Shown one piece after another: positions 1-38,083 of a stretch of 38,083 bases of DNA. The stretch covers positions 1-38,083 of the forward strand of contig JAGGZV010000027.1 of assembly GCA_021161835.1 (NCBI GenBank). Reading direction: 5' to 3'. How positions within the stretch are numbered: position 1 is the stretch's first letter; the number at the start of each line of letters is the position of its first letter. Source of the DNA: Thermotogae bacterium. GTDB lineage: Bacteria > Thermotogota > Thermotogae > UBA12178. The notes beneath the pieces are model-generated. The model saw only the letters and a program-made list of their open reading frames with translations, was not told where the DNA came from and made no database searches. The position numbers and the translations under genes were made by a program.

Positions 1-2
1 GT

Positions 3-410
3 ATAGGAGCGTCAAATGGACTTGAAAAGTATATTCCATTACTTGAAAAACTTGGAAAGGAAGAGCTGGCTCCCGATGTAATTGTCTTTGGGGCACCCGC
101 TTCCTACTACTACGATTTAAACACCTACAATCCCGTGAATACAATCATGGAACTGAATGTGCCCGTTTTAATCCTTCAGGGTGGCAAGGACTACCAGGTT
201 ACCGAAAAAGACTACAATATCTGGAAAAAAGAGATGAAAAATTGCAAGAACATAGAATACAGGTTCTATGAAGATCTCAACCATCTCTTCATCACTTCCG
301 ATGCCACACCATCACCCATAGATGTGTACAAAGCCGGACACGTTAACCTGCGTGTTATAGAGGACATAACAAAGTGGATAAAGGAGAAGTGTAACTCCAC
401 GAAGTTCTGA
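3..410 (+). CDS. alpha/beta hydrolase family protein, C-terminal part (5' end lies outside the window)
   Basis: Frame is open from the window edge (IGASNGLEKYIPLLEKLGKEELAPDVIVFGAPASYYY...PVLILQGGKDYQVTEKDYNIW...DLNHLF). Late hydrolase strand 'PVLILQGGKD' and catalytic-His-like 'LNHLF' are present. Confidence 0.75.
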   Translation: MGASNGLEKYIPLLEKLGKEELAPDVIVFGAPASYYYDLNTYNPVNTIMELNVPVLILQGGKDYQVTEKDYNIWKKEMKNCKNIEYRFYEDLNHLFITSDATPSPIDVYKAGHVNLRVIEDITKWIKEKCNSTKF

Positions 411-762
411 GTTTACGTTGTCGCCTGGGCACATAACACGCGGATATTTCTCACTTTACTCAGCTTCTCGAGCGTTATTACAGGGAAGCCAGTAATGTAC
501 GATAATTGCTGCAAAAATTGAAAACTCCTGTACCCCGGTAAAGAAGAGAAATATTATAAGGCCAAACACATCTTCTGAATGTCGAGTACTTTGTATGAAG
601 TCATAAGAAGTATGTGGATTTCCCATCATTTGGTAATGGACTTTAGACTTCCACGAATCTCCGTATAATTATTCGCAATATGAATAGCGTTTATTCGCTA
701 TCGATTTATAGCATTATACTGTTTTTCTTCGATACTTTTCGCCTGTTCGCCAGAAATGATAT

Positions 763-780
763 ACTATCACCGGTGATAGT
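763..780. repeat. perfect 18-bp palindrome ACTATCACCGGTGATAGT (copy A)
   Basis: Read directly; self-reverse-complementary. Overlaps a possible -10 (TATACT, 760-765). Confidence 0.9.
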
Positions 781-781
781 T

Positions 782-799
782 ACTATCAGGGGTGATAGT
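782..799. repeat. near-palindrome ACTATCAGGGGTGATAGT (copy B), overlapping the ATPase Shine-Dalgarno
   Basis: Same half-sites ACTATCA/TGATAGT, 1 bp after copy A. AGGGGTGAT serves as SD for ATG at 801. Confidence 0.9.
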
Positions 800-800
800 T

Positions 801-1913
801 ATGTTGTTTGATCCTGCACCTAAGAAGAATAAAAAGGAGCTTTTCGATAGGGAGGAGGAACTTAAAGAACTGCAGAAAGCTAATGTGCCAATGGTTATGG
901 TTCTTGGGAGCCGCAGGGTGGGTAAGACCTCGCTTGTAAGGGTTTTCATGAATGAAACAAGGTACCCCTCCTTATTTATAGACTGCAGGAGATTCACGGC
1001 AACAGAATCCAGGATAGAAGACTTCGCGGAAGCAATCGCAGAAGCATTTGAAACTTTGAATAAAAAAAGAGGAACTATTAAGAAGCTATTGAAGAATGTG
1101 GAAGAAATAGAGTTCTTAAAAGTAAGGATCAAGCTAAAATCACCCAATTTGAAGAAATCTATAATTGAGGTATTTGAAAAGATAAACGAATTGGCGGAAA
1201 GGCGAAGAACGTTTTTTTACTTGATATTTGATGAGGCCCAGAATCTCCGGTTCTTTAGAAGGATGCATGGAATAGCATTCAATGAGGTTTTTGGTTACAT
1301 ATACGATTCATTTTCAAATGTGAAAATCGTTCTCACAGGATCTGAAGCGGGACTTCTCCGGGAATTTTTGGGTGTGGAAGATAAGGGATCTCCACTTTAT
1401 GGAAGGTATATAAAGGAGATACCACTAACTCCGTTTTCAAGGGAAGATAGTTTGAAATTTTTGGAACTTGGATTTAAAGAAGTGGGGATGGAACCACGTA
1501 AAGAGGTACTTGAAATGGTGGTAGATGAGCTTGATGGTATTGTCGGTTGGCTTGTTTATTTTGGAAGGAAATGCATGGATGCTGGTGTTATAAATCATGA
1601 CATGATACATGAAACATTGAAAATCGCTGAAGGTGTGGTAAAAGCCGAGCTTGATAATATTGCCAGGCTGAGCATTAGATACCTGGCCGTTTTAAAAGTC
1701 ATTTCAATGGGGGCAAGTAAGTGGAAGGAGATAAAAAGTGGTGTGGAATTTCTGGAGAGGAAGAGGATAACAGATACGACTATTTCACGTTCTTTAGAAA
1801 GACTTGAAAAGATGGGATTCATTGAAAAGGTTTCTGACTCTTTTGGTGACAAAGTTTATAAAATTGTAGATCCAATTGTAGCACGCGTTTGCAAAGAAAT
1901 GCGGATAGGTTAA
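801..1913 (+). CDS. archaeal-type AAA ATPase (ATPase_2-like) with C-terminal winged-helix-like region
   Basis: Walker A GSRRVGKTSL, Walker B FYLIFDEAQN, sensor-like VLTGS, C-terminal helix-turn-helix-like segment TTISRSLERLEKMGFIEKV. The ORF track starts at GTG 792; ATG 801 has the better-spaced SD. Confidence 0.85.
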   Translation: MLFDPAPKKNKKELFDREEELKELQKANVPMVMVLGSRRVGKTSLVRVFMNETRYPSLFIDCRRFTATESRIEDFAEAIAEAFETLNKKRGTIKKLLKNVEEIEFLKVRIKLKSPNLKKSIIEVFEKINELAERRRTFFYLIFDEAQNLRFFRRMHGIAFNEVFGYIYDSFSNVKIVLTGSEAGLLREFLGVEDKGSPLYGRYIKEIPLTPFSREDSLKFLELGFKEVGMEPRKEVLEMVVDELDGIVGWLVYFGRKCMDAGVINHDMIHETLKIAEGVVKAELDNIARLSIRYLAVLKVISMGASKWKEIKSGVEFLERKRITDTTISRSLERLEKMGFIEKVSDSFGDKVYKIVDPIVARVCKEMRIG

Positions 1914-1919
1914 AATTGA

Positions 1920-1945
1920 TTCAACTATCACTGGTGATAGTTGAA
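1920..1945. repeat. 26-bp near-perfect palindrome TTCAACTATCACTGGTGATAGTTGAA (copy C; core 1924-1941)
   Basis: Core ACTATCACTGGTGATAGT matches copies A and B. Lies 6 bp after the ATPase stop. Confidence 0.9.
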
Positions 1946-2320
1946 GGCAGATTTCCTCCTCACCCTATTGTAGTATCTTTGCTGTATTTCCCATCTATCC
2001 ATCTCATGAGTTCTATATCTAGTTCTTTCACCCGATTTTCCTTTTCCCGGACTCTGACCCGCTGTGGACTCGTATTCCAATGCTATCTTGTTGCCTTGAA
2101 TTTTGATGATTATCTTCTGTTCCTGACCATTTACTACGTCACCTTTCTTACGAGTATTATCATCCGTCCAGTTTTCAAGGAATCTCAGTTCGAAGTATTG
2201 TGATATCCCTTTAAAGCCTTCCTCTCCCATTATTCCTTTCAATAACTGGTAAATATCTGCATATCCATCTGGGGAACACACTCCGACAAGACTTGACAAA
2301 TGAAACTTTTGATTGTACAA
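1928..2320 (-). CDS. hypothetical protein or gene remnant
   Basis: 130-aa ORF with some protein-like stretches (FKGISQYFELRFLENW, QKIIIKIQGNKIALEYES). TTG start overlaps the predicted aro promoter and no family was recognised. Confidence 0.3.
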   Translation of the reverse strand: MYNQKFHLSSLVGVCSPDGYADIYQLLKGIMGEEGFKGISQYFELRFLENWTDDNTRKKGDVVNGQEQKIIIKIQGNKIALEYESTAGQSPGKGKSGERTRYRTHEMDRWEIQQRYYNRVRRKSAFNYHQ

Positions 2321-2321
2321 T
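2293..2321 (+). promoter_or_regulatory. sigma-A type promoter TTGACA-N17-TACAAT for the aromatic operon leader
   Basis: TTGACA 2293-2298, 17-nt spacer, TACAAT 2316-2321. Expected start near 2328. Confidence 0.8.
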
Positions 2322-2354
2322 TTTCAAAACATCGAGCGTAAAGGTGGGTAGAAG

Positions 2355-2435
2355 GTGAAGAAAATCAGGGTTCTCCGGGCTCAGATGATCGAAAATGGAT
2401 TCTGGTTTTATAGCTATGACGGCACCTGTCCGTGA
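2355..2435 (+). CDS. leader peptide MKKIRVLRAQMIENGFWFYSYDGTCP (GTG start)
   Basis: Short ORF between promoter and terminator with the aromatic run TTC TGG TTT TAT AGC TAT (2400-2417). SD-like AGGTGG at 2342-2347. ATG 2385 is an alternative start. Confidence 0.8.
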   Translation: MKKIRVLRAQMIENGFWFYSYDGTCP

Positions 2436-2537
2436 GTAATCAGGTGCTCCGGGCAGGTGCTAAACGTTATCTGTCCGGAGCACCCAGAAGCATAGAATGG
2501 AAGGGGTCTCCGGGCAACCGGAGACCCCTTTTATTTT
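2421..2537 (+). promoter_or_regulatory. transcription attenuator with mutually exclusive helices
   Basis: P (2422-2432) pairs with 2450-2460. 1 (2443-2456) pairs with 2 (2471-2484). 2 (2472-2485) pairs with 3 (2504-2516). 3 (2503-2513) pairs with 4 (2518-2528). Confidence 0.8.
2503..2537 (+). terminator. intrinsic terminator of the aromatic leader
   Basis: GGGGTCTCCGG-GCAA-CCGGAGACCCC followed by TTTTATTTT: 11-bp perfect stem, GNRA loop, U-tract. Confidence 0.95.
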
Positions 2538-2574
2538 GAAAGCATCTCCTGAAAGGAAGCACGGAGGTGATGAG

Positions 2575-2925
2575 GTGATAGCGATAAGAGGTGCGACATC
2601 GGTGGAGAAGGATACGCCTGAGCATGTGCGGAGTAGAGTAAAAGAACTGTTCGAAGAGATAGTCAGTAGAAACAAGATCAGAAGAATAGAAGCGATTATC
2701 TTCTCCGTAACGAAAGATATCCAGTCTCTGAACCCTGCCACCGTTTTGCGAGAAGATCGATCCCTCGACAGCGTTGCATTGATGTGCTTTCAGGAAGCCC
2801 AGTTCAACGGTTCACCGGAAAAGATAATAAGGATTCTGATATTCTGCGATTCCGATACGAGAGAGTTTGTTTATCTGCATGGTGCTCAGAAATTGAGGCC
2901 TGATCTTGCGGAGGTGAGAGGGTGA
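2575..2925 (+). CDS. aroH: chorismate mutase, AroH type
   Basis: MIAIRGATSVEKDTPEHVRSRVKELFEEI resembles Bacillus AroH (GIRGATTVERDT). GTG start 2575 with SD GGAGGTGAT 2563-2571. Confidence 0.9.
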   Translation: MIAIRGATSVEKDTPEHVRSRVKELFEEIVSRNKIRRIEAIIFSVTKDIQSLNPATVLREDRSLDSVALMCFQEAQFNGSPEKIIRILIFCDSDTREFVYLHGAQKLRPDLAEVRG

Positions 2926-3938
2926 TAGTGGTGCTGAAACCCGGTAGCGGGGATAAGGAGGTTTCTAAAATCGAAGAATTTGTTTCCAAAAGAGGATTGA
3001 AAACCTATGTCTGGAAAGGTACACAAAGGGTGGTGGTGGGCATTGTGGGCGATCTGGAATACTTCTCATCTGAGCAGGTGGAATCCCTGGGGTGTGTGGA
3101 GAGCGTCATAAGAGTACTGAAACCGTTCAAACTGGTTTCACGTGAATTCAAGACGGAAGACACCATTGTGAAGATAGGAGATGTGACAGTCGGAAACGGT
3201 TTCTTCACCGTGATGGCAGGCCCATGCGCTGTTGAAAACAGGGAAATGATAATGGAAACGGCTGAATTTCTGGCTTCACTGGGTGTGAAGATCCTCAGGG
3301 GAGGTGCCTTCAAACCACGAACTTCTCCCTATTCCTTCCAGGGGCTCGGCGTGAAAGGTTTGGAGTACCTCAGAGAAGCTGCGGACAAATACAACATGAA
3401 GGTGGTAACCGAGGTCATGAGCGAAATCGATCTCGATACAGTAGCAGAATACAGCGATATACTGCAAATAGGCTCCAGAAACGCTCAGAATTTCTCACTG
3501 TTGAAAAAGGTCGGTGAAAAGAAAAAACCGGTGCTTCTGAAAAGAGGGTTCATGAACACCGTTGAAGAAATGCTTCTGGCAGCGGAGTATGTTGCACTGC
3601 AGGATAATATGAGCATAATTCTGTGCGAGAGAGGTATACGCACGTTTGAAAAGGCAACGAGAAATACACTGGATATCTCGGCAGTACCCGTTATTCGCTC
3701 TCAATCACATCTTCCCATTGTTGTGGATCCCAGTCATGCAGCCGGTCGAAACGATATAATAACTCCACTTGCAAAAGCGGCCATGGCAGCGGGAGCACAT
3801 GGAATCCTGGTAGAAGTACACCCCAGACCAGAAGAAGCACTCTCCGATGGAAAACAGAGCCTTTCGTTCAAGCAATTCGAAGAACTGTATCGCGAACTCA
3901 GGGAATTGTCCAAACCCCTGGGGGTGAACATGAATTGA
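2922..3938 (+). CDS. aroF: 3-deoxy-7-phosphoheptulonate (DAHP) synthase with N-terminal regulatory ferredoxin-like domain
   Basis: VMAGPCAVENREMIMETA, LRGGAFKPRTSPYSFQGLG, VDPSHAAGRND motifs. GTG start overlaps the aroH stop. Confidence 0.93.
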   Translation: MIVVLKPGSGDKEVSKIEEFVSKRGLKTYVWKGTQRVVVGIVGDLEYFSSEQVESLGCVESVIRVLKPFKLVSREFKTEDTIVKIGDVTVGNGFFTVMAGPCAVENREMIMETAEFLASLGVKILRGGAFKPRTSPYSFQGLGVKGLEYLREAADKYNMKVVTEVMSEIDLDTVAEYSDILQIGSRNAQNFSLLKKVGEKKKPVLLKRGFMNTVEEMLLAAEYVALQDNMSIILCERGIRTFEKATRNTLDISAVPVIRSQSHLPIVVDPSHAAGRNDIITPLAKAAMAAGAHGILVEVHPRPEEALSDGKQSLSFKQFEELYRELRELSKPLGVNMN

Positions 3939-4729
3939 AGAACGATGAATTCGCCGAGTTTAGAAACATCGGAATAATAGGAACGGGAACCATCGGGGGA
4001 TCTCTGGCTATCAAGTTGAAGTCTCTGGGATACAACGTATTCGCGGATGACACGGATGAGGAGATTCTGACTCTTCTCAAGAACGTTTATGGAATCAAGC
4101 CTTTGAAGGATCACGTACACGAAGATATGGACATGTTGATATTGGCGGTTCCGATGAGAGAAGAAGAAAGGCTACTCGAAACGATCGAGTTTGGAGGATT
4201 GATAATGGATGTGGCTAGCGTCAAAAAACCTTTTATGAGCATTGCAAACCGGCGAGGTTTGAGATTCGTGGGAGGGCATCCCATGGCTGGAAGCGATCGA
4301 AGCGGAATGAAAGGCTGGAATCCTGAGATGTTCGTCAAAAGGCCCTTTCTACTGTGCAAAGGCGAGCATGCATTACCGGAAGATTCAATCAAAGTTGAAA
4401 AAGTGGTGAAAGACATCGGTGGAAATCCCATCTGGTTGAAACCCGAGGAACACGATCGGATAGTTTCCAGAGTAAGTCAGGTGACTTACTTTATATCTCT
4501 CATGGCCAGGAATCTGGGTCACGGTTACGAACGGTTTGCGGGACCGGGCTATGAATCCACCACACGTCTTTCACTTCAGAATGTTGATATGGTGCTGGAT
4601 ATGGTGTTTTACAACAGAGAAAACATTCTGAAAGACCTGAAAAAAGCCAGGAATATTTTGAATGAGATCATCATGCGCATAGAAGGTAAGCAGGAGGAAG
4701 AACTGCTCAGGAGTGTGGTATTGGGATGA
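3935..4729 (+). CDS. tyrA: prephenate dehydrogenase
   Basis: NAD-binding IGIIGTGTIGGSLAIKLKSLGY; GGHPMAGSDRSG motif; operon context. Confidence 0.92.
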   Translation: MKNDEFAEFRNIGIIGTGTIGGSLAIKLKSLGYNVFADDTDEEILTLLKNVYGIKPLKDHVHEDMDMLILAVPMREEERLLETIEFGGLIMDVASVKKPFMSIANRRGLRFVGGHPMAGSDRSGMKGWNPEMFVKRPFLLCKGEHALPEDSIKVEKVVKDIGGNPIWLKPEEHDRIVSRVSQVTYFISLMARNLGHGYERFAGPGYESTTRLSLQNVDMVLDMVFYNRENILKDLKKARNILNEIIMRIEGKQEEELLRSVVLG

Positions 4730-5988
4730 AGATATCACCAGCTAAAAGGATTCGGGGTAACATAAAGGTACCACCCGATAAATCCATCACACATAGAGCT
4801 TTGATTTTCTCGGCAATAGCCCGAACACCTGCCGAACTCTGGAATCTTCTGGAATGTGATGATACGTTACGAACATTTAAAGCGCTCAAACAACTGGGTA
4901 TCCAGTTCAAAGGTGATTTCAAACATCTAGAAGTGTGGCCACGCGAATTCGCCGAACCCATTTCACCGCTGTACTGTGGAAATTCCGGTACCACCGCAAG
5001 GCTGATGACCGGATTGTTGGCGGCTAAAAAGGGATTTTACATCCTGTACGGTGATGAATCGCTCTCCAGACGACCAATGAGGAGAGTCGTGGAACCCCTG
5101 AAGAAGATGGGAGCAAATATAGCGGGAAGGAATGATGACGATAATCTTCCCATTGCCATAAAAGGTGAAAAGCTACTCGGCCACCGACACGAACTCAAGA
5201 TAGCAAGTGCACAGGTAAAAAGCGCTCTACTGCTTGCAGGCCTGAACGCGGAAGGTGAAACGGTGGTAAAAGAACCGTACAAAAGCAGGGATCACTCTGA
5301 ACGGCTTCTGAAAATCATGGGAGCCGATATCTCGGGAAATGGTTGTGAGATCATTATAAGGCCTTCAGAGCTGTCAGGTATTTCCTTCGAAATCCCCGGC
5401 GATTTTTCTTCAGCTGCTTTCTTCATAACCCTCGCCGTTCTACATCCAAACGCCGAGATTATCATCGAAGGAGTCAATTTGAACGAAACACGTCTGGGAT
5501 TGCTGAAAGCACTCAAAGATATGGGAGCAAATATCGAGTGTGAAATCGTTTCTCTCGATCCTGAACCTGTGGGTACAATCAAAGCTACATCCTCACGCTT
5601 GAAAGGAGTTGAAGTGGATGCATTGATGATACCTTCGATGATCGATGAACTCCCTCTTCTTGCCCTTGCAGGCGTCTTCGCAGAAGGAATCACCAGAGTA
5701 TCGGATGCTTACGAACTCCGAAAAAAGGAATCAGATAGGATAAAGGCAACCGTAGAAAACTTCAAAAAATTGGGAATAGAGATTGAGGAATACCCCGATG
5801 GATTTGTGATACAGGGACCTCAGAAATTGAAGGGTGGGAAAGGTGCCACGTACGGTGATCATAGAATAGCGATGATGCTTGCTATAGCTGGAGCGCTGTC
5901 GGAGGAGGGTGTCCACCTGGACGATGTCGAGTGTGTTGGCATTTCCTTCCCCACGTTTTTCCAGCTCCTGGAGGTGATAACATATTGA
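4726..5988 (+). CDS. aroA: 3-phosphoshikimate 1-carboxyvinyltransferase (EPSP synthase)
   Basis: VPPDKSITHRALIFSAIA, CGNSGTTARLMTGLLA, SDAYELRKKESDRI, DHRIAMMLAIAG motifs. Confidence 0.95.
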   Translation: MKISPAKRIRGNIKVPPDKSITHRALIFSAIARTPAELWNLLECDDTLRTFKALKQLGIQFKGDFKHLEVWPREFAEPISPLYCGNSGTTARLMTGLLAAKKGFYILYGDESLSRRPMRRVVEPLKKMGANIAGRNDDDNLPIAIKGEKLLGHRHELKIASAQVKSALLLAGLNAEGETVVKEPYKSRDHSERLLKIMGADISGNGCEIIIRPSELSGISFEIPGDFSSAAFFITLAVLHPNAEIIIEGVNLNETRLGLLKALKDMGANIECEIVSLDPEPVGTIKATSSRLKGVEVDALMIPSMIDELPLLALAGVFAEGITRVSDAYELRKKESDRIKATVENFKKLGIEIEEYPDGFVIQGPQKLKGGKGATYGDHRIAMMLAIAGALSEEGVHLDDVECVGISFPTFFQLLEVITY

Positions 5989-6767
5989 AATTTTCCATCA
6001 TCGGCTATCCTCTGGCACACAGTCTTTCGCCCAGAATATACAACACCTATTTTGAGAGAATAAGCGTGAATGCACGTTACACACCTCTGGAAATCAAACC
6101 TGAAGAGTTCGAAGAGAGAATATGGGAAGTTGTCAGGGATTTTCGAGGATTCAACGTGACCATTCCACACAAAGAACGAGTGACTCCATTCGTTGAACTC
6201 GATGAGGAAAGCAGGATCATAGGTGCGGTAAATTGTGTGTGTGAAGGTAAAGGACACAACACCGACTGGATAGGATTTCTCAGGTCTTTAAGAGACATCA
6301 AACTCGTGGAACCCGTTACAGTGGTTGGAGCAGGTGGAGCCGCGCGAGCCATCGTGTTTGGATTGGCAAAGCTCAACGTGAAGAACATTCATCTCGTGAA
6401 TCGGACGATAGAAAGAGCAAAACACATGGCAAAACTGTTCTCATCCATAGGTCTTAGAATAAAGGTATGGGACCTGCCGTCTCTGTCACGGGCCGTTTGT
6501 GAATCTTACACACTTATAAACACCACTTCCCTTGGTCTGAAAGGAGAAAATCTTCCATTGAAACCAGATGAAATGTGTCATCTTACACTGGTCTACGATG
6601 TCATATATTCTGAAACGCCGCTTCAAACCGTGGCCAGAAAAATGGGGATACCTGTTGTCGACGGGAAAGCCATGCTGTACCATCAGGCGGTTGAAAATCT
6701 CAAAATCTGGCGATTGCTGAAGGATCCAAAAGCTTTTGAAGAAGTTTTTAAGGAGGTGGTGAGTTGA
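5985..6767 (+). CDS. aroE: shikimate dehydrogenase
   Basis: KFSIIGYPLAHSLSPRIYN, FNVTIPHKE, GAGGAARAIVFGL. TTG start 5985 after SD GGAGGTGAT; the ORF-track start at 5931 is upstream extension. Confidence 0.94.
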   Translation: MKFSIIGYPLAHSLSPRIYNTYFERISVNARYTPLEIKPEEFEERIWEVVRDFRGFNVTIPHKERVTPFVELDEESRIIGAVNCVCEGKGHNTDWIGFLRSLRDIKLVEPVTVVGAGGAARAIVFGLAKLNVKNIHLVNRTIERAKHMAKLFSSIGLRIKVWDLPSLSRAVCESYTLINTTSLGLKGENLPLKPDEMCHLTLVYDVIYSETPLQTVARKMGIPVVDGKAMLYHQAVENLKIWRLLKDPKAFEEVFKEVVS

Positions 6768-7879
6768 AAATAACGATAGCAGGCGATTCACACGGACCAT
6801 GTATGATCGGTGTAATGGAAGGTGTCCCGGCCGGATTCAAAATAGATATGAAAAAGATCAATCACGATCTGTCAAGACGTCAGGGAGGATATGGTCGAGG
6901 AAACAGAATGAAACTCGAACAGGATGAGGTACGGATAATTGCGGGAACATGGAAAGGCTACACAACGGGTGCTCCACTGGTACTGAGCGTAGAGAACAGA
7001 GCATCCAACCCTGTCGACAAACCACGCACCGTTCCCAGACCTGGACACGCAGATTATTCGGCGTGGGCAAAATACGGATTACCGGACTTGAACGCCTATA
7101 CGGAAAGGAGCAGTGCGCGTTCCACGGTGACGTGGGTAGCGCTGGGCAGCGTGGCCAAGCAGTTCGTCGAACTCTTCAACGTAAAGGTGTATGGATACGT
7201 GGTGGCCATAGGATCGGTATGCGCAGAAACGATCCCCGAAAAGCGTGAAGAATTGCTAAAACTGCGCGATGAATCGGCGGTTTACTGCCCGGATTCTCAG
7301 GCAACGAAAAAAATGCTGGAGGAGATAGATAGGGCGAAAGAATCGGGAGACACCCTTGGAGGAAGTTTCAGGGTTATAGCAGAAGGTGTACCGGCAGGAT
7401 TGGGGGGATACTCGACCCCATTCGAAAGGCTCGATTCACGTATAGCTTCTTTCTTTTTGGCCATTCCCTCAATAAAAGGTGTGATCATTGGATGCGAAGA
7501 CTTTTACCGCCCTGGTAGTCAGTACCATGATGAGTTCCACATTGAAAATGGAAAAATCAGAAGAAAGTCCAACAACGCGGGTGGAATAGAAGGAGGTATA
7601 ACGAACGGAGAACCCATTGTGGTTACTGCCTATCTCAAACCCATTCCCACTCTCAGGAAATCTCTAAATTCGGTAGATTTGAAGAGAAAAGAACCAGCAA
7701 AGACATCGTATATACGTTCGGATACAACGGTGGTGCCAGCTGCATCCGTGGTAGGGGAAGCGGCACTCGCACTCGTGCTCATGGATGCATGGCTTGAAAG
7801 ATGGGGATGTGACAACGTGGACAGTATACGGAGGAGGTACCATGAGGATATTTCTGGTTGGCATGATGGGATCCGGTAA
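6764..7879 (+). CDS. aroC: chorismate synthase
   Basis: AGDSHGPCMIGVMEGVPAG, RRQGGYGRGNRM, GGIEGGITNGEPIV motifs. Confidence 0.95.
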   Translation: MKITIAGDSHGPCMIGVMEGVPAGFKIDMKKINHDLSRRQGGYGRGNRMKLEQDEVRIIAGTWKGYTTGAPLVLSVENRASNPVDKPRTVPRPGHADYSAWAKYGLPDLNAYTERSSARSTVTWVALGSVAKQFVELFNVKVYGYVVAIGSVCAETIPEKREELLKLRDESAVYCPDSQATKKMLEEIDRAKESGDTLGGSFRVIAEGVPAGLGGYSTPFERLDSRIASFFLAIPSIKGVIIGCEDFYRPGSQYHDEFHIENGKIRRKSNNAGGIEGGITNGEPIVVTAYLKPIPTLRKSLNSVDLKRKEPAKTSYIRSDTTVVPAASVVGEAALALVLMDAWLERWGCDNVDSIRRRYHEDISGWHDGIR

Positions 7880-9347
7880 AACAACGGTGGGTAAAAAAAT
7901 AGCGGAAGCTCTGGATATGAAATTTCTGGATATGGATGAAATGATAGAAATGCGCCACGGGAAGAGTGTAATGAAGATCTTTGAAGATGAGGGTGAAAAA
8001 GTCTTTCGAGAATCTGAGAAACGAATCCTGAAAGAAATAATCTCTGAAGAAGATGGTGTAGTGGTGGCCACCGGTGGTGGTGTGGTACTCGACCCGGAAA
8101 ACAGGGAATTGCTGAAAAAAGAAAAAACTTTTTTTCTAGATGTACCTCTGGAAGAACTCATGATACGTGTGGATCCATTTACACGCCCGTTGATAAAAGA
8201 CGACGTCAATAAACTGAAGAAAATATGGGAAGAAAGAAAAGAACTCTACATGGAATTCGAAAAGATACCCCTTCGAAATCTTAAACCATGGGAAGCTGTG
8301 GCACGGATCTGCATGGAAGTGGTGAATGGCAATGAAATGATCATAGAATCGAACGTTCATCCCCTGATCATCAAGCTGGGGGGATTGAAAAAAGCGAGAA
8401 AATACAGATACGTTTTCACCACCGAAAGAATAGCCAGGATATACGAACCCTATCTCCCGGAAGATTCACTGATATTACCCGATGGCGAAGAAACGAAAAG
8501 CTTTGACTACTTGAAGGTATGCTACGAATACCTCATGGAAAGGAAGATAACCAAAGATGAAACGTTGATCGGAATCGGGGGAGGAGCGCTTACAGACCTC
8601 ACAGGGTTCGTGTCTTCCACTTTCAAGAGAGGGACGGGATTGGTCCTCTTTCCAACTACCCTGCTTGCACAGGTGGATGCCGCTGTAGGTGGCAAAAATG
8701 CGATAAATTTCGGAGGCGTCAAGAACATCGTGGGAACGATCAAAATGCCAGATGAGGTCATCATGGATCCTGTTGTGGTGCTGTCCATGGACGATGACAG
8801 ATTTCGAGAAGGACTGGTGGAAGCATTCAAAATGAGTTTGTTATCCGGCAGAGGATTGGAAATATTCGTAGAAAAGACAACCGAACTCCTGAAGCGGAAG
8901 CTGTCAGCACTCCTCGAAATAGTGAGAATATCCGCTGAGGAAAAGTTGAAAGTGGTGGAAAAAGATCCCAATGATGCGGGGGTGAGGAAAATACTCAATC
9001 TGGGTCACACCCTGGGACATGCCGTGGAGTCCATTCTGGGTATTCCACACGGCCTGGCAGTAGCATGGGGAATTGAAAAGGAAATGGCTTTATTCGTCAA
9101 AAAAGGAATGGTGGAGAAGAAGTTCTATGAAGAAGTCCGCAACGTGCTCGAACGAATTGTGGATTTTTCCTCGTTCGAAAGTGTTAAAGCGGAAGAAGTG
9201 ATGCAATTGGTGGTTAACGATAAGAAAGGATCCAGGACGGGAAAGATTCACATACCGATTGTCGATGGACCGGGGAAAGTGCAGCTCGTGCCCATTGAAC
9301 CGGTTGAATTGATGGAGGTGTTAAGAGATGAAGATACTGGTAATTAA
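7842..9347 (+). CDS. aroKB: bifunctional shikimate kinase / 3-dehydroquinate synthase
   Basis: N-terminal kinase P-loop MRIFLVGMMGSGKTTVGKKIAEAL fused to DHQ synthase (DETLIGIGGGALTDLTGFVSSTFKRG, LNLGHTLGHAVE). ATG 7842 with SD GGAGGAGGT. Confidence 0.94.
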   Translation: MRIFLVGMMGSGKTTVGKKIAEALDMKFLDMDEMIEMRHGKSVMKIFEDEGEKVFRESEKRILKEIISEEDGVVVATGGGVVLDPENRELLKKEKTFFLDVPLEELMIRVDPFTRPLIKDDVNKLKKIWEERKELYMEFEKIPLRNLKPWEAVARICMEVVNGNEMIIESNVHPLIIKLGGLKKARKYRYVFTTERIARIYEPYLPEDSLILPDGEETKSFDYLKVCYEYLMERKITKDETLIGIGGGALTDLTGFVSSTFKRGTGLVLFPTTLLAQVDAAVGGKNAINFGGVKNIVGTIKMPDEVIMDPVVVLSMDDDRFREGLVEAFKMSLLSGRGLEIFVEKTTELLKRKLSALLEIVRISAEEKLKVVEKDPNDAGVRKILNLGHTLGHAVESILGIPHGLAVAWGIEKEMALFVKKGMVEKKFYEEVRNVLERIVDFSSFESVKAEEVMQLVVNDKKGSRTGKIHIPIVDGPGKVQLVPIEPVELMEVLRDEDTGN

Positions 9348-9771
9348 TGGACCAAATCTCAATATGCTACATCTTCGTACGACGGAGCATTACGGTAATA
9401 AATCTTATGAACAGCTGGTCAAACTTCTGAAAACCTGGGGTAGAAAAAAAGAGGTAGAAGTGGAGGTTTTTCAATCGAATCACGAAGGGGAAATAATAGA
9501 TAGAATCCACAGGCTGGACTACGATGCCCTCGTCATAAATCCTGGAGCCTTCACACACTACAGCTATGCCATCAGGGATGCGCTGGAACTGGTGGATAAA
9601 CCCAAAATAGAGGTGCATCTCTCCAACATTCATTCGAGGGAGGATTTCAGAAAAGTGAGCATAACAGCTCAAACATGTGAAGGTGTTATAAGCGGCTTCA
9701 AAGAATACTCATATATACTGGCGCTGGAATACATTGTAGAAAAATATGGATCTGGTGAGCGCATGCCATGA
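9328..9771 (+). CDS. aroQ: type II 3-dehydroquinate dehydratase
   Basis: MKILVINGPNLNMLHLRTTEHYG, QSNHEGEIIDRIH, INPGAFTHYSYAIRDAL, EVHLSNIHSREDFRKVS motifs. Confidence 0.93.
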   Translation: MKILVINGPNLNMLHLRTTEHYGNKSYEQLVKLLKTWGRKKEVEVEVFQSNHEGEIIDRIHRLDYDALVINPGAFTHYSYAIRDALELVDKPKIEVHLSNIHSREDFRKVSITAQTCEGVISGFKEYSYILALEYIVEKYGSGERMP

Positions 9772-9772
9772 C

Positions 9773-12175
9773 TCATACGCCCACCAGATTTATGGTGAGA
9801 CCATCATCCGTGGCATCGACCACTATTCTATGTTTGTTCCCATCTTCCTCCAGATCGAGCAACAACTTTGCCACAGGTGTTACTATTTCCTGTTCTATTA
9901 AACGCCTCAACGGCCTTGCACCGTAAGCGGGGGAATACCCATTTTCCGCAAGATAACTTCTAGCATTTTCCGTAATCTCAAGTTCCACGTTCTTCTCCTT
10001 CAACATCTTCTCGACCTCACGCAGTTGTAAATCCACGATTCTCTTAACGTCCTCCATTCTCAGAGGGTTGAAAAGAACGACCGCATCGAGTCGATTCAGA
10101 AATTCGGGTTTAAAAGTATTCTTAAGTTCCTCATATATGGTTTCTTCATCGAGTTCGGAGCCATTCATAGCAGCTTCGGCCATATAGGCTCCAGCTATGT
10201 TACTGGTCATTATTATTATGGTATTTTTGAAGTCCACAGTGTTTCCTTTACCATCCGTCAACCTTCCATCGTCGAAAACCTGAAGCAGAAGGTTGAACAC
10301 ATCAGGATGTGCTTTCTCTATTTCGTCAAGCAAAATCACAGAGTAGGGCCTTCTGCGCACCGCTTCCGTCAACTGCCCCGCCTCTTCGTAACCAACGTAT
10401 CCGGGAGGAGCACCTATCAAACGAGAAATGCTGTGTTTTTCCATGTATTCCGACATATCCACGCGTATCAACGCTTCCTCACTGCCGAACAGAACTTCTG
10501 CGAGAGTTCTGGCCAGCTCCGTCTTTCCCACACCGGTAGGACCGAGAAACAGGAAAACACCAGCAGGTTTTCTGGGATTCTTCAAACCCATACGTGCTCG
10601 CCGTATGGTATCCGCTACCAGCCGGACAGCTCCTTCCTGATTCACAAAGCGCTGATGTATAATGCTTTCGAGCTCTTTCAATTTTTTCTTCTCCGGTTCC
10701 AACATCTTACTGACAGGTATACCAGTCCACTGTTGCACCACCTGGGCCACGATTTCACCGTCGACTTTCAATTTCTCCTCTTTGTTCACTTCCCATTCCT
10801 TTCTGAGGGCTTCCAGCCTTTCCCGAAGTTCCTGCAACTCTATCTTGAGTCTGGCAGCCTTCTCATAATCGCCGTCAGTAACGGCTCTGTTCATCTCCTC
10901 CATTTTCCTCTGAACTTTCTCTTCCATTTCTCCTATGCTTTTTGGAACGAAGGATGCTTCCAATCGCACCCGCGAAGCTGCTTCATCTATCAAATCTATA
11001 GCCTTGTCCGGAAGAAATCTATCGGTTATGAATCGATCGGCCAGCTGAACGGCAGTTCTCAACGCATCATCGGTTATGAAAACCTGATGGTGTTTCTCGA
11101 AAACCTCCTTAACACCTTTTAACATTTCGTACGCTTCTTCCTGCGTCGGCTCGTTGACCATAACCGGCATGAACCTTCTCTCGAGAGCCTTATCCTTCTC
11201 TATGAAACGTCTGTATTCTTCCACAGTGGTAGCACCTATACACTGAAGCTCCCCACGTGCAAGGGCGGGCTTCATGAGATTTGCAGCGTCCATGGCGCCC
11301 TCCGCACTTCCAGCACCCACAACATTGTGTATCTCATCTATGAAGAGAACGATCTCTCCCGCTCTTTTCTTCACTGCGTCTATTACCCCTTTCATCCTCT
11401 CCTCGAATTCTCCCCTGAGTTTGGTCCCAGCAACCAATCTACCCATGTCCAGGGCAAGCACCTTCCTGTTCCTCATGTAAGCTGGAACGTCTCCCCTGAC
11501 TATCCTATGTGCCAGACCTTCGACTATCGCCGTTTTACCCACCCCGGGATCTCCTATCAACACAGGATTATTCTTGGTCTTCCTTCCAAGGATCTGTATC
11601 ACTCTCTTTATTTCCTCATCACGTCCCACAACAGGCATGAGCTTCCCTTCACGCGCCATGGCGGTCAAATCCACCGTAAATCGTGCCAGAAAATCCGCGT
11701 TCTCTTCTTCAATCGTTTCCCCGCTCTTCCGAAGTTCAAGGATGGCAGAATATACTTTATCCAGGGAAGCCCCATGACGATACAAAACTCTGGCTACCGA
11801 AGTTTCAGGGTGTTTCAACATGGAAAGCAGTAAATGCTCCGTCCCTATTTTTTCATCCTGCATCCTCTTCGCTTCTGCACGGGCTGTCTCTATTATGTGG
11901 CGAGCATCGGGTGTTATGAAAATCTGAACGATACTACCACCCGGGACGGTTACATTCTTGTAATTCCTCATGGAATCGATGACGTCATTTTTCAAAGCCT
12001 CAAGATTCACCCCTATCTTCTCCAGAGCTTCAACTGCCGTGTTTTCACCATCCTCCAAAATTGCCAGAAGTATGTGTTCGCCAGCCATCTGATTCTGCTT
12101 GAATCTGCTGAGTACATCCTGTATCGACATCATGATTTGATATGCTTTTTGGGTGAAATCCTCGGGATTGAACAA
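9773..12175 (-). CDS. clpC: ClpC-type AAA+ unfoldase
   Basis: Two Clp N repeats, two AAA modules ([34 protein letters not shown]) and a short UVR-like middle segment. TTG start at 12175 ([13 protein letters not shown]) fits SD GGAGGTG better than the ORF-track ATG at 12190. Confidence 0.92.
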
Positions 12176-12198
12176 TTTCTTCACCTCCATGAAGCTAA

Positions 12199-12228
12199 AT
12201 TCGAGGCGGGCCAGAGCCCGCCTCGAAT
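12199..12228 (-). other. intercistronic hairpin between hsp20 and clpC
   Basis: ATTCGAGGCGGGC-loop of 4-GCCCGCCTCGAAT: 13-bp perfect stem; only a short T-run follows on the minus strand. Confidence 0.85.
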
Positions 12229-12668
12229 CATTCTATTTTCACATCTATGACCCTGGGTTTCGAAGACTCCTTCTTCGGTATCTCAATTTTGAGCACGCCC
12301 TTGTCGTAACTCGCCTTTATCTTATCCACGTCCACGTACTCCGGCAGATTCAAAGTCCTCTGGAAGGAACCGTAGCATCTTTCAACTACATGGTAGTTGC
12401 GCTTTTTGGTTTCCTTTTCCTGCTTCTTCTCTCCGCTGATCACCAGCATGTTGTCCTCGACTTTTACCTTTACCTCATCTTTGCTCATGCCGGGTATCTC
12501 AACTTCGACGTAGAAGTTATCGTCGTCCTCGTAGATATCCAGGTCGGGTACGAAATAAGTGGAGCGTTCTCTTCTCTCGGATCTGAAGAATTCATCGAAA
12601 AGCCTATCTATTTCCCTTTGAAGCTCGCGAAAAGGCCTGAAAACGCTCTCCCTCCTGATATCCAACAT
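12228..12668 (-). CDS. hsp20: small heat shock protein, Hsp20/alpha-crystallin
   Basis: Alpha-crystallin core ending GVLKIEIPKKESSKPRVIDVKIE. ATG 12668 with SD GGAGGTGGGA. Confidence 0.94.
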   Translation of the reverse strand: MLDIRRESVFRPFRELQREIDRLFDEFFRSERRERSTYFVPDLDIYEDDDNFYVEVEIPGMSKDEVKVKVEDNMLVISGEKKQEKETKKRNYHVVERCYGSFQRTLNLPEYVDVDKIKASYDKGVLKIEIPKKESSKPRVIDVKIE

Positions 12669-12695
12669 ACTCCCACCTCCATCCACAATTATTTT

Positions 12696-14543
12696 TTACT
12701 TGTTCTCTTCATAATCAGCATCCACGGTCTTGCCACCAGAAGAATCACCGCCACCCTGCTTATCCTCCGTTCCGCCACCTGCTGCAGCTCTCTGGGCACT
12801 CTGATAGAGATACTGCCCTATGGAGGTACTTTCTCTCTGAAGTTCATCGAACAGGATCTTGATACGCTGGACGTTGTTCTCTTCTATGGCTTTCCTCAAA
12901 TCGCCTATCAGAGACTCGAGTTTGGCTTTCAAATCACCAGGTATCTTATCGCCGTATTCCCTGAGAGCTTTTTCCACCGAATATGCCAGATCATCTGCTC
13001 TGTTCTTGAGTTCAATCTCCTCCTTTCTTCTTCTGTCCTGTTCTTCATATCGTTTGGCATCCTGGATGATCCTCTCTATTTCCTCGGGAGACAGTTTGTG
13101 CCGACCTGTCACCACCATCGATTGTTCCTTGTTGGTGGCGAGATCTTTAGCCGAAACGTTGACTATACCGTCACTGTCTATATCAAAAGTTACCTCTATT
13201 TGTGGAACACCACGCGGAGCTGGTGGAATACCCGTTAATCTGAAGCTTCCAAGGAATATGTTTTCACTGGCGATAGGTCTCTCACCCTGATATACCCGCA
13301 CCTCGACTTCTGTCTGTCCATCCTCAGCGGTGGTGAATATCTTGCTTCGTTTGACGGGAATCTTTGTGTTCCTTTCGATTATAGGTTCCATGAGACCACC
13401 CTTTACCTCAACACCTAGCGTGAGGGGTGTAACATCAACGAGAACGAGATCCTTCTGTAATTCGCCGGCCAATATGGCAGCCTGTATCGCAGCACCTATG
13501 GCCACGGCTTCGTCGGGGTTCACGCTCTTGTTCGGTTCCTTGCCGAAGAAATCTTTCAGGAACTTCTGTACCAGTGGCATCCTGGTGGTTCCACCAACCA
13601 GTATGATCTCATCTATGTCGTTCGGTGAAACTCTGGCATCGTTGAGCACCCTCTCTATAGGTTCACGCGTCATCTCTACGAGCTCTCTTGCCAGAGCTTC
13701 CAGCGTTGCCCTGGTCAACCTCGCTTCAAGATGCAGGGGACCACTTTCCTTGGTTGCAGTTATGTAAGGCAAGCTGATATCCGTTTCCAGCTTCGTTGAC
13801 AACTCTATCTTTGCCTTCTCGGCTGCATCCTTCAATCTTTGAAGTGCCTGCTTGTCCTCGCGCAGATCCATTCCATGCTCTTTCCTGAACTGTTCGGCAA
13901 GCCAGTCTATTATCCTTTGATCTATATCATCACCACCAAGATGGTTGTTACCGGCGGTGGCTTTAACTTCCACAACACCGTCACCTATTTCCAGAAGCGA
14001 TACATCGAAAGTACCTCCACCGAAGTCGTACACTATAACCAGCTGTTCACCCTTTGCTTTGTCCAACCCGTATGCTATGGCGGCAGCGGTGGGTTCGTTT
14101 ATGATTCTCAATACATCGAATCCTGCTATTATCCCGGCTTCCTTGGTAGCCTGTCTTTGAGCATCGTTGAAATAAGCAGGACAGGTTATAACGGCTCTTT
14201 TTATAGAACCGGCAAGATAACTCTCGGCGTCTGACTTGAGTTTCTTCAAGATGAAAGCACTTATCTCCTGAGGTGTGTATTCTTTGTCGTCTATCTTCAC
14301 CTTGTAATCCGATCCCATCTTTCTTTTTATGGATCTTATGGTTCTCTCTGCGTTGAGTATGGCCTGCCGCTTCGCTGGTTCTCCAACGATTATCTCACCA
14401 CTCTTGCTGAAAGCGACAACTGAAGGAGTTATACGATTACCTTCAGCATTTGGAATTACCTCAACGGAACCGTCGGGTTTTACATGAGCAACCACAGAAT
14501 TGGTGGTTCCCAGGTCTATACCCACTACGAATTCTTTGGACAT
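12696..14543 (-). CDS. dnaK: chaperone DnaK (Hsp70)
   Basis: [56 protein letters not shown]. Confidence 0.97.
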
Positions 14544-14581
14544 ATCATCACCTCCATCATCTCTCCAGACCTTCCACCATG

Positions 14582-14610
14582 ATTATATGGAACCTCCAAA
14601 GGGTTGTCAA
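14582..14610 (-). promoter_or_regulatory. consensus sigma-A promoter TTGACA-N17-TATAAT for dnaK-hsp20-clpC
   Basis: Reverse complement of 14582-14610 reads TTGACA ACCCTTTGGAGGTTCCA TATAAT. Confidence 0.88.
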
Positions 14611-14729
14611 GGCGTTTGAGAATAATATGGTAGGTAAGCAAAATAAGACTTCAGGTCAATTACAGGCTATGACATTATTTTGTTACATAGCTGTATAGCG
14701 ATCTTATGATTAGAATGATAATACGTTCT

Positions 14730-15926
14730 TTACAGAAGGCTTTTCACTTTTTCCAGCACTTCCCGCGGTGTTCTTCCAAACACTCTTATCATGGCTTCCT
14801 TGCCCCAGAAACCCTCGTCCCATATCAAATCAGGCGGGGTTGAAGAAAGCATCACGGTCCTGGAAATTGCCCATTTGAGAGATTCTCCTTCCGCTCTCCT
14901 GATATTTTCGGGTTCCTCTGAACGATCCAGTTTAAATGTTTTGAGCCCCATCTTCCTGGCCTTTTCAACGTATCCAGGCTCGTACCGCACGTTGGTGACG
15001 CAACGAATGTAAGGATATTTTCTCATCATCTCCAGAACCATGCGGGCTGTATGAGAACGCCCCTCAAACGATGGAGAAGAGACGATAATGGCTCTATCCC
15101 TACATAATCGTATTCTTCCGGGAATTTTAGCGACCTCTTCTTCATTCCTGGCCCATGGAAGTGCATAGGAGATGTTCTGACCTACCTCCGGAACAGTTTT
15201 CGGAGCGATTTTCAGAAACTCTTCCAGTATATCCGTCAACTCTTTCAAGGTTGCCCGTTCTATCCATCCACGCAGAATACGCTCGGTTGTGACATAGCCA
15301 TCGGATACTTTCAATACCTCCATCATGAAGCTCATGGCTGACCTAATGGCTTCTTCCGGTGGATAACGCATGGCGAGATATGCAGTGAAAGCCGACGAAA
15401 AAGCACAACCGGTCCCGTGAAAATCACCGTTTACCATGGGGGTTTTGAACTCTTTGCCTCTGTACCTCACCACCACTTCGTTTTCCATCAGATTTTTACA
15501 CGTTACGAGAAAATGCTCTCTTTCTTCTCCCATTTCTTTGTACTCCTCTTCGTTGAGAATGACGTAATCTGCAAAATCCAGGAATTTCTTTACCGCATTG
15601 GGCTTCAGAAAATCGTAGCCCGATGAGGAACGCAGTATAATGTTCCAGACGATCACAGCATGTGGAAATCTGGATCTCAGCATTTTTACAATTTCAGGAG
15701 ATGCCAGACCCACTTTAACGATATCGGGATCATGTAAAAGGGAAAGTTCTTCTTTCAATTCTTCGGGGGTTCGAAAGTACACCTTCTCCACAGCTCTCAT
15801 GTTCTGTACAGTGAATGCCGCGATAACCCCATGAACCTCGTGACCGAATCCAGCTAGAACTTTCACATCCTGAATGAAGCCTGCTCCACCCGATGGATCA
15901 AGACCCGAAACGATCAGTACCCTCAT
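14730..15926 (-). CDS. thiDN: HMP/HMP-phosphate kinase fused to ThiN-type thiamine-phosphate synthase
   Basis: N-terminal ThiD ([23 protein letters not shown]...GDFHGTGCAFSSA) plus C-terminal ThiN-like domain (VPEVGQNISYALPWARNEEEVAKIPGRIR...NVRYEP). Confidence 0.9.
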   Translation of the reverse strand: MRVLIVSGLDPSGGAGFIQDVKVLAGFGHEVHGVIAAFTVQNMRAVEKVYFRTPEELKEELSLLHDPDIVKVGLASPEIVKMLRSRFPHAVIVWNIILRSSSGYDFLKPNAVKKFLDFADYVILNEEEYKEMGEEREHFLVTCKNLMENEVVVRYRGKEFKTPMVNGDFHGTGCAFSSAFTAYLAMRYPPEEAIRSAMSFMMEVLKVSDGYVTTERILRGWIERATLKELTDILEEFLKIAPKTVPEVGQNISYALPWARNEEEVAKIPGRIRLCRDRAIIVSSPSFEGRSHTARMVLEMMRKYPYIRCVTNVRYEPGYVEKARKMGLKTFKLDRSEEPENIRRAEGESLKWAISRTVMLSSTPPDLIWDEGFWGKEAMIRVFGRTPREVLEKVKSLL

Positions 15927-16672
15927 CCCAAACCCCTCCAATACGACAAAAGTTTGTCCAGTCCCTCACATTCGGGAGTTGCCTCCAGCACAAAATCCAC
16001 ATCGAAGGAACGTATAAATTCCAATATCTTTCTGAACATCTTCCTTTCCCCCCAGGGAGCATGATGGCATTTGATGTAGCTGATCGGATCTGCATAATAT
16101 ATGTGAAATTCTTCGATGAACTCCGATAATCTTTCTATAAAATTGATCGGATTGAACCCGTACATTTCTGAGTCGAGAAGAAGGTGTCCTATATCCACAC
16201 ACATCCCCACACCAGTTTCCGTCAGGAAAAATCGAAAATCGTCAGCACTATGAAAGCAGACGTTTCCGTACACGTTTTCCACACGAATCCTCATAATTCT
16301 GGAAAGTTTCACAACATGAGCAACAACTTCATTCCATAAAATCCTCCAATCTTCATCTTGATGCGCTGTTGGAAAATGTATCACCATGTATTCAGCTCCC
16401 AGAGTTCTGGCAATATGTGCACATATCTCGTTCACGGAAAAAGTTCGATCACGCTTTTCGGGATCCAGAGAAGTGGGAGAAGGGTGAGAACCGTACGACA
16501 ATATGAAGGGTGCATGCACACCGAATGGTCTGGCTTTTCTCTTCAGAAAATCCACCACGACTTCAAGATCTGCAGGCTTGAAAAAACCAAGTTCGTAAAG
16601 CTCTGCTTCGGGGAGCATATCGATGAGCTCCACCGAGCTCCGTATTAAACTGGTCGAAACTCCTCTGCGCAC
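15923..16672 (-). CDS. sugar phosphate isomerase/epimerase-like TIM barrel (AP endonuclease 2 superfamily)
   Basis: [30 protein letters not shown]..., [26 protein letters not shown]. Overlaps thiC and thiDN, so operonic. GTG start at 16672 inferred. Confidence 0.75.
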
Positions 16673-17952
16673 AGATAATCCTCCACTATTTTGAGCGCAC
16701 AAAATGGACCACACATTGAACAACCTTTATCAACATATGGTCTTTTTTCTATCTTGTAGCGTGCTCTTTCACTGTGTACCGCCAGTGAAAACATTTCATC
16801 CCAATCGAACCTTTTTCTGGCCTGAGCCATCTTCTTTTCCAGCTTTATGGCGAAAGGATGTCCTTTCGCCACGTCCGCCACGATCGCGGCTATTTTCGTG
16901 ACGATAACCCCTTCCTTCACATCCTCCATTGTTGGAAGTGAAAGATGCTCTGATGGTGTAACGTAACAAAGAAAATCGGCTCCATGATAAGCAGCCAGCG
17001 CGCCACCGATAGCAGCGGCTACGTGATCGTATCCAAGGGCTCTGTCGGTTGGTAAGGGACCAAGCAGGAAAATCGGCGCGCCCGAAGTGATTCTTTTCAT
17101 GAGTTTCACGTTCATCTCTATTTGATCCAATGGCACGTGACCGGGCCCTTCCACCATAACCTGGACACCTCTTTTGCGCGCCCTCTCCACCAGCTCACCC
17201 AGTATGAAGAGCTCTTCCAGCTGCTGGGGATCCGTGGCATCCATGACGGCTCCTGGACGCATGGCATCGCCAAGACTCAACGTCACATCGTATTCCCTCG
17301 CCATATCCAGTACTTCATCGAAGTACTTATAGAAAGGATTCTCGGCGTTATTCACTATCATCCATCCTGCTATTATCGCGCCACCCCGACTGACCATCTT
17401 AAGAATCCTTTTTGAATCTTTTAGATAACGAAGGGAACGATTCGTGACACCCACATGTATGGTCATGAAATCCACGCCATCCTCCGCATGTTGTCGAAAA
17501 AGTTCAAGAAAATCAGCTTCCGAAAACTCAACCACTTTCCGCCCTGTTTCCAGAGCTCTTACAGCGGCATCGTATATGGGAACCGACCCAACGGGTACTG
17601 GGAGCATTTCCACCATCCGTTGTCTTATTTCCCTGGTTTTCCCCCAGGTTGAGAGTACCATGACCGCATCCGCACCGGCTTCAACAGCGATTCTCGCTTT
17701 CTTAAGTTCTTCCTCCATCGAAGAATAACCGTAAGACGTTCCCACGTTAACATTCACTTTCGTCAAAAAGCCTTCACCTATCACCCGAGGAGCTTTCACA
17801 AAATGTCTTTTGTTCCGCGGAAGCACGGCTTTACCCGCTTTAATGGCATCAATTACCTTCCCGATATCCACACCTTCCAGTTGCGCGGCCTCCCTCATTT
17901 CTTCTGTCAAAGTGTCACTTACAGCAGCTTCTAACTGTGTCACTTTTTTCAC
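16645..17952 (-). CDS. thiC: phosphomethylpyrimidine synthase ThiC
   Basis: [36 protein letters not shown]-terminal Fe-S motif CSMCGPFC. Confidence 0.96.
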
Positions 17953-18694
17953 CCAGCCTTTCGGAAACGATCTTTGCTATTTTCAACCCGGAGAGAACCA
18001 TTCCACCAAATATCGGCCCCATCCTCGGGCCTCCATGTACGGCGGTGGCTGCCATGCCAGAGACCAGAAGTCCCGGATATATCTCACGGGTGTTGTCAAC
18101 AACGAACTTTTCAGCGGTTTCAGCATTCATCGGAAATTCCACCTTGACTTCCAAAAGTCCCCTCCTGGCCAGAAGATTGACGACATTTGCAGGATGACCG
18201 GTGCTGTCCACAACGAAATTCGACTTTACGGTTATGGGATCAACGTGCAGTTTCTGGGTTCGCACGGGTCCCCAATTCACCACGACACCGCAAACTCTGT
18301 TGTGATGAACCGCCACATCTTCAACAGTCACGTTATTGAAGATCACCACGCCTTTCTTGGTTGTATTGTATATGAGCGCAGAGGCAAAATGCACAGAATC
18401 CACGATGATATGTTCATCCTGCTGCCTGTAATGCACCTGAAGCTCGTTCAAATAATCCTCAAGATCCCGCTCGAGTATGATCTCGTTGAACATCATTCCT
18501 CCACCCCATATTCCCCCGCCTGGTACATTTCTCTCCTCGAATATTGCCGTCTTGTAGCCAGCTTTGGCGAGTTCATAAGCAGCCACCAGGCCACTGGGGC
18601 CGGCACCCACTACCGCCACATCGAGTTCCAGATTATCCAGGAGTTTCGTGAAGAATCCCTCGACGATACCCTTGGATATCAGAACATCCCACAC
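17915..18694 (-). CDS. thi4: Thi4-family thiazole synthase
   Basis: [80 protein letters not shown] start 18694 downstream of SD AAGGAGGT; the ORF-track extension crosses the riboswitch. Confidence 0.92.
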
Positions 18695-18710
18695 TTTTTC
18701 ATACCTCCTT

Positions 18711-18742
18711 TTTAAAAAATAAATCCCTCCATCGACGGAGGG
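18711..18742 (-). terminator. expression-platform terminator of the TPP riboswitch
   Basis: Minus strand CCCTCC-GTCGAT-GGAGGG followed by ATTTATTTTTT. Confidence 0.8.
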
Positions 18743-18763
18743 AAAATCTATGCTTTCGATACC

Positions 18764-18863
18764 GCCCTTCCCTCCCTCCGCCGGCATTACCCGGATCAGG
18801 TTCTGGGGTCGAGGGTTTCCACCCTCCTCTCAGCCCCGGTATCAGGAGCTCCCCCGGAAGGGC
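18764..18863 (-). ncRNA. TPP riboswitch (THI element)
   Basis: Minus strand GGGGCTGAGAGG...GACCCCAGAACCTGATCCGGGTAATGCCGGCGGAGGGA with 8-bp P1 (GCCCTTCC/GGAAGGGC). Confidence 0.96.
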
Positions 18864-18872
18864 ACCATTCAG

Positions 18873-18878
18873 ATTATA
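18873..18878 (-). promoter_or_regulatory. -10 element TATAAT for the thiamine operon
   Basis: TATAAT on the minus strand about 10 nt before the riboswitch P1; -35 is weak. Confidence 0.6.
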
Positions 18879-18940
18879 TCATTTACATATAAAGTGCTAT
18901 ACTCTCTATTGATTAAAAAGAACATCGGTGGTGACCGGTT

Positions 18941-19384
18941 TTGCTAGATACACCCCCTATGATATTCACCGAACATTTCAACGCTCCGGTCGAACGAGTC
19001 TGGAAGGTATTCGTGAATGAACGAGGTTGGGATCCATGGTTCACGGATGGCATGTGGATGGAATTGAAAAATGGAGGCAGAATCCGTTTCCGCTGGGAAC
19101 GTTTGACAAATGGTGAAGTGGTGGAAGACAACGGTTACACGGTAATAATGGTGGAAAACAGAAGATGGGAATTCTGGTGGTACGAATATGAAAAGGGATA
19201 TCGATCACATGTGGAAATGGTGTTTCGCAAAGACTCCGCAGGAGGAACATGGCTGACCGTAACGGATTACACCACGATCTCCAGACTCGATGAACTTACC
19301 ATAAAATACGGTTGTGCATACGGCTGGGGACAGATGCTTCTTCTGGCGAAACTTTACGTGGAAAAAGGATTGGTAGTTATATGA
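18941..19384 (+). CDS. SRPBCC / AHSA1-like domain protein
   Basis: MIFTEHFNAPVERVWKVFVNERGWDPWFTDGMWMELKNGGRIRFRW is typical of AHSA1-like proteins. TTG 18941 follows GGTGGTGA. Confidence 0.75.
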   Translation: MLDTPPMIFTEHFNAPVERVWKVFVNERGWDPWFTDGMWMELKNGGRIRFRWERLTNGEVVEDNGYTVIMVENRRWEFWWYEYEKGYRSHVEMVFRKDSAGGTWLTVTDYTTISRLDELTIKYGCAYGWGQMLLLAKLYVEKGLVVI

Positions 19385-19386
19385 GT

Positions 19387-20310
19387 TCAATATATTATCT
19401 CTATATCGCCCTGCTTTACACGCCCCAGAATTTCCGCTCCAATTTTACGAGTCACACCATTTACCTTTTCCTCATCTACCACTAGAATCATGCCATATCC
19501 CATGTTGAAAGTGGATAACGCTTCCTGGAAATCCACGTATCTCAACACCCAGTCCACATAATCCCTTCTCTTCAATTCAAGGTGTGCACCCAGACCTTTC
19601 AGGATCCTCTTCAAAGCTCGCACGATCCCTCCACCCGTCACATGCGCCAGTGCTTTCACATCACCGAGCACTTCCAAAGTTTCAGAATATATTCGCGTAC
19701 CGGATAAAAGATCAAAAGATAGAGAAGTTAATGAAAGGTTTTCCTCATCCAGAATTCTCCTGATGAGTGTCCAGCCATTGGAATGGAATCCACTTGCCTT
19801 CAATCCCAGAATCACATCACCTGGATTCACATCCTCAACCGGAGGTCGTTGAATCAAAACCCCGATACAGAAACCAACCGCATCCCATTCACCACCATAA
19901 ATTCCCGGCATTTCCGCGGTTTCTCCCGCAACCAGACTCATTCCCAGCTCTTCAAGGATCTCGATCAAACAACTTACGAACTCGAAATGTTCTTTCGATA
20001 TTCTCTCGACTCCAAGGTAGTCCAGAAAAGCCAGAGGTCTCGCACCCACCGCCACGAGATCGTTATAATTCATAGCAACGAGATCCATAGCAGCATCGCG
20101 CCATCTTCCATATTTCCTGTGTAATATCAGTTTTGTACCTATTCCATCTGCTGTAACCGCTATGGGAGGATCTGTGAAGTTCAGTATAGCAGCATAACCT
20201 GTTGGCTCCTCATACAACCATTCTGGGCGCTTAACCGCTCGCTTTATGTGTTCTGCGAAGGTTTCTCCCCTTTCCACATCCACTCCCGCATCCCTGTAAG
20301 TGTATTTCAC
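19387..20310 (-). CDS. purM: phosphoribosylformylglycinamidine cyclo-ligase (AIR synthetase)
   Basis: TYRDAGVDVERGE, VAMNYNDLVAVGARPLAFLDYLG, HVTGGGIVRALKRIL. Confidence 0.95.
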   Translation of the reverse strand: MKYTYRDAGVDVERGETFAEHIKRAVKRPEWLYEEPTGYAAILNFTDPPIAVTADGIGTKLILHRKYGRWRDAAMDLVAMNYNDLVAVGARPLAFLDYLGVERISKEHFEFVSCLIEILEELGMSLVAGETAEMPGIYGGEWDAVGFCIGVLIQRPPVEDVNPGDVILGLKASGFHSNGWTLIRRILDEENLSLTSLSFDLLSGTRIYSETLEVLGDVKALAHVTGGGIVRALKRILKGLGAHLELKRRDYVDWVLRYVDFQEALSTFNMGYGMILVVDEEKVNGVTRKIGAEILGRVKQGDIEIIY

Positions 20311-21500
20311 AGTGCTATATCCCTCCTGTAATATTTTCCTGGAAATTCCACCTTTTCAGCATTTAGATAGGCGTTCTTCCGCGCCTCATCTTTCGTCTTA
20401 CCTGCCCCCATTGAATGGATCACTCTACCGCCACTTACTACAAGTTTACCGTTGACCTGCGAAACACCAGCGAAGAAGTAAAGCCCCTCTTCTGGCATCG
20501 TTATCTCCTGACCCTTTCTCGGCGAATCAGGATAACCTTCAGAAGCCAGTACCACATCCACCGCATATCCCCGGGGATTGAACTCTCCCATTTTCGAACC
20601 CTCGAAGGCCTTTAAAATGTTGTCCACAAACCCCTCTGGATCCAGAAGAACAACCACTTCCGTTTCTGGATCACCCAGACGAACGTTATATTCCAAAATG
20701 AAAGGTTCACCATCCACAAGCATCAACCCCAGATACAGGAACCCCCGGTAAGTGTATCCCTCCCTATCCAGAGCCCAGAGAGTTCTGTGCACGAGTTCTT
20801 CTATGGCTTCTACCGTTTTCGCAGGTACCTCAACGGGTCCCCACGATCCCATACCTCCCGTGTTCGGCCCACCATCGCCGTCTCTGAGCTTTTTGTAGTC
20901 CCTGACGAAGGGTAGAAGCACAAAATCACTTCCATTGATGAGAGCCATCGCCGAGAGTTCCTCTCCCTTCAGAAATTCATCGATAACCAGCGGACCTTTG
21001 ACCCCCTTTAATAACTCACCGCTTATCAATTTTGAACCCTTTTCGATGGCCTCATTCACGTCTTTGAGTATCAAAACGCCTTTACCTCCGGCAAGACCAT
21101 CGGCTTTGAGCACATAGGGAGGGGAAAAGCTCCTGAGTTTGTCAGGTAATTCTTCAGGAGAATGTACCACTTCGAATCTCGCTGTCCTTATGCCATGCCG
21201 TTTCATGAACTCCTTCGCGAAGACTTTGGAGCCTTCCAGACGTGCAACTTCCGCTTTTGGCCCGAAAACCATCTCGGAAACGTTGGCAACACCATCCACC
21301 AGGTACCTCTCTGAACCGGGTATCACCAGACCTTCTTCTATTCTTTTTACAGTTTCTAGACCATCATAGGAGTGATTCACGCCGTCTTTCGCCGTCCCTG
21401 CGTTACCTGGATAATAATGCACTTCGAAACCACATCTTCTGAAAGCCCAGCCGATCGCATGCTCTCTACCACCAGATCCCAGGATATGAACTTTTCTCAC
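20307..21500 (-). CDS. purD: phosphoribosylamine-glycine ligase
   Basis: VHILGSGGREHAIGWAF, PYVLKADGLAGGKGVLI, PNTGGMGSWGPV, EYNVRLGDPETEVV. Confidence 0.95.
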   Translation of the reverse strand: MRKVHILGSGGREHAIGWAFRRCGFEVHYYPGNAGTAKDGVNHSYDGLETVKRIEEGLVIPGSERYLVDGVANVSEMVFGPKAEVARLEGSKVFAKEFMKRHGIRTARFEVVHSPEELPDKLRSFSPPYVLKADGLAGGKGVLILKDVNEAIEKGSKLISGELLKGVKGPLVIDEFLKGEELSAMALINGSDFVLLPFVRDYKKLRDGDGGPNTGGMGSWGPVEVPAKTVEAIEELVHRTLWALDREGYTYRGFLYLGLMLVDGEPFILEYNVRLGDPETEVVVLLDPEGFVDNILKAFEGSKMGEFNPRGYAVDVVLASEGYPDSPRKGQEITMPEEGLYFFAGVSQVNGKLVVSGGRVIHSMGAGKTKDEARKNAYLNAEKVEFPGKYYRRDIAL

Positions 21501-21519
21501 TCTTCCACCCCCGGTTCCT

Positions 21520-22887
21520 TCAATGTCTGAAGACGCGGCCAGGTGCTTCATAAAAAGTTATGCCGAGTCTTTCCGCACTCGACAACACCTCAGCATCCCT
21601 TATCGAACCAAGAGGAGCCACCACGTATCTGACTCCGGCTTCTGCCAGCACCTCCAGACCATCGGGGAAAGGGAAGAAGGCATCGGAAGCAGCCACAGCG
21701 TCCCTTGCTTTTTCGCTTGCCAGGACAGTGGCAAGCCAGGCTGCCCTCTTCCTGGAGGGCTGACCACTTCCTATTCCCACCGTTACCCCATTGTTTACCA
21801 GCACTATGGCGTTGGACTTCACACCTTCCACTACCTTGAAGGCCAGCCAGAGATCGCGTAGTTTTTCAGAGGGAGCCGGTGTTCCCACCTTGAGCCTCAT
21901 CTCACCATCCGGCAGTTTTCGTTCACCAACCACCAGTGCGCCGAAGGCGAATCGTCCGGTTTTCGCCTCATAATCCTTCTGGATTTTGAGTATACGCGTT
22001 TTTTTCTTCGAAAGCATTTCGAGAGCCCCAGGAGTATAATCTGGAGCCACGATAACCTCCAGATATGTCTTCAAAACCTCGACCACTGATTCATCCAACT
22101 CAAAATTGACAGCAAGTATGCCTCCGTAGCTGGATTCGGCATCTGCATTCAACGCTTTCAACACAACTTCTCTTTCTTCTCCTTTCCTTCCCACAGCGGC
22201 TCCACATGGAGATTGATGCTTTACCACGACGGCTCCGGGAATCTCCAGGTTTTTCACCACAAACCATGCCGCCTCGGTGTCCAGAACATTGTTGTAAGAA
22301 ATCTGCTTTTTCTCACTGAGAATCTCGAAAACCGGTTCACCGTACACCACGGCATCTTCATGGGGATTTTCGCCATACCTCAGGTCCGGGATTCCTCGTG
22401 AAAGTGAGATCGACGTTCCCGTCACAAACTGATTCGCCCTTACTGAATCGTAACGGCTCGTGAATGCAAAGGTTAAAGCGGCCAGTTTGCGTCTGGATTC
22501 TTCATCATCAGCTTTCAATGCCAGCATCAGCGTTTCACGATTGTAGGCAGGCTTCACCTTCTTCCAGTTCTTGGCTGCCGCCCTCAGCAATGCTACCCCA
22601 CCTATATCTATATCAGGCGGGGGATAGAGATCTACCAGCACTATATCCCACCGCGGTTCCGGTCCCATGATACCCGCAAACACCTCGGGATGCAACGTTT
22701 TCACCAGACCACCCAGTAGATTCTCGAAACCCGTTATGGTGCTAACATCGTGGACATTCAATCCGTGTTCTTTCAAAAATTTAGCTGTTCCGGAGCTCGC
22801 CCATATCTCCCAGCCTTCACGCGCCAGATTCCTGAGATCGTCCAGATATTCTTCCTTCCTGTAAAGGCTAACCAGTATACTCTTCAA
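21520..22887 (-). CDS. purH: bifunctional AICAR transformylase / IMP cyclohydrolase
   Basis: ASSGTAKFLKEHGLNVHDVSTITGFENLLGGLVKTLHP, DLRYGENPHEDA, VKHQSPCGAAVG, GSGQPSRKRAA, ASDAFFPFPDGLEVLAEAGV. Confidence 0.95.
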   Translation of the reverse strand: MKSILVSLYRKEEYLDDLRNLAREGWEIWASSGTAKFLKEHGLNVHDVSTITGFENLLGGLVKTLHPEVFAGIMGPEPRWDIVLVDLYPPPDIDIGGVALLRAAAKNWKKVKPAYNRETLMLALKADDEESRRKLAALTFAFTSRYDSVRANQFVTGTSISLSRGIPDLRYGENPHEDAVVYGEPVFEILSEKKQISYNNVLDTEAAWFVVKNLEIPGAVVVKHQSPCGAAVGRKGEEREVVLKALNADAESSYGGILAVNFELDESVVEVLKTYLEVIVAPDYTPGALEMLSKKKTRILKIQKDYEAKTGRFAFGALVVGERKLPDGEMRLKVGTPAPSEKLRDLWLAFKVVEGVKSNAIVLVNNGVTVGIGSGQPSRKRAAWLATVLASEKARDAVAASDAFFPFPDGLEVLAEAGVRYVVAPLGSIRDAEVLSSAERLGITFYEAPGRVFRH

Positions 22888-23479
22888 TTACGACCCTCCT
22901 TCCTTCTACATACCATCTGCCGTTCAGTATGGTCTGTATTATTCGTGGATACCATGCATGTTCTATCTCATGGATTTTTCCCTCTAGGTCATCCAAAGTC
23001 CATCTGGGATCCACCTCGATGGCCTTCTGCAGGATTATGGGACCGGTGTCCACTCCTTCATCCACGAAATGCACTGTTATGCCCGTGACCTTCACACCAT
23101 GTTTATACGCTTTCTCTATAGCGTGCATTCCTGGAAAAGCTGGCAAAAGTGATGGATGGATGTTTATTATCTTCCATCGCCACTTTCTCACGATCCTTTC
23201 AGGTATTATACGCATGAAACCCGCGAGAACCACCAGTGAAGGACGAAGCTCATCCAGTACTTGTTCCAGCTCCTCAACCCATTTCCTACCCAATTTGATA
23301 CACGGGATACCCAATCTCCTCGCCCTTTCTTCCGCGTAACAACTTCTGTCAACTATCAAATTCCTAACATTGGCTTTCAGGATACCTTCTCTTGAAGCTT
23401 TCACTATGGCTTCGAAATTGCTTCCATTGCCTGAAGCCATTATCACTATCTCAGGTGAGGATATTCGCCGTTGAAGCAT
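22868..23479 (-). CDS. purN: phosphoribosylglycinamide formyltransferase
   Basis: IVIMASGNGSNFEAIVKA, VLAGFMRIIPERIVRKWRWKIINIHPSLLPAFPGMHA, GVDTGPII. Confidence 0.94.
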   Translation of the reverse strand: MLQRRISSPEIVIMASGNGSNFEAIVKASREGILKANVRNLIVDRSCYAEERARRLGIPCIKLGRKWVEELEQVLDELRPSLVVLAGFMRIIPERIVRKWRWKIINIHPSLLPAFPGMHAIEKAYKHGVKVTGITVHFVDEGVDTGPIILQKAIEVDPRWTLDDLEGKIHEIEHAWYPRIIQTILNGRWYVEGRRVVIEEYTG

Positions 23480-24747
23480 GCGACACACACCCCATTCCTT
23501 CCAAGAACTCCCAGCAAGCCTTCCAGAGACAGATAAAAAAGTGAATCGGCTTTCACCTCACGTCTGATCTCTTCGATGTTCATCTGACTGGCAACGAGCT
23601 CTTTCTTTCTGGCGGTATCTATACCGTAGTAACACGGATGAGAAACAGGTGGGGAATGTATGCCAACGTGTACCTCCCTGGCTCCTGCCTCTCTCAGAAT
23701 CTGGACGATAATTCCCATAGTCGTCCCGCGCACGATCGAATCGTCTATTACCACAACTCTCTTGTCTTTCACAACATCACGTATGGGAACCAGCTTCTTT
23801 CTAACTATTTCCTTTCTTCCTGAAGGCATTATGAAACTTCTACCTATATATCTATTCTTCATCAACCCAAAATCCAGAGGAATGGAAGATTCCGAGGAAA
23901 AGCCCAGAGCACCTGAAAGCCCGGAATCCAGGACGGGTATGACAATGTCGGCATCCACTCTGTTCTCACGGTAGAGCTGTGCTCCCATCATGAAACGGGC
24001 TCTGTGCACGTTCAAACCACTGAAGGTACTATCAGGACGAGCAAAATATATGTACTCAAAGGAACAGAACTTTCGTTTACTTTCCTCAAAACGCTGCTTC
24101 TCGATGCCATCCTGTGAGAAGAATACAACCGTTCCCGGTGCCACTTCCTCGACGTTAACAGCTCCCACCGCTCTTAAAGCAGCATCTTCCGAAGCAACGA
24201 CATGTCCATCTTTGTAGCGCCCAATGAAGAGGGGACGAAATCCATATGGATCACGCGCAACCGCTATGAAATCGGCATGCATCCATACAAGAGCATACGC
24301 AGCGCTGATTTTGGACAGCGCCCAGACCACTGAAGCTTTGGGATCATCGTAAGGAGCCATGGAAGCCAGATGAAGGAAAATTTCAGAGTCTATGGTACTC
24401 TGAAAAACGGCACCACGCTCCAGCAGGTGTTTGAACCAATCGTCTGCATTGGGAATAGTACCGTTGTGTGCGACGGCCATCTTACCTTTGTGTGTCACAG
24501 CGATGATCGGTTGTATTTCTTTAGTGGAACCAACCGTAGAGTAACGCACATGCCCTATACCGCTGTTCGATTCCATCCATCTTTCCTCGAGCAACACCGT
24601 ATCTACCATGCCCCTGCCCTTTAACACACGGAAATCATTCAGAACTATTCCCACACTTTCCTGCCCTCGATGTTGAAGACCCAAAAGTATGTCATGTAGA
24701 ATGGAATAAGCATCGTTCACGTTCCAAACTGCTGCAATGCCGCACAA
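23446..24747 (-). CDS. purF: amidophosphoribosyltransferase
   Basis: MCGIAAVWNVNDAYSILHDILLGLQHRGQESVGI; PRPP motif VVIDDSIVRGTTMG; C-terminal VCVACFNGEYP. Confidence 0.96.
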   Translation of the reverse strand: MCGIAAVWNVNDAYSILHDILLGLQHRGQESVGIVLNDFRVLKGRGMVDTVLLEERWMESNSGIGHVRYSTVGSTKEIQPIIAVTHKGKMAVAHNGTIPNADDWFKHLLERGAVFQSTIDSEIFLHLASMAPYDDPKASVVWALSKISAAYALVWMHADFIAVARDPYGFRPLFIGRYKDGHVVASEDAALRAVGAVNVEEVAPGTVVFFSQDGIEKQRFEESKRKFCSFEYIYFARPDSTFSGLNVHRARFMMGAQLYRENRVDADIVIPVLDSGLSGALGFSSESSIPLDFGLMKNRYIGRSFIMPSGRKEIVRKKLVPIRDVVKDKRVVVIDDSIVRGTTMGIIVQILREAGAREVHVGIHSPPVSHPCYYGIDTARKKELVASQMNIEEIRREVKADSLFYLSLEGLLGVLGRNGVCVACFNGEYPHLR

Positions 24748-24753
24748 GATGCA

Positions 24754-26565
24754 TCACCCCACCCTCAGGAGAGAGCCTATCTCCCTGAAGGGCACATTCA
24801 ATTCAAGCGAATCTGTGAAAACTATGAACATCTGATGAACGGGAGAAACGGATGGCAACTGTTCGACCTTGAGCATTAACCCCATTCTTCTGAGCGCTTC
24901 ACGATGTGTGGAGTTTATCAAATTCATCGCCGATATAACAAAACCGCCATCATGTACCACTTTTTTCAAAACTTTCCAGAGATCTTTTTCTCTCTCGAGT
25001 ACAAAATCGGGCCATCCCACGACGAACACTTTGGACGGCCTGGGCTTGTTCACACGTTCAGGATCCACTCGACCTATCATACCTATAACCAGTGTAGGTG
25101 GAATACCCTTACCCATGTAGGTGTTGTAAAGAGAAGCATTCCCGGAAGCCACCGCTATCCCCGAGAATTCACATGCATCTTTTAAAGCTTTCATCATCGC
25201 AGCGAGTCCTTCAGGATCAGTATCAGGATCACCGTAATTTATACAGTTCGTTATGGCGAGAGGTTCGGCTCCCACTGCCAGAGTTTTCCTGACGCTTTCG
25301 AGAAAAGCCACGAACGTGCCCCAGTATGGATCCTGTGCAGCAAGATCAGCCCTGCTGTGTGTCAAAATGGAGTATCCACATCCACCTTTGACTCTCATGA
25401 CTGCCGGACCCAGGCCAGGTGGAAGAACGGTGTCCGTTCCCACCATGTAATCATACTGTTCGAAAACCTGATGTGCATCAACATCGGCATACTCCATCTT
25501 TCTGAAGTTTGGGAAAGAACCCGGCTGATACTGGAATATAGGTTCTTCGGGGGCTTCCACGAGCAGCTTAACCGGTACTTCCATTATCACATCTTCACCA
25601 TGAAGCACTCTGTAAACTGGTTTTTCCGTAACCTCTGCTATTACAGCTGCTCTTAACAGATGATCATTGGCTATTTCTATGACCCGTCGGGCGTTGTCCG
25701 GGGAAGTAACAACCGCCATTCTTTCCTGACTCTCACTTATCAATATTTCCCAGGGTTCCATATCCGGTTCACGCAAAGGAACGCGTTCCAGATGCACCAC
25801 CGCTCCTAGATCGCCACGTGCCACCAATTCCGATGTTGCAGATAACACTCCTCCAGCTCCCAGATCCTGCGCACCTTCCACCAACCCTTCATCGACCATC
25901 TTCAAAAACGCTTCTATTAACATCTTTTCGGCGAATGGATCCCCTACCTGTATGGACAATTTTGTGGCTTTATCTCCTGTCAAATCCTCAGAAGCGAAAG
26001 AAGCACCGTGAATACCGTCTCTACCTGTTCCTCCTCCAAAAACCACGATTACCTGACCCGGTCGTGTGGCTCTGGAAGGCACTATCTTATCGTGATTCGC
26101 TACCCCCGCAGCCATAACGTTAACAAGTGGATTATGTGCATAAAAACCCGATATTCTCAGCTCACCACCGACGGTAGGAACGCCTATGGAGTTTCCATAA
26201 TCAGCTATACCACGGATTATTCCATCCACTACCTCCGCCATATGCAGGGAATCCAGGATTGCCGTTGGACGTGCTCCCATGGCGAGCACATCCCTTATTA
26301 TTCCACCAACACCGGTTGCGGCACCGTTGTACGGTTCTATTGCACTGGGATGGTTGTGACTCTCTATTTTGAAGACGATCCCATGGGTACCATCCAGATC
26401 CACAACCCCTGCGTTACCTCCATGTCCCTGCTTGGGTAATCGATCTATGTAACCCCTGGTATGGGAGTATCCACAGTGTTCACTCCACATCACGGAAAAA
26501 GCCTGAAGCTCGACAAACGTGGGATCACGTCCCAGTTTCTCTTTGAGTATCTTCAGGTATCTCAA
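24754..26565 (-). CDS. purL: phosphoribosylformylglycinamidine synthase subunit PurL (small type)
   Basis: MWSEHCGYSHTR, KIESHNHPSAIEPYNGAATGVGGIIRDVLAMGARP, QDLGAGGVLSATSE. Confidence 0.96.
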   Translation of the reverse strand: MRYLKILKEKLGRDPTFVELQAFSVMWSEHCGYSHTRGYIDRLPKQGHGGNAGVVDLDGTHGIVFKIESHNHPSAIEPYNGAATGVGGIIRDVLAMGARPTAILDSLHMAEVVDGIIRGIADYGNSIGVPTVGGELRISGFYAHNPLVNVMAAGVANHDKIVPSRATRPGQVIVVFGGGTGRDGIHGASFASEDLTGDKATKLSIQVGDPFAEKMLIEAFLKMVDEGLVEGAQDLGAGGVLSATSELVARGDLGAVVHLERVPLREPDMEPWEILISESQERMAVVTSPDNARRVIEIANDHLLRAAVIAEVTEKPVYRVLHGEDVIMEVPVKLLVEAPEEPIFQYQPGSFPNFRKMEYADVDAHQVFEQYDYMVGTDTVLPPGLGPAVMRVKGGCGYSILTHSRADLAAQDPYWGTFVAFLESVRKTLAVGAEPLAITNCINYGDPDTDPEGLAAMMKALKDACEFSGIAVASGNASLYNTYMGKGIPPTLVIGMIGRVDPERVNKPRPSKVFVVGWPDFVLEREKDLWKVLKKVVHDGGFVISAMNLINSTHREALRRMGLMLKVEQLPSVSPVHQMFIVFTDSLELNVPFREIGSLLRVG

Positions 26566-27209
26566 TGTGACTCCCTCCTGAGGAATTCGACGATGGATTG
26601 GAACAGTCTCAAACCGTCCGTACCACCAAGTATACTTTCACACGCCCTCTCGGGATGCGGCATCATACCCAGGATCCTTCCGTTTTCGCTCGCTATACCC
26701 GCTATACGTTCATCGGAACCGTTCACATCTTCAAGGTATTTGAAAACGACCCTTACCTTATCACCAACTTTAACATATCTTCCAAATCCATGCGCTACCG
26801 GTAATCTTATAACTTCATCACGAGTATAGTGCATGGTGAAGGGGGTAACGGCATCGCTCACCGATAGATGCACCCATTTACACACAAACCTTCCTGAAGA
26901 ATTTTGAAGGAGAGCACCTGGAAGGAGGTTCATCTCTATCAATATTTGAAATCCATTACATATGCCCAGGATGAGCTTACCCTTCTCCACCGCTTTCAGA
27001 ATTTCTCCGGCTATCTTTTCCCGCGCTGCCACAGCTCCCGGACGAAGATAGTCACCGTAAGAAAATCCCCCTGGCAGAACAATGAGATCGTAAGGCTCCA
27101 GCTCATCGTTCAATCCAACATAATCCACCTTCATTCCCACATATTCCAGAGCATGGTAAGTATCTCTATCACAGTTGGAGCCTGGATAAACGATCACACA
27201 TGCCTTCAC
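26562..27209 (-). CDS. purQ: phosphoribosylformylglycinamidine synthase subunit PurQ
   Basis: VYPGSNCDRDTYHAL, LPGGFSYGDYLRPGA, GICNGFQILIEMNLLPGALLQN, MMPHPERA. Confidence 0.96.
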   Translation of the reverse strand: MKACVIVYPGSNCDRDTYHALEYVGMKVDYVGLNDELEPYDLIVLPGGFSYGDYLRPGAVAAREKIAGEILKAVEKGKLILGICNGFQILIEMNLLPGALLQNSSGRFVCKWVHLSVSDAVTPFTMHYTRDEVIRLPVAHGFGRYVKVGDKVRVVFKYLEDVNGSDERIAGIASENGRILGMMPHPERACESILGGTDGLRLFQSIVEFLRRESH

Positions 27210-27454
27210 AATTTCCTCACCTCATATTCTTCAACTATGGGATTAACCAGAAGATCTTCGCATGCTCTTCGAACTATATGGAAAGCTTTCTCCACATTGC
27301 TTGCTTCAACTTCCAGATGTATTGATTTACCCAGCCTCAGGTTATGTATAGGAAGCCTTTTCTCCTCTCTGAGAACTCTCTCTATAGTTTCTCCTCGCGG
27401 ATCCCGTACGTTATCCTTGAACTGTATGTCTACAGCGAAACGATACCGCGGCAT
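27206..27454 (-). CDS. purS: phosphoribosylformylglycinamidine synthase subunit PurS
   Basis: 82-aa ORF with PurS pattern (VDIQFKDNVRDPRGETIERVLR...LRLGKSIHLEVEA) between purC and purQ. Confidence 0.92.
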   Translation of the reverse strand: MPRYRFAVDIQFKDNVRDPRGETIERVLREEKRLPIHNLRLGKSIHLEVEASNVEKAFHIVRRACEDLLVNPIVEEYEVRKL

Positions 27455-28122
27455 GCTTCCAGCACCTCCTTATAACGTGCAATGGGATCACCCATATCTT
27501 TCCTATAAACGTCTTTGTCATATATATCCTTTTTACGCCTTAATCGGCAGGTATCAGGAGAAACCTCGTCTCCCAGCACCACTTTACCATCGGTTGTTAG
27601 ACCGAACTCAAACTTTATATCCCATAGCTCAAACCCTGCCATTTCAAAGAAACTTTTCAAATGCTTTCCCGCTTCCAGGGCTATCTTTTTCATTTCCATC
27701 CCTTGTTCCCTGGTCGCGAGATTCAAAACTTCCAGATGGTCCATGCACACCATGGGATCATGCCGCTCATCATCCTTGACGAAAAATTCCACGATGGGTT
27801 CTTTAAAAACTTCACCTTCGATTCCTCCGTATCTTCTCAGAAACGAACCAGCTTTGATGAACCTCACCACGACTTCCAGAGGGAACATCCTGAGGGGTAA
27901 CGCTCTCAAAACGTTTGGAGGCACAAATTCCAGGAAGTGAGTGGGAACACCCTTTTCATTCAAGTACTTCATGGCCATCGCTGTAAGTTCTGCACATATG
28001 CTGCCTTTACCTGCGAAAACATCGTGTTTGGCACCATCACCAGCGGTTATATCGTCCTTAAAAGATATGATCGCTTCTTTTTCCTTTATTTCTACCACCT
28101 TGGTCTTTCCCTCATATTTCAT
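27430..28122 (-). CDS. purC: SAICAR synthetase
   Basis: KYEGKTKVVEIKEKEAIISFKDDITAGDGAKHD; WDIKFEFGLTTDGKVVLGDEVSPDTCRL. ATG at 28122 fits the SD. Confidence 0.94.
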   Translation of the reverse strand: MKYEGKTKVVEIKEKEAIISFKDDITAGDGAKHDVFAGKGSICAELTAMAMKYLNEKGVPTHFLEFVPPNVLRALPLRMFPLEVVVRFIKAGSFLRRYGGIEGEVFKEPIVEFFVKDDERHDPMVCMDHLEVLNLATREQGMEMKKIALEAGKHLKSFFEMAGFELWDIKFEFGLTTDGKVVLGDEVSPDTCRLRRKKDIYDKDVYRKDMGDPIARYKEVLEACRGIVSL

Positions 28123-28594
28123 CCACATTCACCTCCGAAGCAAGAACTTTCCTTTTCTGCTCTTCACGGACTTCATTCAGCGTCACACGTAGCTTCTCAT
28201 TACTCAGTGCGAGTATCTCCAATGCCAGAATAGCGGCATTCTTTGCACGGTTTATCCCAACGGTTGCCACAGGAACACCTTCAGGCATCTGAGCAATGGA
28301 AAGCAGTGAATCGAGACCATTCAAATCTTTGCTCTTGATGGGAAGTCCTATCACCGGCACGGACACTTTAGCAGCCACCACACCGGGTAGGTGTGCTGCT
28401 CCACCTGCAGCGGCTATGATTACCTTCACATTGTTTTTTATACTTTCCAGATATTCATCCAGTTCTCGAGGCGTACGATGGGCTGATAATACTTTCACAT
28501 CGAGTGATACCTCAAGCTGCCTCAAAAGTTTGATAGCGGGAACAACCACTTCCAGATCCGATTTGCTTCCCATTATCAACGCCACATCGGGCAT
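28112..28594 (-). CDS. purE: N5-carboxyaminoimidazole ribonucleotide mutase, class I PurE
   Basis: VALIMGSKSDLEVV, SAHRTPRELDEYL, IAAAGGAAHLPGVVAA, GLDSLLSIAQMPEGVPVATVGI. Confidence 0.95.
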   Translation of the reverse strand: MPDVALIMGSKSDLEVVVPAIKLLRQLEVSLDVKVLSAHRTPRELDEYLESIKNNVKVIIAAAGGAAHLPGVVAAKVSVPVIGLPIKSKDLNGLDSLLSIAQMPEGVPVATVGINRAKNAAILALEILALSNEKLRVTLNEVREEQKRKVLASEVNVDEI

Positions 28595-28716
28595 ACAATG
28601 ATACCTCCCCTCCTGGAGAACTGAGGTAACGAGACATGTATACTACATAATAACGCACTTCCATGAAAAAACGTTAACGGGCTTTTTCCATTGCAGAGAG
28701 GCAAATCAATGGGTCT

Positions 28717-30891
28717 TCAAAAATCGTACATGAGATGCCTATCTTCCAGTATCATCTTAATGAAAACCTCCACTATTTCTGGATCGAACTGAGTACCTGC
28801 ATTGCTTCTCAATTCTTCCAAACATTTTTCCAGCGAGTAGCTGGGTTTGTAAGGTCTGCCACTTTTCATAGCCTCGAAAGCATCTACCACAGCTATTATA
28901 CGAGCTTCGAGAGGTATGTCCTTCGTTCCACGAGGATAACCCTTCCCGTTGGGGCGTTCATGATGATGCAGGACTATTTCGGCAATTTCCTGCAGCAATC
29001 TGGATGTCCTGAGTATCTCATAGCCATATATGGGATGCTTCTTTATCTCCTCAAATTCTTCCTCGGAAAGCCTGGCGGGTTTATTCAGTATACTCGAGGA
29101 GATCAATATTTTCCCTATATCGTGCAAAAGACCGGCCCAGTAAACTTTCCGTATATCTTCGGGTTTCAATCCAAGTATCTCGGCCAGCCTTGCAGAATAT
29201 ACAGCAACAAATTCGGAATGTCCTTTCGTGTAATAATCGTGTATCTCCAGCACTTTTATCAGAGAAAGTATTATCTCTTTCTGGAACTCCCCCTGAATTT
29301 TAGAATATCTTTTCATAGTCAGAAATGCGGAAGCGAGATTGGAAAGCGAGTGTGCCACACGCATGGATTCTTCGCTGAAGATTGTACCGCTCTCTTTGGA
29401 AATGTTCAAGAACACCTGTCCTCCTACCTCCTCTCCCACATAGAGAGGCATCGAGAGTGTCACATGAACCGGTTTGAAGGCCTGAGATACGTTGTTGGCT
29501 AACTCCTCAGACATGGCATCGAATCTGAGCATGGCACCTGTAAATTGCTTGATATCCTCGTACGTAATTACATGTTCTTTTTTCAAATTCAACTTTCTTA
29601 AAGCTCTTTCATCATGTCCGACAGCGGCCAAATATCTGGCTTCATTACCTTCAAAAACCATAACACTTCCGCAATCGGCTTCAGGAATCAAGTGAATCGC
29701 TATCCTCAAAAGGTCCCTTAGAAACCTTTCTTCTTTAGCTTCCTTTATACCCAGGTTGGAAGTCAGCTCTATCATATCCTCGAGATTGGAAACAAGCATG
29801 TCGATCCTTCGATACGAAGCCTCCAGGTCTTCATACATCTGATTCAACTCTTCATTCATGCTTTCCAGTTCTTCATTGTAGGCATCGATTTCCTCTGCTT
29901 CCCTTCGTAAATTATCGAAAAGCATTAACGTGTATTCCAAAAGATTTGCCAGTGCCTCAATGTACTTCTGATTTTCGCGAAGTGAATATTTCTTCTCCTT
30001 TGCATCCAGCAGCTTACGCGTAAAGAATTCCTCCAGTTCACTTATATCTTCTTTGGGAAGCTTATGTTTTCTACCTGCAACTATGTTGTGAAAACCCGTA
30101 ATAAATCTGACGATGTCCCTGTATTCCAGCTTGGCTACCGTTAGATGAACATCAAGATGTTTCGTCCTCAGAAGTACGAACAGGAAAAGAATGAGAGAGA
30201 TCAGAATAACGCCTGCGAAAGTATAAGCGGTTGTTGTCACATCTTTGAGGTAATAAACCCTGAGATTTGGTAACTTGTCATACTCAGCTTTTCTAACCAC
30301 CAACAATCTGAATCCTTTGAAAATGAGAGGCCTCATCTTCATCGTGCTGCCCAGGTAGCTCTCATTGGTGCTCCATTTGCACACTCCACCAGGTGTGAGA
30401 GCAACCACCTCTCCCACACCTGGAGTATGGAAAATGATATCTTCAGTATCCATGGTCATGATGGCTATGGCATCTTCAGATACCCTATTGACAAAGTGCA
30501 AGCGTCCTTTACCGTCCACGATATCCGGATAGAAAATCAGGTAAAACGATCCCACCGGGAGTTTCTCCGCTTCATTGAAAACTGGCGTGGAGCGAATGTT
30601 TAGACCTTCCACCCAGGATGGGTATCCCTTCTTGATGTTCCCATCCATATCCGCTATGTAAAAGGTGCGGGATAAAGAAGGTTTTCTGGAACCGTCGATT
30701 TTCACTTCTCTTTCCATCTTGCCGATCATTCTGTTGAACCTTTCCACCATCAACATGGAAACCGTTCTCACGTGTTCCGCTATGTAGAAGAAAACGAGGA
30801 AACTGAAAATCGCCATTTCCACCAACAGCAGACACCAGGTTAAATTCAAATGACGTCTGGAGGTCCTGTATATCTCATCAAAACTTCTCAT
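28717..30891 (-). CDS. membrane-anchored sensor with GAF-like region and C-terminal HD-GYP domain (putative c-di-GMP phosphodiesterase)
   Basis: HDIGK and HHERPNGKGYPRG motifs; two hydrophobic helices flanking an extracytoplasmic domain; ATG 30891 overlaps the upstream stop (ATGA). Confidence 0.9.
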   Translation of the reverse strand: MRSFDEIYRTSRRHLNLTWCLLLVEMAIFSFLVFFYIAEHVRTVSMLMVERFNRMIGKMEREVKIDGSRKPSLSRTFYIADMDGNIKKGYPSWVEGLNIRSTPVFNEAEKLPVGSFYLIFYPDIVDGKGRLHFVNRVSEDAIAIMTMDTEDIIFHTPGVGEVVALTPGGVCKWSTNESYLGSTMKMRPLIFKGFRLLVVRKAEYDKLPNLRVYYLKDVTTTAYTFAGVILISLILFLFVLLRTKHLDVHLTVAKLEYRDIVRFITGFHNIVAGRKHKLPKEDISELEEFFTRKLLDAKEKKYSLRENQKYIEALANLLEYTLMLFDNLRREAEEIDAYNEELESMNEELNQMYEDLEASYRRIDMLVSNLEDMIELTSNLGIKEAKEERFLRDLLRIAIHLIPEADCGSVMVFEGNEARYLAAVGHDERALRKLNLKKEHVITYEDIKQFTGAMLRFDAMSEELANNVSQAFKPVHVTLSMPLYVGEEVGGQVFLNISKESGTIFSEESMRVAHSLSNLASAFLTMKRYSKIQGEFQKEIILSLIKVLEIHDYYTKGHSEFVAVYSARLAEILGLKPEDIRKVYWAGLLHDIGKILISSSILNKPARLSEEEFEEIKKHPIYGYEILRTSRLLQEIAEIVLHHHERPNGKGYPRGTKDIPLEARIIAVVDAFEAMKSGRPYKPSYSLEKCLEELRSNAGTQFDPEIVEVFIKMILEDRHLMYDF

Positions 30892-31985
30892 TGATTCACC
30901 CCACCCGCTGAAAAGAACTCGTTTCTGTACATTCCTATTGTTTCCACGTGCCGATTCATCATACGGGAAATGTACACGTATTCTGACGCAGCATCTCCAC
31001 AATCGTTCATGTAGATCCTGCCGAAAGCTCCCTCGTATATGCGTGGCGTGTCGAAATAACGTATTATCTTCTCACGTTTTCCTCCCACCTTCTCTATTGC
31101 CTTATACAGATTTTCCATTATCATAAAAGAGTAGAGTACTGCGGTGGAAATGCCAGCTCCCGTCGCTTTTCTGAACTCTTCCACCAATTCTTCGAATTTT
31201 CGGATTCTTGGTGTAAACATCGATACAACAACGAGGCCGTTCAACGAAGGATTCCAGTAGTATCCGGTAGACTGTTCGTAACCCCCCCAAGGTGAAGACA
31301 CCAGTGGTATGGTTTCATCGTACGATCTTATGGTTTTAACTGCCATGAGTAATTCAGAAGGTGAAAGCACGAGCACGATCACATCTGGATCAAAGGATTC
31401 CATGGCCGCTATTATGGTATTCGGTACATCGGAAAGAACAAGAGTTTCTACCTTTCCCTTGAACGATTCAGTGAAGGCATTCACGTATCCCTTCGTGTAC
31501 TCAGTGTTGTAAGAAGATTCAATTATCAATGTTCTCTCAAAACCCTGCTCGTTCGTATAACGTGCTGCGTAACGAGCCAGCACATCATTGGTATCGATAA
31601 ATCTGTAATAATTGTCTTTCCGATCGGAAATCAAGGCGGTGGTAGTGGTGATACCAAAGGTAGGCACACCAGTCTTGGCTGCGAGATCAGCAAGTACGAC
31701 CCCTTCGGTACTGAGAGCTCCTCCGATTACCGCGCAAACACCCTGCTCAACCAGTTTCATGTAAGCTTCACGTATCTCGTATGGATCTCTTCTGGGACTT
31801 TCAACGTACAGTTTTACACGTTTGAAGCCTATTTTGGGGTGCTTACTCACCCAGAACTTTACGGCGAGAATTTCTTCCATTCCCGATATAGAATCAGCCG
31901 GTATCACCACTCCTATTTTGATCGGACAAAAAAGACAGTCAACAACCATTAACACTACAATAAATGCGCATATCAACAGCCACAT
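30888..31985 (-). CDS. periplasmic substrate-binding protein (Peripla_BP_6 / LivJ-like)
   Basis: Hydrophobic N-terminus then IKIGVVIPADSISGMEEILAVKFWV, CAVIGGALSTEGVVLADLAAKTGVPTFGITTTTALIS. True start uncertain. Confidence 0.8.
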   Translation of the reverse strand: MWLLICAFIVVLMVVDCLFCPIKIGVVIPADSISGMEEILAVKFWVSKHPKIGFKRVKLYVESPRRDPYEIREAYMKLVEQGVCAVIGGALSTEGVVLADLAAKTGVPTFGITTTTALISDRKDNYYRFIDTNDVLARYAARYTNEQGFERTLIIESSYNTEYTKGYVNAFTESFKGKVETLVLSDVPNTIIAAMESFDPDVIVLVLSPSELLMAVKTIRSYDETIPLVSSPWGGYEQSTGYYWNPSLNGLVVVSMFTPRIRKFEELVEEFRKATGAGISTAVLYSFMIMENLYKAIEKVGGKREKIIRYFDTPRIYEGAFGRIYMNDCGDAASEYVYISRMMNRHVETIGMYRNEFFSAGGVNQ

Positions 31986-32243
31986 TGCAAGGTTGCGTGT
32001 GGTGATCGTTTCGCCCTCCTTTTCATACCCCTTGGTCCACGCTTGCTTCGATATTTAATTTTATTATTTAAATAATTTACTAAACAGTAACATAGTAATA
32101 ACCCAAAATACGATTAATAGTGGTTGATGTATAAAATTATCATGCAACATTTGCGAATAAAAGTATTTTGTGTAACATTTGATAGAACATTTGAATACAC
32201 ATCGTACATTATCCCGATCCCCAATAAGAAGCCATTCAAACCC

Positions 32244-35132
32244 TCATTCTTTGGTATCTTGAGTGATACATGCCAGCACATTCAGAACCTCACTTCGTTT
32301 AATGCCATCCAGCTGTACAGCTTTTTCGCTTACCATCTTTCCACTTTTCAGCAGGCCAGATGGGACCAGTTTTCGAGAGTGTACAAGTATCAGCCTTGAC
32401 TTCTTCTCATTGTATATCACCTTCACGAACCCGGAATTCTTCAAACGTGCACGCATCCTTGCATACTCCAGAAGCCTCTCTAAAGTTTCCGGCGGCTTGC
32501 CAAATCTGTCCCTCATTTCTTCGGCAATTTCGTCGACCTGCTTTTCATCGGCTGTGGCTATACGTCTGTAATACCTCACTCTCTCCATGGTGTCCACAAT
32601 GTAATCCGAGGGTATTATTAAATCAGCAGGAATGCCTTCCATTTCCAGTGCTATTTCTTCCAGTTCCATCTTTCCATGTTTGAGTTTTTCCATCACCTCT
32701 TTCAAAACCTTGTTGTACATGATCAAACCAATGGCGTTTATTCGACCATGCTGTTTGGTACCGAATATTTCGCCGGCCCCCCGGGTTTCCAAATCCATCA
32801 ACGCCAGTTTAAAAGCACTACCAGGTTTTTCAAGTGTTTTCAATATCTCCAGCCTTTTACTACCCTTCCCGCTCAGTTTTCTTGGATCGTAGAAAAGATA
32901 AGCGAACGCACGTCTATCACTTCTGCCAACTCTACCCCTCAACTGATAAAGATCGCTGATACCATACCTGTGAGCATCGTGAAGTATCAATGTATTGGCA
33001 TTAGGTACGTCAATACCGAACTGCACTATCGGTGTAGCCACGAGCACATCCAGGTCCCCACTCCTGAAACGTTGCATAATTTCGTCGACCCTCACCCTTG
33101 ACATCCGCCCATGTACCATCTCTACGGATGCACCGGGAACAAGCTTTCTCAACATATCCACCACTTCTTCCATTCCCTCTATACGACTCTTTATGTAAAA
33201 AACCTGTCCACCGCGTTGCAGTTCTCTCAGTATGGCCAGCCTAACCAGTTTCCAGTTGAAAGGAACAACAAAGGTTACAACAGGCTTTCTACCCAGAGGC
33301 GGGGTCGAAATCACAGAGAGATCTTTTAAACCGGATAATGCCATGTGAAGTGTTCGGGGAATGGGCGTAGCTGAAAGACTCAAGACGTTGACGGACATGC
33401 GTAGTTTCTTGAAATGTTCTTTCTGTCTGACGCCAAATCTCTGTTCTTCATCGATTACAACGAGTGCGAGATTGGCAAATTCTACATCTGGAACCAGCAA
33501 CGCATGTGTTCCCACCACAATATCTATTCTGCCCGATCGTAAACCTTCTTTTATGTTCTCGCGCATGATTTTCGACGTTCTGCCATCCAGTATCTCCACG
33601 TTAATGCCAAAAGGTTCCAAACGTTCCTTAAAGCTTTGAAAATGCTGTCTTGCCAATACGGTGGTGGGTGCCAACACCACCACCTGACCTCCACCCAACA
33701 CCACACGGAATGCAGCTCGTAAAGCCACCTCCGTCTTACCGTATCCCGCATCACCACAAACCAACCTGTCCATGGGATGGGATGCTTCAAGATCATTCAG
33801 TACGTCATTTATCGCCGTTATCTGATCCTTGGTCTCAATATATGGGAAAGTTTTCACAAATTCTTCCTCAATATCTTCCACCTTATTAAAACTCTGGCCT
33901 TTTATAACCTTGCGCGTGGCATGAATCTGCGCTATCTCACGCACTTCAGCTTCCAATTCCTTCTTTATCTTTTTCAAACGTTTTCGCCAGGGAATTAGAG
34001 CAAGAGAATCGAGCTGTACATTCTGGCCACCTATGTAAGAATGAACTTTGTGAAACCTATCCAGCGGGACGTAGAGGACCCCATCTCTGTACTTTATCAC
34101 CATGTACTCTCTTTTCCCCAGGATCGTTTCTACCACTTTCGTTCCTTCGTAAATCCCTATGCCGAAATCTTCATGTACAACTGGATCCCCCTTACTGAAT
34201 TCCTCAAATTCCGCTTCATGATACTCTTCTTTCTTTTCCACAGTGATTGTTATTCTGGGAACCTTCTTCAATTCGACTCTTACAATTTCCCTGGCCCCAT
34301 CGTAGAAATTGGCCAGCTGATTGGGGCCACTTTTCATGAACGATTCCAGCAGTCTTCGCTCAACGCAGAATTCCTCAACGTCTTTCACGAAACTCCTGTA
34401 AGTTTTCAACGTTTTGCCTTCATCGACGATTATCAATTTATAGTTTTTATCACGCCATATGAAGAATGGTTGCTCTCTCGTCAAGGAAGGTATCTTGTCC
34501 AGCAGTGTTCCCACATCCATACCGAGTTCTCCAGCCAGTTCAACAAGCTTCTCCACTTTCTCCTCATCATGTACCCATTCAGCTGCAGGATGAATGGATA
34601 CCTCAGAAATATCACTTTGTAGAGAACGCTGCGTCACAGGATCGAAATACCTCATCCTCTCCATTTTTTCAAATCCCATCTCGAGCCTCACGGCCCGCAT
34701 TTCAACCGGATCGAAGATGTCCACAATCATGCCCCGTTTGGCGAACTGTGCAGGAGACCTGACAGTGTATACCCTCTCATATCCACACTGGACCAGTTTC
34801 ATAAAGAATTCATCGGTGAGGGAAGAATTAACACTCAGATGTTGAAGATATCTGCGGTACTCTTTCCACTCAAGCGTTGGGGTCAGAAACGCACGCAGCG
34901 TCCCCACGACAGCGTTAATGTCACCTCTGGACAACAGATACAACACTTTCAAGCGCTGGCCAATTACCCTTCGAGAAGGCTTCAAATTGTCGAATGGAAA
35001 GACATCGTGAGAGGGATAGTAGAAATATCCAAGATGGTGGGATAAACTCATGGCAATTTTCTCACTGGGTACCAGTATGAAGTTGAAAGATTCATCATCG
35101 AGTATTTCATTGAGCCGCTCAACCGTCAACAC
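32244..35132 (-). CDS. mfd: transcription-repair coupling factor Mfd
   Basis: RNAP-interaction region (KGDPVVHEDFGIGIYEG), helicase motifs GDAGYGKTEVALRAAFRVV, VIDEEQRFGV, LSATPIPRTLHMALSG, YQLRGRVGRS. Confidence 0.95.
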   Translation of the reverse strand: MLTVERLNEILDDESFNFILVPSEKIAMSLSHHLGYFYYPSHDVFPFDNLKPSRRVIGQRLKVLYLLSRGDINAVVGTLRAFLTPTLEWKEYRRYLQHLSVNSSLTDEFFMKLVQCGYERVYTVRSPAQFAKRGMIVDIFDPVEMRAVRLEMGFEKMERMRYFDPVTQRSLQSDISEVSIHPAAEWVHDEEKVEKLVELAGELGMDVGTLLDKIPSLTREQPFFIWRDKNYKLIIVDEGKTLKTYRSFVKDVEEFCVERRLLESFMKSGPNQLANFYDGAREIVRVELKKVPRITITVEKKEEYHEAEFEEFSKGDPVVHEDFGIGIYEGTKVVETILGKREYMVIKYRDGVLYVPLDRFHKVHSYIGGQNVQLDSLALIPWRKRLKKIKKELEAEVREIAQIHATRKVIKGQSFNKVEDIEEEFVKTFPYIETKDQITAINDVLNDLEASHPMDRLVCGDAGYGKTEVALRAAFRVVLGGGQVVVLAPTTVLARQHFQSFKERLEPFGINVEILDGRTSKIMRENIKEGLRSGRIDIVVGTHALLVPDVEFANLALVVIDEEQRFGVRQKEHFKKLRMSVNVLSLSATPIPRTLHMALSGLKDLSVISTPPLGRKPVVTFVVPFNWKLVRLAILRELQRGGQVFYIKSRIEGMEEVVDMLRKLVPGASVEMVHGRMSRVRVDEIMQRFRSGDLDVLVATPIVQFGIDVPNANTLILHDAHRYGISDLYQLRGRVGRSDRRAFAYLFYDPRKLSGKGSKRLEILKTLEKPGSAFKLALMDLETRGAGEIFGTKQHGRINAIGLIMYNKVLKEVMEKLKHGKMELEEIALEMEGIPADLIIPSDYIVDTMERVRYYRRIATADEKQVDEIAEEMRDRFGKPPETLERLLEYARMRARLKNSGFVKVIYNEKKSRLILVHSRKLVPSGLLKSGKMVSEKAVQLDGIKRSEVLNVLACITQDTKE

Positions 35133-36399
35133 GGCTCTTCACCAGCTCGTTTAGGATCTTAAGCACCTTTGCCCCCGCTCCGTCCAGAGATCTGTGCTCT
35201 CTCACATACTCGAAATTGGCCTCCACTTTCCTGTGCAGTTCCTCTGGCGCGGCCTTCAAAAACCTCAAAACAGCTTCACAAAAACTTTTGGGATCACCGG
35301 GTTTATAGAAGAAAGCTCCGTTTGTATGCTTTACAGGCAGACCAGGAAGATCCACGGAAATTATGGGAATCTTTGAAGCCATGTAATCCACCAGCTTGTT
35401 GGAACTCACGCCCGCTTCCTTAAGATCCGAAGGCACCAGTGGGAACACGGCAGCATCTACCGATTTCAAGAGATATGGAACACAATCCTTCGAAATTGCA
35501 GAATGGAAGTAAACGCTAGTGATACCATTGCGCTTGGTGAACTCAACCAGATTGTTTTTCTCAGGACCACTTCCAAACAAGTGTAACTCCAGTGGAACTT
35601 TGTGAACTTTCACGAGCATTTCGAAACCCTTTATTACAGTTTCCAGATCGTTGAAAGGTCCATGTGCCCCCAGATACACCAATTTACGCCTGTTGGAAGA
35701 AGTATCAAAGGGAAGATCACATTTTTCCATCCTCTCGTATCGCCCAAGATCAACGAAGTTGGGTATTATCGTCGTCTTACTTTGAAACCTGTACATACCC
35801 TTATCCCGAAGATGGTCCAGGAAAGACGGCATAAGCGCAATGATATGATCTGCTTTTTTGTAAGCTTTTCTTTCCAGTAAAGAAAAATATATCGCAACAG
35901 GGTTGTACTTGCTCATTTTGCCCGAATGTATCAACGTCTCAGGCCATATATCCCGTACTTCTACGATCAGGGGTATACTGTACTTCTTCGAAAGTTTGAT
36001 ACCCGCACACCAGGCCAACGGATGCACAGAAGAAGCCCACATGACATTAGGGTGTTCCTCCATGCCGGTAGCAATTTTCAAAACGTTCCTGTAATAGTCC
36101 CACATGTTCAAAAATCTTTTCACACTGTTTTCCTTGCATGGACGGGTTTCAACTATCTGAAAGATAACACCATCCTCGATGATTTCTTCTCTGGAGCCAA
36201 AACGCTCTTTCCAGGATGTATCGAGGAGGTGTTGATGATTAGCAACGAAGATGCGCACTTTATAACCACGTTTCACCAGATAACGTGCTATATCGAAATG
36301 TCGTGTACCACTTCCCAGGGCAGGTGGCACAGCATAATGATTGAGAATCCAAACGTTACAACTTTCCTTCTTTTTTTCCACGTCACAAATCTCCCCCAT
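35119..36399 (-). CDS. GT4-like glycosyltransferase
   Basis: VWILNHYAVPPALGSGTRHFDIARYLVKRGYKVRIF; KLVYLGAHGPFNDLETVIKGFEML; SSNKLVDYMASKIPIISVDLPG. ATG at 36399 is a likely start; the ORF track starts at 36438. Confidence 0.85.
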   Translation of the reverse strand: MGEICDVEKKKESCNVWILNHYAVPPALGSGTRHFDIARYLVKRGYKVRIFVANHQHLLDTSWKERFGSREEIIEDGVIFQIVETRPCKENSVKRFLNMWDYYRNVLKIATGMEEHPNVMWASSVHPLAWCAGIKLSKKYSIPLIVEVRDIWPETLIHSGKMSKYNPVAIYFSLLERKAYKKADHIIALMPSFLDHLRDKGMYRFQSKTTIIPNFVDLGRYERMEKCDLPFDTSSNRRKLVYLGAHGPFNDLETVIKGFEMLVKVHKVPLELHLFGSGPEKNNLVEFTKRNGITSVYFHSAISKDCVPYLLKSVDAAVFPLVPSDLKEAGVSSNKLVDYMASKIPIISVDLPGLPVKHTNGAFFYKPGDPKSFCEAVLRFLKAAPEELHRKVEANFEYVREHRSLDGAGAKVLKILNELVKSRVDG

Positions 36400-36451
36400 C
36401 TTTCTGGGAAATCTTCCTGGATTTCGCCGTTCTGTCAACTATATTCTAACG

Positions 36452-38083
36452 TCAACTCCTGCCCATTTTCACAAGCCAGGAGAGATAATCCCTGCTTTCC
36501 TTCATGAGATACAATTCTGCTTCTTTCCTCACTTCTTCGGGTACTTCCCTGGGAACACGTTCTCCCTCATCGTCCATCAGTGAGAAAAAATATTCACGGC
36601 CATTTTCTTTCACCAACTTCCAATCCTGCGATCGGAAGGAAACTATGTGCAGGCCTTCGAAGGAAGGATCATGACTTTCCTGGTTCCTTTTTCGATATCC
36701 TTCGGTTATCACGAGCTTTCTCTCGTTTCTAAGAAAAGAATATCCTCGACCGAAGCGTGGCATCGAAGCTACAACATCGGTTATGAAAGCGGGCACATCC
36801 ACCAGAGATACAAGTGTATTGTCCAACTTCCGAAGGTCCTCCAGTAAATTTTCATCTTCAGTTATAACGTAAAAAGGTATGTGAATGAGTTCATCGTACA
36901 CCCAACCCGGATGTTCGTAAAAACCCCGTTCCATGAATCCCTGACCATGATCGGAAAGAAGAAGTAGCAGTCGTGGTGGTGGCACTATTTTCACGATGTT
37001 CGATATCACGTCCATCACTCTGGCCAAAGTCATACGCCTGGCTTCTTTGAGGATATCCAGTTCCTCCGGAGAAACGCTCTTGGTTCTTCTGTATTTCTCA
37101 CTGTTCAGGATGCGCTCAGTGTGTTTTCTCAGATCCTCAGGTAGATAAGATAAATGTGAGTACTTTCCATGCACATCCATGAACTGAAACCAGGCAAAGA
37201 CATGTTCACGATGGCCACTGTTCCACCACTTGATGAAACTACTGTACACATCCTCGCACGAAGGGAAGCCATAGTTCATCAAGTTTTGCGTTGCCACTCC
37301 CTTGAAACGTTCCTCGAAATAATCGAAAAACCTATCGAATCGAGCATATGCGTCAGAACAATAAAGGTTTCCTCCGTTGTGGCCGAAGGTATGATAACCA
37401 CAGTTTTTCAGGATCTGCGCCAGAGGTACAACTTTTTTGCCTCTGTCCATAGCATAAATACCGTAGAATAAACCAAGCATGGCAAAAGGAGTACTCGGCC
37501 CTGATGAAAAGGCACGTTTAAATTTAACGGGATCGAAATCCTGGATACGCTCTTCCAGAAATTTCCCTTCATCATATCTCAGGGAATCTATCACAAACAA
37601 CAATATGTTGGGATGTCTCCAGGATTCACGGTGAATGACAACTTGAGTGGCTACTTTCTTTTCCTCTTCCTCAAAAAGCTCTTTGATCTTTCTCACCTGT
37701 TCATCGAGAGAGTAAGTTTCCACAAACTTCCTGTATTTACTGGAATCGTAGTTTTCGCTTGTGATCATCTCCACTGCTTCATCCACCGTATCGAATATGT
37801 ATTCACGCGGATAAAATTCTGAAGCCACATAGAAATTGTGGATCACCGGTTTTATGCCTTTGGCCATCGCTTCCATTATAGCCACACCATATCCCTCATG
37901 TATGCTGGTTGAAAGAAATACATCTTTGTCTTCCAACCACTCGTCGGTGTCATCCACCCAGCCCTCGAAGGTAAAATGATCTTCAAGCTTCATCTCACGC
38001 AGGATGTAATTCAAATAATCCCATATCCTGTCATCCTGTACTTTTCCGCCCCAATATATCCTGTACCGCTCGTCGATATCAAC
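36452..38083 (-). CDS. fusion protein: glycosyltransferase C-terminal domain followed by sulfatase/alkaline-phosphatase-superfamily domain (5' end beyond window)
   Basis: Frame stays open to the window end. GT-B signature FLSTSIHEGYGVAIMEAMAKGIKPVIHNF, then sulfatase-like NILLFVIDSLRYDEG, FAWFQFMDVHGKYSHL, LLLLSDHGQGFMERGFYEHPGWVYDELIHIPFYV. Confidence 0.85.
   Translation of the reverse strand, partial: VDIDERYRIYWGGKVQDDRIWDYLNYILREMKLEDHFTFEGWVDDTDEWLEDKDVFLSTSIHEGYGVAIMEAMAKGIKPVIHNFYVASEFYPREYIFDTVDEAVEMITSENYDSSKYRKFVETYSLDEQVRKIKELFEEEEKKVATQVVIHRESWRHPNILLFVIDSLRYDEGKFLEERIQDFDPVKFKRAFSSGPSTPFAMLGLFYGIYAMDRGKKVVPLAQILKNCGYHTFGHNGGNLYCSDAYARFDRFFDYFEERFKGVATQNLMNYGFPSCEDVYSSFIKWWNSGHREHVFAWFQFMDVHGKYSHLSYLPEDLRKHTERILNSEKYRRTKSVSPEELDILKEARRMTLARVMDVISNIVKIVPPPRLLLLLSDHGQGFMERGFYEHPGWVYDELIHIPFYVITEDENLLEDLRKLDNTLVSLVDVPAFITDVVASMPRFGRGYSFLRNERKLVITEGYRKRNQESHDPSFEGLHIVSFRSQDWKLVKENGREYFFSLMDDEGERVPREVPEEVRKEAELYLMKESRDYLSWLVKMGRS

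Follow-up and report, generated by a model that had tools for sequence, protein, structure and literature searches.

An AAA+ ATPase gene in the 38,083-nucleotide stretch of Thermotogae DNA analysed here (the window) is bracketed by three palindromes which are, in our judgement with good confidence, autogenous operators to which the ATPase docks through its own winged helix, the outcome most likely being repression of the gene. Palindrome pairs of this type are a real and general feature of the family to which the ATPase belongs, and the recognition helix and the operator site appear to change together over evolution. As far as sequence comparison can tell, the resulting recognition code is unusually clean, and it extends across two domains of life.

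The window ATPase and its three palindromes

The protein belongs to the SSO1545/PAB2304-type ATPases by both domain score and full-length fold. It matches Pfam ATPase_2 (PF01637; E=9e-20, 71.9 bits against a gathering cutoff of 33.2) and the MCM_C winged helix-turn-helix (PF21100; E=6e-9, 36.1 bits), and a profile built from 39 homologues matches the PDB entries 2qen (4e-122) and 2fna (9e-95) over the full length. The AlphaFold2 model (pLDDT 88.9) has a confident winged helix, and Foldseek ranks the same two entries first, with TM scores of 0.83 and 0.80 over ~375 columns, the C-terminal winged helix included. These are PAB2304 of Pyrococcus abyssi (2qen) and SSO1545 of Sulfolobus solfataricus (2fna), full-length homologues with the same ATPase, helical and winged-helix parts. 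Both have been described as structures, and no operator, regulation or recognition code for either was found in the literature searched.

The next-best folds are archaeal Orc2 and Cdc6/Orc1. Might the ATPase then be an Orc1/Cdc6-like initiator, with the tandem palindromes serving as its origin or iterons and surviving from integrated replicons? AAA+ plus winged helix is a fold common to both, but the similarity is structural only, with TM about 0.5 and 12-14% identity, and Orc1/Cdc6 proteins bind origins, a promoter pair of the present kind not being known for them. One genome may hold several paralogues with different sites and most relatives hold none, which is not what an initiator would lead one to expect; there is no match to phages, and a single remote one (25% identity) between a Haloferax plasmid and a Thermococcus member. 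We regard an initiator as very improbable.

The palindromes themselves were correctly placed by the preliminary description, which had two tandem copies on the promoter and Shine-Dalgarno sequence and one just past the stop codon, sharing the half-sites ACTATCA/TGATAGT: at 763, 782 and 1924 the half-sites have zero mismatches, and the 38-kb window holds exactly three matches to ACTATCAN4TGATAGT at up to two mismatches where 0.08 would be expected by chance, a number reached by none of 100 shuffles. The first palindrome (O1) overlaps an extended -10 element and the second (O2), 19 bp further on, holds the Shine-Dalgarno sequence, for which its GGGG spacer together with TGAT doubles (Table 1). 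Neither arrangement is peculiar to the window, since a TATACT or TATAAT running straight into the palindrome is also present in other homologues of the window's class, and the GGGG spacer is kept in the start-proximal palindrome of that class and in many archaeal ones. The start codon, ATG 801, is supported by homologues (MLFDPxPK).

The downstream palindrome, present once, has half-sites of the O1 and O2 class and probably arose long ago by direct duplication of the operator. It also scores as a terminator, for a convergent minus-strand ORF that it may serve to end. An Rfam search over the palindromes gave no match.

Table 1. Features of the window and of related loci (window positions unless a locus is named; a dot marks features given without strand)
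Feature	Position	Strand	Remarks
Extended -10 promoter element TGATATACT	757..765	+	Shares its last three bases with the beginning of O1; from sequence
Operator palindrome O1 ACTATCACCGGTGATAGT	763..780	.	Kept upstream of homologues as the first of a 19-bp-spaced pair
Operator palindrome O2 ACTATCAGGGGTGATAGT	782..799	.	Contains Shine-Dalgarno GGGGTGAT
ATPase, 370 aa, SSO1545/PAB2304 type	801..1913	+	Pfam ATPase_2 plus C-terminal winged helix
Winged-helix region, residues 292-355	1674..1865	+	AlphaFold2: helices 292-302, 308-319, 325-338; strands 341-345, 351-355
Recognition helix H3 codons, residues 325-338 DTTISRSLERLEKM	1773..1814	+	Code residues D325 and T327; AlphaFold2 model
Downstream palindrome TTCAACTATCACTGGTGATAGTTGAA	1920..1945	.	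26-bp perfect palindrome with the third copy (1924) as core; ~10 bp past TAA
79% identity to own-genome contig C33:1800-1971	630..801	.	Similarity extends to the end of O2 and no further
~390-bp repeated element (genus g28, ATPase-less genomes)	L164 1860-2249 and 13643-14028; L165 1-384; L166 5133-5457		Ends in an ACTTCCG pair

Of the genes flanking it, those identified are an EstD-type esterase gene and the aro operon. Ahead of the aro genes, window 2293-2537 reads as a promoter TTGACA-17-TACAAT (2293-2321) followed by a leader peptide MIENGFWFYSYDGTCP with its ATG at 2385 and by G+C-rich stem-loops; the FWFY-rich leader is kept at two further loci (L087 and L088), and the stretch looks like a Phe/Trp/Tyr attenuator.

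Operator pairs and the recognition helix across the family

ATPases of this type are present in 42 of 103 Thermotogota genomes, with up to three per genome, and a scan of GTDB contigs adds Thermococcus, DHVE2, Archaeoglobales, Alkanophagales and Caldisericum, with many paralogues in Thermococcales genomes. (A record titled Methanoculleus, L124, has an ATPase nearly identical to that of the Thermotogota genus g28 and is probably a misbinned contig.) Most homologues with a readable 5' region have a palindrome pair on the promoter or start, spaced by 19 bp, or by 18 bp in the GTTCTG clade. An automatic scan found a tandem palindrome scoring above the shuffle maximum in 53 of 70 upstream regions, the observed mean being 23.6 and that of 1,400 dinucleotide shuffles 14.0 (sd 1.4, max 20). 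Half-sites differ by clade: ACTATCA (that of the window), ACTCAA, ACTTAG/ACTTAA, ACTCCA, ACTTCCG and GTTCTG in bacteria; AGTATCG, AGTAATG, ACTTACG and GGTAACG in archaea. No recognisable operator emerged from the upstream scan at L068 and L085, and single palindromes in G019 and G028 were counted as chance because the control pattern matched there too. No earlier description of these operators was found in the open literature searched, the paper on the SSO1545 structure lying outside that scope.

Several loci vary the arrangement. At L035 2577-2723 (G012) two divergent ATPase genes share one ACTTCCG pair, the second protein being 28% identical to that of the window; a Thermococcaceae homologue (L118, upstream of 2501) has four tandem AGTATCG palindromes instead of two; and at L196 1795-5578 (G056) ~3.8 kb are inserted just upstream of the pair, and comparison with G052 shows a repeat of ~15 bp at the junctions.

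Position with respect to the promoter also differs among classes. Pairs of the ACTATCA class and most of the ACTCAA class fall between the -10 and the start codon, ACTTCCG pairs just upstream of TATAAT, and Thermococcus pairs span from a TATA-like element to the start codon. With the pair upstream of TATAAT in one class and downstream in another, DNA, not RNA, is the common denominator. A role as RNA, with 5'-UTR hairpins masking the Shine-Dalgarno and a 3' hairpin ending the message, would suit the Shine-Dalgarno within O2 of the window and the terminator score of the downstream copy. However, the ACTTCCG-class pair, upstream of the -10, is outside the gene's transcript, specificity follows the DNA-recognition helix, and solo pairs occur in intergenic DNA, so that action as RNA is scarcely to be credited.

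What ties the sites to the protein is the way in which the two vary together. With residues numbered as in the window protein, residue 325 is at the N-terminus of helix 3. Where it is D or E (55 genes) base 2 of the half-site is C, and where it is K or N (22 genes) base 2 is G, without exception; one gene has G325 with C. Arginine at 327 goes with G at base 7 in 36 of 36 genes, and the 11 genes with another residue never have G there, an association that has changed once on the tree. On a tree of the ATPase domain, base 2 and residue 325 change five times each, together in all the independent pairs found, though several registers across the set were assigned by eye and the automatic subset alone has three changes of base 2; five independent changes being so few, a sign test was ruled out. 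Among them two Caldisericaceae sisters illustrate the switch: ISDQTLSNN accompanies ACTCAA at L104 and ISNQTLSNI accompanies AGTCAA at L119, that is, D to N with ACT to AGT. The rule was on record, its residues numbered one too high, before any of 40 further archaeal loci had been inspected, and it was obeyed in all 22 that could be placed, 16 of the 22 registers being assigned by eye. Half-site distance follows helix-3 distance when ATPase-domain distance is removed (partial r 0.35, permutation p 0.0005, in a partial Mantel test which removes phylogeny only in part), and the strongest 11-residue windows of the protein include those starting at 319, 325 and 322, on or overlapping helix 3, plus one at 250. 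Much of the co-variation falls between clades, and the palindromes of remote Thermococcus paralogues (L251-L254, L257, L263) are off the code. Contacts of acidic residues to cytosine and of Lys, Asn or Arg to guanine are standard major-groove reading chemistry.

The suggestion that the ATPase regulates itself through its winged helix is well supported by these comparisons, the position of the pair being conserved and the half-site tracking the recognition helix by clade. In the mechanism that we favor, the C-terminal winged helix, as a dimer, would bind one 18-bp palindrome, and two dimers side by side would fill the pair, covering the -10 and start site at O1 and the Shine-Dalgarno at O2. Repression rather than activation would come from a steric block to RNA polymerase, or to TBP/TFB in archaea, with ribosome access also blocked where the Shine-Dalgarno is covered, and ATP binding or hydrolysis would be the probable switch. 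A conserved and specific operator at its own promoter, the mark of an autogenous regulator, is what the family has; genes without a recognisable operator and the off-code Thermococcus paralogues count against the model. For simple autorepression the downstream copy is superfluous; it may act as an operator at a distance or, within the window, as a terminator hairpin.

Confinement to the gene, downstream copies and mobility

Palindromes absent near homologous ATPases, or scattered at random, would have spoken against a link to the gene; neither was seen, the pairs recurring at homologues and, in phylum-wide scans, almost nowhere else. Pairs of the ACTTCCG and ACTATCA classes, at up to three mismatches, occupy 32 places in 103 genomes, 26 of them at the ATPase gene, and a reversed control pattern has no occurrence in the same genomes. 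No regulon is visible for these two classes at that threshold.

The six pairs away from the ATPase are one on contig C33 of the window genome and five in intergenic places of three genomes (G055, G071 and G073) that lack the ATPase yet carry such solo pairs. The C33 pair (1802-1838), the only further place in the window genome, has one half-site mismatch in one palindrome and no adjoining SSO1545-type ATPase. Four of the five intergenic solo pairs are at one end of a ~390-bp repeated element, possibly a small non-autonomous element, whose opposite end carries GGAGTCTGACCCTATTT; its two copies in G055 are 92.6% identical, in the same orientation and 11.8 kb apart. Contig C33 also has a second kind of ATPase gene (L011 2467-3624; PADLOC PDC-S01, 251 bits), which looks like the AAA_14/DUF4143 type and carries, between TATAAT and start (2400-2470), overlapping palindromes of its own, TGAATA..TTATTCA..TGAATAA. 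A stretch 79% similar to that palindrome region is found upstream of the window ATPase, at 669-715 on the other strand.

Do the palindromes mark a mobile cassette, as the preliminary description proposed in the alternative, with a ~1.18-kb unit inserted between unrelated genes? The bracketing palindromes are there; the insertion is a reading rather than an observation. In such a scheme the palindromes would be the ends of a one-gene cassette, and the pair-ATPase-pair unit would move, or excise between direct copies to leave solo pairs. Same-orientation copies past the stop codon do recur, in three Thermotogota half-site classes (L013, L036, L072, L073, L168, L055 and the window) and in Thermococcus (L114). 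The copy is single in the window and degenerate at L055, its half-sites match their own class at each locus, and at L013, L036 and L072 the spacers too are identical to those upstream. The solo pairs recur likewise, that of C33 with 170 bp of similarity to the window ending exactly at the pair, and in G084 homology to the G052 unit covers precisely the pair and the gene, the flanks lying together 7 kb away. The low GC3 of the window gene (0.38 against 0.45-0.52 in its surroundings) and the interleaving of bacterial and archaeal branches on the ATPase tree point in the same direction. At L168 (G014; ~2390-3170) a decayed ATPase gene, apparently internally deleted, has an ACTATCA-class operator on both sides.

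Against a cassette, the unit has no transposase or integrase and no target-site duplication, and most loci have no downstream copy. The comparison with relatives that had been proposed gave no precise empty site: neighbourhoods in G044, G084, G074, G014 and G089 (Thermotoga-like genus g22 and family f9) are rearranged, while in two family relatives the aro contigs begin within a few hundred bases and so fell outside the synteny comparison. In G044, where the gene is missing, another reading frame (flavodoxin-like) occupies the locus in place of a clean empty site, and G033 against G089 and G014 shows rearrangement rather than precise insertion. In Thermococcus, the sequence beside the copies is shared by several genomes. 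A search for a carrier replicon in plasmid, phage and IMG/VR records yielded one partial viral-contig match; among plasmids and phages the window protein went unmatched. Transposase, terminal repeats, target duplication and empty site being the marks of an insertion sequence or transposon, what the family offers is direct operator copies at some loci only. The downstream copies and the C33 boundary are compatible with duplication or excision at the pair, but a mobile cassette we hold to be unlikely.

A broader but doubtful proposition is that of an AAA+ DNA-binding protein devoted to itself, with operator pairs at or flanking its own gene as sole targets, a minimal one-gene element spreading between bacteria and archaea and acquiring a new specificity per paralogue against cross-talk. 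With targets only at their own gene, protein and site would be free to drift together. Paralogues of one genome never fall in a common half-site class (13 bacterial pairs, p 0.08; 72 archaeal pairs, p 0.008), a result on which we do not lean, since class labels were given manually and phylogeny is still in it.

Known systems and the meaning of the proposed self-control

The closest functional parallel to the operator model is provided by the controller (C) proteins of restriction-modification systems, which regulate themselves by way of two palindromic operators at their own promoter, with C-boxes of the GACT-tat-AGTC type (PMC4824078). C proteins, however, are small helix-turn-helix dimers without an ATPase, encoded beside a restriction-modification operon and unrelated in sequence, whereas the ATPase genes here have no linked partner enzyme gene. 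A lambda-repressor-like helix-turn-helix would be expected of a C protein and a 370-aa AAA+ protein was found; such a protein without a restriction-modification operon places the family outside the C proteins.

A single-gene antiviral ATPase, STAND-like or PDC-S27-like, whose operators just set its dose, is a further candidate. The PADLOC PDC-S27 profile matches at 1.2e-14, and the distribution is patchy and transferred; yet the window protein spans only positions 4-317 of the 474 of that profile and ends in a winged helix. PDC-S27 has been described as an ATPase fused to a PD-(D/E)XK domain (PMC12988326). The PD-(D/E)XK region is absent from the window protein, which is thus a relative of these candidate defence ATPases and not one of them. 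We think an antiviral function quite unlikely; it concerns output, not operators, and is compatible with autogenous control.

Under autogenous control, a family of archaeal and bacterial ATPases that is structurally known but functionally blank would acquire a first function that can be tested, ATP-linked binding at the promoter of its own gene. The dozens of protein-site pairs from two domains of life would constitute a natural winged-helix recognition code, offering single-residue switches (D/E to N/K) that match single-base switches (C to G). With sites almost only at the gene itself, the family would also be a clean case in which to ask why a regulator controls only itself.

Follow-up and report, generated by a model that had tools for sequence, protein, structure and literature searches.

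The RNA that precedes the shikimate/aromatic operon in the window, the 38,083-nucleotide Thermotogae contig stretch analyzed here, very probably acts as a ribosome-timed transcription attenuator that would tune the operon to the availability of charged Phe-, Trp- and Tyr-tRNA. At its center is a fifth RNA segment, P, lying between the sensing codons and the segments of a conventional attenuator, and pairing with segment 1 (Table 1). The initial annotation had noticed this helix; the observation holds up and its reading is in essence correct, and we infer the function from folding and from comparison with related leaders. The promoter, ribosome-binding site, terminator and target operon all fit, which supports the attenuator reading, and the promoter (TTGACA-N17-TACAAT) is identical in front of the related leaders L002 and L003. 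The folding free energy of positions 2331-2540 lies 8 standard deviations under that of dinucleotide shuffles. Downstream of the leader is a complete shikimate operon, in which the NCBIfam matches of tyrA and aroE fall under the curated cut-offs yet are unambiguous.

Table 1 Elements of the leader and its target operon, in window coordinates.
Feature	Position	Strand	Remarks
Sigma-70 type promoter, TTGACA-17-TACAAT	2293..2321	+	11 of 12 consensus positions match
Likely ribosome-binding site, AAAGGTGGG	2340..2348	+	~8 nt 5′ of the GTG at 2355
Leader peptide VKKIRVLRAQMIENGFWFYSYDGTCP	2355..2435	+	GTG start, TGA stop; from sequence; lineage-wide counterparts, L002 and L003 included
Segment 0	2368..2391	+	Inside the peptide gene; partner is segment 2 in untranslated RNA
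Sensing codons TTC TGG TTT TAT AGC TAT	2400..2417	+	Phe Trp Phe Tyr Ser Tyr
Segment P	2421..2438	+	Core 2422-2432, extension 2434-2438 across the stop codon; pairs with 2445-2461
Segment 1	2443..2461	+	Partner is P (readthrough state) or segment 2 (termination state)
Segment 2	2468..2484	+	Alternative partners: 1 (17 bp, 2443-2459), 3 (2472-2480:2508-2516), 0
Intrinsic terminator	2503..2537	+	Arm 3 2503-2513, arm 4 2518-2528, U-rich tail 2529-2537; covarying stem
AroH-type monofunctional chorismate mutase	2575..2925	+	TIGR01796 above cut-off; PF07736
DAHP synthase with N-terminal ferredoxin-like domain	2922..3938	+	TIGR01361, PF00793, PF18152; best solved relative 1rzm
Remaining operon: tyrA, aroA, aroE, aroC, aroK-aroB fusion, aroQ	3935..9771	+	NCBIfam matches

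Two further features of the window are recorded here. Positions 792-1913, just 5′ of the operon, encode an archaeal-type ATPase_2 family protein with a winged-helix end, and a TPP riboswitch (Rfam RF00059, 68 bits) is found on the minus strand at 18755-18865.

We propose that RNA polymerase makes the leader RNA as a ribosome translates the 26-codon peptide, whose TGA stop (2433-2435) is directly 3′ of the P core. A ribosome stalled in FWFY (2400-2411) would leave P exposed to pair with segment 1; this helix, assumed to hold until segment 3 emerges, would keep segment 1 from segment 2, letting 2:3 form, block the terminator and allow the operon to be transcribed. A ribosome that proceeds to the stop codon would cover P, in which case 1:2 and terminator 3:4 would form and transcription would end. 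If the window leader is not translated at all, segment 0 would take segment 2, giving termination by default.

In the window, P (GCACCTGTCCG, 2422-2432) pairs with CGGGCAGGTGC (2450-2460) over 11 consecutive base pairs with one G-U (-20.8 kcal/mol), just as first described, and CAGGTGC occurs at both 2441-2447 and 2454-2460; the positions originally assigned to the aromatic codons and the stop codon are likewise correct. The helix is longer than first noted, however, as 2421-2432 and 2434-2438 pair with 2445-2461 to give 17 base pairs with one bulged U (-28.9 kcal/mol), taking in the leader stop codon. Neither this extension, nor the 0:2 pairing, nor the lineage-wide family of leaders described below figured in the initial annotation. 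Judged on the window sequence alone, P:1 is moderately unusual, with 59 of 5000 shuffles of the codon region pairing at least as well. The argument that a stalled ribosome cannot reach segment 1 also holds, since an A site at 2415 places the leading edge at ~2427-2430, short of segment 1, whose first nucleotide is 2443. In that position the ribosome already covers half of P, and this last Tyr codon is for that reason predicted not to give readthrough.

A DNA search with the leader gave convincing matches in two same-family genomes only; we therefore took orthologous DAHP synthase loci from the window’s class and examined the DNA upstream of them. Short open reading frames with runs of Phe, Trp and Tyr codons precede DAHP synthase in most families examined. 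The encoded peptides end in GFWFYSYDGTCP in the window, in CFWFYYIDTCP and YFWFYYTSTCP in the same family, and in NYYYFWFNRGTCP (family f11), EYYYYFRWGVYP (f5) and SWINAYYYYYNNRSICL (f9), each followed by the stop codon. One f11 locus, L042, encodes a DAHP synthase that matches PDB chain 1rzm, the Thermotoga maritima enzyme, with full identity across 338 residues; this match would place the lineage in the Thermotogota. Seventeen distinct five-segment leaders from four families (f1, f5, f9 and f11) could be aligned without difficulty.

Conservation of P:1, which the initial annotation had named as a check on its proposal, is evident across these 17 distinct leaders, in which 98.5% of cells are paired; sliding the partner lowers pairing to 31-49%. 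Seven of the 16 pairs are altered on both sides, and double-change cells number 26, against 7.8 ± 3.2 in shuffles, none of 500 of which reaches 26; the leaders are mutually related, such that these shuffle counts are not probabilities, but the double changes are spread over more than one family and more than one pair. Helices 1:2 and 3:4 covary as well. The antiterminator 2:3 is retained in f1, f5 and f11, and inspection of f9 points to a shifted register, in which the partner of CTCCGGAT is the loop/arm 4 sequence ATCCGGAG; the conservation count for 2:3 covers the first register and not this shifted one. The residues encoded by P vary by family (TCP, VYP, ICL or ICS before the stop) and P remains complementary to its own segment 1, indicating that it is the RNA rather than the peptide that is conserved at P.

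A covariance model built from the 17 leaders recovered two further five-segment leaders, L108 and L109, with peptides ending in STYR and KRP, in which P is again complementary to segment 1. Two weak matches of the same model, L114 and L115, look like terminators 3′ of unrelated genes. The window’s genome contains one copy of the attenuator, a search for a second having found none. No aromatic leader accompanies the chorismate mutase gene of family f6 (L005), where the preceding gene is dxr-like.

The dependence of the structure on ribosome position was followed by occlusion folding, an equilibrium calculation in which the ribosome footprint is kept single-stranded and the transcript ends before arm 4. 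In the window, A sites at 2400-2411 (through the Tyr codon at 2409) favor P:1 together with 2:3, i.e. readthrough, and from the Ser codon at 2412 on, 1:2 is favored. All 17 leaders switch from 2:3 to 1:2 in the later aromatic run or just after it, the P:1/2:3 state being weakly favored or evenly matched in f5 leaders L007 and L008. The boundary in the window shifts by no more than about one codon for footprint edges of +10 to +15 and temperatures of 37-75 °C; with the edge at +15, the footprint extends into segment 1, and for this reason even a ribosome at the stop codon scores as readthrough at 37 and 60 °C. The logic put forward at the outset, with free P giving P:1 and 2:3 and covered P giving 1:2 and 3:4, is thus what constrained folding returns for the window and 16 relatives. 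With transcript ends at 2488-2508, the equilibrium can favor 1:2 even when P is free, and the logic therefore needs either slow displacement of P:1 or quick emergence of segment 3; at a transcript end of 2516, P:1 and 2:3 are favored again.

A rival reading is that P:1 serves mainly as a hairpin at which RNA polymerase pauses, giving the ribosome time to catch up, and that the choice is left to 1:2 versus 2:3 alone. The 1:2 helix of the trp leader is such a pause hairpin, and in stepwise folding no strong hairpin forms before P:1, whose completion by ~2461 makes it a natural synchronizing pause site. We nonetheless consider this reading improbable, given that a stalled ribosome cannot reach segment 1, so that without P:1 the 1:2 helix and termination would proceed unhindered, and that shuffling P alone abolishes the readthrough state in folding (across 11 leaders, 0-8 of every 100 trials still favor readthrough). 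A pause role and a switch role for P:1 are not exclusive.

The identical final residues (TCP-stop) of f1 and f11 leaders might suggest a nascent arrest peptide, with the conserved end acting as a peptide signal. Other leaders end in VYP, ICL, ICS, STYR or KRP with the RNA complementarity retained, however, and the conserved feature of the peptide is the run of aromatic codons, whose order varies, rendering an arrest peptide very unlikely. The gene 5′ of the operon is unrelated to it and is set apart by an intergenic stretch, which could mean that the terminator merely ends the upstream transcript and that the hairpins are incidental, but a near-consensus promoter and the leader reading frame lie in between, several families share the architecture upstream of this operon, and every helix covaries, so that we find this explanation scarcely credible.

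Segment 0 would add a default state to this switch. Its pairing with segment 2 in the window (-29.0 kcal/mol) is matched by 2 of 5000 shuffles, and by 2 of 1000 in a second test, and both full-length and stepwise folding of the untranslated RNA yield 0:2, P:1 and the terminator. We propose that segment 0 may serve as a default-off lock, capturing segment 2 in the absence of translation and leaving the terminator free. A single stalled ribosome hides just the end of segment 0, and a queued ribosome would hide the segment. The f9 leaders L048-L054 and L073 carry an analogue, CCTGGATAAATGCA (peptide SWINA), just 5′ of the Tyr codons; 0-20 of 1000 shuffles pair equally well. A shuffle test for segment 0 in f11, f5 and the two nearest relatives of the window did not find it, and the untranslated RNA of f11 and of the two nearest relatives is predicted to read through.

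Simpler attenuators also precede DAHP synthase in this lineage (L009-L016, L020-L028, L065-L068, L076-L079 and L083). In f4, f7, f10 and one f2 genome, the stretch that immediately follows the aromatic codons is itself the pairing partner of the terminator's 5′ arm, and in most of this set occlusion folding shows sequestration of that arm dropping toward the last aromatic codons. Leaders are found before other genes as well. In L111 and L112 (f7; ~1455-1611, reverse complement), a peptide ending in NIINWWWHLG and a terminator precede an anthranilate synthase component I-like gene, and this leader resembles a Trp-only attenuator of the same lineage. In L113 (f3, 1459-1615), ISVYYFWYKTRPSVGFVCL and a terminator precede the gene of an apparent ABC transporter substrate-binding protein, perhaps part of an aromatic amino acid importer. 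Upstream of trpE in the window’s genome (G000 C35, L118), no leader reading frame or terminator hairpin is evident, a reading frame lying immediately upstream.

Orthologous operons preceded by attenuators of simple or multi-segment form provide a natural comparative series for the gain and loss of segments, with opposite untranslated default states predicted in different species. One possible, though decidedly tentative, order runs from a minimal form in which P pairs with the terminator arm, to the five-segment form, to a five-segment form with the 0:2 lock, gained separately in the window’s lineage and in f9, the lock turning an untranslated default of readthrough (predicted in Thermotoga) into one of termination. 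If true, the sensing peptide would be a fixed element, with topology and default state as modules around it that can evolve. The Thermotoga phylum is often called deep-branching. According to a 2013 survey, the known amino-acid attenuators may stem from gamma-proteobacteria (PMC3766115). A search of the open-access literature found no account of such attenuation by ribosomes in Thermotoga and its relatives, and we provisionally regard the lineage-wide aromatic family as novel.

The window’s leader belongs to a known kind, ribosome-mediated attenuation, of which it is a new variant that is widely distributed in the lineage. It has the general hallmarks of that kind: a reading frame rich in end-product codons, a terminator with an exclusive antiterminator and, in folding, a structure selected by the ribosome. 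The Rfam amino-acid leaders (Trp, His, Leu, Thr and Phe) gave no match at the gathering threshold or at E ≤ 1, and the T-box covariance model gave none; weak Rfam scores for BjrC68 and Dictyoglomi-1 are far under threshold and resemble terminator matches. Aromatic codons also precede a DAHP synthase gene in the aroR-aroF leader of Corynebacterium glutamicum, a ribosome-mediated attenuator with Phe-Tyr-Phe codons that is reported, as cited, to respond to Phe and not to Tyr (Neshat et al. 2014, cited in PMC11802643); that leader belongs to another phylum and has Phe-Tyr-Phe only, and the likeness is drawn apart from RNA topology. The uORFC-13-1 motif before aroF of Acholeplasma, a proposed aromatic uORF with a terminator ahead of the DAHP synthase gene, is similar in layout rather than in detailed structure, and differs in its restriction to Acholeplasma and environmental sequences and in Phe codons that derive from a U run (PMC8632094).

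The topology had at first been likened to both his- and pheA-type leaders. The pheA half of this comparison does not stand, as the E. coli pheA leader is four-segment and trp-like. Shared with trp and pheA are the peptide with sensing codons, the anti-antiterminator 1:2, the antiterminator 2:3 and the terminator 3:4. In the trp leader, a stalled ribosome masks segment 1 itself; in the window, the codons end ~26 nt 5′ of segment 1, the leading edge (~2430) falls short of its start at 2443, and the fifth segment P does the work. The his half holds, the his leader of Salmonella and E. coli being a close parallel (PMC4046918). There, a stalled ribosome gives B:C and D:E, a ribosome at the stop codon gives the E:F terminator, and the off state comprises C:D and E:F, with A:B as the untranslated default (PMC4046918). 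Segments P, 1, 2, 3 and 4 of the window correspond to B, C, D, E and F, P:1 and 2:3 opposing 1:2 and 3:4 (PMC4046918). A his-like A:B pairing was sought in f1 and f11 and was absent, with weak signals in some f9 leaders, and the upstream RNA of the window pairs with P no better than chance (306 of 500 shuffles). The two systems thus differ in their codons, His there and Phe, Trp and Tyr here, and in their default state, which the his leader derives from A:B; in the window and the f9 leaders, segment 2, the equivalent of D, has segment 0 as a further partner, and in the window this pairing would give default termination.
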